Assembly: GCA_021292105.1 (NCBI GenBank)
Contig: CM037875.1
Coordinates: forward strand, 1,268,956 to 1,332,955
Direction: 5' to 3'
DNA from: Anadara kagoshimensis
Lineage: Eukaryota; Mollusca; Bivalvia; Arcoida; Arcidae
DNA length: 64,000 nt
Of the stretch, positions 1 through 64,000 are shown in pieces. The notes under the pieces were generated by a model. That model saw only the letters and a list, made by a program, of their open reading frames with translations. It was not told the DNA's origin and made no database searches. Each line of letters begins with the position of its first letter. The stretch's first letter is position 1. The translations under genes were made by a program, and so were the position numbers.

Positions 1-415
1 GAACGGAAAGATTTGGACGAAATACAAGAAATGCATGAAAACGAAATATCAATACGTGGGAACGCAATAATATTGCCTGGTAATGAAATACTGCTGCGTG
101 TGAACGAAATAGCATTGCACAGGGACAAAATACAACATTACGTTTGAACGAAATTACATTGCATGGAAACGAAATAACATTTCGATGAAACTACATATAC
201 GATTTATTAATCATTACATATACAATTTTTAATCATTGAATGTAATATTTAACGCCAGATTAATTCGATAAACTTTATCTGCATTGGAACAAAATAACAT
301 TGCGTGGGAACGAAGTAGCACTGCATGGTAACTAAATACTATTGCGTGGTAATGAAATATTATTGTTTGGGAACAGTGCTATATTAGCGATAAACCCACA
401 TGGTAAAGTATGTAC
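1..415. repeat. Degenerate 21-22 bp minisatellite, first block
   Basis: The phrase GGAACGAAATAACATTGCGT and close variants recur about every 21-22 bp, with stretches of unrelated AT-rich sequence between. The same array resumes after a tRNA-like insertion (610-860). No reading frame is kept through the variants, so this is a non-coding minisatellite. Confidence 0.75.
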
Positions 416-504
416 TATGTGCAAGTTAAGAGAGGGGAGGGATGTGATGTAGCGATATAGCTACATAGTATGGTATAACAGACGTTATTACTGCCTTATC
501 TATT

Positions 505-582
505 AGGTACCTTTTATGTGAAACGGTAGAGCGAACCGTTTACAAACTGGCGACCCGGGTTCGATTCCCGGCGTCGGGGAAG
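505..582 (+). pseudogene. tRNA-like relic (tRNA pseudogene or SINE head)
   Basis: A strong RNA polymerase III B box and T-arm are visible (CCGGGTTCGATTCCCGG near 553-571), preceded by a tRNA-like D-arm phrase (AACGGTAGAGCG). The 3' acceptor-like GTCGGGGA has no matching 5' strand and the anticodon arm does not pair well, so a functional tRNA is unlikely. It interrupts the 21-22 bp minisatellite, which suggests insertion into it. Confidence 0.55.
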
Positions 583-609
583 CGAATTTTTTCATTATAA
601 CTAGTATCT

Positions 610-860
610 ACGTTACAATACATGTATCAATATGTGGGACGATATGCCATTGCGTAGGAACGAAATAACATTGCGTGGGAACGCAAAATTATAGCATGGG
701 AACGAAATAACATTGCGTTGGAATGAAATAACATTGTTTGGAAACGAAATAATATTATATTTGTTGGGAACGAAATATCAGTGCCTGGTAACAAAATACT
801 ATACTAGGAATGAAATAGCATTGCATGGGAACGAAATGCTATTGCTAGGGGATAATAATA
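610..860. repeat. Degenerate 21-22 bp minisatellite, second block
   Basis: Continuation of the array at 1-415, with units such as GAACGAAATAACATTGCGTG. It ends in a short ATA microsatellite (about 862-882). Confidence 0.75.
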
Positions 861-924
861 ATAATAATAACTAGAATTGTAATTGTGGCAAGCACAATGA
901 CAGAAATATCCCACCATCCAAATT

Positions 925-1002
925 TTGTGGGTTTTTTTTTTTTTTTTTTTTTTTGTTTTTGTTTTTTTGTTTTTGTTTTTGTTTGTTTTTTTTTTTTTTT
1001 TG
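925..1002. repeat. T-rich low-complexity tract
   Basis: Almost pure T with scattered G. It produces an artificial poly-Phe open frame and has no coding value. Confidence 0.9.
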
Positions 1003-1284
1003 GAATGCCTAGGGGTTACTCGTCATTTAGGCATTAATCTTATAGAATTTCTTGGTAATCGGACAAACGGTTATCAAGAAAAATGGGTTTTACCTGTTTC
1101 CATGGTAACGACAGCCATCTTGGAAATTCAAAATGCGGATTGCAGATCTACATGGCTGATACATTGTCACTATGAAATTTCATTGAAATTGAATGAGGTA
1201 TCTCTGAGAAAATGGGCGGACAAAAAAATGACGGAAAGTTTTTCCAGAACATTTCATCAGAATAAGACCAAGAAGTTTCCCGAA
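1003..1284. other. Dispersed-repeat-like segment, no gene seen
   Basis: The segment contains a phrase resembling CCATGGTAACGACAGCCATC, a style common in molluscan interspersed repeats. No splice-bounded exon or recognisable protein was found; it lies between the T tract and a LINE relic. Confidence 0.4.
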
Positions 1285-1705
1285 AAGTGTTTGCACGCCG
1301 AGTTCCTTAAATAATTCAATAGATCTCATTTCACGAACATCTTTGTCGAATATTAATCTAGCAGACCGTTTTTGAAGTTTAAGAATGAGGTTCAGATATT
1401 AAGAGTGACAAATTGTGAATATTTACATAAAAATAATGTGAGGTGCTTATAAATGTGACGTTCTAATATCTTGGACATTATTGGAAGAATTGATATTGGT
1501 CATTATCTGAACGGTCTTAATCGCCCTTTTTATTATGTATTGGTATTATTTTGGCCATTTTAAATAAGGACAGATATGTTGAGTTAATGATACTTAAGTT
1601 AAACATGTATGTATGTATGTGGTTCAGCAATATATATGATTGGCTGAATGCTTTAAAGAATTAGATCCTATATAGTCTAGGCCAGTTGACTTCTTAATAT
1701 CAAAA
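1285..1705 (-). mobile_element. LINE relic (non-LTR retrotransposon), fragment A
   Basis: Minus-strand translation gives, in order, KKSTGLDYIG (near 1690-1660), AKIIPIHNKKGD (near 1555-1520), ILPIMSKILERHIYKHL (near 1500-1450) and LQKRSARLIFDKD then SIELFKELG (near 1390-1300). The first three are typical of the region before the reverse-transcriptase core in Jockey/CR1/L2-type LINEs; the last is typical of the C-terminal region. Stops and frame changes interrupt the frame, and the catalytic core expected between these parts is missing here, so the copy is internally deleted and dead. Confidence 0.8.
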
Positions 1706-1984
1706 CTTAACAATTGTTTTACACAAAATTTGAATCAACAAGTGGTATTTCAAAAGAAACAAAACTGGGTATGATTGAATATGAATAGGAGTAATGTTTT
1801 ATCATATACCTCAGATTTTTCATCAAATGTAAAATGTTCAGATATATTTCAAAAAATATTCATTAAACATGTTGCCAACTTGTGCAGGATTTGTAATAAG
1901 ATTATTTGAACTATTTCGTAAATGAAACACTGAATTAGTATTAGATTTCCTTCCCATTGTGTTGTGGAAATGTTTCTATAATTT

Positions 1985-2145
1985 CATAGAATTACCCTTA
2001 ATACTTTCCATTTATATATAAGAAATAACAAAGGGTCTAGTATACCCTGGGGAACACTAAACTTAATTACTTCCACCATGAGAAGTCATTTTTAAGAACA
2101 ACGCGTTGTTTTCGGTTAGAGAAATAAGATTTAACATTAGGAACT
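1985..2145 (-). mobile_element. LINE relic, fragment B (RT core)
   Basis: Minus-strand translation shows SYFSNRKQRVVLKN (about 2125-2085), then two in-frame stops, then SVPQGILDPLLFLIY (about 2058-2014), matching the LINE reverse-transcriptase phrase SYLSNRKQ..GVPQGSxLGPLLFLIY. The YADD-type catalytic block is not seen. It lies on the wrong side of fragment A for a collinear minus-strand element, so it is either a second copy or a rearranged piece. Confidence 0.8.
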
Positions 2146-4236
2146 TTGGCCAGCACAATTAAAGGGACGTAACTCGTTAATCACAAAATTTACCTGTATA
2201 TGCATTACGACTTGGTATCTATGTATAACTTGAAGATAGCGTTCAACTGTCCTAAGGTCGTGAATATTTATTAATTCATAGTGATTAATATAATTCATTA
2301 ATCGTAATTGAGATAACCATTGATTACTGATAATTTACGCTTACTTATGACATTCAGTAAGTAATGCATTATGACATCACTGAACTAATTAGCTATGATG
2401 TACTAATTAATTAATTACCACAGTTAGGAATTAATTATGAAAATAATGAATCATTGAAATATAGAATTAATTGAGACATTCATCAATTCCTGTCACAAAG
2501 GACAAATTACATCAAGTACATAAGTAATTAATTTGTGTTCATTTTGTTTCCAAGTTAACCATCCAACGGAGTTCGTTTGGGTTATTTATTAAAATTTATC
2601 CAATACCTTTGAATCTCATGTTAAAAAGTTCAATATCAAGAATAAAAAATCTTTATCCAAACTGATCAATTATTAATCATTTATTTTTATTTTTACAGCT
2701 ACATACGTAATTTCGAAATAGACTGTCCGGTATGTGGAGAGAGAGAGAGAGAGAGAGAACGTGTGTGGGTGTGTGAAAAGTAGAGGTTACGTTTGAATTA
2801 ACAATGGTTCCTGTTATATCATAACTAATCGCAAGTCTTAATATAAGTGAACTAAATATTCTTGACCTGGGAATGTAAATCTCGGATATTGTTGATTGGT
2901 ACACTAGCGCTAGGTGTCACAATTATCATCCCCAACTTATCTCCTCACCCTTCTTTTCTCCGTTAATCCCTTCTTTAGTAAGAGCACCCTACGATAATTA
3001 AGATTCACCTATGTTCTGGTCATCGATATCGATAATTTACCTCTGTGTCCATTCAACCATTAAATCTTGCCGTGCGTTAATGTAGCTAGCGTATGTGTTA
3101 AGATACTTAGATTTCTATTTATAGAACACATGTGATTTTACTAAATTAAAATTACATCTGACATGTTTGTTTGTGCCCAGGCGTGTCAGTTTCAGCAACA
3201 ATTCTATTATCCTTTTTTTAATTGTAAACTATCACTTTCATTCGTTCCAACATATACAAATAATTAAAAGGAAAAATAAAAAAAATATCAAGATTATTAA
3301 AAAAATATAGCTTATTCAATTAAAAAAAGATAAATGTCCCTAACAAAGGTTATAAAATTCTTATTATATATAAAATTTGCATATATGTATGGAAAGTTAT
3401 TCATAGTAACGTGCACATGCAGAATTCCCTAAGATGGCCTATCAAATTTTATTTTTTTGGCGCACTTTTAAAATCTGTTATTCTGCATGGCACCCTGTAA
3501 CATTTCTATCAGTCATCCCCCCTTTTTTCGAAATTTAGTTGTTTCTCCTAGTTCTTTAAATTTAAACTTAATGGCCAAAAACTGAAAGGTCATTATATAG
3601 TCCGTGTTTTCTTTATCATTGAATGCTATGCCCAAATTATTTTACTCCCTTACTCCATTTCTCTTCCAATAAGCTTTTTCTCTCTCTTTTTGTAAAAAAT
3701 TTTCGGTCCCTATAGTCATTTTTCTTTTTTTTTTGTGTAGAAATAAATTATTATTGACGTATTTATCAAGTCCTGTTTATTGCAAGTGTATTTTTAGTTA
3801 AAATTCTTTGCCAATTTTTAAACGATACAAAGCTATTAAGTAAAAAAAAAAAAAAACTATAAATGTCCTTTCTCTATCAATATACATTAAATCATGAATC
3901 AGCATCAAGTTCAAAATATTTAATGATCACCGACAAAAGATTTCTTAAAATTTTAAGACAAACTACTGTTTGCGTATTTACATCATTACGGGCATGAAGC
4001 CCCTGAAATCAAAATAGTATATTCCTATCTCGGTCTCTTTGGATGCGTGATTGTTAATTTATCACCGGGTTATCACAAATTACTAATTAACTCTATTCAT
4101 CAGTTCGGGCTTGTGCTGATAACTGTCCCGCCTCAGTACACTGAATCGAGGAAAAATACATCCTTATTGTATACACAAGTTTAACGTCCTATCAAAGAGA
4201 GAGATAGAGAGATATTTTAAAATCACTAAAATAATT

Positions 4237-4241
<5 letters not shown>

Positions 4242-4281
<40 letters not shown>
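4242..4281. repeat. (GT)n microsatellite
   Basis: About twenty consecutive GT dinucleotides. Confidence 0.95.
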
Positions 4282-4283
<2 letters not shown>

Positions 4284-5006
4284 CTTTTTAGGCAAATAAA
4301 TGTTTTTAGCGATATACTGTTTCTTTATAATATTTGGAGATATTATAGAAAACAACTGAGATGTATCAGTAATAACAAGAGAAATACTTTAATCCTAGAT
4401 GTCTCCAGTAAAAAATTGTTCATCTTCAATACATAGACGAGCATTTCTGTTAAATATAAAAATATCTTCCAGTTTCAACAGGTAAATTGTGTGAATTAAA
4501 CGTTTATGTGAAATTATATTCTTTCCTTCATGTTTAACAAATAACATGGAAGAAGGCATGGTTAAGACCAGATAAAACCCCAGTTTTTTAATGACTCTAA
4601 TACCGACCCCGAAGCCAGTTGACATTTTTGAGTAATAATGTAGGTTTCTTTGGTGTGTTCTTAGACATTGTAGTATTGTTCAAAGATGTTTATCACCGTA
4701 GAAAGTCGTAAATAAATAATGTCATATATCCATTTTAATCAGGCGTAATTTGTGAATAATGCGAATAATAAAATTCTATGAACTTGATAATACCCTAACG
4801 AATGCCATTAAATATGGTTGATGTACCCAATATACACACGCAACACATATTTATAATCCAAGTATGTAATTTCTTCACTAACATGAAATACTGATTGATT
4901 ATCTTATAAAACGGTCGTAGTTTATCCACTTCTGGTCAAGTTTCAGAAGCAGTCCAAGCTAATTAAAATAATAACCAGATTCTTCTTTGTTGGTATGGAA
5001 AATTTA

Positions 5007-5007
<1 letters not shown>

Positions 5008-5045
<38 letters not shown>
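5008..5045. repeat. Poly-A run
   Basis: An uninterrupted run of about 38 A. No element body with a clear 3' end was recognised immediately upstream, so it is listed only as a homopolymer. Confidence 0.95.
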
Positions 5046-5047
<2 letters not shown>

Positions 5048-5834
5048 ACTATGAAATATCTGTGACAAATTTAATACATTTGCTATATAATTTATAAATT
5101 TATTTATTTAAAAAAACTTTTATCAATAAAAGTATACCAAATGTATTCATATACATATAATGCCTGTAAAACCTGAATTTATTTATTTATTTTGAACGAT
5201 GTGTATTTTTTAAAAATAAAGAATGTAAAATTGTCTGATAACTTTTTCCGCCTGACCAAAGAAGTAATTATGTTATAATAAACACATTCACCATCCATAT
5301 TTCATGTCACCTGTATCTGGACTTAACTTCTGCAGTATAATGTCAAAATCTTTCATTTTCAATTATCCCGTGACGCAAGAAGATCTTTATTTACAATTTT
5401 AAAAATCATATCATTGAAAAGATAATTTTGTCTACTTGCTATATATAACTGGGATGAAAATGCATCTTAATGTTATTATTCGATTATAGTGTGTTAAAGT
5501 TGTCCGAATTGCTCATTTGACAATTTTTAAACATAACAAAGAAGGGAAATAGGTTCTTTCAAAAAGTTAACCGTGACGCAAGAAGAATTAACTTTAAAAT
5601 TTTGCAAAAAATATCATTGAAAAGAGGACATGTTGAAGTTTCTTATCATAACTGGGATGAAAATGAAACATTTACAATAAAATTGTTATTCCATATTTTG
5701 TAACGCCTTGCTATATAATCTATAGTACAGGTAAGACACAAGTTGATCTAAAGTTGGCGCATGCGCAAAGACAGGTGAGGATTATAGTGCATAATGATCA
5801 GCAAAAGTTTCCCTTTTATCCCTATTGTAATAAG

Positions 5835-5990
5835 TTATCTAAAAGACTTGTATGTCACACTCTATCAAACGCTTTACTTACGCAAAGAAAACTTATCTGT
5901 TATATTTTTAACAATTTCGGGTTCATCTTTTTTGTAGACAGGTGTTGCATAAGCTTTTTCCCAAAACTGCTTTATCGTAACCATATTTCC
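5835..5990 (-). mobile_element. LINE relic, RT N-terminal part
   Basis: Minus-strand translation gives ATPVYKKDEPEIVKN (near 5965-5915), then FLCVSKAFDRV and HTSLLDNLLQ (near 5895-5830). These match the LINE phrases TPVYKKDD..VxNYRPIS and FLDVSKAFDRVWH, the latter being RT motif A with its aspartate. The sequence between the two blocks is mostly lost and a stop follows DRV, so this is a dead fragment. It belongs to a different LINE from the 1.3-2.1 kb relics, judging by the phrase differences. Confidence 0.75.
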
Positions 5991-6099
5991 GTAAGCCGTG
6001 TAATGGTTTCCCTATTCTCATTCTTTTGAGAAGGTTATTGATGTCCATACTATATTTTTGATTTTGGCCAATGTTAATGGACTTAAATAAATCAATTGT

Positions 6100-6847
6100 G
6101 CATAGTCTAAATGGTATACCGATTGTACTTTAAATCATTGCCATTCGGCTTATGTCTAATTGTCACACAACTCGGTGGCAAGTTACCTAACTCTGTTACC
6201 GAGTGACCAAAAGTAACTGTCGCGCTGTTGACAGTCAAACGTTATCGGAATTCTATTTGGCCACTGGCTAACGATGCCATCACACTTAAATACGATGACT
6301 ACTGGAAGGAACTGCAGGGGCCTCACACAGTCCTGCTGCATTGCTTCCACAATCGGACATATCCCTTGTTTCATTCGTTTTATCTTCGTGAGGTGAAAAT
6401 CCCCGATGGTAACGAGGATGATACGAAGTTAAAACGAAGATGACACGATTTTACAAATTGTCCTCGCGATAGCCTTGCGAAGGGAAAAATGGATACACGA
6501 ATTTCACACGAAAATATACCTTAGTATGGTTCTTCGGCAATTTTTTGACATGCCAAAGATTTTTTAAACGCTTATTATGTTGCTACTGAAGTCTGAAAAA
6601 CTGAAGAGGCGGCCATGATTAAAGATGTTCTCACGATAGTCCGTTTTACTATCAGATCCGAATTTAAACAATTTTCGAGTTATCATCTTTTGTCAATTTC
6701 GAGAGAGTGTGACGCGGGCATTACAAAATCGCGGTCACTCGGCAACCAAGCGGCGACACCTTTTCATGAGCCAATTGTTTAACAAGCGACACATCTTCGC
6801 CAATGATTAACACAATAAGTTTCCTGTGGCCCCTATCACTAGTCATG
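6100..6847. other. Higher-GC block next to the gap, unresolved
   Basis: The base composition rises compared with the flanks and open frames exist on both strands (plus 6228-6443; minus 6183-6374). Neither translation resembles a known family to me and neither is bounded by convincing splice sites. The block runs into the assembly gap, so an exon or a repeat continuing into the gap cannot be excluded. Confidence 0.35.
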
Positions 6848-7847
6848 NNNNNNNNNNNNNNNNNNNNNNNNNNNNNNNNNNNNNNNNNNNNNNNNNNNNN
6901 NNNNNNNNNNNNNNNNNNNNNNNNNNNNNNNNNNNNNNNNNNNNNNNNNNNNNNNNNNNNNNNNNNNNNNNNNNNNNNNNNNNNNNNNNNNNNNNNNNNN
7001 NNNNNNNNNNNNNNNNNNNNNNNNNNNNNNNNNNNNNNNNNNNNNNNNNNNNNNNNNNNNNNNNNNNNNNNNNNNNNNNNNNNNNNNNNNNNNNNNNNNN
7101 NNNNNNNNNNNNNNNNNNNNNNNNNNNNNNNNNNNNNNNNNNNNNNNNNNNNNNNNNNNNNNNNNNNNNNNNNNNNNNNNNNNNNNNNNNNNNNNNNNNN
7201 NNNNNNNNNNNNNNNNNNNNNNNNNNNNNNNNNNNNNNNNNNNNNNNNNNNNNNNNNNNNNNNNNNNNNNNNNNNNNNNNNNNNNNNNNNNNNNNNNNNN
7301 NNNNNNNNNNNNNNNNNNNNNNNNNNNNNNNNNNNNNNNNNNNNNNNNNNNNNNNNNNNNNNNNNNNNNNNNNNNNNNNNNNNNNNNNNNNNNNNNNNNN
7401 NNNNNNNNNNNNNNNNNNNNNNNNNNNNNNNNNNNNNNNNNNNNNNNNNNNNNNNNNNNNNNNNNNNNNNNNNNNNNNNNNNNNNNNNNNNNNNNNNNNN
7501 NNNNNNNNNNNNNNNNNNNNNNNNNNNNNNNNNNNNNNNNNNNNNNNNNNNNNNNNNNNNNNNNNNNNNNNNNNNNNNNNNNNNNNNNNNNNNNNNNNNN
7601 NNNNNNNNNNNNNNNNNNNNNNNNNNNNNNNNNNNNNNNNNNNNNNNNNNNNNNNNNNNNNNNNNNNNNNNNNNNNNNNNNNNNNNNNNNNNNNNNNNNN
7701 NNNNNNNNNNNNNNNNNNNNNNNNNNNNNNNNNNNNNNNNNNNNNNNNNNNNNNNNNNNNNNNNNNNNNNNNNNNNNNNNNNNNNNNNNNNNNNNNNNNN
7801 NNNNNNNNNNNNNNNNNNNNNNNNNNNNNNNNNNNNNNNNNNNNNNN
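6848..7847. other. Assembly gap (1000 N)
   Basis: Exactly 1000 unknown bases, the usual size of an arbitrary scaffold gap. It begins 13 bases beyond the stop codon of the ballast-domain gene and hides its 3' untranslated region. Confidence 0.99.
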
Positions 7848-7860
7848 GTCAATTCCCTGT

Positions 7861-8020
7861 TTAATAATCTCTCGGGTACTTGAATCCACTATAACTTTCC
7901 GAAGGGAAAGCCTGTCTAATTTTGGTAACTGCACATGCTGGAATTACTCTTCTGTTCTTCTTCCCCAGTTTGTGCCATATCCAACGTACGAATTTGCGAT
8001 ATGCAATATATCTGAATAAC
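7861..8020 (-). CDS. Ballast-domain gene, exon 3 (C-terminal part)
   Basis: The acceptor TTTTTTGCAG precedes 8020. It encodes LFRYIAYRKFVRWIWHKLG, then RRVIPACAVTKIRQAFP, and ends GFKYPRDY-stop. The family typically ends at about this point. Confidence 0.9.
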
Positions 8021-9689
8021 CTGCAAAAAAATAATAATAATAATAAATAAAATACATAAATACCATGTTTTTGCTAAGAGTAAATAGTCAAAATACCTTC
8101 TCTGTGAGCGTCTTCAGTTCCTATGGTTTTATATCAAATGTTTTTGTACTACTGTTGAATTGCACAGTTTATACATGTACTGGTACGTGTGCTATGTGTA
8201 GTTCATCTGTTTGGTGTGTGCTGTGAATGCAAGTACTGATCATGCGCAAGATTTGGATAATTGGTATGGTAAATGCTGTTGAATTTCGGCTGTTTTGTGA
8301 AATTATATGTCTTTAGCAGGTGTGTGTGTGTGTGTGTTATATGTGTAGGTCAACTGTTTGGTGTGTGTTGTAAATGCATGTACTGATCATGATAATTGGT
8401 ATGGTACAAAATGTGGTAAAAATTTATTTAACAGTTTTTTTGTGAAATTGTGCATTTTAGCATGTGTGTGTTTGTTACATATTTTTTACATGTATGCGTA
8501 GTTCAACTGTTTGGTGTGCTGTGAATATATGCTGAGTTATTGTTGATATTATGGTACAAGATACAAAATAAATTATGAATTTATAAGTTTTTTTCGTTTG
8601 TTACTTACTCATGCACAGGCTCGTCATCTCCAACAGCACCATAGTCATCCAAGAACTCGTAAAAGGCCACTGTTAAAACATGCCTATTTAAACAATTGGC
8701 CTGGAATCCCTCGTGCTCTGTGATGCAATTCAGATCACCCATCATATCAGCACAGGCAGGGTATGTCTTGCAGCATTTACATTCCCTTTCTGTTGGCATA
8801 ACTACACAGTTCGAACAACTGCACCTATTAATAAAAAACATATAATTCAGATGTTTTATATTTTACAAAGCAGAACATGGAACGTTCAATCTAAAGTAAA
8901 ATTGCCATGTGCAAATTTCTTCAACTAAATGAGTGGAAATATGTTCTTAGTTATTTTCTTCATTCAGTACATCAAGAAATTTCCATGAGGTAACCGGTGT
9001 GTTGGCTGTAAGCAATGCAGGAATAATAATGCATGTACAATTAATATGCAAGATTTTCAATGGCAATGAGAACCAAGGTTCTAATGTATGGATTACTCAT
9101 ATATATGTAATATTGTAAAACGACCTACAGCATTCTAATTTTTTTTGCCAAGTCACAGAATGTTAGTCACTAACAGTGACAAAAATGCTAGCCAAGCTTA
9201 CTGCAATAATAAATCTGTTATACTTTTAATGATCAATTTATGCACAGACAGGCAGTAAATTTTGTATAACAAAGTAATTATCCGAGAAAATCTATTGCAG
9301 ACATAATAAAATCGCATGGAAGTCGACTATCTCTGTGTACATATCATGGCACCCACCCTTTCATGTTCATTCTGAAAGCGGCCTATGATGCTAATAAGGT
9401 CTAGTAATAAACTACAAATGCACTAAATTGATATTATTTGGTGATTTTCGTAATCACCATTGTGAAAATAGAAAAGGAAAAACATAAATATATAAGTGTA
9501 AAAGATTTTTACAGAAATACGAGGACACAAAATTGCTACCTACCATTCATCTGCACTCATAGCGTGGTCATTCTCTGCAGATAATTCAGCTTCTGATTCG
9601 CTGCTTTCATCACTAGAATCTGTAAAATCCGATTCTTGTGGCTCAAACTGATATGGCCTAACCACAAAAGTCAATTCTTCTTCCATCAT
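7861..9689 (-). CDS. P2X7-like ballast-domain protein, complete three-exon gene
   Basis: Spliced from 9689-9544, 8824-8609 and 8020-7861, the gene encodes 173 residues with agreeing phases (2 and 2). Residues 1-48 are acidic and serine-rich after the conserved RPYQFEP phrase. Residues 49-173 match the cytoplasmic ballast domain of vertebrate P2X7 receptors: cysteines 50, 52, 55, 64, 66, 67, 73, 82, 93 and 150, the phrases MPTE, CITEHEGF, CLNRHVL and RYIAYRKF, and the ending VIPACAVTKIRQAFP then GFKYP. In P2X7 this domain coordinates zinc through its cysteines and binds a guanine nucleotide. No transmembrane segment or P2X channel domain is present, so the product is probably a soluble protein, not a channel. 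Stand-alone proteins of this kind are frequent in invertebrates; their function is unknown. The stop lies at 7863-7861, 13 bases from the assembly gap. Confidence 0.9.
8190..8560. repeat. Tandem repeat of about 150 bp in intron 2 of the ballast-domain gene
   Basis: Three diverged units are marked by CAACTGTTTGGTGTG (about 8205, 8350, 8505) and TACTGATCATG, with TG-rich stretches between. The array occupies most of the intron between exons 2 and 3. Confidence 0.7.
8609..8824 (-). CDS. Ballast-domain gene, exon 2 (cysteine-rich part)
   Basis: The acceptor is a T-rich tract ending AATAG before 8824; the donor is GTAAGT at 8608-8603. It encodes CSCSNC, PTERECKCC, CITEHEGF and CLNRHVL, the zinc-site cysteines of the family. 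The split tryptophan codon (TG then G) joins exon 1 as ADEWCSC. Confidence 0.9.
9544..9689 (-). CDS. Ballast-domain gene, exon 1
   Basis: Starts at ATGATGGAAGAAGAA; the first of two adjacent ATGs is taken, and an in-frame stop lies upstream near 9751. It ends ..GATGAATG before the donor GTAGGT (9543-9538), phase 2. It encodes the acidic N-terminus with RPYQFEP and a run of Ser/Asp/Glu. Confidence 0.88.
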
Positions 9690-9774
9690 CCTTCTTAATT
9701 CTTGATAAATACGACTAGTAAACCGCTCAGCAGTGCAAACCTATAGTTACTATTCAGCTTGGATAACACCTTCT

Positions 9775-9788
9775 GCGTCACTTCCGGT
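9775..9788 (-). promoter_or_regulatory. ETS/CRE-like promoter motif of the ballast-domain gene
   Basis: On the minus strand the sequence reads ACCGGAAGTGACGC, a composite of an ETS core (CCGGAAGT) and a CRE half-site-like TGACG, a motif common in TATA-less animal promoters. It lies 86-100 bp before the start codon. Its promoter role is an inference from position. Confidence 0.45.
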
Positions 9789-9954
9789 TTTGCTCTCTCA
9801 ATACCAAAGGGAGATAACCCTGTATTTTCAACAGTTTTAGGACTTTATTTGTCGCTGTACAAAAAGCACAGATGATTTAAAAATATAATTTGTGGTAAAA
9901 TCGACTATTTATTATATATTCTTTCAGAAAATAATACTAAAAAAAAATCGATTT

Positions 9955-11268
9955 TTGGTGACCGGTGACCTTTAAAGCAAATTTGTGTATATGCTTTTCC
10001 AATGGGGTCCAATGTGAAACAATGTTCTCCGTTGGCAGCCATGTTTTATGGCCAATCAGAAAAATTTTGGCAATCTATGTAAAGGACCTTCTATACATCA
10101 TTCCTGTAAAGTTTAATTTAATTTGCTTCAGTCATTTCTGAGGACATAGTCAAAAATGCGTTTTCCCCATAGGGTCCAATGTTAAACTATCTTCTGCACT
10201 GGCAGCCATGTTTTTCGGCGTATCAATAAAAATTTGGCAATCTAAGTAAAGGACCTTCTATACATCATTTCTGTGAAGTTTTGTTAAATTTGCTTTAGTC
10301 ATTTCTGATGACATAGTCAAAATGCATTTTTCCCATAGGGTCCAATGTTAAACTATCTTTTGCCTTGGCAGCCATGTTTTTTGGCCAATCAGAAAAATTT
10401 TGGCAATTTATGTAAAGGACCTTCTATATATCATTTCTATAAAGTTCGGTTCAATTTGCTTCACTAGCTTCAGAGGAGATAGCATATATATGCTTTCCCC
10501 ATAGGGTCCAATGTTAAACTATCTTCTGCACTTGCGGCCATGTTTTTTGGCGGATCAGAAAAATTTTGGCAATCTAAGTAAAGGACCTTCTATACATCAT
10601 TTCTGTAAATTTTGGTTAAATTCGCTTCGGTCATTTCTGAGGAGATAACCAAAAATTTGATTTTCCCATAGGGTCCAATGTTAAACTATCTTCTGCGATG
10701 GCGGCCATGTTTTTAGGCGGATCAGAAAAATTTCGGCAATCTTTGTGTAGGACCTCCAATACATCATTCCTCTAAAGTTTGGTTAAGTTTGCTTTAGTAG
10801 TTTCAGAGGAGATAGCCAAAATGTGTTTTTCCCATAGGGTCCAATGTTAAACTATGTTCCCCGCTGGCAGCCATGTTTTTAGGCGGATCAGAAAAATTTC
10901 GGCAATCTTTGCAAAAGACCTTCCATACATCATTCCTGTAAAGTTTAATTGAATTCGCTTCAGATGTTTCAGAGGAGATAGCCAAAATGTGCATTTTCCC
11001 ATAGGGCCCAATGTTAAACTATCTTCTGCGCTGGCAGCCATTTTTTTGGTGGATCAAAAAAATTTCGGCAATCTAAGTAAAGGACCTTCCATACATCATT
11101 CCTGTAAAGTTTGGTTAAAATTGGTTCAGGGGTTTCAGAGGAGATAGCCAAAATGTGAAAAGTTTACAGACGGACTGACAGACGGACTGACAGACGGACT
11201 GACTGACGGACGACGGACGCCGAGGGATGGCAAAAGCTCACATGGCCTTTAGGCCAGGTGAGCTAAAT
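9955..11268 (+). mobile_element. Minisatellite-bearing element, family A, copy 1 (5' truncated)
   Basis: About eight units of roughly 160 bp share CCCATAGGGTCCAATG, GGCAGCCATGTTTTT and AAGGACCTTC. The array ends in a (GACGGACT)-rich tract (about 11163-11220) and a 3' hairpin: GCTCACATGGCCT pairing with AGGCCAGGTGAGC, then TAAA. No 5' terminal hairpin is present, so the copy is 5' truncated. The overall design fits pearl-like or Helentron-type non-autonomous elements. Open frames inside it are by-products of the repeat. Confidence 0.75.
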
Positions 11269-11941
11269 ATGATTACAAATGTTATAAACTTAGAAAGTGA
11301 TCTTAAAAAATTACACCTTAAATTAACAAAATCAGTGAGATTTCAAACTAGCCAAATTAAATTTAAGGTAAATCTTAATTAAGGAATGATTGTGAAACTG
11401 GGACCTGCATTGCAGAATAATTATATAAACGAAGTGGTTATTGCCAAGTAAGTGGCAATAACAAACGTGTTATTACCACATTTGTTTACCCATATTTTAT
11501 AATTAAAATGTACAAGGGTTTTATAACTTTATGATTGCCTATAAATACATCAGTTTAGTGATAATTATAAATTAAAAAATTGCCAAATTTGGGTCAAATA
11601 ATAGATTATTTTGATCAAAAACATAAATTTGTTTGTAGTTCTGCCATTTTGTTTTAGCCATACGGTTGAATCATCATTGCAGTTTACCATGTTCCAAGAT
11701 CAGTCATCCATCATTTAGAAAGCAACACTTTTTGGAAAAATATCAATAAACTTTTGATTTAATTCAAAATGCGACTATTTAATCCTATTCAATCGATGTA
11801 TGAAGTTGCATGAGTATAGTTATACAGGTATAAAAAAATACGTGGTAATAACATCGGCCTTATATAAATAGTGAGTGCTCTTAGTTGAGGGTAATCCTAA
11901 ATATCTCCCTCAATTAAGGGTTTTATTTACCAAACAAAAAT

Positions 11942-12436
11942 GGGTCAAAGACTCAATGGGCCGGGTCGCCATTAAGTCAGGTGCACATCTTTGATAATCT
12001 TGTGTTATATACAGTACAAAGTAACTCAGTTTCAAAGTCTGGAAAAATGGGGAAAAATCTTGAAATATTTCCATAAAGTCAGGTGCACATCTTCAATATA
12101 TATAGAAACATTTTAAGAAGTTTCAAGGTTTTTGGTTAAAAACTGTAGGAGGAATTGAGTTCACAAAGTAGGTACCCTCAGTTCAAAAACTTGCTAAAAA
12201 GTTACTAAGTTTCAAAGTCTGGAAAAATGGGAAAAAAATCCTGAAATATTTCCATAAAGTCAGGTGCACATCTTCAATATATATAGAAACATTCTGTGAA
12301 GTTTAAGGTTTTTAGTAGAAAAATGTAGGTGGAGTTGAGTTCACAAACTTGGTACCCTATCTTCCCCGCCTGCCCAACCGCCCGACATTCACCATACTAT
12401 AAACCGGATTTGCACTCTGTGCAACCCGGCCAAAAA
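11942..12436 (+). mobile_element. Minisatellite-bearing element, family F
   Basis: A 5' part with GGGCCGGGT is followed by about two and a half units of roughly 180 bp (TTTCAAAGTCTGGAAAAATG, AAAGTCAGGTGCACATC). A C-rich tract (CCGCCTGCCCAACCGCCCG) precedes a 3' hairpin in which CCGGATTTGCAC pairs with GTGCAACCCGG. The 3' arm ACCCGGCC is the exact complement of the 5' GGCCGGGT, the same layout as the other minisatellite elements here. Confidence 0.65.
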
Positions 12437-12744
12437 TGGTGTTCTCGTTTAAAACTTACACTTATAATGTTGAATAGTGACTAGGAATAATTCTGGCCAG
12501 GATATTTTTGGTGCTCTCAATCAAAATGGAGGGATATACAAACAGAAGTAGGATTTCATTTCCATGAGTTTTTGTGTCTAGGGTGAGCATTGCAATATCC
12601 CATGGCAATGTTGACCGCCCTTTTAAACATTGTTATTTGTTTCATACCACATGAATAGAAATTGACTGATGAAAGTTTTTAAATTTTCTGTGATGTATAA
12701 TAATAATGTTTGTTTTATTTCTTAATATTTTTATTTATAATGTA

Positions 12745-13018
12745 CAGGTTGACCAATTAATTTTATTTATTTGTCCAGATCCGTACATTTTAGTGTGCAA
12801 GGTTGCCATTTAGGTACTTTTTTATCAATGAAGTGTTTAAGTATTTAATTTTGGTACAATTTCCATACAAAAAGTCCTTATTTATAGTACTTTTAATTAA
12901 AACCCATTAAAATTGGGAAAATCTCTCTAATTTGATCATTTCATTTTATCTGTCAGTTTACCCATTTTATGGTACAAATCCATAAAAAACGAATAAGTCT
13001 GTTGAATTGGTCAACCTG
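12745..13018. mobile_element. MITE with CAGGTTGACCAATT ends
   Basis: Perfect 14-bp terminal inverted repeats (CAGGTTGACCAATT and AATTGGTCAACCTG) bound 274 bp of non-coding sequence. The CAGG start is compatible with the hAT superfamily, but no clear 8-bp target duplication was seen. Confidence 0.65.
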
Positions 13019-13189
13019 AATTTATCTAAATGTGATTTTCATCTTTAATATGGGATTTTATAATGTCTGCTTGACCTTTAATTTAATTGCTCATTATGGA
13101 CGGGTAAATTTAAGTAATAGAGATCACGCATGTTTATTTCGTCTATATGATGTGGACACTAATCATGGGCAATGTGTATATTTATTAAC

Positions 13190-13610
13190 TGTGAATCATA
13201 ACACTACCCGTGTATTGGCTGGATCCTCCTATATGAATATTCCTAACGAAAGGTCAAACGAACAGGTCAATGTTGTTTACCTATACAGTGGGGTACAATT
13301 TATAAATACCCAAATATGAACAACATATAAAAGCAAACAACATTGACCTTTGATTTAAATATTTATCATGGACGAGTTTATTTATGTAAAAGGAATGCAC
13401 AAATTATTTCTCCTACATCAAGTGTAACAATAAACACGAATAGTGTTCACTGCGAATCTTTATATTTCCCATGTATTGGACGGATTCTCCTATATGATAA
13501 TTCCTAATGAAAGGTCAAGTGGACAGGGCAATGTTGTTTAATCATACTGGTTGAAATTAAATATTTAAATTAAAGGTCAAGCACACAGGTCAATGTTGTT
13601 TGCCTATAAA
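13190..13610. repeat. Imperfect tandem repeat (about 260 bp period)
   Basis: The phrases TCCTCCTATATGA, CCTAACGAAAGGTCAA and CAGGTCAATGTTGTTT recur at about 13225-13280, 13485-13535 and 13570-13605. The open frame at 13032-13319 crosses this repeat and is not a gene. Confidence 0.55.
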
Positions 13611-13657
13611 CAATCTATACTACTTCAAATTTCGTTGCAGGGCTCTCTATCAATCTA

Positions 13658-13836
13658 CAGTCCAACTTGCCTTAAAGGCCACCTCTATATAAGGGCAACC
13701 TGCTTTTCAAGACCAAACATATTTTATCTTAATTGTTCTTCATTCATATTATTTGAACCTGTATATAAAGGTTACCTGCCCATAAAAGCCACTTTTACTG
13801 GTTCCCTTGGGTGGCCTTTATAGACAGGTTTGACTG
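13658..13836. mobile_element. MITE with CAGTC ends, copy 1 (Tc1/mariner-like)
   Basis: About 180 bp bounded by CAGTCCAACTTGCC and GGACAGG-like inverted ends closing in GACTG. TA dinucleotides flank both sides, as expected for Tc1/mariner-type insertion. The body contains 'AAAGGCCACCTC' and 'TATATAAAGG' phrases shared by the copies at 15851 and 53355. No transposase is encoded. Confidence 0.65.
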
Positions 13837-14282
13837 TATTGTGAATGGGGTCGGGACCTTTGCAAAAGTGAAAATTAGATGTCAAACAGTTAAAATTGTG
13901 AAAATGGTAAATACCGTTTTTGGTACAAAACTCTAAAATAGAAAGATGATAACATGTTTTATGATCTTAATTACTTATATGTATTAGTTGTGTTTGTTTC
14001 AAGTTCATTTTTGACATTAAGTTATTTTTTATTTTTATTTACATGTATTTTACCATTTTTATCATCAAATTTTTAGTTTTCCTATAAATTATGAACATCA
14101 GCTTGGTGTTTGTAATTTTTGATTGTGATAGGGGTCCATTATCAGCCTATAAATGGCCGAGTGAGAACCCTGCATTGCTTTTTTATTGTAAATACAAAAG
14201 GAAGACAATCAGTAACTTCAGTACTATAATTATCCATGTGAATTTATGTTTAATTTGAATGTAATATTCAATTATTGTAAAT

Positions 14283-14482
14283 GACGGATCGCCGGACACG
14301 CCCACAATGTTCCAACAAAAGGCCGACATGGTTAATTTACACGCAAAAAGAATAAAAACTCGACCTGAATTGTGCTATTTAATGATGTCACAGACACTAG
14401 TACGTTATCAGCTGCCATGATGCTGCTTTGGCACCTTGATGGCGGCCTTTGTCGGAACATTGTGGGCATGGCTGGCGATATG
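14283..14482. mobile_element. MITE of about 200 bp with long inverted ends, copy 1
   Basis: The left end (CGCCGGACACGCCCACAATG, then TTCCAACAAAAGGCCG) is the imperfect complement of the right end (CGGCCTTTGTCGGAACA, then TTGTGGGCATGGCTGGCG), about 40 bp each. A second copy lies in opposite orientation at 61114-61313. Frames through it are artefacts. Confidence 0.7.
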
Positions 14483-14559
14483 TAAATTGTATTGATGTAA
14501 TAAATAATCATTATTATTACTATTATTATTATTATTATCATTATCATTTTAATGGTGTT

Positions 14560-14750
14560 TCATGCCAAGGCATTTTAAGAATCGTAAAAGAAATCATAGT
14601 ATCCATAAAAAACCACTGACCTTTGGAAAGCCAACTGACAAACCTCTAACACTATAAGGATCTGCCCAGAGTGGGATTCGAACCTAGACAGTGAGAGACC
14701 ATGTGATCCATAAGTGTGTATTTTAGACCACTTGATCACCCAGGCCCCTA
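14560..14750 (-). mobile_element. tRNA-derived SINE with class II-like head
   Basis: Minus-strand reading gives GGCCTGGGTGATCAAGTGG (A-box region) and GGTTCGAATCCC (B box) separated by a tRNA Ser/Leu-like spacing. The body includes the phrases GTTAGAGGTTTGTCAGTTGG and CTTTCCAAAGGTCAGTGG. Copies or fragments recur at 19380, 28100, 43330 and 51150. Confidence 0.65.
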
Positions 14751-14863
14751 TCATTATTATTATGACTTATATTGCACTGTATTCCATTTTGTCAAAACTA
14801 AAAATTACAACATTTTTATGTAGATTTAATGATCAGATAATTTAATCATTCAGAGGCTGGCAA

Positions 14864-15058
14864 CAGGGGGTTCCAAATTCTGAGGTCCATGACCTATTGA
14901 TTCTACATTGGGACCCATTGATATTAAAACTGTAAAAGTCTGATGGATCTGCTATTTTTTACCAGGATAATACTGTTTTTCTACATAATAACATAATTGC
15001 ACTTGAATGAACCTTCCAATGATGATATTTGACTTCTAACACTTGGTGCCGAACCAGC

Positions 15059-15093
<35 letters not shown>

Positions 15094-15146
15094 CCCAGAC
15101 AAAAGGTCCTGGACCTTCCATTACAAAACATAATTTTGAACTTCTG
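14864..15146. mobile_element. hAT-like MITE, CAGGGG ends, copy 1
   Basis: It starts CAGGGGGTTCCAAATT and ends in the complement AATTTTGAACTTCTG. The body shares GACCTATTGATT, ACCAGGATAAT and GGACCTTCCATTAC with the copies at 18513 and 49205. A 31-base poly-A run at about 15061-15091 sits inside this copy. Confidence 0.65.
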
Positions 15147-15850
15147 AAATGAGTTCCATTACCATGCCTACCCTTTTTTCTGCCCTATTCTTAAAAAATT
15201 CCGCAAAAGACCTCAAATTTCACATCAGTGTATGACAGCTTATTATGAAAACAATTATGTCCTGTAATGTCTGAGTCCAACAAAATTAAGATTCCCTATA
15301 GCCACATAAGACAACATTCTCAAGCTTACTTTGTCTACATTAGACTTGGCTAAACCATTATTATTATTACTAAAACTCAGTTTTTCAGTTTGTAGCCCCT
15401 ATTTTAGAATTATTATGATAAGAGAAAGTGGTATTAGACATCAGGTCAAAGGCTCCAGATTGACATGTGCTCAATACCACTTTTTATCATTATATATTTT
15501 TTTCTCGTAATTTGTGATGTACCCCCACAAAGCCAGTTATCAATCATCTCTTTTAAGGAATTGCTTTACATAGATTTTTTTCAGTTTGAAATAAAATTAA
15601 AAAATTTTATAGAGTGCACAGACTTTTTTAAACAGGTTTCTGAGTAGAGACTGGCATTGTACATTAGGTAATTTTCTAATAAAATGATACAACTAGAAAC
15701 AATTATAAATTTTCGTAAAATGTGGCCGCAATCTCTGAAAAAAGGGTTTTAGTAATAATGAATTATAACGGTTTAACACTGTCTAACACTAGACATGACC
15801 AGAACTGAGACGAACTATTGACATAAATCCAGTGTACATGGTTATAATTA

Positions 15851-16030
15851 CAGTCGGACCTGCCTTTACAGACCACTTCTATATAAGGACCACCTGCTTT
15901 GAAAGGCCAAACATATTTTATTCCAATTCCTCATTATTCATGTTATATGAACCTATATACAAAGGCCACCTCCCCAAAAAGACAACTTTTACCGGTTCTC
16001 TTGTGTGGCCTGTATAGACAGGCTTGACTG
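15851..16030. mobile_element. MITE with CAGTC ends, copy 2
   Basis: The ends are CAGTCGGACCTGCCTTTACA and its imperfect complement closing in GACTG. The body matches the copy at 13658 (TATATAAGGACCACCTGC). The left side is flanked by TA. Confidence 0.65.
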
Positions 16031-17130
16031 TGAATATTTCTTTTATTTGAAAATTTCAAAAAGCACTGATTTAACAAAATTTAATTTTTAAACATACAAA
16101 CTTTTTTTTTCTGCACATGAAAACATTTTTTGAAAAAAATTGAAAGTTTGAACAAGATATACAAGTTTATACATCACCTAAATGTCATTCAAGGTTTCAC
16201 TTGGGGTATTTACGGTCAGGTAAGTTCAAATAATATGCAAATTACTGGTTTGAGACATCATTGCCTTGAAACAAAAGATGGAAAGGGAACAAATTATCCA
16301 AAGATGCCTTTGTTATGGTTAAGATGGTGTTGAATATTTTTAACTTCAAATTGTTGGAAAAGGCCATTTCATAACATTGAAATGAGTTTTTGAAAGGCTA
16401 GCTATCACATGCAACAGGTACTGATTTTCCAGGTGATTGTCATGAATATTCTTATTAAGACATCACATTTAATTTACCCAATAAGAACGTACAGAAGGGA
16501 TAATTTTAACATGGCTATATGTGTTGCATTTTTAAAAAAATTAAAAAATTTGCTCTATGTACAGATTTAAATTCACTTTTGGAAAAAAAAAGAATTTAAA
16601 TTTTCCTTTGAGGCCAGCAAATTGTGTATTGTTAAAATATATAATTTTTATTTTTTTTTATTTTTTTTTATCTATTTTTTATATTTTTTTGTATTTGTTG
16701 GAAAGTATGATTTTATTCTTGGATTTTCTATGTGCACTGAATTCATGGAAACACGGTAATTATAGAGAATAGGTATGACATTTGAACAGCTGTAACTGAG
16801 AGACAATTATACTGAAATTCACATCTACTCCAAAACATATGATGTAACATGCCCTACAAACATAGAAAGCAGACATCTAAAACTTGTGTTATTCACATTA
16901 GTGCAGTTCTCACTGGTGTGCCAAGAATAGGAAGGACATCCTACAGAGTTTAACACTTGAAATGAGTACAACTTGTTGGTTACTTGCTCTATTTATTAGA
17001 AGAAGAGAAGGTCAATAAGAAGAGAAAAGATTAAAATTTCAAAGGGGTACAAATCTTTAAAAAGAATTGTAAAATTATTTACAATTTCTTGACATTTACT
17101 TAATTTTAAGTTCATTTTAGAATTCGTGTA

Positions 17131-17175
17131 AGAGAGAGAGAGAGAGTGTGTGTGTGTGTGTCGTGTGTGTGTGTA
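17131..17175. repeat. (GA)n(GT)n microsatellite abutting a splice donor
   Basis: AG repeats followed by GT repeats end directly at the exon edge at 17177. On the sense (minus) strand the intron begins GTACACACACAC, so the donor itself merges into the microsatellite. Confidence 0.9.
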
Positions 17176-17176
17176 C

Positions 17177-17311
17177 CTCATGTGTTATCTCCTGTAGTTT
17201 TTCTCTCTGCATTTTAGCTGCCATTTCTTCCAAGGACTGTAAACTTCTCTTGTAACTCTCTTCTGTTTCCTTGGCTGCAGATAACTGTCTTGACAGTTCC
17301 TTCACTTGGTC
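17177..17311 (-). CDS. Coiled-coil gene, internal exon (45 codons)
   Basis: The acceptor is TAATTCAG before 17311; the donor GTACAC follows 17177. Both phases are 0. It encodes DQVKELSRQLSAAKETEESY, then SLQSLEEMAAKMQREKLQEI: a continuous heptad pattern with Leu/Met/Ala at core positions. It is the most downstream exon found; the next exon should start in phase 0. Confidence 0.82.
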
Positions 17312-17509
17312 CTGAATTACATAAATTATATCAAGAAATAGTGACCAAGTGCTTATGTTTACAGATTCAAGATTTGGCTGTGGGTTCTGGCCATAGCAAA
17401 ATTGGCTGCTTTATTCTGGAGTAAGCTTTTTAATTTTAATTTGCTTAGATCAGTGCACTCAACCAATATATAAATGGGTGCTGGTAGAAATATTGAGAAG
17501 TGACAGGGG

Positions 17510-17610
17510 GAAGGAGAGATGGTGTTTTATGTCCTAGCCTAGTCAAGAATACTGCACTTATATTGAGATGGTCAGTTCAGTAATGGTCAGTTAAGGGATG
17601 ATTCAGGAAA
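17510..17610. repeat. SINE body fragment
   Basis: The phrases GGTGTTTTATGTCCTAG, CAAGAATACT and CACTTATATTGAGA match the body of the other SINE copies in the window. No head or tail is clear. Confidence 0.45.
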
Positions 17611-17708
17611 TTAAGAGTGGTCAGTTAATTGGGGTTTAGACCTTGGTGGAATCCATCTCAGACCTCCCACATAACTTGAAAATGGTAAGTACTGTTAACA
17701 TCAATGTT

Positions 17709-17765
17709 AACAAGAAATCTGTGAGCTAATGCTCACTAAGTATACCCCAGTTTTTAACATATGTT
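17709..17765 (+). mobile_element. Isolated 5' end of a minisatellite element (family D)
   Basis: AACAAGAAATCT is followed by a hairpin GTGAGC-TAAT-GCTCAC and then AAGTATACCCC. The AACAAGA start plus hairpin matches the 5' ends of families B and C. A relative lies at 35995. Confidence 0.5.
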
Positions 17766-18002
17766 AAAATACAAACGAAATATGAAGCAGATGTGTGGCA
17801 GACTTGTAATTTGGTATTTGCGGCATGGGATCTCATACTGAACTATATGAACAAAATAGGTGTTCAAGATGTGCCATTTGATGAACATTCCCTATTATGT
17901 TTGTGCAGAGCATTTTGGTTTGTGTCATAAATCCCCAGAATAATGTTTGTGTTAATGAGAAAACATAAACTGATATGATTCTATAACTTATTGATATACT
18001 CT

Positions 18003-18222
18003 AATCCAACTTTTATTCGCGTGCGATTAACTTTTGCGTGTTTCACGAGGACAAAATAATTGTGAAAGTTAATCTTCGCGAATTTGTTTATAAAAATGGT
18101 TTTATTTATACCAAATTTTCATCTAAAGACCATATCGCGAATGTTGATAGTCATGAAATGCTTTTGGTAAGAGAATCGCGAACGGTAATATCTGTGAATA
18201 AAAGTTGGTTTACAGTAAATGT
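18003..18222. mobile_element. MITE with CCAACTTTTATTC ends
   Basis: The left end CCAACTTTTATTCGCG and the right end GAATAAAAGTTGG form inverted termini around 220 bp rich in TCGCGA-type phrases. A partial relative is at 39480. It lies 140 bp from the exon at 18362. Confidence 0.65.
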
Positions 18223-18236
18223 TCTGAAAAATATAA

Positions 18237-18287
18237 AGGGGGGTGGGGGGTGGGGGGGTGGGGGGTGGGGGGGTGGGGGGTGGGGGT
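18237..18287 (+). repeat. G-rich minisatellite, potential quadruplex
   Basis: Runs of five to seven G separated by single T over about 50 bp (unit about GGGGTGGGGGG). It lies 75 bp downstream of the splice donor of the 18362 exon, on the strand opposite to the transcript, so the RNA would be C-rich. Confidence 0.85.
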
Positions 18288-18361
18288 AATCACTTGGTAC
18301 AACAGCAGACCCCATAATAAAGTTTCTCATAAAACATTTCTTAACATTTTTACAATTTTAC

Positions 18362-18480
18362 CTTTAATGAATCAACATCGTCCTGGAAACGTATCTTAGC
18401 CTCTCTTTCATTGGTCAGCGCATGTTTAAGTTTGGTTGTAGCTTCGATGGCAGTATCTTTAAACTGGTCATTGGTTCTGG
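18362..18480 (-). CDS. Coiled-coil gene, internal exon (119 nt)
   Basis: The acceptor TTTCTTTTTTAG precedes 18480; the donor GTAAAA follows 18362. It enters in phase 1 and leaves in phase 0. It encodes ARTNDQFKDTAIEATTKLKH and then ALTNEREAKIRFQDDVDSLK, an amphipathic helix. The split first codon (G then CC, Ala) fits the exon at 25719. Confidence 0.83.
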
Positions 18481-18512
18481 CTAAAAAAGAAACAAATTAA
18501 AAAAAATCATAC

Positions 18513-18786
18513 AAGAGGGGTTCAAAATTCCCCAGGGTGGGGGTCCAGGACCTATTGATTTTACATGTAGACCCTTGATATTTAAACTGTAAAAGTATGA
18601 CGGACCTGCCTTTTTTTTTACCAGGATAATATGGCTCTTTCTTTATGATAACCTAATTGCATATATGGACCCTTTAGTGTTGATATTGGACTTTCAAAAA
18701 TTTATATGGGAACTGCCAACAACAAATGCAAAATGTCCTAGACCTTCCATTACATTCCATTACCTTCCATTAGTTTTGAACCCCTG
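18513..18786. mobile_element. hAT-like MITE, copy 2
   Basis: The ends are AGGGGTTCAAAATT and TAGTTTTGAACCCCTG. The body matches the 14864 copy (GACCTATTGATTTTACAT, ACCAGGATAAT). It begins about 33 bp from the acceptor side of the 18480 exon edge. Confidence 0.7.
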
Positions 18787-19379
18787 ATATATGCCCTTAA
18801 TTTCATTCTAAAGAGTCAAACAAGGGGCTCAATTTAAATATAGCCAGAACCAATTGAAATATAAGGACTTTTCCAGGACATTTTTATCAGTTTCCAGGAT
18901 ATAAAACAACAATGTTCAATTGGAAATGGACGAATCCAGATTTCACTCAATTTCCCAATAAGCATGTGTTTTGACCAGATTATATCCAATGCAGTTATTT
19001 AGAATTTTTTTGTTTTGTTATTTTAACATAGTATTGAGCTTTTTCCCCAAATGCAATTACTTGTCCATGGCATTTAAGAAATTAAATCGTTTTTTGAGGC
19101 ATCATCGGTTTCCATGATTTCAACGATTTTTCCAAGAAAAATGTCAAATTCCATGACTTTTCAACACAAAACCTGGTTTTCATGACATTTAAAAAAAGAA
19201 GTCAAATTCTATTACTTTTCAAGTACTGAGCAAACCCTGTGAATTTAGCCAAGTTTTTTATAAAACAATTGCCCCAAACATGTCAAATTTAATGGAGCAA
19301 TTACAAAACGAAGTACCCGGTAACATCAGAGCCTTAAGTGGAGAGTGGCATGGAAAGTAGAGTGGAGACAGGAGGGGAT

Positions 19380-19645
19380 TGAGGGTTATGTTAGGGTAGG
19401 TGAATAATGGTGTTTTACAATCAAGTCAAGATTATTTAATTGATATGGAAGAGATCAATTCTTTAATGGAAGTGGAGGAAACCAGAGTGTCCTAAGAAAA
19501 CTATCATGATTGACTTTTGGCAAGAAAACTAAAAATTAACAAACTCAATTCTAACACTACAATAGTGGGATTTGAACTTAGGCTGTGAGAGGTGCAATGA
19601 TTTGTAAGCCAGCAATTTAGACAACTGAGTTGTCAAATCCCAACT
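19380..19645 (-). mobile_element. tRNA-derived SINE, degraded
   Basis: The phrases GGTGTTTTACAATCAAGTC, GGAGGAAACCAGAGTG, CAAACTCAATTCTAACACT and GTGGGATTTGAACTTAGG (B-box complement) occur in the order of the family seen at 14560. The head ends near 19640. Confidence 0.6.
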
Positions 19646-20381
19646 AACATACCGTTACCTTTAACAGCAAAAAGATCAAGTAAGAACCAACATTTAACCT
19701 TCTGAGTTGTCATAAAAACAAACACAATTTCTAGACAAAAAAATCAGAATAATCCAATTTATATGGTATTTGAAGTTGAGTACATGGGATTATGTATCTT
19801 GTCAAAGTGATACAAGCCAGACATCAATATCTATACTACAATTGTAAGTCTATGACAATCGTGTTAATATTATAATCAATTCTGCCAATACATGTATGTG
19901 TGATAAAAAAATCATAACTTTAAGATTCTAGATATTATATATATGTATACAAGTTTTATCTGGTTTCAGTTAAGTCTAAGAACACTTAGGTGTTAATTGT
20001 TGCATCTTAAAATGTCTGTCATATCTCTTATTTATGAGTGCCAACAAATTTCATGTTTTGTAAGGGTATTAAAAGCTGCAAAGATCATTTGATGAAAACT
20101 TAATGTTGTCCATGGATTTTTATCTATTGTTACATGTATGTGTAGATCATCGAAGATGGCCCTTGGATACAGGTGGTTTGATGTGGCTACATAAGTATTT
20201 GGGAATAACTAGAACTGTCTCTTGAAAGACAAATACCACCTGCCTTAACATTTAATGTTTTTTTATCTATTATGTGTTGACCATCCAAGATGGATCCTTC
20301 AGGATAAGGCAATCCGATGTGGTACGTAATCAAAAACAAACATACTTATCCATGTCCTAATCACAATCCAGAAGCAAAGTA

Positions 20382-22840
20382 AACAAGAGGCCCATGGGCC
20401 TTAACGCTCACCTGAGGAAGAGTACATATCTTATGCAGAGGTTCAATGGTCAATGACATTAATAAAAGAGAATATTAAAATTTTTAGCAGTAAGGGCCAA
20501 TAATATGCAAGTATTTTTGCAAATTAATTATAATAATTATTATATAAGTATGCTATATATAACATATTTAAAGAGGCTACACTATATTATTTATAAACAG
20601 CTAAACATCTGTATATTAAAATGTGCATTAGGCCAATACCTACAATATTCCAATATACATGCCAATACAAAAAGTTTATAGTTTTTGAGATAATTAATCA
20701 TTTAAATATTCGTTCGCAGCTATGACCTTGACCTTTGAACCTATGACCTTCATTCATATATCAAAATGACCATTAGGCCAATACCTACAATATTCCAATA
20801 TACATGCCTATACAAAAAGTTTATAGTTTTTGAGATAATTAATCATTTAAGTATTCGTTCAATTCTATGACCTTGACCTTTGAACCTATGACCTTCATTC
20901 ATATATCAAAATGATCATTAGGCCAATACCTACAATATTCCAATATACATGCCTACACAAAAAGTTGATAGTTTTTGAGATAATTAACCATTTAAGTATT
21001 TGTTCGCATCTTTGTCTTTGACCTTTAAACCTATGACCTTTATTCATATATCAAAATGATCATTAGGCCAATACCTACAATATTCCAATATACATGCCTA
21101 TACAAAAAGTTTATAGTTTTTGAGATAATTAACCATTTAAGTATTCGTTCAATTCTATGACCTTGACCTTTGAACCTATGACCTTCATTCATATATCAAA
21201 ATGATCATTAGGCCAATACCTACAATATTCCATTATACATGCCTACACAAAAAGTTGATAGTTTTTGAGATAATAAACCATTTAAGTATTTGTTCGCGTC
21301 TTTGTCTTTGACCTTTAAACCTATGACCTTTATTCATATATCAAAATGATCATTAGGCCAATACTTACAATATTCCAATATACATGCCTATACAAAAAGT
21401 TTATAGTTTTTGAGATAATTAACCATTTAAGTATTCGTTTGCGTCTTTGACCTTGACCTTTGAACTTATGACTTTCATTCATATATCAAAATGATCGTTA
21501 GGCCAATATCTACAATATTCCAATGTACATGCCTATACAAAAAGTTGATAGTTTTTGAGATAATTAACCATTTAAGTATTCGTTCAATTCTATGACCTTG
21601 ACCTTTGAACCTATGACCTTCATTCATATATCAAAATGATTGTTAGGCCAATACCTACAATATTCCAATATACATGCCAATACAAAAAGTTTATAGTTTT
21701 TAAGATAATTAACCATATAAGTATTCGTTCAATTCTATGACCTTGACCTTTGAACCTATGACCTTTATTCATATATCAAAATGATCATTAGGCCAATACC
21801 TACAATATTCCAATATACATGCCTATACAAAAAGTTTATAGTTTTTGAGATAATTAACCATTTAAGTATTCGTTTGCGTCTTTGACCTTGACCTTTGAAC
21901 CTATGACCTTCATTCATATATCAAAATGATCGTTAGGCCAATACCTACAATATTCCAATATACATGCCCATACAAAAAGTTTATAGTTTTTGAGATAATT
22001 AACCATTTCAGTACTTGTTCACATCTGTGACCTTGACCTTTGAACCCATGACCTTTATTCATATATCAAAAATGACCATTGTGCCATTACCTACAAAATT
22101 CTGATATACATGCCTATACAAAAAATTCATAGTTTTGCAGGTAATGAACTATTTTGGTATTCTTGGACATCTGTGACCTTGGCCTTTAAACCCATGACCT
22201 TGATCTATGTATCAAAATGATCGTCATGGCAATACCTACAAATAACTGAAAATTCTATGCCATTATCACAAGAAATGTTAAAGAAATAGCATTTTTTATC
22301 AAAGGTCAAAAACTGGGACATGACCTTGACCTTCGACCTTGACATCAATTGGAAGAAAATTGCAAGACAAAATCAACAGTGAAAACTCCATACAATTATC
22401 TTCAGCCGTTATGAAGTTATAACAATAAATGTCTCGTTTTAAAAATTACGTAACTTTACGCAAAAAACGCGTAACCTATTTTTCGTTCAATTTTCATGAA
22501 AAACACAATTTGAATGTTCCCAGGTATGCTGAATCCAAATATCCAATCAAAATTTGCCTGCACCTTTTGGTTTCAGAGAAGAAGATTTTTTTTGTCTTTT
22601 TGCTATTTTTAGTAACAGCGGCCATCTTGTTGGGCGTGGCCAAACCCCGAACACAATTTTGAAAGGCTGTTACCTAGGCATGATAATCACTAAGTTTCAT
22701 CAAATATGGCCCAGTAGTTTTGGAGGAGAAGATTAAAATGTAAAGTTTATACACAATGCACGACGCACGACGCACGACGGACGACGGACGGTGATAGATC
22801 GCAATAGCTCATCTGAGCCTTTGGCTCAGGTGAGCTAAAA
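20382..22840 (+). mobile_element. Minisatellite-bearing element, family B (complete copy)
   Basis: The 5' end AACAAGAGGCCCATGGGCCTT forms a hairpin and is followed by GCTCACCTGAG. About ten units of roughly 145 bp follow, each with TGACCTTGACCTTTGAACC, CAAAATGATCATTAGGCCAA and TATAGTTTTTGAGATAATTA. A unique segment (22250-22740), a (GACGCAC)-type tract (22757-22790) and a 3' hairpin GCTCATCTGAGCC-TTT-GGCTCAGGTGAGC, then TAAAAA, close it. CTCAGGTGAGC is the complement of the 5' GCTCACCTGAG. No transposase is encoded; the frames at 22429 and 22554 are not genes. Confidence 0.8.
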
Positions 22841-22989
22841 ATTTGGAACTGACAGTCAGGTTAGACTTGTGAGCTTCCACCAGGAAAGTGAGGCCTGGTG
22901 CTCTGGTAGGGTAAGCACCTCCTGTTTAGCTGGTATTAGGGTATAACTAGAACTGTCTCTTGAGAGCTAAATACCCCCACCCCATCATT

Positions 22990-23092
22990 TAATCATAAAA
23001 CCGTGCTGTTGTACGGCGTAGTTGGGAAAATGGTGTTGTGGCAGGACAGAACATAACCGAAAATTCGGGGAGGGAGGGGGGGGGCTATGTGG
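22990..23092. repeat. Dispersed repeat, copy 1
   Basis: TGCTGTTGTACGGCGTAG, TTGGGAAAATGGTGTTGTGG and ACATAACCGAAAATTCGGGG recur, diverged, at 54750-54845. Each copy ends in a G-rich run. Confidence 0.65.
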
Positions 23093-23097
23093 TTATT

Positions 23098-23640
23098 TGC
23101 ACACAACACTGTATGAATTATCTCTCTTTCACGAAAGTGAAATCTAATCGATAAACAGTTTTAAAATATGACACAATTGCCTCAACATCAAAATACATTA
23201 TCATACCCTTCAAAATAAATTTAAATTCCCGTAGATTTCATGAAGAATAATTAAATCAACCTGCCATTGCTGTTTATTTCATAAAAAGTTATAATTTTAC
23301 ATCATAGGACGTAAACTTCTCGGACTACTTTTTATTGTAAACACGAGATCAGTTCGCCAAATTGCAGAAATTATTGGATGCATCCCGTCGCAATATTTTA
23401 CTAGATTCCGAAATGTATTCTGAAAATTTATTCCAAATGTGCATATGTAACCAAATGCATTACCCGTCTCAGAATACATATCTCACGATAAAACAGATAT
23501 ATTTCTTCACGCTCATTTACCAGGCGCACTATTTCCATGTGTACTCATATCTTATAATTTCATAGCAAAGAAGCCTGATATCTTGAAGAAAGCGATAGCA
23601 AAGTACGCGCTCACTATCGTGAAATGCCGTACAAAAATTC
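23098..23640. repeat. Dispersed 540-bp repeat, copy 1
   Basis: From ACACAACACTGTA to CCGTACAAAAATT this segment is nearly identical to 59212-59750 in the same orientation, with a few per cent differences. It starts with a small palindrome (TTTCACGAAAGTGAAA). No coding frame is shared beyond short artefacts. Confidence 0.85.
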
Positions 23641-23689
23641 CTTGACTTTTTCTGATGTGTGGGAACCATGTCAATTCAGTTTATTTATG

Positions 23690-23990
23690 AGATGAGTTGA
23701 GTAATGGTGTTTTAAGTCCCAGTAAAGATTATCTCACTAATAGCGAGACGTTGTCATCTATAAGGGAAGGTACTGAAATTTAGCCTGTGCTTTGCGCTGA
23801 TGGCGTTATACAGCAGGGTGTCATACCTTACATGACATGGTTTTTTAAGTTCTCATCCAAAAAAACCATGAATTTCATTTATAATGCTGAGTGCTGGGCA
23901 AAGAACAGTCACTTCCCACTTTCAAGTCTTGGGTCAGACCCTGTTAGGGGTTTGAACCGACAACCTCCAAAAATCATTCTACCAGTAGTC
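23690..23990 (-). mobile_element. tRNA-derived SINE (second type)
   Basis: On the plus strand the tail side comes first: GAGTAATGGTGTTTTAAGTC, then GCGAGACGTTGTCATCTATA, AGCCTGTGCTTTGCGCTGAT, GTGCTGGGCAAAGAACAGTC and CAAGTCTTGGGTCAGACCC. The same order occurs at 31420, 44325 and 60350. The frame at 23787-24017 runs through it and is not a gene. Confidence 0.65.
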
Positions 23991-24218
23991 AGTTTATTTA
24001 CTGATGATAACTTTTAACTATTATTATCATACGTTAAGTTCATTAAATTGCCATGAGTATTGTTTTTTCACCATGTGTCACATATGACATTTGAGCAACT
24101 TTGATAAGAGGAGTAAGTGTTAACCACTGTGCAACTTAAAACCATTTTGAAAGGCTCTTTGATTAATACTGTATAAGAAGAAACATTAGCCGTAAGAAAC
24201 TTTTGAGGTATAAATCTT

Positions 24219-25061
24219 AACAAGAGCACCGCAGAGCGGAGCATTATACGCCCGTGTTATATTGATCGAGTAGTACTATTTCTGAGAAGTATAAGTACAA
24301 CTAGGATATATGTATGTAAAAATATATTACCAACTCCGTGTTCGGGCCATAACTTGTAACCCAAAAAAGTTGTAATTCAAATTTGCACAAGATATTACCA
24401 TGATTAAGGTGTAACTGTATAACAAATTTCATTTAAATCCATGTTTGTAATGTCTACTGAATGGAATACAAACCACATGGTCATACATACAAAAATTTCT
24501 AAGTTAAAAAAGGGGCATAACTCCTCCAAAAATAATCCGAAAAAGTTGTAATTCGAACTTGCACCAGATATTAACATCGTAAATGTGTATACCAAATTTC
24601 ATTTTAATCCATAAATAGTTGTAGGCTCTAATGATCGGAAACCACATGGTCATACATACAAAAATTTCTAAGTTAAAAAAGGGGCATAACTCCTCCAAAA
24701 ATAATCCGAAACAGTTGTAATTCAAACTTGCTCCAGATATTAACATCGTAAATGCGTATACCAAATTTCATTTGAATCCATAAATAGTGGTAGGCTCTAA
24801 TGATCAGAAACCACATGGTCATACATACAAAAATTTCTAAGTTAAAAAAGGGGCATAACTCCTCCAAAAATAATCCGAAAAAGTTGTAATTCAAACTTGC
24901 ACAAGGTATTACCATGGTAAAGCTGTATACCAAATTTCATTTGAATCCATAAATGTTTGTGATCTCTATTGAACGGAATACAAATTGTTAACAGACGCCC
25001 GCCCGCCCGGACGGACAGCACCGTAACATAATACGTCCTGTCATATGACGGGCGTATAAAA
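24219..25061 (+). mobile_element. Minisatellite-bearing element, family C (complete copy)
   Basis: The 5' end AACAAGAGCACCGCAGAGCG contains a small hairpin and is followed by TTATACGCCCGT. About three and a half units of 169 bp follow (GGGGCATAACTCCTCC, AAGTTGTAATTC, ACCACATGGTCATACATAC). A GC-rich tract (CGCCCGCCCGCCCGGACGG) precedes a 3' hairpin (ATACGTCCTGTCAT pairing with ATGACGGGCGTAT). ACGGGCGTATAA is the exact complement of the 5' TTATACGCCCGT. The three overlapping minus-strand frames here are by-products of the 169-bp repeat. Confidence 0.78.
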
Positions 25062-25479
25062 AGTATTTAGAGGGAAGAAATTTTCACAGTTCCTAATGTA
25101 GGGAAAGTGTGCCAAGGGAAATAAGAAATTTTTGCTTAGATGATATAAGGCCGGTATTCGCGGTACAAGAGTCACCATTAAAAGCGGGAATATTTTTTCC
25201 TCACAACTGTTTTTCTTATACAGACAGTACTATAATGATGTTGGATCCATTCTTGCCATCTTGATTTTTTTACATGAACTCAAATTCAAAAAGTTAAAAC
25301 GGAAATCTTCTACCCAGGCAAAGTTGGCAGTTCTGGAATGACAGAGAAAAAGTGGTACCCAGGTAATCCACCAATCTTCAGCAGGCAAACTGACAAGTTT
25401 TGTCACACTATGATCTACCCCACATCAGTGGGATTTGCCGTGAGAGGATTGTGATCTGGTGACCATTTGGTTATAAATT

Positions 25480-25640
25480 TGAGTTGTGTTGTGTTGGGTA
25501 ATGGTGTTTTACGTCCTGGTCAAGGATTCTTATATCAGGGTAGTAAATTCAGAAATGGGTGAGAAAACCAGAGTGCCCAAAAGGAAAACTGAACTTCAGC
25601 AATTGAACTGACAAATTATCAAAGGCTTTATGATTTATAA
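25480..25640 (-). mobile_element. SINE fragment
   Basis: GTAATGGTGTTTTACGTCC, GGTCAAGGATTCTTATAT and GAGAAAACCAGAGTGCCC match the SINE body; the head is not preserved. It ends about 80 bp before the coiled-coil exon at 25719. Confidence 0.5.
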
Positions 25641-25718
25641 TCCAATGCTTAAGACCAATGTACGAACAAGGTCCATAATGCACAAACAATTTTTTTTTTT
25701 TTAAGAGTTTAATTATAC

Positions 25719-25818
25719 CTTTATCTTGAAGTTCCTTGATATGATTAACAAGTTTTTTACTGGCCTGTTCCGACTTCCAACGTCTCTCTCTTTCTTGTTC
25801 TAATTCTCCCATTAATTG
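25719..25818 (-). CDS. Coiled-coil gene, internal exon (100 nt)
   Basis: The acceptor TTCTCTATTTTAG... (pyrimidine-rich, ending TTTTAG) precedes 25818; the donor GTATAA follows 25719. It enters in phase 0 and leaves in phase 1. It encodes QLMGELEQERERRWKSEQAS and then KKLVNHIKELQDK, a charged helix with regular Leu/Val/Ile spacing. Confidence 0.85.
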
Positions 25819-26197
25819 CTAAAATAGAGAAAAAAAACTAAAATAGTCTAATTAAATAAATGCCATGCAATTTAAATTGGAATCCAATTGACACACAAAT
25901 CAATTCCAATGTGCAATCGCAGTGCACTGTAAATCATACGAACTTCACTCGCTAATGAACCAACACGAAATCAAACTAATGTTGCATTTGTCAAAGAAGG
26001 CTTAGAACTTTATTTTTGCTTTTAATTAAGATGAAACTTCTAATCTGATAATTACGACCAAATGCAACAGAATTTACAGAATCAGTAAATCAAGTAAATG
26101 AACCACTAATGACCAAAAAAACCCAAAAACAAAAAAGAAGAAAAAAAGTAGAAAAAAAATAAGAAAAAAAGTAAAAAGAAAGAAAAGAGGAGAGATA

Positions 26198-26382
26198 TCA
26201 TCTCTCTCTCTCTCTCTCTCTCATTTTCTCTGTGTACCAAATCTTTTGCAATTCATCATCATCTCTCTCTCTCTCTCTCTGCACCAATTCTTTTGCAGTA
26301 AACACTGAAGACATCATCATCATCAATTCTCTCTCTCTCTCTCTGCACTAATTCTTTTGCAGTAAACATTAAAGACATCATC

Positions 26383-26415
<33 letters not shown>
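26198..26415. repeat. (CT)n microsatellite with a duplicated 60-bp spacer
   Basis: Four CT tracts (about 26198-26221, 26262-26280, 26329-26343, 26385-26415) are separated by near-copies of TTCTTTTGCAGTAAACA followed by GACATCATCA. This points to tandem duplication of a CT-plus-spacer unit. Confidence 0.85.
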
Positions 26416-26417
<2 letters not shown>

Positions 26418-26539
26418 GGCCATATAGTATTCCATATTGAGCCTAGGTAAGTAAAACCTGACATGAAGGTCAACTACATAAAGGTACATACTAAATATGA
26501 ATATAATATCTTAATGAATAAAGACAAATTAAGTATGGA

Positions 26540-28010
26540 AAACTGTTGGTTGCAAAATTGAAAATTTCAAAGGGCCATAACTCTGTCAAAACTGATTGAA
26601 ATTGAGGCCAAGTCAAGGTAATAACAAATATCAATGTAATCTCTGAAAAAATAAAGGAAAGAAGACCAAAAAACTGTTTGAGGACAAACAGACAGACAGA
26701 TGAAGAGAAAACATATAGCCTCTTTCCAGTTTGTTTAAATAGAAGTGGACAAATAATTTTGGCGATAACTTTTAATATTGACCAGAACCACTCAGGCCAA
26801 ATCCTCGCACCAGAAAGGTTGTCAGCTCACTTGCAATAATTAATGATTTTCTTGGACACTCTGGTTTCCTCCATCATCTCAGAACTGACTTCTTCAATAT
26901 AAATGCCTTTATCCGGAATTGGGTGTAAATTTAATACATAATTCTACTCCACTTCTTCGATTAACTTAAATACGAACAAAATTCCACGAGACACCGTTAG
27001 TCAATAATTTCTGTGTATTTAGGTGCATTTTATTGTTTCGCTGCGCTATTTGTAATGATGACTCCGATTGTTGCCAAGTATGATTTAATTCATCGTGATT
27101 AATCTTATTACACCATTTTGAATGGCCGTCTTATACCATGTTTTTATGTATAATACAACTCCAACTCCATTCATTCCTCGTCTCATAAAACCTTGTAATA
27201 TAATATTAAAATCCTTTCATTGCCACATTAAACCTGATGTCATAGATATCGATGCATTAAAAGGTTAATACTTGTCGACTTAAAAAAAAAAACCTGTAAA
27301 AATACTTGTTTATTACTGGAATAATGAGATGACATTTCCCAACAGAACAGGCCGGAATTTAAAAAAAAAATGTTGATGTAACATTTCTGCAATTTCACTG
27401 TGTGAAATGACGTGCCATTTCCTGCATGACTGAAAAATTTGAGATTTCAAACAACGAAATGAAAAAAACAGATTAACAAAATCAAAGGTTGGGCTTTTAA
27501 ACATATTGATGAAAAAAGTCTACAATAACGCTGACTAAAATCATATGTCACCATTTCCTGAGTAGAGAGAGCACAGATGAGAAAATTCACAGCAATGTAT
27601 TAACTTTTTAAACAGTAATGTAAAAATTCGGAAACTTTCAGTGGTTGTCACAAAATTTCTAAATTATAAGATTAAACAACCCATGCTGATTATATTTCAA
27701 ATTTAATGTCACTAATGGTAGGTTAACTTTACTGCTTCAAAATGGTGCTATGATTCATGACAAATCTTGTAACCATTTTCCAATAGCATTGTCATGGAGA
27801 AAATAATAACAATAATAACCTCTATTAATATTTAATATTTTTTCAAATTTAATGTTGGCTTACATTTCAAATTTGCTTTAATTTGATTAATTTGTGGTTT
27901 ACTTTTCTGAAAATCCTTGCTTTCTGATATTCAAAGGAACCAAAAACGACACAAATATTTAATCCTACCACTTCAAATTATCATTATTATTCTCATGAAT
28001 TTGCCACAAA
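26540..28010. other. Intronic stretch without a supported gene
   Basis: One fragment (26570-26700) has the phrase GGGCCATAACTCTGTCAAAA and a CAGACAGACAG tract, resembling a single unit of a family C-type element. The rest shows no exon or element. Confidence 0.4.
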
Positions 28011-28029
28011 GACTAATCTGTAGTGTTTT

Positions 28030-28450
28030 GCCCCTGTCAAGATTCTTTCACTCATATCAAGGTGGTCAGTTCAGAGATTGCGGGGTAGAGTTGGTAGAGA
28101 ATACCACCAACCTTTGACATGCCAACTGACACACACTCTGACACTAGGATCTGTCCAGCGTGGGATTTGAACCTAGGCAGTGAGCAGTGTTCTGAATATA
28201 TCACTTATATTGAGACATCATCAGCTATAGGTGAATTGGTATCAGTTTTTACTATTGCAGTACACTCAGGGAATGTTCAGGGATTTTGTAGCTTGCACTG
28301 CCTACTGTGACACAAGGCATCAGTTTTTCATGGCCACTTCCAAAGGACCCTGCAATGTTTGTTTCTTAATACAAAGTGTTTGTTCATGGAAAAGTAACAA
28401 CCTATTTTCAAGTCTTGGTCAGATCCAGAAAAGGTTGGAACCCTGACCTA
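28030..28450 (-). mobile_element. Composite SINE remnants
   Basis: 28100-28190 has the class II-like SINE phrases (CCAACCTTTGACATGCCAAC, GTGGGATTTGAACCTAGGC). From about 28200 the body of the second SINE type follows (CACTTATATTGAGACATC, ATCAGCTATAGGTGAA, CTATTTTCAAGTCTTGGTCA). This looks like one SINE inserted next to or into another. Confidence 0.6.
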
Positions 28451-28495
28451 TCAAATACAGAGCCAGCCCCAACTGAGCTACCATAGTGGTATATG

Positions 28496-28826
28496 TTTCA
28501 GGGATTTATCAGGGTCTTTTGGGAAAAGACCCTAAACTAAAAATTGGGAAAAACCTATCAACTTATTGCTCATTTTGGGAAAACTTTGACATCATTTTTT
28601 ACGCCATTAAATTAATGATTAAATCTAATGCTTTTAGTGTATTGAGTTGATTGAAGATTGAGAAAAGCAGCCACACCATGGCCAGACTTCAGCTATGTAT
28701 CTGGTATGATTTTCTAATTGGGAATTTTCTCAGCCCATTTTGGGAAAAAATCAATGTTTTTTCCATTGGGAATGGGGCCGAATTTCGGCCCTAAATAGGC
28801 CATTAATAAATCCCTGGTTTCAGGTA
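28496..28826. mobile_element. hAT-like MITE with CAGGGATTTAT ends
   Basis: The left end CAGGGATTTATCAGGG and the right end AATAAATCCCTG are inverted. GTTTCAGG occurs on both sides, overlapping the left terminus, and may be an 8-bp target duplication. The body is purine-rich, with TTGGGAAAA phrases. A short fragment of similar style lies at 31150-31195. Confidence 0.6.
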
Positions 28827-29414
28827 CATTCTTGTCAACATCAACAGTCTTGTCAACATCAATTATGACATCATAAGAAACCAAAACAATGCAATCTTGA
28901 TTCATGTGTAAAAAATTGTTTTAAAGTTTAAATTTTTAACACCTTTCTATACACCCTTCCGATAAATCGCGACACCTGGCGGGAGTGCCATGATTGATAG
29001 TAGAATGTGACGTCACACAGGGAGTTATGAAAAGGAAATACTAGCATTTCGTATTTTCCCTCGATATAATATTGTTTTAAAATTAAATATTAAATTTCAA
29101 TTTTAATTACATATCGCTGGTATTTTATTCCATGACTTTAAAAAATAATTTGAAATTAATATATTTTTCATTAAAAATTTTAAACATTCATTTTAATTGT
29201 TACATAATAATAACTGTTCCATGACATATTTGTTATTGTAATACCAAGTCATGGGCAGTCATTCGGAACTAATTAGGGCACTGATTTTGATTACCTGATT
29301 TACATCGGTCCAACCTAAGGACAATTTGCTTATGCATGAATGAATCCAGGTGTGTCAGAAGTAGTCTAAGCTTTTCGTTAATCTCAGAAGATTCTCAGTC
29401 GGTAGAATTATTTA

Positions 29415-29417
<3 letters not shown>

Positions 29418-29466
<49 letters not shown>
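29418..29466. repeat. (GA)n microsatellite
   Basis: About 24 consecutive GA dinucleotides inside the 1.9 kb inverted-repeat element. Confidence 0.95.
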
Positions 29467-29468
<2 letters not shown>

Positions 29469-30603
29469 ACAAACATTGCATTTTAAGTATTCTGTAACTC
29501 AGTGAATAATTATATAAACGAACATTAATTATCTATCCGAAAAAATTATAACGAGTCATGGGATAATTATTTATCCGACATTTTGAAACTTAACATTATT
29601 GTGTTACAGTTTAAAGATAATAAATAATAATAAACACCGCATAATTAGTATTAAAAGTTATTTATTTATTTATTTTCATTTTTATACTTTTTGATTTTTT
29701 GACAAATAAGTATAATATAGCCAAAGCAGTGATACGACACGAGAATAAATCAGATATTTATCACTGTGTATTATAATCAAGGTGTGCCTTGTTCATCTCG
29801 TAATCAGATAATCTAGAGACTTGTTAATTGCAAATTGGATTAATGAAACCAATTAAAAGTCCTATTTTTTAAGGCAACTTAGGTAAGGATGCCATCATTT
29901 CTACTTAGAATCAGTTGTTATTTATATAAATTTGACCGAAATTTTAACCATACAACCGAAATTTCAATGTTGTTGTTGTTTTTTTTTTTTTTTATTTTTT
30001 TTTTAATATTTTTATTAATAATTTTGAAAATAAATTTTCAGAACCTTTAACATTTTTAGCAATAACGGATGTTTCTTTAATGAAAGTTTAATCCGTTGAA
30101 CAATGATTTTTAAATACAACTTTAAGATGTCGCTAATTTGTAATCACAGGAAAATTTAAGTTTTCAAATTATTTTGACTATCAATTATGTATCTGAATTG
30201 TTTAATTTATATCAATATTTTGTAAATAAGTTTTATAAAAAATCCGATTTTATAAAAAAAATAAAGATAAATAAGAAAAAAGTGGAAGGTGAACGTTTGT
30301 AGTAATTTGATTAAAAAATTAAAATATTTCCAGTCGGATAAAAATATGAATTTCAAATGTCCTTGAGGGTAATTAAATGGTCCAAGATATTAATAAATAT
30401 ACGTACATGTATTTTATATTTTTCAAATTTGAACATTTACAAATTGCAATTTTCTAGTAAAAATAAAACTTGTTATTTGTTGAAGAAATTACAACAAATT
30501 CTACACAATCCTTTACAATGTTAAGTGTCTTTTCGGATGATCATCTATGTGTTTAAAATTTGTTTAATTAGCCCATTCATAATTTGTAATTTGTAATTAT
30601 TTA

Positions 30604-30780
30604 AAGTAATATTCGCTTTGTCGGTTTATCATCTCACCTGTAGCTTACATATGACACCTAACATATACTCGAACTGAGTGAATATACACCCTTTAAAGTA
30701 ATATTCGCTTTGTCGGTTCATCATCTCACCTGTAGCTTACATATGACACCTAACATATACTCGAACTGAGTGAATATACT
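30604..30780. repeat. 91-bp direct tandem duplication
   Basis: TAAAGTAATATTCGCTTTGT through ACTCGAACTGAGTGAATATAC occurs twice back to back with only one or two differences. Confidence 0.9.
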
Positions 30781-31251
30781 GTACGTGATGATGGGATCGA
30801 TAGATAGCCTTCCCGGTGTGATGTCATATCAAGAGCGATAACCAGTTTCCGGCTATTTCTGGAAGGGTGTATATCATAAGAGAAAAAATTAGAAGAATTA
30901 ACTTTTCACTTTTAGTGATTTAATTAAATTTATTATAAGAATTGACTGTAAAAACAATTTGTCTATTTTAAACACATAACTGTCGTAAACAGATATGTAG
31001 CAAGGTCAAAATATTTTTGTTTATTTCTGTATAGATGAAAATATAATTTTTTAGTCATAAATTCATAAACATTTGTTAACATGCATATGATTAACATTTT
31101 AATTTCTTGCTAAAATTTAATTTGACACATAAGAACAATAATGTTGCAATCCAGGGCTCTACCTCGGCCATATTTGGGGCCAATATTGGTCCCCATTCAA
31201 ATAAAATGTGATGTTTTTAACAAACACCAAGCTGATTTTCACAATTACAAA

Positions 31252-31330
31252 ACAAGAGGTCCATGGGCCTTAGTGCTCACCTGTAGATATGTCTTGTACC
31301 TAATGCAGAAGTTTAATAGTTGATTGAATG
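31252..31330 (+). mobile_element. Isolated 5' end of a family B-like element
   Basis: AACAAGAGGTCCATGGGCCTT, then GCTCACCTGTAG and ACCTAATGCAGAAGTT align with the first 80 bp of the element at 20382. The minisatellite and 3' hairpin are missing. Confidence 0.65.
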
Positions 31331-31419
31331 TACTACACTACAATGACTGACGAAAATTTCCTCAATTTTGAGTCTAAATCATACTTGCCTACTCTTTTTG
31401 GGACTGAATAGCTGATAAA

Positions 31420-31690
31420 GTTGAGTTTAGTAATGGTGTTTAACTTCCCAGTCAAGAATATTTCATTTATATCGAGACGTCGCAAGCTGTAGGCAAACAG
31501 AAATTTGGCCTGTGCGTTGCGCTGATTTCATTATACAGCAGGGTTCTTTATCGTGCCAAGCCCACAGTGACATGGGATCTCGTTTTTTTTAAGCTCCCAT
31601 CCGAAAGAACCGTGACTTTCATTTTGTAATGCCAAGTGCTTGGCGAAAGAACAGTCACTAACCACTTTCAAGTCTTGGGTCAGAAATAGC
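31420..31690 (-). mobile_element. tRNA-derived SINE (second type)
   Basis: Same order of phrases as 23690: GTAATGGTGTTTAACTTCC, ATTTATATCGAGACGTC, GGCCTGTGCGTTGCGCTGAT, GTGCTTGGCGAAAGAACAGT and CTTTCAAGTCTTGGGTCAG. Confidence 0.65.
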
Positions 31691-31939
31691 TAATAGTAAG
31701 TATTTGACACAACAAATGCACAACACTAGATCCCTGCCTTGCACTCTTGGACAGTATTTACACAATGCCTTTTGCTCAAATTGAATTGGAGGATGTTGGT
31801 TTTTTACTATATACACAGTCTAGAAAATTTCCAATTTCGGAAAATTACCAGATTTTTTTTTCAGTTGTAATTTTAAGTTCAAAATTATACAACTTATGCC
31901 AAAATCATAAAGGTAGGCAAGTATTGAAAATACCGAGAA

Positions 31940-32655
31940 ATTGACAAATGAATTATTAAAAGGGCATTATAACAAGATTTTAGTGTATTCCAATGATGCC
32001 AAATGCCAAGATATTTGCATATGAATTATTGAGGGGCATTATAATGAGATTTTAGTGTATTCAAATAATAGTCATGCCATCAATGATGCCAAATGCCAAG
32101 AAATTTGCAAATGAATTATTGAAATTTGAAAGGGCATTATAACAAAATTTTAGTGTATTCCAATGATGCCAAATGCCAAGAAATTTGCAAATGAGTTCTT
32201 GAGGGGGCATTATAATAAGATTTTACTGTATTCAAATAATAGTCATGCCATCAATGATGCTAAATGCCAAGAAATCTGCAAATGAATTATTGAAAGGGCA
32301 TTATAACAAGATTTTAGTGTATTCCAATGATGCCAAATGCCAAGAAATTTGCAAATGAGTTATTGAGGGCCATTATAACATGATTTAACTGTACTTCAAA
32401 TAATAGTCATGCCATCAATGATGCCAAATGCCAAGAAATTTGCAAATGAGTTATTGAGGGCCATTATAACATGATTTAACTATACTTCAAATAATAGTCA
32501 TGCCATCAATGATGCCAAATGCCAAGAAATTTGCAAATGAATTATTGGAAGGGCCTTATAATGAGATTTTAGTGTATTCCAACGATGCCAAATGCCAAGA
32601 TATTTGCAAATGAATTATTGAGAGGGCATTATAATGAGATTTTAGTGTATTCAAA
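31940..32655. repeat. Tandem repeat, alternating 73/93-bp units
   Basis: ATGATGCCAAATGCCAAGA and GCAAATGAATTATTGA with GGGCATTATAACAAGATTTT recur eight to nine times. Some units carry an extra piece (AAATAATAGTCATGCCATC), so two unit lengths alternate irregularly. Confidence 0.85.
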
Positions 32656-32659
32656 CTCA

Positions 32660-33380
32660 AATTAATTACAGGAAGCATCCCCTTTCCCTGCTACAGTAAA
32701 CTTTGTCTATATCATTAAAACAAATGTTCTCTTGGTTTTAGTAAACAGTTTTTCTTAAAAAGAATAATGCATGTTTTCCAATGCTAGCTAATGCAATCAA
32801 TAAATAAATGAAACAATTTTAGCATCATTAACAACATCCTCAAACCCAATTGCACTGCAGAAAATTTAATTAGGACAAATTGGATATAAGCAACATGTAA
32901 AGATTAATGGAATTCTTGACCTCGCTGGGTTGAGATAGAAAATTTCCTATTAATTAAGCATTCAATATGTTTGTACTGTTGAAGATACTAATTGAAAATT
33001 TAAACTTAAATGACACAATTTCAATTTCAGTGAATTTTGAAAATTGCTGTAAGCTTGAAATTAGTAATTTTTGTCTTTTAAAAAATCAAATTCCATGCTT
33101 ATTTTCAACATCTGTCATATATTACAAATTTCTAGTTTATATTTTTACAGCTTTTCACAATACAGTAAATCCCTTTTCTTCAGGGGCCTTGGTGGCAGAG
33201 GCTTACAAACCATGGCTCCTCTCATCAGCTAGGTCTGAATCTCATTTGGGACAAACCTATGTGTGTGAAAGTTTGTCAGTTTGCTCATATGATAACTAAT
33301 CTTGACTAAGGCTGAAGCTCCATTATGCCACTAATGTATTGAGGTCCTATAAAATCAGCCACAGTTGTATTTCACATTCT
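32660..33380. other. Intronic stretch, tRNA-like relic possible
   Basis: 33183-33250 reads GGCCTTGGTGGCAGAGGC, then GGTCTGAATCTCA, a very degenerate tRNA Ser-like A/B box pair that may be a SINE head. The open frame at 32967-33299 is not bounded by splice sites and resembles nothing known to me. Confidence 0.35.
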
Positions 33381-33404
33381 TAAATTTTAAAAGGTAACAA
33401 GCTC

Positions 33405-33560
33405 AGGCTGACACAGACAATAACCTTGACACTCTTGCAACCACAGACAATGACCTTGATACTCAGGCTGACACAGACAATGACCTTGACACACAGGCTG
33501 ACACAGACAATGACCTTAACCCTCTTGCAACCACAGACAATGACCCTGACATATATGCTG
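33405..33560. repeat. Minisatellite with TGACCTTGA in most units
   Basis: About five units of 30-32 bp alternate CAGGCTGACACAGACAATGA and CTCTTGCAACCACAGACAAT. The phrase TGACCTTGAC recurs at the junctions. The minus-strand Val/Cys-rich frame over it is a repeat artefact. Confidence 0.85.
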
Positions 33561-33619
33561 CCAGTGTAAAAAATAAGTTCGTTTGTACTGTGTATTAGGA
33601 AAAATATGTAATACAAAAA

Positions 33620-35185
33620 CTTTCACAACACAGACAATTGATCTTAAAGCATGTTTTAGACTTTATTTAACCAAATTTTTCCTGCAATGAATGTTAATTT
33701 ATTGAAAAATTGTAAAAAATCTCTCTTTTTTTTATACAAAACTTCGATTTTTTCTTCCAATATTAAAGACCTATTTCTCAGTAACCCAGAGATGCTTCAA
33801 GATCTTCAAATGACACCAGGAATTTTAGATTAACTGACAAAGAAAAACTAACATTGTAATTGGGATAATTAAGAACTTTTTTAAACCATCTTAAAAAAGT
33901 AAGTATAAACTGTAAAGAACCTGTGAGAGATTTTTCCAAGTGTCATTACAAATTTCAACAAATTTGGCCGATTCAGAAAAATCTCCTCCTCAAGTATTTG
34001 ATTCTCGTATTTTAATCTTCTATTGTATGTTGGTAAATGAATGTGTCCTTGAGTTGATTGCGAATGCTCAATTACCTGGGTATTAAGAGTTAATAATTAA
34101 CTGAACAATGCAATCATACCACAGAAACAGGAGTTAATCAAATCTGATAGATTATTACAATACTGAACATATCACTTGATGATCAAATTAAAAAAACCTA
34201 GCAAGAGATTTTTTATGCAATTTCCTGTAAAAATTACTACTGAATGAAACACTTTTATAACCATTGATCCGAGGTCAAGGCGTCCAACTTATTGTTAATT
34301 TATATCACATTTATTAAACCTGGGGCTATTATTAATTTTTCTCCATGTGAAATTTTACCATTACACAATGATTTTGTTACATTGTTTGAAAACTACCTTC
34401 TGCCTTTAAGATTGGGAAAAACTGGTTCTGAGAACTAGCAAACTGCTTTATGATATACTGGCAATAGCTAGAGTACCTCCATTGCAAATACACTATATTA
34501 TAGTACGTACTATCTAATATTTTGTGAGTAAAGATAGCTATAGATTTAATTTTTCAGTGAATCACTGTTGTTTTGGGGTATTTTTGTGGACAAATTGGGA
34601 AATTTTAGTCATTTTTCCCTAGGGGAAACTACCTTTATTCCATAGTAATCTTAAGTAAACAAAATCCCTGCTACAGTAGATCAGTTGGTAAAGTACTTGC
34701 TTCAATTAGTACATCACATGATAAATTGTAGGAAATTGATTGGATATGTACATGTACTCTATTTTGTATAGTTTCTGTCTGTCCTTAGCAACGAGTATAG
34801 TACCCATGACAGTAAGGTACTATTGTTTTTCCAGACGGGTACTATACTTTTTGCACGTGCCACCTTGGAAACGAGAATGCAATTTTGTAAACAAACATGG
34901 CGTCAAGATTCGGAGACGAGGACCCAGACAGATTCATTTCTGACCAGATTGTACACTACACAATGGGAATTGCCTTATGTCTAAATATCTGTCTGTAAAT
35001 TTAAAGGTCACACAATGGTAAGAATGAACTATGTTTTATAGTGTCATGTGATGTACTAAATCCCCATAGGGGTCTGACAAAAACTTGAAAGTAGGTAGTG
35101 ATGGTTCTTTCACTAAACACTCCACATTTAGAAATGAAAACCACAGGGTCCTTTGGAAGAGATTGTAGTTATATGTGTATTGAAA
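33620..35185. other. Intronic stretch without a supported gene
   Basis: No repeat family or exon was recognised, apart from a weak tRNA-like phrase (GATCAGTTGGTAAAGTACTTG near 34679). Confidence 0.4.
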
Positions 35186-35191
35186 ACTTAC

Positions 35192-35303
35192 CACATAAGT
35201 AGACTGTATGTCATCTCTTTGTTTGTGCTCATCTACAGAATAAGCTGACGGCATCTTTGTCATTTTTCTGACATCGTCTGATGAAGGATCGGGGGTACCA
35301 GTA
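35192..35303 (-). CDS. Coiled-coil gene, internal exon (112 nt)
   Basis: The acceptor TATTTACAG precedes 35303; the strong donor GTAAGT follows 35192. It enters in phase 2 and leaves in phase 0. It encodes TGTPDPSSDDVRKMTKMPSA and then YSVDEHKQRDDIQSTYV: a flexible Pro/Ser/Asp-rich segment passing into the coiled coil encoded by the following exons. Confidence 0.8.
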
Positions 35304-35404
35304 CTGTAAATAAACAGATAAACAAAGAAATTAAAATTACGATTAATAACTGTCTTCATAAGTTTAACAAACAACTGATGACAAGTATTACTGACCAATA
35401 AAGC

Positions 35405-35975
35405 TTGCCCTGGCAATTAAATGATGAATATTCAGTAGGTTGTTATGGCCAATAATGAATATTCATTAACTTGCCAGTGGCAATATTCAAATGTTGTCCT
35501 GGCCAATAAAGAAAATTTTTAAAGATAGCCCTGGCAATTAAATGATGAATATTCAGTAGGTTGTTATGGCCAATAATGAATATTCATTAACTTGCCAGTG
35601 GCAATATTCAAATGTTGTACTGGCCAATAAAGAAAATTTTTAAAGATAGCCCTGGCAATTAGGTGAGGAATATTTATGAGGTTGTTATGGTCAATGGTGA
35701 ATATTCATGAACTTGACAGTGGCAATATTCAAATGTTGTCCTGGTCAATAAAGAATATTTTTAAAGCTTGTCCTGGCAATTAAGTAATAAATATTCATTA
35801 ATTTCCAGTAGCAGATATTTATTATGTTGTCTTGGCCAATGATGAATGTTCATTAGGTTGTCTTGGCCATAATGAATATTCTGTTGTCTTGGCCAATGAT
35901 GAATATTCATTAGCTTTGCCTTGGCCAATAATGAATATTCATTACCTTGTGTTGGCCAACAATGAATATTAATTA
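35405..35975. repeat. Tandem repeat built on AATGAATATTCATTA
   Basis: Three units of about 120 bp (CTTGCCAGTGGCAATATTCA, CTGGCCAATAAAGAAAATT) are followed by shorter units of about 30 bp (TTGTCTTGGCCAATGATGAA). The core AATGAATATTCATT is palindromic. It begins about 100 bp before the 35303 exon. Confidence 0.85.
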
Positions 35976-35994
35976 GCTAGTTCTGAGCTATGAA

Positions 35995-36055
35995 AATAAG
36001 AAATCTGTGAGTTACTATCTGTAAGCAACTGCTCACTAAGTATACCTTGCTTACC
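35995..36055 (+). mobile_element. Isolated 5' end of a minisatellite element (family D)
   Basis: AATAAGAAATCTGTGAGTTAC, then CAACTGCTCACTAAGTATACC match 17709 with an insertion in the hairpin loop. Confidence 0.5.
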
Positions 36056-36295
36056 AAGCCAAGTTTCCTCCGTTTCACCAAAGAAAGTACATGACACCAT
36101 GTATAGTAAATAACTTGTTATTTGTAAAATAAAATTTTTCGATCAATTTTAAATTGAAAACATTACAGTTTAATGATAACACTAATTTGAAATGGATTTT
36201 TGTATATGTTGTCCCAGAGGTGATCTTCATGGACAATATTCAGTTTATTCTGGCAGGAAAGTGCGGAGGTATTTTTTACACTAAAGCTTTTCAAT

Positions 36296-36438
36296 TAAGA
36301 AATAACATTCTATTTGAGTGTATTCATTCGGTATTATGAATAAGAGTCAGGAATAGCATATTCAATGAACCTGACTCTCATTCATAATACCTAATGAATA
36401 CACTCAAATCTGCAAATAGAATGTTATTTCTTATATTT
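36296..36438. repeat. Long palindrome (arms about 55 bp, spacer 18 bp)
   Basis: The left arm (AACATTCTATTTGAGTGTAT to ATGAATAAGAGTCAGG) is the near-exact complement of the right arm (CCTGACTCTCATTCATAAT to AATAGAATGTTATTTCTTA). The right arm has an 8-base insertion and a few mismatches. Confidence 0.88.
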
Positions 36439-38650
36439 ACAATCATTAAAATATTGTTAGTATGTCAGAAAGGTAAAATATTGATACAATAATTTATCTA
36501 ATTCAAGATTTCTGCAACCATGTCAGATTGAAGAACAGCCTCCCACATACATTTCAACACGGTAAAAAATCGTGACTGAGACAACAGAAATACTCCACAC
36601 CACTCCAAAAGATCTAATGGGGAAAAGATGAAACAAACTGCGCAGCAATTTGGTGTTAAACAGCTATTTGAGTATGAATAAAAAGACAGAAACAGATATG
36701 CATATTAATATAATATTCATCAGTTTTTATTATATGTTAAAATGAGTACACTTTCTATGGAAATACGGGATTAATTTAACATTGATAATGGTTTTTAATG
36801 GATGTTTTCTATGAAAAACATTTTCTTGAAAAAAAATAACCATCTTAGAATAAATCTATTTATAACATCTTTATTCTGATCATACTAATGCATATGAAAC
36901 AAAATTGCCTACAGAAACATAAAACTTATTAAAATTCAATTATTCCTAAAAGTTTTTCGTCTTTTTAAAATGATCAGCAAATCAATAATTTTACGTCTTT
37001 TTAATGTGATTGACGAATAAAAACATCTCAATTATCAATTGAAGACATATTTGTGAATCAGTTAATCAGATAGATATTTATGAATGAAGTGAGAAAATAA
37101 GCAATGAAAATTCCCGATTCCAGCGCAGCATGTTCCAATTTTTATCTGAATAGTGCAGAATGCCAATTAGGTGATCAACATGCATGAAAAGACACAGCAT
37201 TTAATTGGATAACATGACACCTAAGTCGTTAAACGATAAAACAACGAAAATAAAGTAGAAAAGAATCAGATATGTAAGTGGCTTACACAAAACGTAAGTC
37301 TTTACTGAAAACTTGATATCACAGAACACCAGTGTTATTTCTCTGATCAATAATATCAGTCATACTCTATACTATATACCGAGTATTGGTGAACCATTAA
37401 GGGAGGGATTTACAGCGATTCGCTGTTTTACATTCAATATGATGAAGAGCTGATTGCAGAAAGCGGGGAGATCTCTCAAATACTTTTTTTTGTATGTGCT
37501 ACTTTTTTATATAATACATGTATATATATATAACTGAGGACTGATTATTTTGACTTTTGTCGGACATTATTGATTTCTATATACTAGGTAAGTTTTCCTT
37601 TTGTTTCTCATTTTTTGTTTGTTTACTAAATATGTATTTTAATATTTTTTAAAGAAATATTAACTTCATTAGTAAATAAAAAGTTTGAACAACTTTTTGT
37701 TTGCTAAAAATTTTGATATCTTTAGAAGACTAATTTTTAAAATGTTTACACAAATGTCTAAATTATCAATTGATTGTGCATCTAACATGCTTTTATTTTT
37801 ATTTATTTATTTTAATTATTATTATTATTATAATCATTATTATTGCAACTTATTAATTAATTGAGCATTCAAATACAAATTTTCATTTCAAGTTTTTTTC
37901 ACTTTATTTTATGTATTCATTTAATCATTTATTTTCTTTTATTATTATCAATATTATTATTATTATAATTATTATTTTAAAAAGTTTCATTTTTTTCAAA
38001 ATCGACCTTAAAAAATTCTTCATTTAATTATGTATGAAACAAAAGTAATATTTTGATGTATCATACTTAATTGATTTCAAAAAATTTGAGCAAATGACAT
38101 AAAAAAAATTGAGTCTGTTTTCTTCATAAATGAAAACGCCTATTTTTGTAATTATGTACGCCATTTACCTTTGAAGTTCAGTTGTACATACTTGTTAGAA
38201 ATCCACGTCTAAATTTCACTGTCAAATTTTAGATAATTTGTATATATCAATAAGAAATAAAATATGGTCAACAAAAGGTTATTTATTGTACACCATCTTA
38301 TTTAGACAATACTGATTTAATATTTATTAATAAATATGATGGCAGCATAGCTGTTGAAACATGTAGACTAATAAAAGTCTTACCACCACTGTTCATCTAG
38401 TGTTGAGAACCATTTCTTTTATTAATTGATTTAATATGTGTACATGTATGTAATAATGAGACGATTTTCCCACATGTTTCTAATTTTTGTTCATAAATAT
38501 GAAGATCAAATAAAAATATTAAAGACAAAAATAAAAAAAATAAAAAATGGTCAATATTGTTTTTCTCAGAAGATGTAGCCTAGCATAAATTATACATACT
38601 ATTTTTCAAAAGTTATTAAAAGTAACACTATACAATTATTAACTTCTGAT
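36439..38650. other. Very AT-rich intronic stretch
   Basis: ATT-rich simple sequence (37795-37990) and long A/T runs dominate. No exon or element body was recognised. At 38340-38395 there is a phrase resembling the 3' ends of some retroelements (CAGCATAGCTGTTGAAAC, then AATAAAAGTC). Confidence 0.4.
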
Positions 38651-38652
38651 GA

Positions 38653-38721
38653 GGTGGACATAAGGATTTATCAACCTCAAAAATATTATGTTATTGAGGT
38701 TGACAAATCCTTATGTCTACC
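38653..38721. repeat. Perfect-looking hairpin, arms about 31 bp
   Basis: GGTGGACATAAGGATTTATC, then AACCTCAA on the left is complementary to TTGAGGTTGACAAATCC, then TTATGTCTACC on the right, with a short AT loop. Confidence 0.85.
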
Positions 38722-39479
38722 AAATTGAAAGTCAATAACTGTTTTATTATATGACCAATGATTTATCACCATATTATTATGTTTTAAATTACAAAATGTA
38801 ATAGAGTTTCTCCATTAGTAGTGTCCTTTGATTTTTTTTAAAATGTTGTTATCTCACATAACATTGCATTGGTTTTTGCACAGTGGACATCACCCGTTGT
38901 TACGTCACATAACGTAACTATGTGTAATTGTGTGGTAGACATTACCCATAGTTCATCACATAACGTTGCGTGCATTATTGTGCTGTGGGCAAATAGATTT
39001 ATCTGGCTTCTAAAGGCATTCTAAGCCAATAAGAAAACGACAAAATCATGTTACAATTAAGCATGATTATGTCCATAATATTGCAATTTTGTGTATATTT
39101 CTTGTAATATCTCAATCAGAAATGGATATACTTTGATGACAAACAAAAATCTGAAAAGTAATCCTTTGGATATCTTTTTAACATCTTGAAAAAATTTTTG
39201 TTTCACAAATTTGGTCCAAACACTACTGATGAGGAACTGTATTCCAAAACAGTGGTCGTCTATAGTGCCGTAAAATTCAATCCTGTATAATTTGTAAATT
39301 ACATAGCCCTTAAGTATGGGTATTTTTTTTTTTAATGCCACATAAAATGTGACATGTAGGAGGGATGTTTGGAAAAAAAATAACGGCATAAAGTTGAAAA
39401 CATTATCACCATGCATAACAACACCCAATAACATTATTTCTTTTATAGAAGTACATATCACAAGGAACTAATATAAATT

Positions 39480-39625
39480 AAACCAACTTTTATTCACATG
39501 TGATTAAGTTTCGTGTGTTTGGTGAGGAGAAAATAATCGCCAAAAATAAATCGTTGCAAACTTGTTTTTAAAAATTGTATTATCTATACCAAATTTAGTC
39601 CATATCGCAAAAGTTAATAGTTGTG
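39480..39625. mobile_element. Partial MITE with CCAACTTTTATTC end
   Basis: AACCAACTTTTATTCACATG, then TATACCAAATTTAGTCCATA match the 18003 element; the opposite end was not found. Confidence 0.5.
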
Positions 39626-39820
39626 AAATGGTTGATTTAATATATGAAATGAAATTCAGTAAAACTTATTATAATGCTATTTTAAAGGACCCAAATCCAT
39701 TTTCTTTATATTTTCTTTATAAACCTCTCAATTTATTGCTAAACCCCTTTATATTACCAAAAAAATATGACCAACAAAATGGTGTCGATGAATCAATGTT
39801 TTACTGTATATATATATATA

Positions 39821-40117
39821 TATATATAGAAAAACAAAAAGTGAAGATTCATCGAAATTTCGTACTATTTATCTACATGTTCTATTGTAAATACACATTC
39901 CCAACCGGTTTCATTGAATTTCTTCAGGGGAATGGAACTGTTTTCTTGACGTAACTATAGTTATTATTATGACGTCATAGAACAATTATTGCCGATTACC
40001 GCGCCGTCTACCATTATAACATTGGGGGAGGGGCATATAATCTCCATAATGATAATTATGCATATGAATATTGTCTCTATTACAGTTTACCCCTTTATTA
40101 CTCCTCCAAGAATGGTA
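39821..40117 (+). repeat. Left terminal inverted repeat of the 1.6 kb element
   Basis: Runs from GAAAAACAAAAAGTGAAGAT to CTCCTCCAAGAATGGTA. It contains ATGACGTCAT and a G-run (GGGGGAGGGG). Confidence 0.88.
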
Positions 40118-40249
40118 CTTGATTCCACATCATTTTCAGTAAATTGCATACTTTTGGTGTGTTTTGATCCCGAAACATGTTGTGCATATCCATATCTATG
40201 TTTTTGTATTCTTCACGTATCCACTGCAATTACGGTAAAACTTAAAGCC

Positions 40250-40828
40250 ATGGAATTTAAAGAAAAGATCAACAACTTGTGGAATGAAAAAATTGGATTA
40301 AGGAAGTCAAAATTCTGGAATAAGCAGAAAAACGAACGGAAATATGCTGTGTACAATTCCTGGAAGTCTTCCAATCCAATCATTATCCCAAGAAAATTCC
40401 AAATAAGAGAGATAAAAACAGAACCGGATGAACAACGCAAATGCCGGGAATCTCTGGCTTTACAAACTTTTAATACGGAGATAGAACTTTTAAGGCTTAG
40501 AAGTGCCAAATGTACTGAAGAATACAAAAACATAGATATGGATATGCACAACATGTTTCGGGATCAAAACACACCAAAAGTATGCAATTTACTGAAAATG
40601 ATGTGGAATCAAGTATGTATGGAACATGAAAAAATATCTCAAAAACATTGGAAAAAGAAAGAAAAATGGATGCAAAAATACCGGGTAGAATTTCAAGATA
40701 AATTCCATGGTAAAAATCCATTTTTCAAACAGAGAAATAACAAACCTCTATTTTCCGATAATACCGGAGAAGTAGGAAAACCAGAGAAAAGAGAAAGGAA
40801 AAAAAGACCGGGTAGAATTTCAAGATAA
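40250..40828 (+). CDS. Basic protein of the 1.6 kb element, family unknown
   Basis: ATG at 40250 opens a 192-codon frame beginning MEFKEKINNLWNEK. Earlier in-frame ATGs exist, but that part lies in the inverted repeat and in an inverted copy of the gene's own middle, so 40250 is the more natural start. The product is rich in Lys, Arg, Trp and Glu, with phrases IPRKFQIREIKTEPDEQRK, FNTEIELLRLRSAKC and KNPFFK. It resembles basic N-terminal proteins that I associate with repetitive elements in fish, corals and molluscs, but I cannot assign the family. A nucleic-acid-binding role is a guess from composition. Confidence 0.5.
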   Translation: MEFKEKINNLWNEKIGLRKSKFWNKQKNERKYAVYNSWKSSNPIIIPRKFQIREIKTEPDEQRKCRESLALQTFNTEIELLRLRSAKCTEEYKNIDMDMHNMFRDQNTPKVCNLLKMMWNQVCMEHEKISQKHWKKKEKWMQKYRVEFQDKFHGKNPFFKQRNNKPLFSDNTGEVGKPEKRERKKRPGRISR

Positions 40829-40970
40829 ATTCCATGGTAAAAATCCATTTTTCAAATCTCTAAATTCACATAACACCGGAAAAGTCGGAAAACCAGAGAA
40901 AAGAGATAAAGGAACAGCAAAGTCAAACACAAAGAAGCAGATATTATGTGCCATAAAAAACGGTCCCGAC

Positions 40971-41273
40971 ATGGACAAAATGAAATCATTTGCCGACGTG
41001 GTAAAATCTAGCGTAGACAAGTGTTCGGGGAATACTGATGTGATGAAATCGCATAGAAACAAATCATGGTATCCAAAACATCCGAACTACATACGCGCAA
41101 CTAAGAACCTTGATAACAAACAAGAGACAATTAACCCGCCATACCATTCTTGGAGGAGTAATAAAGGGGTAAACTGTAATAGAGACAATATTCATATGCA
41201 TAATTATCATTATGGAGATTATATGCCCCTCCCCCAATGTTATAATGGTAGACGGCGCGGTAATCGGCAATAA
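40971..41273 (+). other. Second coding segment of the 1.6 kb element
   Basis: An open segment starts MDKMKSFADVVKSSVDK; the phrase FADVV is frequent in low-complexity linker regions of retroelement first open reading frames. Its last third runs into the right terminal inverted repeat. The function is unknown. Confidence 0.35.
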
Positions 41274-41437
41274 TTGTTCTATGACGTCATAATAATAACT
41301 ATAGTTACGTCAAGAAAACAGTTCCATTCCCCTGAAGAAATTCAATGAAACCGGTTGGGAATGTGTATTTACAATAGAACATGTAGATAAATAGTACGAA
41401 ATTTCGATGAATCTTCACTTTTTTTTTTCTATATATT
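41142..41437 (-). repeat. Right terminal inverted repeat of the 1.6 kb element
   Basis: Exact-looking reverse complement of 39821-40117, from TACCATTCTTGGAGGAG to ATCTTCAC plus a T-run. Confidence 0.88.
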
Positions 41438-41519
41438 TTACTACTTGTGTGAACTTGTTTACTTTTCGATATATATATATATATATGGCACATCAAACAA
41501 AATCCATACTTGTTTGAAA

Positions 41520-42330
41520 CATTGAAACAAGTAAATTCAGTGAATTAGGATCCCAGCCAGCAGGTTCTTTTTTGTGATTTGCACTAATGTTCAAAGGGCA
41601 ATTACTCTCAAGAAAATTGGCAAACCAAATCGTGTTAATGATATGCACATCTCCTATCGATTTTGATGCTTTGCACCAAGTTTCATGAAATAGTGCTTCA
41701 TAGTTTTGGAGAATTTGTGCAGACAAGTATTTTGGACAGAGGACGAAAGGAAACTGGAATTTAATACTTATCTCTTTCAATGGCAGGGGATAACTGGAAA
41801 TAAGCACTAATTTTTATGAGATGATGTGACAAGGCCAATCAAGCATTTCCCATAAATTGACATATTCATTGTTTGATGTACAGCACTTTCTAATATCAGG
41901 AATTTTTCAAAGTAGATTCAATATTTTGTATATATTTAATAAATGACTTTATTCAGATAAGTAAAATACAAGGGCTATTGCAGAGTCGTTTTTTGGGTCC
42001 AATATTTTGCCCCATTTACAATTCAAAATTTTATGGGCTTTTCACAATTATGTTTTAATGTTAGCTTTAAAAGACAGTATTTTGGAATTTTCTATCATTT
42101 AAATGGTATTTTTTTCACAATTTTAAAATGATAATAATAAGGGCAATAACTCTGTCAATTTGTGTGTGCCAATTACAAAACACCAACTCGTCCCAGATAT
42201 TATCATAATAAACCTTTGTATCAAGTTTTATAAAATTTGTGGAGAAATAAAGTTGTTAGAGCACTGTCAGAAATACCAGTATTCCACTAAAATAAACTAA
42301 GAGCAATAATTCTGTAAAATTGAGTTCACC
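41520..42330. other. Intronic stretch with single units of 'GGGCAATAACTC' repeats
   Basis: AAAGGGCAATTACTCTC (41596), AGGGCAATAACTCTGTCAA (42140) and AGCAATAATTCTGTAAAAT (42302) resemble units of the family C minisatellite without its ends. No gene was seen; the frame at 41493-41807 lies in this repeat. Confidence 0.4.
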
Positions 42331-42934
42331 AGTTATAAAACCAAATGTACTGGCTAAACAGTATATCCCTTCATAATGATGATGATGGTGATGATGATAC
42401 ATTAAATAAAATGGAACAAAAACAATATCAATCAAACCATTTTTCTGACTTTTACGCATTAATTTGCCATGATTTAGAACACCATCCCATTGCATCTATT
42501 ATTGTAAAAAAAACATATTTAAAAAAATGATATTGATGATATTGACAGCATATTATATTCAGTCTTTATTGGCTTCAAAGACATTATAATGCAAATGAAA
42601 TCATATCATACAATAGAAATTAGAATATTATTTCTGAACTCTTTCAATACAGTGTACTCATGTATTTTCCAAAAATAACTCTTTATACATTGATCTAAGT
42701 ATTTTCACCATCATCAAAGTTAAAATATTGATATATTTATTCTGGAATAAAAAGTTTCCTAAGCTGAGCAGCCATATTAACAAAGGCGAGTAAAGTCTGG
42801 TCTTTCATGAAATGCAAATAACCTTTGACCTTTGTGTATACATATATGCCATGGACTTTTAGTTTTTTATTATTCATTCTTTTAATATTATTTTTAAATA
42901 TTGTACTAATAAAAAAAGTGGATAAACAATGGGC

Positions 42935-43158
42935 CTGATATGCTCACCTGATATATAATGGCTAGTTAAGACTTAAACACCAAATCAAAAGCATTACATA
43001 AAACCAATATGATAGAAATTATAAGTTTTTTTCACCAATATTGTCATTGCCCTGACATTTAACCATAGACTTATGTGGAGCAACAAAACATAAAAAATAT
43101 ATGCCTGTTTGTTTCACCAAGTTTCAATGGAATCTGTTCAGAGAAGTCGCAAATATAA

Positions 43159-43198
<40 letters not shown>

Positions 43199-43252
43199 CA
43201 CACACTTTGCTATGAGATATGCTCACATGACCTTTAGTCAGGTGAGCTAAAA
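42935..43252 (+). mobile_element. Short minisatellite-type element (family E)
   Basis: The 5' part GGGCCTGATATGCTCACCTGA and the 3' hairpin GCTCACATGACCT-TT-AGTCAGGTGAGC, then TAAAA, share the layout of families A and B: the 3' TCAGGTGAGC complements the 5' GCTCACCTGA. In place of a minisatellite it holds a CA microsatellite (43160-43197). Confidence 0.6.
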
Positions 43253-43329
43253 CCAAAATGATTACTTCAAGGTCAACTTGTCAAAATAATGATAGTGATA
43301 GAAAATTTTAGATTAAAGCAGTAAGTGCA

Positions 43330-43498
43330 TGGATGGTGGAGGAAACTGGAGTACCAGGAGAAAATCACCAACCTCTAGAAAGTGACAACTTTCTCTCACT
43401 AGGTTCTACATAAGTGGGATTTCAACCTAGGTGGTGAGATTGCCAGTGTTGTGATCTGTAAGGGTGCATTTTTGAACACACAGTCACCAAATCCCCTT
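43330..43498 (-). mobile_element. SINE with class II-like head, degraded
   Basis: GGTGGAGGAAACTGGAGTAC, AAATCACCAACCTCTAGAAA, GTGGGATTTCAACCTAGG and the A-box-side CACACAGTCACCAAATCC follow the order seen at 14560. Confidence 0.6.
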
Positions 43499-44324
43499 AC
43501 ATAAACAAAAATGCGGTTATTTTCAAGTGGTGTAAAGTTTTCCTATTTTTCGGGAAATGTAAAAAATTGCAAGAATTCCCCCCTCGCTAATTCAGATAGG
43601 CCCTTGTTTTCGACACAAGAATGGTTAAAATTGAAAAAAATAACTCCCTTTTGAAATAAAATATGATTTCACAAAAATCTCAACTCACAAAAATCCAAAA
43701 CATATGCAGTAGTTAAAATGAACTATAAAATAATAAAAGACAATCAGTTTTATTGTCAGATTGCGGAGGGCTTCCAATTACAGACAATATATTACTTCAA
43801 AATATTGTAACATTAAGTAAGATAAGGGAGTTAAAGAGAGACATTATAACAAGGTTTTACTGTACAATATTAATCATCACTTTGGCTCAGGTGAGCTAAT
43901 AAATTGTGTGTTTATGTAATTAATAAAAAAAAAAAAAAAAAAAAAAAAAACAAAAAACAAATCTTTACTCAGTTCAGTTTTCTAAGAAAAGTTATACAAA
44001 AACATTGACTTTATTCAAAAGAAAGTAACCTATCTCAATTCACATATAATAAAAATGCATTTCTTTTAAAAAAATTTTGACATTTGAAAATAAATAAAGT
44101 TAAAAGAGACCTAAGGAGTAGGGAAGTTCAGTGAAGTAAGTTCTAAATAAAACAGAGTTCTTGAGCAAACAAAAGTATGTTAACTGTAAATATTGGTTAA
44201 TATTGTGACTTCAGAAATCCATCAAAGTTAAGATGCCTCATTAAGCAATCCTAACAGATGTATAAATACCACTGAGCATTTATCGGGGAACATTTCAACT
44301 TAAGAAAACTAGATATACTTGATT

Positions 44325-47300
44325 GATTGAGTGATGGATTGAATGGCTTTTAAGTCCTTGTCAAGAATATTTCACTTATATGGAGACGTCATCAGCTATG
44401 GGTGAAGTGGCAGAAAGTTCTACCTTTGTAGTACACTTATGAGGGGCAATGTGCAGGGAAGGTTCTTTAATGTGCATCAGTTTTTAAGGTCTTTTCCAAA
44501 GCACACCATGAATTTTATTTCTCAATGCCGAGTGCTTGGCGAAAGAACAGTAACTACCTATTTTTCAAGTCTTGGTAAGAATCAAGCCATGAACATACTG
44601 AGCAAGCACTCTACCAACTGAACATACTGAGCAAGCACTCTACCAACTGAACATACTGAGCAAGCACTCTACCAACTGAACATACTGAGCAAGCACTCTA
44701 CCAACTGAACATACTGAGCAAGCACTCTACCAACTGAACATACTGAGCAAGCACTCTACCAACTGAACATACTGAGCAAGCACTCTACCAACTGAACATA
44801 CTGAGCAAGCACTCTACCAAATGAACATACTGAGCAAGCACTCTACCAACTGAACATACTGAGCAAGCACTCCACCAACGGAACATACTGAGCAAGCACT
44901 CCACCAACGGAACATACTGAGCAAGCACTCTACCAACTGAACATACTGAGCAAGCACTCCACCAACGGAACATACTGAGCAAACACTCTACCAACTGAAC
45001 ATACTGAGAAAGCACTCCACCAACGAAACATACTGAGCAAGCACTCTACCAACTGTACATACTGAGCAAGCACTCTACCAACTGAACATACTGAGCAAGC
45101 ACTCTACCAACTGAACATACTGAGCAAGCACTCTACCAACTGAACATACTGAGCAAGCACTCTACCAAATGAACATACTGAGCAAGCACTCTACCAACTG
45201 AACATACTGAGCAAGCACTCTACCAACGGAACATACTGAGCAAGCACTCCACCAACGGAACATACTGAGCAAGCACTCTACCAACTGAACATACTGAGCA
45301 AGCACTCTACCAACGGAACATACTGAGCAAGCACTCCACCAACGGAACATACTGAGCAAGCACTCCACCAACGGAACATACTGAGCAAGCACTCTACCAA
45401 CTGAACATACTGAGCAAGCACTCTACCAACTGAACATACTGAGCAAGCACTCTACCAACTGAACATACTGAGCAAGCGCTCTACCAACTGAACATACTGA
45501 GCAAGCACTCTACCAACTGAACATACTGAGCAAGCACTCTACCAACTGAACATACTGAGCAAGCACTCTACCAACTGAACATACTGAGCAAGCACTCTAC
45601 CAACTGAACATACTGAGCAAGCACTCTACCAACTGAACATACTGAGCAAGCACTCTACCAACTGAACATACTAAGCAAGCACTCTACCAACTGAACATAC
45701 TGAGCAAGCACTCTACCAAATGAACATACTGAGCAAGCACTCTACCAACAGAACATACTGAGCAAGCACTCTACCAACAGAACATACTGAGCAAGCACTC
45801 TACCAACTGAACATACTGAGCAAGCACTCTACCAACTGAACATACTGAGCAAGCACTCTACCAACTGAACATACTGAGCAAGCACTCTACCAACTGAACA
45901 TACTGAGCAAGCACTCTACCAACTGAACATACTGAGCAAGCACTCTACCAACTGAACATACTGAGCAAGCACTCTACCAACTGAACATACTAAGCAAGCA
46001 CTCTACCAACTGAACATACTGAGCAAGCACTCTACCAACTGAACATACTGAGCAAGCACTCTACCAACTGAACATACTGAGAAAGCACTCTACCAACTGA
46101 ACATACTGAGCAAGCACTCTACCAACTGAACATACTGAGCAAGCACTCTACCAACTGAACATACTGAGCAAGCACTCTACCAACTGAACATACTGAGCAA
46201 GCACTCTACCAACTGAACATACTGAGCAAGCACTCTACCAACTGAACATACTCAGCAAGCACTCTACCAACTGAACATACTGAGCAAGCACTCTACCAAC
46301 TGAACATACTGAGCAAGCACTCTACCAACTGAACATACTCAGCAAGCACTCTACCAACTGAACATACTCAGCAAGCACTCTACCAACTGAACATACTGAG
46401 CAAGCACTCTACCAACTGAACATACTGAGAAAGCACTCTACCAACTGAACATACTGAGCAAGCACTCTACCAACTGAACATACTGAGCAAGCACTCTACC
46501 AACTGAACATACTCAGCAAGCACTCTACCAACTGAACATACTGAGCAAGCACTCTACCAACTGAACATACTGAGCAAGCGCTCTACCAACTGAACATACT
46601 GAGCAAGCACTCTACCAACTGAACATACTCAGCAAGCACTCTACCAACTGAACATACTGAGCAAGCACTCTACCAACTGAACATACTGAGAAAGCACTCT
46701 ACCAACTGAACATACTCAGCAAGCACTCTACCAACTGAACATACTCAGCAAGCACTCTACCAACTGAACATACTCAGCAAGCACTCTACCAACTGAACAT
46801 ACTGAGCAAGCACTCTACCAACTGAACATACTGAGCAAGCACTCTACCTACTGAACATACTGAGCAAGCACTCTACCAACTGAACATACTGAGCAAGCAC
46901 TCTACCAACTGAACATACTGAGCAAGCACTCTACCAACTGAACATACTCAGCAAGCACTCTACCAACTGAACATACTCAGCAAGCACTCTACCAACTGAA
47001 CATACTGAGCAAGCACTCTATCAACTGAACATACTGAGCAAGCACTCTACCAACTGAACATACTCAGCAAGCACTCTACCAACTGAACATACTCAGCAAG
47101 CACTCTACCAACTGAACATACTGAGCAAGCACTCTACCAACTGAACATACTGAGAAAGCACTCTACCAACTGAACATACTGAGCAAGCACTCTACCAACT
47201 GAACATACTCAGCAAGCACTCTACCAACTGAACATACTCAGCAAGCACTCTACCAAATGAACATACTGAGCAAGCACTCTACCAACTGAACATACTGAGC

Positions 47301-48375
47301 AAGCACTCTACCAACTGAACATACTGAGCAAGCGCTCTACCAACTGAACATACTGAGCAAGCACTCTACCAACTGAACATACTCAGCAAGCACTCTACCA
47401 ACGGAACATACTCAGCAAGCACTCTACCAACTGAACATACTCAGCAAGCGCTCTACCAACTGAACATACTCAGCAAGCACTCTACCAACGGAACATACTG
47501 AGCAAGCACTCTACCAACTGAACATACTGAGCAAGCACTCTACCAACTGAACATACTGAGCAAGCACTCTACCAACTGAACATACTGAGGAAGCGCTCGA
47601 CCAACTGAACATACTGAGCAAGCACTCTACCAACTGAACATACTCAGCAAGCGCTCTACCAACTGAACATACTCAGCAAGCACTCTACCAACGGAACATA
47701 CTGAGCAAGCACTCTACCAACTGAACATACTGAGCAAGCACTCTACCAACTGAACATACTGAGGAAGCGCTCGACCAACTGAACATACTGAGCAAGCACT
47801 CTACCAACTGTACATACTGAGCAAGCACTCTACCAACTGAACATACTCAGCAAGCACTCTACCAACTGAACATACTGAGCAAGCACTCTACCAACTGAAC
47901 ATACTGAGCAAGCACTCTACCAACTGAACATACTCAGCAAGCACTCTACCAACTGAACATACTGAGCAAGCACTCTACCAACTGAACATACTGAGCAAGC
48001 ACTCTACCAACTGAACATACTGAGCAAGCACTCTACCAACTGAACATACTGAGGAAGCGCTCGACCAACTGAACATACTGAGCAAGCACTCTACCAACTG
48101 TACATACTGAGCAAGCACTCTACCAACTGTACATACTGAGCAAGCACTCTATCAACTGAACATACTGAGCAAGCACTCTACCAACTGAACATACTGAGCA
48201 AGCACTCTACCAACTGTACATACTGAGCAAGCACTCTACCAACTGTACATACTGAGCAAGCACTCTATCAACTGAACATACTGAGCAAGCACTCTACCAA
48301 CTGAACATACTGAGCAAGCACTCTACCAACTGAACATACTGAGCAAGCGCTCGACCAACTGACCTATCGTAGTAG
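44325..48375 (-). mobile_element. tRNA-derived SINE whose head is expanded into a satellite
   Basis: 44325-44588 is a second-type SINE in minus orientation: a TGAT-rich tail (44321-44335), GGCTTTTAAGTCCTTGTCAA, CACTTATATGGAGACGTCAT, GAGTGCTTGGCGAAAGAACA, then CAAGTCTTGG. Where its tRNA-like head should follow, the sequence enters a 29-bp array. The far end of the array (48340-48375) reads, on the minus strand, ATAGGTCAGTTGGTCGAGCG, a plausible SINE 5' end with the A-box region. The array is therefore bracketed by the two ends of one SINE. Confidence 0.6.
44591..48362. repeat. Satellite of about 130 copies of a 29-bp unit
   Basis: The unit begins GAACATACTGAGCAAGC and ends ACTCTACCAACT (29 bp); 3772 bp divided by 29 gives 130 units with no visible length drift. 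On the minus strand each unit carries CAGTTGGTAGAG and CTTGCTCAGT, the D-arm and anticodon-arm phrases of a tRNA-like SINE head. Point variants are clustered: CGGAAC and TCCACC near 44870-45390, ACTCAGCAAG from about 46250 to 47950, GAGGAAGCGCTCGACC at three places after 47580, and GTACATACTG mostly near the right end. There are no unique spacers. Open frames over it are artefacts that exist where the in-unit TAG is altered. Confidence 0.95.
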
Positions 48376-48479
48376 TTTGATACACCGATACTATTTTTGA
48401 TCAAGAAGACGTATAGATTTGTCTTATTGTAAAGTTTTTGATTTTTGTATTCATTCACTTTAGTGGCATTGAACTAATA

Positions 48480-48740
48480 TTAGGGTAGGCTTACACTATC
48501 AAAAGTTTTGATCAAAGTGACTTTAAAGGTTGTTTTCACCATTAAAAATTTATATGAAAAACTTTGATCAAAGTGACTTTGGTTGTTGTTTTCACTATAA
48601 ATTTTTTTTTTATTAAAAACTTTGTTTAAAGTGACTTTGAAAATTGTTGTTCTTACTATAAAATGTTTTATTAAAAACTTTGATCAAATTCACTTTGAAG
48701 GTTGTTAACTCTATATCTAAAAATTTGATCAAAATCTTTA
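48480..48740. repeat. Imperfect tandem repeat, about 60-bp units
   Basis: AAAACTTTGATCAAAGTGACTT and GGTTGTTTTCACTATAAA-type phrases (given here in parts) recur about four times: GATCAAAGTGACTTT at 48518, 48565 and, diverged, twice more. Confidence 0.7.
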
Positions 48741-49204
48741 TAAATTCCCAAAACAACAGGTATACTTTGAAACATTAGCAAGTAAAACATATTTGTCCCT
48801 ACCAACAAAATTTCAGATATATATTGTCACATTATGACAAAAAGGATTAAAGTTATTATTACAAATATATCAAATTTATGCAGTTTATTTCTAAACTCCA
48901 TTTTTCCCTATCTGAAAGACATTTAGTTAAAATGTAACAAAAAACTGCCATTAAAATTTTTTATAAACCTTAGCATTCAGGAAATGGTATTGAATTTAGC
49001 AGGTAAAAAACTGAAATCAACAAACTATAATAGAAGTATACTGACTTCAGATTCAGTTTCCTATAATTCTTTATTTTAATTTTCCGTATCTTAAAAAACA
49101 TATGGTCCCTTCTTTTAAAAATGTAACGAAATACTTCCATTCAAATAATATTTATAAACCTTAGCATTCAGGAAATGACAAAAAATTTATATGATGTTGG
49201 ATTT

Positions 49205-49286
49205 TCAAAACGTTTATATTGTACCTGCTAAAAATAAAGGTAAAAGGTCTTGGACCTTCCATAATAAAACATAATTTTGAACCTCT
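49205..49286. mobile_element. hAT-like MITE, 3' fragment
   Basis: AAAAGGTCTTGGACCTTCC, then ACATAATTTTGAACCTCTG match the right end of the copies at 14864 and 18513. Confidence 0.55.
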
Positions 49287-49416
49287 GTACAATACGTACC
49301 ATCAGGTAGATTAAAGAAAGGAAAAAAAAATGTGGAAAAAATTTAGCAGGTAAAAACTGAAAGTGAAAACTGACAATAATGGAAATATGTTGAATGCTCT
49401 GAGCCAAAATGAAAGC

Positions 49417-49417
<1 letters not shown>

Positions 49418-49454
<37 letters not shown>
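49418..49454. repeat. Poly-A run
   Basis: About 37 consecutive A. Confidence 0.95.
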
Positions 49455-49456
<2 letters not shown>

Positions 49457-49779
49457 AAGGTTATTTTATATTGAAATACAAAAATGAATGAAATCCACAT
49501 AAATGGCATTCTGGAAAACTGGAATACCGCCTGCCATAAATGGATCCTCACAAAGAGCGACTTGTCTACATTACACTCTATTCCATACAATCTCCCATTA
49601 AATGGAATTCTGGAATACCACGTGCCATAAAATGAATCCTAACAAAGAATGATCTGTCTATGTAAACATTCTATATCACACAATCTCCTATTAAATGGTT
49701 ATCCTTATAGGCAGAGATTTTATATTCTAATCAAACGAGAAACCTAAAGCCATTTAAAGGAAAAACTTTTAGTATTTAC

Positions 49780-49837
49780 CTAGTGGTTTTGTAATATTCT
49801 CTAATGCAATAAGCCTGGCAATATCATCATCCTTCAT
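49780..49837 (-). CDS. Probable upstream exon of the coiled-coil gene
   Basis: Reading minus, ATG at 49837 gives MKDDDIARLIALENITKPL before the donor GTAAAT at 49779. Alternatively an acceptor TGAAG makes it an internal exon starting GATGATGAT at 49831 in phase 0. The sequence is coding-like and lies on the same strand as the exons downstream. It leaves in phase 1, which does not fit the entry phase 2 of the 35303 exon, so an undetected exon must lie between if both belong to one gene. Confidence 0.45.
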
Positions 49838-50035
49838 TTATCAAAGCAAACAAAATGTATGGCATTTTTCCATTCATTCAGATGGCACGAGTCAACGTGT
49901 CAATGCAGACAAATATATTGATAATATCATCTAATATCAATAAAGTTGTTACAGAAGCAAATTCAACTTGGTTTAGTTCAGACATAATGATGTTATTACA
50001 GTAACTAGAATAAAGAGTAGCAGTAAAAGTGCTTT

Positions 50036-50812
50036 AAAGAATGGAACAATCTAGAGGATTAGTGACGAATTCATTCGGAACATCCTTTGGATGTGAAATG
50101 ATAAAGGTGACAACTTTCTCATTTTTTGCCGCGTATTACAGCACTTTTGGAAACGTTGAGAAAGCTTCATACGATTCTGATAAAACTTTCAGAGGTAATG
50201 GAGTCTGATGCAATCTAGCTATCTAAATTGCTGATTTTTTGGGAAAAGTCCGGATCATACTTATTTTTGGGGCCAAAAATACAAAAAATGGATTTTTTAG
50301 AAAAAAATTCAGTTTAACACACTCCTGTTCAATAACCGTTCATTGTACAAAAAAGTCGTCCATTGACTGAAAAAAGTTTAAGATCTGACGGAAAAGACGG
50401 TATTTTAATTTTTTACTATCTTGCACATAAAATCCACAATAACTGTTTAAAGTCGACCCTATCATCCAAAATAAAAAACGTACCGCTTTGAATTCGTACC
50501 CATAATAAAGTAATCAATTCTTTACCAAATTATTTTATGAATAAATACAAGTAAAATAATTATGTTGAAATGGTTCCAAAACTTGGCTGCCGAAGGGCCT
50601 GTGGGAAGTCTATAGCTGCCAAGGGGCAAAATGAACATGTTGACTGGTCGAGGGGCCGAGCTGTCCAAAGCTCGAGGGGAGCTGTCCAAAGCTCAGTTCC
50701 CTGGGTAGGTTTGGTACTTATCTGTTAGGTCAGTGTTAAACTTTTGAGTGGCAAGCTCTGTGGATGAGCTCTACTAAACTTGTGTAGAATCTAGAAATCC
50801 TCTAGATTGTTC
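50036..50812. mobile_element. Segment bounded by a 25-bp inverted repeat
   Basis: AAAGAATGGAACAATCTAGA, then GGATT at 50036-50060 recurs inverted at 50788-50812. The interior holds no coding capacity and contains a local repeat (GAGCTGTCCAAAGCTC twice near 50657-50690). It may be an inverted-repeat element or the result of an inverted duplication. Confidence 0.45.
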
Positions 50813-51149
50813 CATTCTTTCCCGTGAAACCCCTAAAGGTGTCGCCACACTAGTAAAACCCCCATCAAAATCACAGGGCTCTCTCTCGCCCTTTTGTGAA
50901 TGGGTCGGGTCTAGTTCCTTTGCATTGGTTGGAAAAGCATCATAATGGCCAAAACTATGAAAAAGATAAATACCATTAAAGTAATTAAAAAAAACCCAGA
51001 AATACATGTACTGCTTTTAAAATCTAAAATTTCTAAATTTGTGAAAATTGGAAAAGTAACTTCATTGTAAAAAATCCATTAGATTTTGAATTGTGAATAG
51101 GGCAGAGTAAAGGCCCAAAAACAACTGAGCAAGTGCCCTAGATCCTTAC

Positions 51150-51560
51150 ACTTATGTCGAGCTCGGCTCAGCTTTGGAATGAAGGAGAAACCCAAAGTTT
51201 CCAGAAAGAACCATCTAAGATTCTTCAATGAAATCATTTCACACAAATGTTAAGAAGAATGGCCAGTAGTAGTTAAGTGTTTTTCAACATCCATCAAAGT
51301 CTTTTCACTTATATCGAGCTTGGGTCAGCTTTGGAATGATGGAGGAAACCAGAGTTTCCAGAGAAAACCACCTACCCAAGAATCTTCAATGGAATTAATT
51401 CACATAAATGTTATTAACTAAAATGTGGATAGTAGTAATAGTGTTTTTCAACCCCTATCAATATCTTTTAACTTATATTGAGCTTGGGCTAGCTTTGGAA
51501 TGATGGATGAAACCAGTGTATCCAGAGAAAACCAACCTATCTAAGAATCTTCAATCAAAC
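51150..51560. repeat. Tandem triplication of a SINE-body fragment, about 155-bp unit
   Basis: CACTTATATCGAGCTTGGGT, CAGCTTTGGAATGATGGAGG, AAACCAGAGTTTCCAGAG and AAGAATCTTCAAT recur three times (about 51160, 51312, 51470). The phrases belong to the SINE body. Confidence 0.75.
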
Positions 51561-51599
51561 TGGCAAACTAAGGAACTGCCAGAGTTGGATTCAAATCAA

Positions 51600-51747
51600 G
51601 GCACTGTAAATGCACCTAGTTAAAACCCCTCCTTGCACATTGCCCTGAGCACACTGCAAAGCTAAAAAAATTCTGAAACACCACCTTTAGCTGGTCACGT
51701 ATAGATATAAGTGATATATTCTTAAATGCAACATAAAAACCCCATTC

Positions 51748-51794
<47 letters not shown>

Positions 51795-51812
51795 TAATCA
51801 ATCAATCTTCTG
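51600..51812 (+). mobile_element. SINE 3' part with (AATC)n tail
   Basis: ATAAGTGATATATTCTTAAA, then ACATAAAAACCCCATTCATT leads into about 15 AATC units (51746-51807), the complement of the TGAT tails at 44321 and 60350. Confidence 0.6.
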
Positions 51813-52269
51813 AAAAGTTTCAAAGTTTTAAAGGTTTCCTCTGAGTACTCTGATTAAATTCCTACATCATCCAAGAACTGCCAATCTCATTATAACTGAA
51901 AGAATTTTGACTAGGAAATGAAATGACATTGCTTCACACTTGAACACAATTCTAAATATAACCAATTAATTTTATTTATATTGCTAGCTACTACAACATT
52001 CTATCAGAAATACAAACTTTAAAAATGTTACATAGGTTGTCATAGCAACCAAAATTAATATTCAATTTAGAAAAAATCTAATTTAAACTATTAGTTGACA
52101 TGACAACTTTGAACCTTTCTGAGGCACTTAGTATATTTGTACACTGATTTTAATGCAGAAAAGCATAAATAGTTCATTTGGAATCGAATGAATAACGCTA
52201 ATGACTTCGTTTTGAGAGCTTGCGTTTTTGATATTTTGGTTTAATTTACTTTTCAATTAAATATCTTTA

Positions 52270-52915
52270 TTATGTGGCATAACTGTGAAAGGTATCTAAT
52301 GATTAGCCGCTGAAACCGTAAAAATGTTCTACACACTTCCATCATAATATTAGTGTGGTGTGTAGTAGACAAATAAAAAATCCCATAATGCATCAGAGAA
52401 TAGACGAGGAAATTCAGTAATTTAATAACTCGCTCCCTCATCCATCCAACCTTAGCTGTGTTAGAGAGGTGAGAAGTTGAAAATGTGACTATTATACAGC
52501 ATAACTGTGAAAGGTATCTAATGATAAGCAACTAAAATGGCAAAACTGATCTACACGCTTCCATCAAAATACTAGTAATAAAAATCCCATAATGCAACAG
52601 AGAATAGATGAGTAAATTCAGTACATTTTGTAGTTTAATAACTCATTTCCCCATCCATCCAACCTCAGCTGGGTAGAAAATGTAACTATTATACGGCATA
52701 ACTGAAAGGTATCTAACGATAAGCCACTGAAATTGCACAACTGATCTGCACACTTACATCATTATTGTGGGTGGTATTCATACTTCAGGATACATAAAAT
52801 AAAATCCTATAATGCTTCAGAGAACAGACGAGCAAATTCAGTGAATTAGTAACTCCCTTCCCAACTCACCGAGCCTTAGCTGTGTAAGAAGAGAAGTTAA
52901 ATAGGTGTTAATGCT
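52270..52915. repeat. Tandem repeat of about 200-230 bp, three units
   Basis: GCATAACTGTGAAAGGTATC, then CAGAGAATAGACGAG and CATCCATCCAACCT recur at about 52277, 52500 and 52695. Confidence 0.85.
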
Positions 52916-52916
52916 G

Positions 52917-52934
52917 CACACACACACACATACA

Positions 52935-52994
<60 letters not shown>
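52917..52994. repeat. (CA)n microsatellite
   Basis: About 38 CA dinucleotides with two interruptions. Confidence 0.95.
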
Positions 52995-52997
<3 letters not shown>

Positions 52998-53354
52998 TTG
53001 CGATCCAAACGGAATAATAAGTTTTTACAAATATCTTTATTAATATAACTTAATTAAACATTGTAGACAAAACTTAACAATAAGCAATCAAGAGACTGTA
53101 AATGGAAGTTAATTACAGATTCACCAGTTTTCCTAATATACCGGGCAGGTAGATATGGCTTCCTTAGAATAATGTACATATTCAGTGAACAACCCCAACA
53201 CCATCCATCAATCCTCCTCTAGCTTTATTAAGTCCGATGGATTCAAAATAAAACACTAATTAGTTAAATTAATAGTATAGGAAAGAACTAAAAAATAACC
53301 ACCAACAGGCTGCAAATGGAAGTTATGCCATTAAAGATCCAGCATCTTTAGAAT

Positions 53355-53615
53355 ACAATCAACCCTGTCTATAAAGGCCGCTTAACAAGGGAAACCAGTA
53401 AATTGAGCTTTATTGGCAAGTGTCCCTAATATAGAGGTTCAAATAGCATAAATAAAGAGCAATTTGGATAAAAGTTCACTGGCCTTTAAAACCAGATGAC
53501 CCTTATATACAGGTTCCAATAAAATGAGAAAAGAGTGCTTTGGGATATTAATTTTATTAGCCTTTAAAGCCAGTTGGCTCTTATATAGAGGCTACCTTTA
53601 AGGCTTGTTTGACTG
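53355..53615 (-). mobile_element. CAGTC-end MITE relative, copy 3
   Basis: CAATCAACCCTGTCTATAAA, AGGGAAACCAGTAAA and ACCTTTAAGGCTTGTTTGACTG are the reverse-orientation counterparts of the phrases at 13658 and 15851. This copy is longer (about 260 bp), with a duplicated middle. Confidence 0.55.
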
Positions 53616-54749
53616 AAATTACATTATTTTTGAGACACTTAAAGTACATCAATTAGATGACTTATTGTCAAGTAATTTCTATAGCTGATCTAGATTTATA
53701 AGTAATTAGACTTATAAGGAATCTTATATTTAAATTGATAATGGTATCAAGATTATTTACAGCTATTACAATTTTAACTTTTAAATTGCTTTTTAATGTT
53801 TGATTTAATATAAAATTTGGTTGCTATAGCAACCTATTCATGGAAAATACGGAAGTATATATATATATATAACAGCAAAGCTAATACATGTAAGTGTCCC
53901 TAAGCCAATCAACTAATTATTTTTTGTAATCTACAAATATAACATACAAGTTGCCTGTCGTCCATCAAAGAAAATATAAAATGGCCATGTATATTATGCA
54001 TATTAGGTCAATCTTTGATCTTGTAAAAACAGGGGAATAAAAAAAAACATCAGAATGAAATAAACCGCTGAGTCTCTATCAATCTAACTTCCCTGCCTTT
54101 TATTTAGCACAAAACAAAAGCACAGACTGACCAATTTGATGAATTTGCCCGTTTTTCGACAGATTTGTACTACAAAAACAGATGTAATAATGTACTAACA
54201 TTATAATATCCTGCGTTAAAAATGTACCAAAATTATGGCTTTGCTTATTAAATATGTGCCATTCTGAAAAAAAATAATAGATCTGATTGGTCAGCCTGAA
54301 AGCAAGTCCATTATTTTGTGAATTCTTACTGCAAAACATGAAACTTTGTATACATGTTATTTTTCATGAAATTCCCAAGTTAGAAAAATATCGCCAAAAT
54401 AATGTGCATGAAAATAAAATTGGTCAAATGAAAACAGTTTTACAGGTGAGTACAAATTGATTTAAACATGACAAAGGAGGACAGGTGATTTTACTTACAT
54501 ACCTACAATTTTTAAATGAGGAGCTCTGTCGTGGTGACAAGAGAAAACAGTGAAAATTTCATGCCATGAAATGACGACAGAAATCGTGTGAAAAAAACAT
54601 GTCCTAAAATAGTCTTTTACAATAATCAATACAGTAGAATTAAATGACAATTATTTTCCTTTATATTAAGGATAAATTGTTTAAAATCATTTTCTGGTGT
54701 TTCTTAGAATATCTCTTCATTGCAGCCATAATTTTTAACTAACCAAAAA

Positions 54750-54845
54750 CATAGCACTGTCGTGCTGTACAACAGCGTACAGTAGTTGGGAAAATTGTGT
54801 TGTGGCAAGACAGAATATAACCGAAAATTTGGGGGGGGGGGGTAG
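54750..54845. repeat. Dispersed repeat, copy 2
   Basis: TGTCGTGCTGTACAACAGCG, then TTGGGAAAATTGTGTTGTGG and ATATAACCGAAAATTTGGGG match 22990-23092 and end in a G-run. Confidence 0.65.
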
Positions 54846-54987
54846 TAGATCAATGCATAGTCCGACGGATGTTTTTTTTTTTTTGAAAAAGAAACAATGT
54901 ACCAAACCATGTATTGCTGAATTAAATGGTAGAAAATAATAATTTCATAAATATATGAAAAAGACAATCGGTAATTAAAATTTAAAC

Positions 54988-57360
54988 CAGAGGCTCAGTG
55001 TGGCTGAGCCTGTATCGCTCACCTGACTAAAATGCTTTTAAAGCAAATTTGTATTCCAGTGATGAAAAAATGCACTGTTTATATCAGACAGAATGGCTAA
55101 GGAAATCACTGTAGAACTATATGTACCATTCACAGTTTTTTTTCAATCTGATTAAAATCACATCTCTCACTTGCTCCCCCATTTTTGATATAGGCACGGA
55201 GTGGGAGATCTGAGGAAACAGTTTAGGGGCATATGTGAATGAGCCACTGTTGTAACATTTATTGTCCAATGAAATTTCAGCTTCCGAGATTTTAAAAGTG
55301 TTTTGCCTTAATTGTGAATGAAACGGGCAATTTGAATTTGTCAATCTAATAAAGGACCTTCCATACATCATTCCCATAAAGTTTGGTTCAATTTGCTTTA
55401 GTAGCTTTAGCGGAGATAGCAAATATATGCTATTCCCATAGGGTTAAACTATGTTCTGTGCTGGCAGCCATCTTTTTTGGCAGATCAAAAAAAATTTCCA
55501 CAATCTAAGTAAAGAACCATCCATACATCATTCCTGTAAAGTTTGATTCAATTTGCTTTAGTAGCTTCAAAGGAAATAATAGCAAATATATGCTTTTCCC
55601 ATAGGGTCCAATGTGAAACAATGTTCTCCACTGGCAGCCATGTTTTATGGCAGATCAGGAAAATTTTGGCAAACTATGTAAAGGACCTTCTATACATCAT
55701 TCCTGTAAAGTTTGGTTCAATTTGCTTCAGTCATTTCTGAGGACATAGTCAAAAATGTGTTTTTCCCATAAAGTCCAACTATCTTTTGCGCTGACAGCCA
55801 TGTTTTTTTGGCAGATCAGAAAATTTTTGGCAATCTATGTAAAGGACCTTTCATACATCATTCCTGTAAAGTTTGGTTCAATTTGCTTCACTAGCTTCAG
55901 AGGAGATATGCTTTTCCCATAGGGTCCAATGTGAAACTATGTTCTCCGCTGGCAGCCATGTTTTTTGGCCAATCAGGAAAATTTTGACAATCTATGTAAA
56001 GGACCTTCATTCCTGTAAAGTTTGGTTCAATTTGCTTCAGTCATTTCTGAGGACATAGTCAAAAATGTGTTTTTCCCATAGGGTCCAATGTTAAACTATC
56101 TTCTGCCCTGGTAGCCATGTTTTTCGGCGGATCAGGAAAATTTTGGCAATCTATGTAAAGGACCTTCTTTACATCATTCCTGTAAAGTTTGGTTCAATTT
56201 GCTTCTAAAGCTTCAGAGGAAATAGCATATATATGCTTTTCCCATTGGGTCCAATGTTAAACTATCTTCTGCGCTGGCGGCCATGTTTTTTTGTGGATCA
56301 GAAAAATTTTGGCAATCTAAGTAAAGGACCTTCTATACATCATTTCTGTAAAGTTTGGATCAATTTGCTTCAGTCATTTCTGAGGAGATAGCCAAAATGC
56401 GTTTTTCCCATAGGGTCCCATGTTAAACTACCTTTTGCTCTGGCAGCCATGTTTTTTGGCCAATCAGAAAAATTTTCGCAATCTATGTAAAGGACCTCCA
56501 ATACATCATTCCTCTAAAGTTTGGTTAAGTTTGCTTCAATAGTTTCAGAGGAGATAGCCAAAATGTGTTTTTCCCATAGGGTCCAATGTTAAACTATGTT
56601 CCCCGCTGGCAGCCATATTTTTAGGCGGATCAGAAAAATTTCGGCAATCTTTGCAAAAGACCTTCCATACATTATTCCCGTAAAGTGTAATTGAATTCGC
56701 TTCAGTCGTTTCAGAGGAGATAGCCAAAATGTGCATTTTCCCATAAGGCCCAATGTTAAATTTTGTTTGGCCCTGGCGGCCATTTTTTTTTGGCGGATCA
56801 GAAAAATTTGGGCAATCTTAGTAAATGACCTTGCATACATTATTCCTGTAAAGTTTGGTTCAAATTGGCTCAGCGGTTTCAAAAAAGATAGCAAATATAT
56901 GCTTTTCCCATAGGGTCTAATGTTAAACTATCTTCTGTGCTGGCGGCCATGTTTTTTGACAGATCAGAAAAATTTTGGCAATCTAAGTAAAGGACCTTCC
57001 ATACACCATTCCTGTGAAGCTTGGTTAAATTTGCTTCAGTCATTATTGAGGAAATAGTCAAAAATGCATTTTTCCCATAGGGTCCAATGTAAAACTATCT
57101 TCTGCGCTGGCAGCCATGTTTTTTGGCGGATCAAAAAAATTTCGGCAATCTAAGTAAAGGACCTTCCATACATCATTCCTGTAAAGTTTGGTTAAAATTG
57201 GTTCAGGGGTTTCAGAGGAGATAGCCAAAATGTGAAAAGTTTACAAACGGACTGACAGACTGACAGACTGACAGACTGACGGACGGACTGACTGACTGAC
57301 GGACGACGGACGCCGAGTGATGGCAAAAGCTCACATGGCTTTTAGGCCAGGTGAGCTAAA
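54988..57360 (+). mobile_element. Minisatellite-bearing element, family A, copy 2 (both ends present)
   Basis: The 5' end CCAGAGGCTCAG-TGTGG-CTGAGCCT forms a hairpin and is followed by GCTCACCTGACT. About fourteen units of roughly 160 bp follow (CCCATAGGGTCCAATG, CTGGCAGCCATGTTTT, AAAGGACCTTC, TTCCTGTAAAGTTTGG), then a (GACTGACA)-rich tract and the 3' hairpin GCTCACATGGCTT-TT-AGGCCAGGTGAGC, then TAAA. The 3' CAGGTGAGC complements the 5' GCTCACCTG. Many short minus-strand frames in it are by-products of the repeats. Confidence 0.78.
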
Positions 57361-58647
57361 AATGCGTTTTTCCCATAGGGTCCAATGTTAAACTACCTTT
57401 TGCGCTGGCAGCCATGTTTTTTGGCCAATCAGGAAAATTTTGGCAATCTATGTAAAGGACCTTCTATACATCATTCCTGTAAAGTTCGGTTCAATTTGCT
57501 TTCAAAGCTTCAGAGGAAATAGCATATATATGCTTTTCCCATAGGGTCCAATGTTAAACTATCTTCTGCCCTAGCGGCCATGTTTTTTGGTGGATCAGAA
57601 AAATTTTGGCAATCTAAGTAAAGGACCTTCTATACATCATTTCTGTAAAGTTTGGTTAAATTCGCTTCAGTCATTTCTGAGGAGATAGCCAAAATGCGTT
57701 TTTCCCATAGGGTCCCATGTTAAACTACCTTTTGCTCTGGCGGCCATATTTTTTGGTCAATCAGAAAAATTTTGGCAATCTATGTAAAGGACCTCCAATA
57801 CATCATTCCTCTAAAGTTTGGTTATGTTTGCTTCAATAGTTTCAGAGGAGATAGCCAAAATGTGTTTTTCCCATAGGGTCCAATGTTAAACTATGTTCCC
57901 GGCTGGCAGCCATATTTTTAGGCGGATCAGAAAAATTTTGGCAAACTTTGCAAAAGACCTTCCATACATTATTCCTGTAAAGTTTAATTGAATTCGCTTC
58001 AGTCGTTTCAGAGGAGATAGCCAAAATGTGCGTTTTCCCATAGGGTCCAATGTTAAACTTTGTTTGGCCCTGGCGGCCATTTTTTTTGCATTTTTCAGCA
58101 ATCTTAGTAAATGACCTTGCATACATTATTCCTGTAAAGTTTGGTTCAAATTGGCTCTACGGTTTCAAAGAAGATAGCAAATATATGCTTTTCCCATAGG
58201 GTCCAATGTAAAACTATCTTCTGCGCTGGCGGCCATGTTTTTTGACGGATCAAAAAAATTTTGGCAATCTAAGTAAAGGACCTTCCTTACACCATTCCTG
58301 TAAAGTATGGTTCAATTTGCTGCAGTCATTTCTGAGGAAATAGTCAAAAATGCATTTTTCCCATAGGGTCCAATGTTAAACTATCTTCTGCGCTGGCAGC
58401 CATGTTTTTTGGCGGATCAAAAAAATTTCGGCAATCTAAGTAAAGGACCTTCCATACATCATTCCTGTAAAGTTTGGTTAAAATTGGTTCAGGGGTTTCA
58501 GAGGAGATAGCCAAAATGTGAAAAGTTTACAGACGGACTGACGGACTGACAGACTGACTGACTGACTGACTGACGGACGGACTGACGGACGACGGACGCC
58601 GAGTGATGGCAAAAGCTCACATGGCCTTTAGGCCAGGTGAGCTAAAA
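57361..58647 (+). mobile_element. Family A, copy 3, joined directly to copy 2
   Basis: It starts in the middle of a unit (AATGCGTTTTTCCCATAGG) immediately after the 3' end of copy 2, runs through about eight units and closes with its own (GACTGACG)-rich tract and 3' hairpin GCTCACATGGCCT-TT-AGGCCAGGTGAGC. Long parts match copy 2 (compare 57650-58020 with 56340-56720). Confidence 0.75.
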
Positions 58648-59211
58648 AGTTGTACCCGATCGTTTTGTCATTTCGGATAGAGAGAAAGAGTTTTGCAGAT
58701 CCTACCGTCGCTATGAGGGGGTACATTCTATCGGTTGTATGTAACTGGATCATTTGCTGTTAATCTGGGTTTTAATTAACTGCTGATTATCACTCACAAT
58801 ATTCCCGTTTCATGTTAATGGTGAAGTACAGTTGTTTTACCAGTTCCGAATTTTTACTACCGAATAATCTAAAATTTCAATCCCGTTCAATTAAAAGAAT
58901 CGCAAAATAACTTTCTAAATTTGCTTCTACTTGAATGTATGGGCATTAATTGTTTAAATAATATTAAACTTCAACCGCTTCCTAAAAGGTCGACAGATTG
59001 TTGGTGACCTAGTTTAACGATGTAAACAAATCGTGATCACGGAAATGCTTTTTTCAAGAAAACATACTACCACGTGTTTTTGAGGACAGGTGTCGATATT
59101 TTGGAATCAGTTAACATTTGTATTATTACACAACATAAATTTTATTTCCTCTGCTTGTGGACGACGTCGGCAGCAGCGCTTATGTGAAACCCTGTTCGGA
59201 ACTGGTAAAAC

Positions 59212-59750
59212 GACTGTACACAACACTGTACGAATTATCTCCCTTTCACGAAAGTAAAATCTAATCGATAAACATTTTAAAATATGACACAATTGCCTCA
59301 ACATCAAAATACGTTATCATAACCTTCAAAATAAATTTAAATTTCCGTAGATTTCGCGAAGAATTAATTAAACAACCTGCCGTTGCTGTTCATTTCATAA
59401 AAAGTTATGATTTTACATCGTAGGACGCAAACTTCTAGAACTACTTTTTATTGTAAACATGAGATCAGTTCGCCAAATTGCAGAAATTATTAGGTGCATC
59501 CCGTCGCAATATTTTACTAGATTCCGAAATGTATTCCGAAAATTTATTCCAAATGTGCATATGTAACCAAATGCATTACCCGTCTCAGAATACATATCTC
59601 ACGATAAAACAGATATACTTCTTTCACGCTCATTTACCAGGCGCACTATTTCCAGGTGTACTCATATCTTATAATTTCATAGCAAAGAAGCTCGATATCT
59701 TGGAAGAAAGTGACAACAATGTACGCGTTTTCACGCTGTACAAAAACTGA
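59212..59750. repeat. Dispersed 540-bp repeat, copy 2
   Basis: Near-identical to 23098-23640 in the same orientation, from ACACAACACTGTACGAATTA to CACGCTGTACAAAAACTG. Confidence 0.85.
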
Positions 59751-60349
59751 ATTCAATCAATGCTCTGATTGGTCAAAACACTTGCTATGATCACGAAAAT
59801 TAACTGAATAGGCAACATGACCACAAAAATTGGAAGCACTACACCCATGCTCTGATTGGTCAAACCACTTGCTATCATCACGGACATTGACTGAATTCTC
59901 TCACGACTACATTTGGTCAGTACAAGCGCTATGATAACTGTTTAATCATAATTATGTCCTTTAAATTAATGACCAATGCTGAGTTAGTAAGGCTCTATCC
60001 TGCTGTTATAACTTCTTTATTTCATTACAGAGTTCAATAACTTCCCGGACACCATGTTTATATCACTTACCATGACAACCATACGGCGTTGATTGATTTC
60101 TATTAGATCTATAGGGATCTAGGTAAATCTTTATTTACTTAATTACGAGATTAGACTTAATCCCGGACACCAAAACAACGACGGCGATTTCTAAGACTGA
60201 CTGATGACTCGATGTTACATGTAACGTGCTTTGTAACCAACACGAGGAAAATTAAGTTTTCAAGCTTGTCGACACCAACCACTGTATAAAACTGACAGTA
60301 ATAAAGTGATTCATCAAAGTTTTTGTGTCCATATGGCTATAATACAAGT

Positions 60350-60765
60350 AATGATTGATTGATTGAATTGAGTTTTACCTCCTAGTCAAGAATATTTCAA
60401 TTATATCAAGATGTCACCAGCTTTAGGTGAACTGAAATTTTTTTTACCTTTGCAATGCACTCATTGCAATGTGCATGGAGGGTTCTTTAATGTGGCATGC
60501 CTGCTGTGACACTGGACCTCAGATTTTAAGGTCTCTGTGACTGTCATTTCCAAATGCCGAGTGCTTGGCAAAACAACAGTCACTACCTATTTTCAAGTCT
60601 TGGTCAGACCCAGGTGGGGTTCTAACCAACATTAACCTGACATCAACTGCAATGTGAAATGAAGTACATAATTTGCTTATGGTCACAACATGATCCTGAC
60701 GGGATTCAAACCCATGACTTTAAGATCTGAAGTCTGATGCTTGAACAACTGAGCTACAATTTCTT
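60350..60765 (-). mobile_element. tRNA-derived SINE (second type), full-looking
   Basis: A TGATTGATTGATTGAATTGA tail side is followed by CCTAGTCAAGAATATTTCA, GAGTGCTTGGCAAAACAACA, CTATTTTCAAGTCTTGGTCA and, on the head side, GGGATTCAAACCCATGAC and CTTGAACAACTGAGCTACA. The last two are the B-box and A-box complements; this copy shows what the head of the 44325 SINE should look like. Confidence 0.7.
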
Positions 60766-61113
60766 CCACACCATATTTGTGCATGATTTTACAATCATGC
60801 TTCCCCCCAGGACATATATTCAGGGGTATAAATCCACTGCGTTTCAATTACTCAAGCTAACTAACTGTAGATGACATCTGTTATTTTCTCGGTTTTACTG
60901 AAATCTGTTAATTATCGTTAGTGTGAAGAAGTAATGGCAAAATTTCCTCATTTTTAGAAGATTATTTTAGCCGCAATTATGTCTATTTTCACAGATAATG
61001 ACTGTAGATGGCAGCTGATGTCCGTTTAATTTTGTGTTTTTATGATAATTATTACTAAACTTGTTTTAATTTTACAGCAATAGATGGCTGTTTTTGGAAT
61101 AAAAGTCCCAATT

Positions 61114-61313
61114 GACAAATCGCTGGCCACGCTAACAATGTTCCGACACTGGCCGCTATCACAGTACCAAAGCAGCGTCACAGCAATAATGACGTCTAGT
61201 GTCAGTGACGTCATTAAACTGCACAATTCAGGTCGAGTTTTCATTCTTTTTGTGTGTCATTCAAGCATGTCGACCCTTTGTCAGAACATAATGGGCGTGG
61301 CCGACAATCCGTC
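61114..61313. mobile_element. MITE of about 200 bp, copy 2 (inverted relative to 14283)
   Basis: CGCTGGCCACGCTAACAATG, GGTCGAGTTTTCATTCTTTT and GGGCGTGGCCGACAATCC align with the reverse complement of 14283-14482. The frame at 61084-61491 runs through it. Confidence 0.7.
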
Positions 61314-62198
61314 AATTAATAATGCTCAGGCCAAATATTGTGGAAATCCAAATATTTTAAAGACATTGAATGAAATAAGAACAATAGAAGTACCACAATT
61401 TATTTTACCAAATCCACCTAAGGTAATTCTTTCAATGATTAAGCATTGCTTATTTTTTTCTATCAAACATCAACATATTTGGACCAATTAGGTTAAAATG
61501 TCTTTGGATACAGCCAATCACAACCAATAACACAAAACAGAAACAGCCAATCAAGTCAATACATATCTGGACCAGCAGTTATAACAAGATGTCTTTAGCA
61601 ACAGTTACTGCACAGGGCACTATCGAGATTTATGGACTGGCCCAAGGACAGGATATGGACTGAGTCCAATCCTAAGTACCTATAGGTTTAATTTTATTGA
61701 ATTTTATTCAATCTGTTCAAACCATTATCATGAATCATGAGATGTTTTTGTTAAAGGGAGGTAACTCTTTGTATATTGCCAGCTTGGTCCAAGGGCAGGT
61801 TTTGTATTGCCCACTCGGTCCATATACACCAGTAGTTTGTACCACAAGATCTCCTAGTACCAAATTAAAATAAATGTTACAAAACTGATATGAAATATAA
61901 ATCATTTTATTCCATTTTTTGTAGGTCAATAAAAATAAAGTATTTAAGGTTTAATCAAAGTCAAGGGATTTGAATGTGATTATAACGTTAAGGAAAGAGG
62001 GATTTAATAAACTCACAGATTTTTTTTAAAATGCTCATTAGAGAAATCATTTGAAATAAAATCTGCCCTTTAAAGAGACAACTGTTTCATTGTCTGTCTA
62101 GAGTATCGAAATTCCAATCTATTTACTAGGATTTTTTTTTACTTTTTTAAGAATTTAATGCCAACTTATATCATCAAATGGCATTTAATTTTTTTTCA

Positions 62199-62396
62199 AG
62201 ATAATTGTATATTTTGTTATTTTGTTAGGAGAAGCCATTATTGTCTGCATGTTGACAGTATTAATTAATATCAAACTACTTAGGTGGGTTTTTTTCCAGA
62301 TAATAGTATATTTTGTTATTTTGTTAGGAGAAGCCATTATTGTCTGCATGTTGACAGTATTAATTAATATCAAACTACTTAGGTGGGTTTTGTACA
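62199..62396. repeat. 99-bp direct tandem duplication
   Basis: GTTAGGAGAAGCCATTATTG through AAACTACTTAGGTGGGTTTT occurs twice with a period of 99 bp and almost no differences. Because 99 is a multiple of three, it makes repeated frames on both strands. Confidence 0.92.
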
Positions 62397-62559
62397 TAAT
62401 TCTTAACATGCTAAAATTCTATCTCTAGTTTTGAAAAAATAACCAATTATATTAATTGCCATATGTGGAAAAAAATAACGCCATGTGGTACAATGTCCCA
62501 TTATGATTAGTGGTCAAATTACGTACATTAAATGATGTTATTTTTAAAAAAGACCACCC

Positions 62560-62880
62560 GTTTATACAATAAAACCTGCTATATTGACCACCTAAATCTA
62601 ACAAGTCTGTTGATACAGTGCCTTAGTGGTAAACTCTGTATAAAAACCACATGTATACAGAAAAACCTGCTTTACTGACCATCTCCATATATAGACAACC
62701 TGTCTATACCATAAAAATGCTATTGTGACCACATGTGTACAAAGACCACCTATATACATGTATACACTTGAACTTGCTATAATGACCATCTCTATAAAAA
62801 GACCACCTGTCTATACAGTAAAACCTGCTACAGTGACCACCTCTATATAAAATCACCTATAAAGTAAAACCAGGCCCCGG
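62560..62880. repeat. Imperfect repeat of 'AAACCTGCTATAGTGACCACC' phrases
   Basis: Five to six units of about 50-60 bp: AAAACCTGCTATATTGACCA, TGACCATCTCCATATATAGA and TCTATACAGTAAAACCTGCT. They resemble a piece of the CAGTC-end MITE. Confidence 0.7.
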
Positions 62881-62884
62881 TTTC

Positions 62885-63030
62885 ACAATCATTCCTTAAC
62901 TTAAGAATCTCCTTATCCTTATTTCTATATTTTCGTCCTTAGCTAAGAATTTCCTTAAATCGCGTTTCACAATGTTTCCTTTAATTTTCCTTAAATATTT
63001 AAGGAAAATCTTAACTAAGGAAATTTTTTC
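62885..63030. repeat. CTTAAG-rich dispersed repeat
   Basis: CCCCGGTTTCACAATCATTC, then several TTCCTTAA/TTAAGGAA palindromic phrases. This style is common in molluscan repeats; no coding content. Confidence 0.5.
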
Positions 63031-63572
63031 AAGCATACGAGCGGTCTCTTTAGAAAACTTTTGCGTTTAAAACATAAAAAGTATTATAAAAACTGCTTCT
63101 TCATCTTGGATTCGGATTTTCCTCGATTGTTTTTAGCACCACTGTTAAGTGTTAGGAATATGTATTCGAGGTATACAATCTTGAATAATAAAAGTCTACA
63201 ATTATGATTACACAAACAGTCCTAAATGGTAGAAAATAAAGGTTCAGTGGAGAATGATTATAATAATATTATTTATGATTATAAATAATATTATTTATAT
63301 AAAAAATATATTATTTAAATAAATAAAATATTTTTAAAGAAAGGCTAACTGGGCGAAATCCCTTGTAGAATAAAATACAGAATGAGGGAGAATTTTTCGG
63401 CAATTGTAAAGGTCCGGTAGAAATAAAAGAGGAAGGCCAAAATTACCATGCAATGAACAATCTGTGAATAATGTAAGCTGCATACTCAGTATTTTTTATC
63501 ATTTATTTTTTATGATCTGTTATTGCTTTTTAGATCATACAGGCGTATAACAAATTAACTGCGATTGGTTTT

Positions 63573-64000
63573 TTTTTTAGCTCAGGTGAGCTATTGCGGT
63601 CACTCCCCGTCCGTCATGCGTTGTTTGCCATGTGTCGTGCGTTTTCCGTCGTGTGTAAACTTTACATTTTAATCTTCTCCAAAACTACTGGACCAATTTG
63701 ATGATATAAGTCAGCTATCATGCTTTCGAAATTGCACAGATGAAGGGGTATGCCCTCCTGGGGCCCTGCACAAGTCTCAGCTGTAGGGCCCAAAAATGGA
63801 AAATGACAAGGCACTTAAGGGGAAAATTGCTGAAATTAGTGATATCAGTCAGTCAATATATCTGAAAAACTTCATGTTATAACATTTTGTATAGGCAAGT
63901 ATATTGAGGGTCTTACATGAGTGGTTATGTAATATTAAATACATTAAATGAGTTAAATAATTGTTATGCAACGAGACTTATGAATTCTTAATATTACATA
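63573..64000 (-). mobile_element. Family B-like element, 3' end, running out of the window
   Basis: Reading minus, the terminal part is AAAACTACTGG..., a GACGG/GCACGACG-type tract (63600-63650), GCAATAGCTCACCTGAGCT, then A-rich sequence: the 3' end of the 20382 family with the hairpin shortened to AGCTCA-CC-TGAGCT. The 5' end lies beyond position 64000. Confidence 0.6.

Follow-up and report, generated by a model that had tools for sequence, protein, structure and literature searches.

A tandem array of 29-bp units occupies the place where the tRNA-like head of a minus-strand SINE should be, which raises the question of whether the units grew from that head or came to lie there by another route. 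The window analysed here is the whole stretch of 64,000 nt (C19:1268956-1332955) in an assembly of 1.115 Gb and 36 contigs. One gap of 1000 N is present elsewhere in the window, at 6848-7847. TRF described the array (Table 1) with a period of 29, 130.1 copies, 96% matches and 0% indels, in agreement with the original prediction of about 130 copies of a 29-bp unit at 44325..48375, whose coordinates were right within about 15 bases. That prediction also placed D-arm and anticodon-arm phrases in the unit, and both minus-strand phrases, CAGTTGGTAGAG and CTTGCTCAGT, are found there. The units join as ATGT/TCAGTTGG, and a 36-mer across this junction gave 128 matches in the window at up to three mismatches, compared with zero in 100 shuffles. 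An Rfam search of 44200-48600 yielded zero matches, ARAGORN reported zero tRNAs over the window, and a 39-mer unit pattern had zero matches in viral contigs.

Cutting the array at a fixed 29-bp step on the minus strand yielded 130 units of 19 types, 70 of which are identical to the consensus, with a mean pairwise difference among units of 4.0%. The variants are patchily arranged: C22G is confined to units 14-72 and A10G to units 103-120, while five of the six cases of T1A fall in units 4-19. Among 24 lags tested, the identity between units at lags 1, 9, 12, 15 and 16 was matched by at most 9 of 500 shuffles. All seven units adjoining the SINE body carry the consensus sequence, and the unit at the right edge is divergent. 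Minisatellites are known to evolve by slippage or unequal exchange that duplicates local blocks of units, and the patchy variants combined with the identity at certain lags point to the pattern that such duplication leaves.

On its left edge, the array passes from the last unit into TCATGGCTTGATTC, which is the decayed B-box region, and then into the SINE body. The body in 44320-44589 recurs at six other places in the window. Several of these copies have retained one tRNA-like head ahead of the body, as does the one at 60352-60608 with GTAGCTCAGTTG and GGGTTTGAATCCC. Among the best matches listed for a 301-base query, more copies were found in the assembly at 71-88% identity, of which 19 were extracted and oriented for comparison. 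The head consensus was derived from 18 of them, with L020 excluded because its flanks are in common with those of L016. This family consensus begins with ACCACTATGGTAGCTCAGTTGGTAGAGTGCTCGCTCCGTATGTGGGAGGTCATGGGTTTGAACCCTGGCCGGGTCTGACCAAGACTTGAAAATAGG and shows the parts of a tRNA-headed SINE, namely TAGCTCAGTTGG, GGGTTTGAACCC, a body and a CAATCAATC tail. We take TAGCTCAGTTGG and GGGTTTGAACCC to be the A and B box, respectively, and the body may be akin to the Nin domain.

On the right edge, ACTACTACGATAGG shares 10 of its 14 positions with ACCACTATGGTAGC, the 5′ end of the consensus, a match equalled at 14 of 125,946 window positions, and its inner 12 nt agree at 8 of 12, which is equalled at 234 of 125,954. 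The right flank thus matches the 5′ end of the same family in register. The proposal that the array stands in place of the SINE head, flanked by the body to its left and the 5′ end to its right, is supported by this match, and the check set with it, whether body and right end belong to different elements, did not refute it. Since the 5′ end lies on the right and the B-box remnant and body on the left, the array, as read from its flanks, is inside a single SINE, with the A-box region before it and the B box after it. A weak point is that the window copy shows no clear target-site duplication, since 412 of 1000 random pairs were equally good.

Table 1. Coordinates of the array, its host SINE and the other SINE copies in the window, and of head-motif arrays elsewhere in the assembly.
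Feature	Position	Strand	Details
29-bp unit array, 130 units	44590..48362	-	consensus TCAGTTGGTAGAGTGCTTGCTCAGTATGT on the minus strand; D-arm and 5′ half of anticodon arm of the tRNA-like head
5′ end of SINE head, ACTACTACGATAGG	48363..48376	-	in register with first unit; family consensus ACCACTATGGTAGC
Decayed B-box remnant, GGCTTGATTC	44579..44589	-	directly past last unit; sequence reading; family consensus GGGTTTGAACCC
SINE body and (TCAA)n-type tail	44320..44578	-	sequence reading, matches to other copies
Other SINE copy, body	60352..60608	-	one tRNA-like head and B box upstream (to ~60760); window self-match
Other SINE copy	28194..28423	-	window self-match
Other SINE copy	23710..23932	-	window self-match
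Other SINE copy	31432..31678	-	window self-match
Other SINE copy, 3′ part	51620..51768	+	window self-match
Other SINE copy	34669..35162	+	head and body separated by insertion with inverted ends; window self-match
Head-motif array	C1:37.60 Mb		30 bp, 4 units
Head-motif array	C1:43.36 Mb		56 bp, 11 units
Head-motif array	C1:50.08 Mb		47 bp, ~86 units; both SINE ends retained
Head-motif array	C2:30.70 Mb		34 bp, 2 units
Head-motif array	C3:42.23 Mb		39 bp, 2 units
Head-motif array	C4:54.49 Mb		33 bp, 2 units
Head-motif array	C5:21.43 Mb		23 bp, 7 units
Head-motif array	C7:0.22 Mb		44-45 bp, ~57 units; no SINE body beside array
Head-motif array	C7:5.33 Mb		42 bp, ~100 units; weak body fragment only, E 6e-5
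Head-motif array	C7:44.18 Mb		30 bp, 2 units
Head-motif array	C8:32.23 Mb		32 bp, ~24 units

The unit itself aligns without gaps to the head consensus of the 18 other genomic copies, with 27 of 29 positions identical and a score of 48, whereas the best score among 2000 shuffled units was 22. The other check attached to the original prediction, whether the unit fails to align to the head of the family consensus, likewise did not refute it. Aligned to single copies, the unit scored above 22, the shuffle maximum taken against the consensus, in 15 of 19 cases, and all 27 aligned bases were identical in L016. In the remaining four copies (L011, L017, L023 and L027), the score was under this maximum. 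The 29-bp unit is therefore a piece of the tRNA-like head.

The length of the unit can be accounted for from the same comparison. A distance of 35 bp separates the TCA of GCTCAGTTGG from that of GGTCATGGG in the consensus, and the window copy is without 6 bp (GGGAGG) between these two words, which leaves them 29 bp apart. A tandem duplication with overlap at TCA gives exactly the observed unit. This account of the spacing is sequence arithmetic, while the mechanism itself is a proposal. Accordingly worded, a full-length tRNA-headed SINE would have inserted here on the minus strand, and the loss of GGGAGG from its head would have brought the two trinucleotides (ATAGG/TCAGTTGG and ATGT/TCATGG) to their present distance. 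Slippage or end joining at the 3-bp TCA microhomology may then have duplicated the head in tandem, and the two units may have grown to 130 by slippage or unequal exchange together with local block duplication. Such growth would leave the array bounded by the SINE 5′ end at its right edge and by the B-box remnant, followed by body and tail, at its left edge, and a selected function would be unnecessary. We consider it very probable that the array arose in this way, by head deletion, microhomology duplication and subsequent expansion within one SINE. Internal direct repeats were also considered as the cause of head duplication, but this idea found no support, since short direct repeats are not in excess in the consensus head (four 4-mer pairs against a shuffled mean of 6.5, and zero 5-mer pairs against 1.6). 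Consequently, the sequence gives no prediction of which copies expand.

The array is unique in the assembly: at up to three mismatches, the junction 36-mer had 128 matches in the whole 1.115 Gb, and 128 of them lie in the window. A one-unit counterpart, L009, lies at a distance of about 680 kb on this contig (C19:1.99 Mb). There, the same SINE has exactly one unit, shows the 6-bp loss as well and is without the first ~16 nt of the head. The two segments share 91-97% identity in collinear pieces over 39-54 kb, and near the array their substitution divergence is 1.9-5.4% per stretch. The duplication is long, as pieces interrupted by many indels align mostly in order from about 10 kb of the window to its end and through the 20 kb that follow, and a probe taken at 1.413 Mb finds its counterpart at 2.066 Mb with 90% identity over 910 of 2000 bases. 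The L009 segment can be either a segmental duplication of some age or a divergent haplotype left uncollapsed, that is, an allele. Because the first ~16 nt of the head are also absent there, its single unit may represent a collapsed array and not the state before expansion.

This leads to the alternative that survives best, according to which the array predates the segmental duplication or allele split, and a single deletion removed the SINE 5′ end from L009 together with all units but one. In line with this, the deleted stretch of L009 stops at a unit phrase (ATCAAA/GTTGG), its single unit equals the array consensus and not the divergent right-edge unit, and the mean pairwise difference within the array is close to the divergence of the flanks. 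However, the consensus unit is also near the family head, and a never-expanded copy would look alike; moreover, array-first and single-unit-first histories each require two events. We regard an array older than the split as a tentative possibility that falls short of being probable.

The number of units could also be an assembly artefact, through false expansion or collapse. The gap elsewhere in the window would fit with this, as would the possibility that the duplicated segment is an uncollapsed haplotype. The array, however, consists of 130 indel-free units of 19 patchily arranged types, unlike one piece pasted repeatedly, which makes an artefact improbable.

The proposed expansion within one SINE is in line with what is found elsewhere in the genome. 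The pattern GGTAGAGTGCTN{19,46}GGTAGAGTGCT had 417 matches in the assembly and zero in the reversed control, and the listed matches are separate arrays of differing period and phase. Besides the one in the window, there are at least 16 further head-motif arrays with periods of 23-56 bp. The 11 arrays with flanks read (Table 1) contain 2 to ~100 units, the large unit numbers being derived from spans, and the SINE body adjoins the array in nine of the 11 (blastn E 5e-26 to 4e-84), although in two of these nine, L071 and L081, only the first ~60 body bases match. Five more loci (C9, three on C10, and C11) were counted by the motif alone. Apart from the D-arm word, the C9 unit looks different from the head, and two 37-bp loci on C10 have their unit in common and could stem from a single event. 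Two arrays of 56 bp, at C5:47.24 and C5:49.29 Mb, had no family match and were excluded from the count of head arrays.

Junction overlaps in the other arrays, judged by eye, span only 0-4 bp. Target-site-like repeats of 14, 11, 9 and 7 bp flank L079, L070, L058 and L069, respectively, and were equalled by 33, 42, 51 and 87 of 1000 random pairs from an AT-rich pool. In the two-unit copies L079 and L070, these flanking repeats suggest that the duplication took place within one insertion.

These observations bear on two further explanations. If the array had spread as a mobile unit, carried by a SINE subfamily or another element, a precedent would be at hand in the window itself, which contains a 166-bp tandem repeat family that we take to resemble a mobile element with internal tandem repeats. 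Against such spread, the 29-bp unit is unique in the assembly with none at a second locus with unrelated flanks, the other head arrays differ in period and phase, and the matching site of the duplicate segment holds the same SINE with one unit, so that we find this very improbable. Least credible of all is a pre-existing minisatellite beside or into which a SINE inserted by chance, its resemblance to the tRNA head being coincidental: the missing target-site duplication would agree with it, but the 27/29 head identity in the right register, the equally in-register SINE ends on both sides and the recurrence of this pattern at other SINE copies, with different units, speak against it.

It may be asked whether the head is a hotspot compared with the body. 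With an identical range of gaps, the body word AGGTAGTGACT had 57 matches in the assembly and 23 in the reversed control, against the 417 of the head pattern. However, the head word GGTAGAGTGCT is 3.5 times commoner, with 22,566 occurrences (reversed control 145) compared with 6,444 (control 595) for AGGTAGTGACT, and much of the raw surplus comes from this copy number and from a small number of long arrays. The complete list of body arrays comprises seven loci, four body-like by their letters and three ambiguous; among the four, only L082 was compared with the family. Counted by locus, arrays occur in at least 17 of 22,421 head copies and in 4 (or 7) of 5,849 body copies. This corresponds to at least 0.76 versus 0.68 (or 1.20) per 1000 copies (Fisher p 1.0 or 0.31, from listed loci), where the head count includes the window array, whose spacing of 18 is outside the range of 19-46 used for the body, and the body sample is small. 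The per-copy rates do not differ, and the head as a hotspot relative to the body was not supported. From these counts, a strong excess of the head is not seen, and a modest one is possible.

Retention of the A box offers a possible link to transcription. The tRNA A-box consensus is TRGYNNARYNGG, from which the A box of the first unit, TAGGTCAGTTGG, departs at one of nine fixed positions and the internal ones, ATGTTCAGTTGG, at two of nine. The B box of the window copy is more decayed than its A box. Judged from these boxes, pol III activity appears possible for the SINE family and doubtful for the window copy. One could go further and suppose that SINE heads in this genome are recurrent seeds of arrays with 2 to ~130 units, each with its own period and phase, that retention of most of the A box in every unit ties their growth or retention to pol III binding or transcription, and that one versus 130 units is a live length polymorphism, but we consider this combined reading unlikely.

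The array was also thought to lie in an intron of a coiled-coil gene, and this part of the original prediction found no support. With a crude composition filter, coiled-coil-like minus-strand exons were found to the left of the array, at 17120-17410 and 25552-25818, and the sole match to the right, at 57889-58125, lies inside the 166-bp tandem repeat, which leaves the intron placement unsupported. Pfam searches on ten ORFs or exons gave nothing above the curated cut-off, the best match being the betaPIX coiled coil (E 7e-5) at 17120-17410.

SINEs have given rise to tandem repeats in other animals. Alu and B1 are 7SL-derived SINEs and not tRNA-headed. The unstable mouse VNTR derived from B1 and the human minisatellites derived from Alu grew inside SINE copies, and their units, where spelled out in these reports, are 6-8 bp, such as (GGCAGA)n and (CGGGAGGC)n (PMC9659126, PMC6947457). 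Hy/PolIII of Hydromantes and Xenopus satellite 1/OAX are described as tandem repeats with a tRNA-related region, with a unit of ~200 nt in the former and a long one in the latter (PMC10702118, PMC9659126, PMC6947457); their link to SINEs is deemed unproven (PMC10702118). Among molluscs, PcH-sat of the limpet Patella caerulea is a satellite from a tRNA-headed Nin-SINE. In contrast to the present array, its described 179-bp unit contains 118 bp of SINE, mostly the 3′ part, without both pol III boxes, and it makes up ~10% of the genome in pericentromeric position (PMC11121367). Among the titles and abstract openings listed by searches of open-licence papers, none described head-only SINE arrays in a mollusc.

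The closest relatives are the SINE-derived satellites (sSats) of squamates, which are reported as arrays of parts of tRNA-headed SINEs, often bounded by the remaining SINE, with many independent origins, differing units and a range from internal duplications to long arrays (PMC10702118). The same report describes an uncommon variant in which the SINE is retained at either end, as well as sSat3Ppi2, a minor variant in a gecko, whose unit matches the tRNA portion (PMC10702118). Likewise, the unit here is derived from part of an identified SINE family (27/29), the SINE runs to its terminus at the array ends (through body and tail at the left, and to the 5′ end at the right), and there are 130 units where at least four suffice. 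The window array thus falls within the basic definition of a SINE-derived array. In contrast, the squamate units reported are 126-215 bp long and mostly include body or LINE-derived parts, and the main sSats are multi-locus (PMC10702118), while the 29-bp unit here comes entirely from the part of the head that separates the A box from the B box, and its array is at one locus. With 128 of 128 junction matches in one array, the unit is not at several homogenised loci as in a major sSat. With regard to the subtelomeric preference of sSats, the array is at C19:1.31 Mb of a 61.35-Mb contig whose ends are not known telomeres. Classical satellites form long, multi-locus heterochromatic arrays, compared with a single 3.8-kb array here. 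The predicted birth of the array from inside one SINE is supported, while the term satellite is generous.

Combined, SINE-derived satellites were already known and the array is a short-unit variant of them, distinct in its 29-bp unit within the head, its single locus, its one-unit counterpart and the graded series in the same genome. The beginnings of tandem repeats are usually inferred after their trace has vanished. Here, one assembly holds the donor element, the likely breakpoints, the one-unit counterpart and nine other SINE copies at various stages of such growth, so that direct tests become possible of how a satellite is first born and how its unit length is chosen. The array extends a phenomenon known from reptiles, in short-unit form, to an animal that is very probably a mollusc, and shows how a tandem DNA repeat can arise from a retroposon.

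Another copy of the SINE in the window (34700-35090) was found by eye to carry an insertion of about 360 bp that separates its head from its body. The ends of this insertion, also read by eye, are inverted (TTAGTACATCACATGA...TCATGTGATGTACTAA), and it looks like a small DNA transposon sitting in the SINE head. The tandem arrays of 166-bp units in the same window, each followed by a microsatellite, resemble the Pearl/Helitron-like elements of bivalves that have tandem repeats inside them.

166-bp tandem repeats and adjoining microsatellites
Feature	Window position
166-bp-unit array, then GACT/ACTG-type microsatellite	9995-11219
166-bp-unit array, then GACT/ACTG-type microsatellite	55337-57304
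166-bp-unit array, then GACT/ACTG-type microsatellite	57368-58590

On the contig holding the window (C19), the region C19:1278926-1352955 (window 9971 onward) is duplicated at C19:1959642-2019645 (segments L029-L039). The duplicates are long, lie 650-690 kb apart and are indel-rich, with an identity of about 85-98% in pieces, and homology reappears at 1.413 Mb. This is either an old segmental duplication or an uncollapsed haplotype.

A 56-bp array including GGTAGAGTGCT occurs at two places on C5, 2 Mb apart (L072, 47.24 Mb, 6 units; L073, 49.29 Mb, 5 units), with closely similar flanks; no match to the SINE family was detectable in either. The body-word control search returned a 20-bp AGGTAGTGACTGATGACTTA-like satellite at C3:68499623-68500384 and C3:68832452-68833680, about 330 kb apart and in opposite orientations. 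Two of the SINE-head arrays have unrelated tandem arrays within 0.2-0.6 kb of them, at L058 (1-940) and L067 (about 395-801), whose repeat units measure about 37 and 40 bp when judged by eye; this closeness could reflect chance or a locally repeat-prone region. Finally, two arrays 360 kb apart, C10:13470084-13470575 and C10:13829516-13830229, have a 37-bp head-type unit in common and perhaps mark another duplicated segment, one that would allow the lengths of its arrays to be compared.
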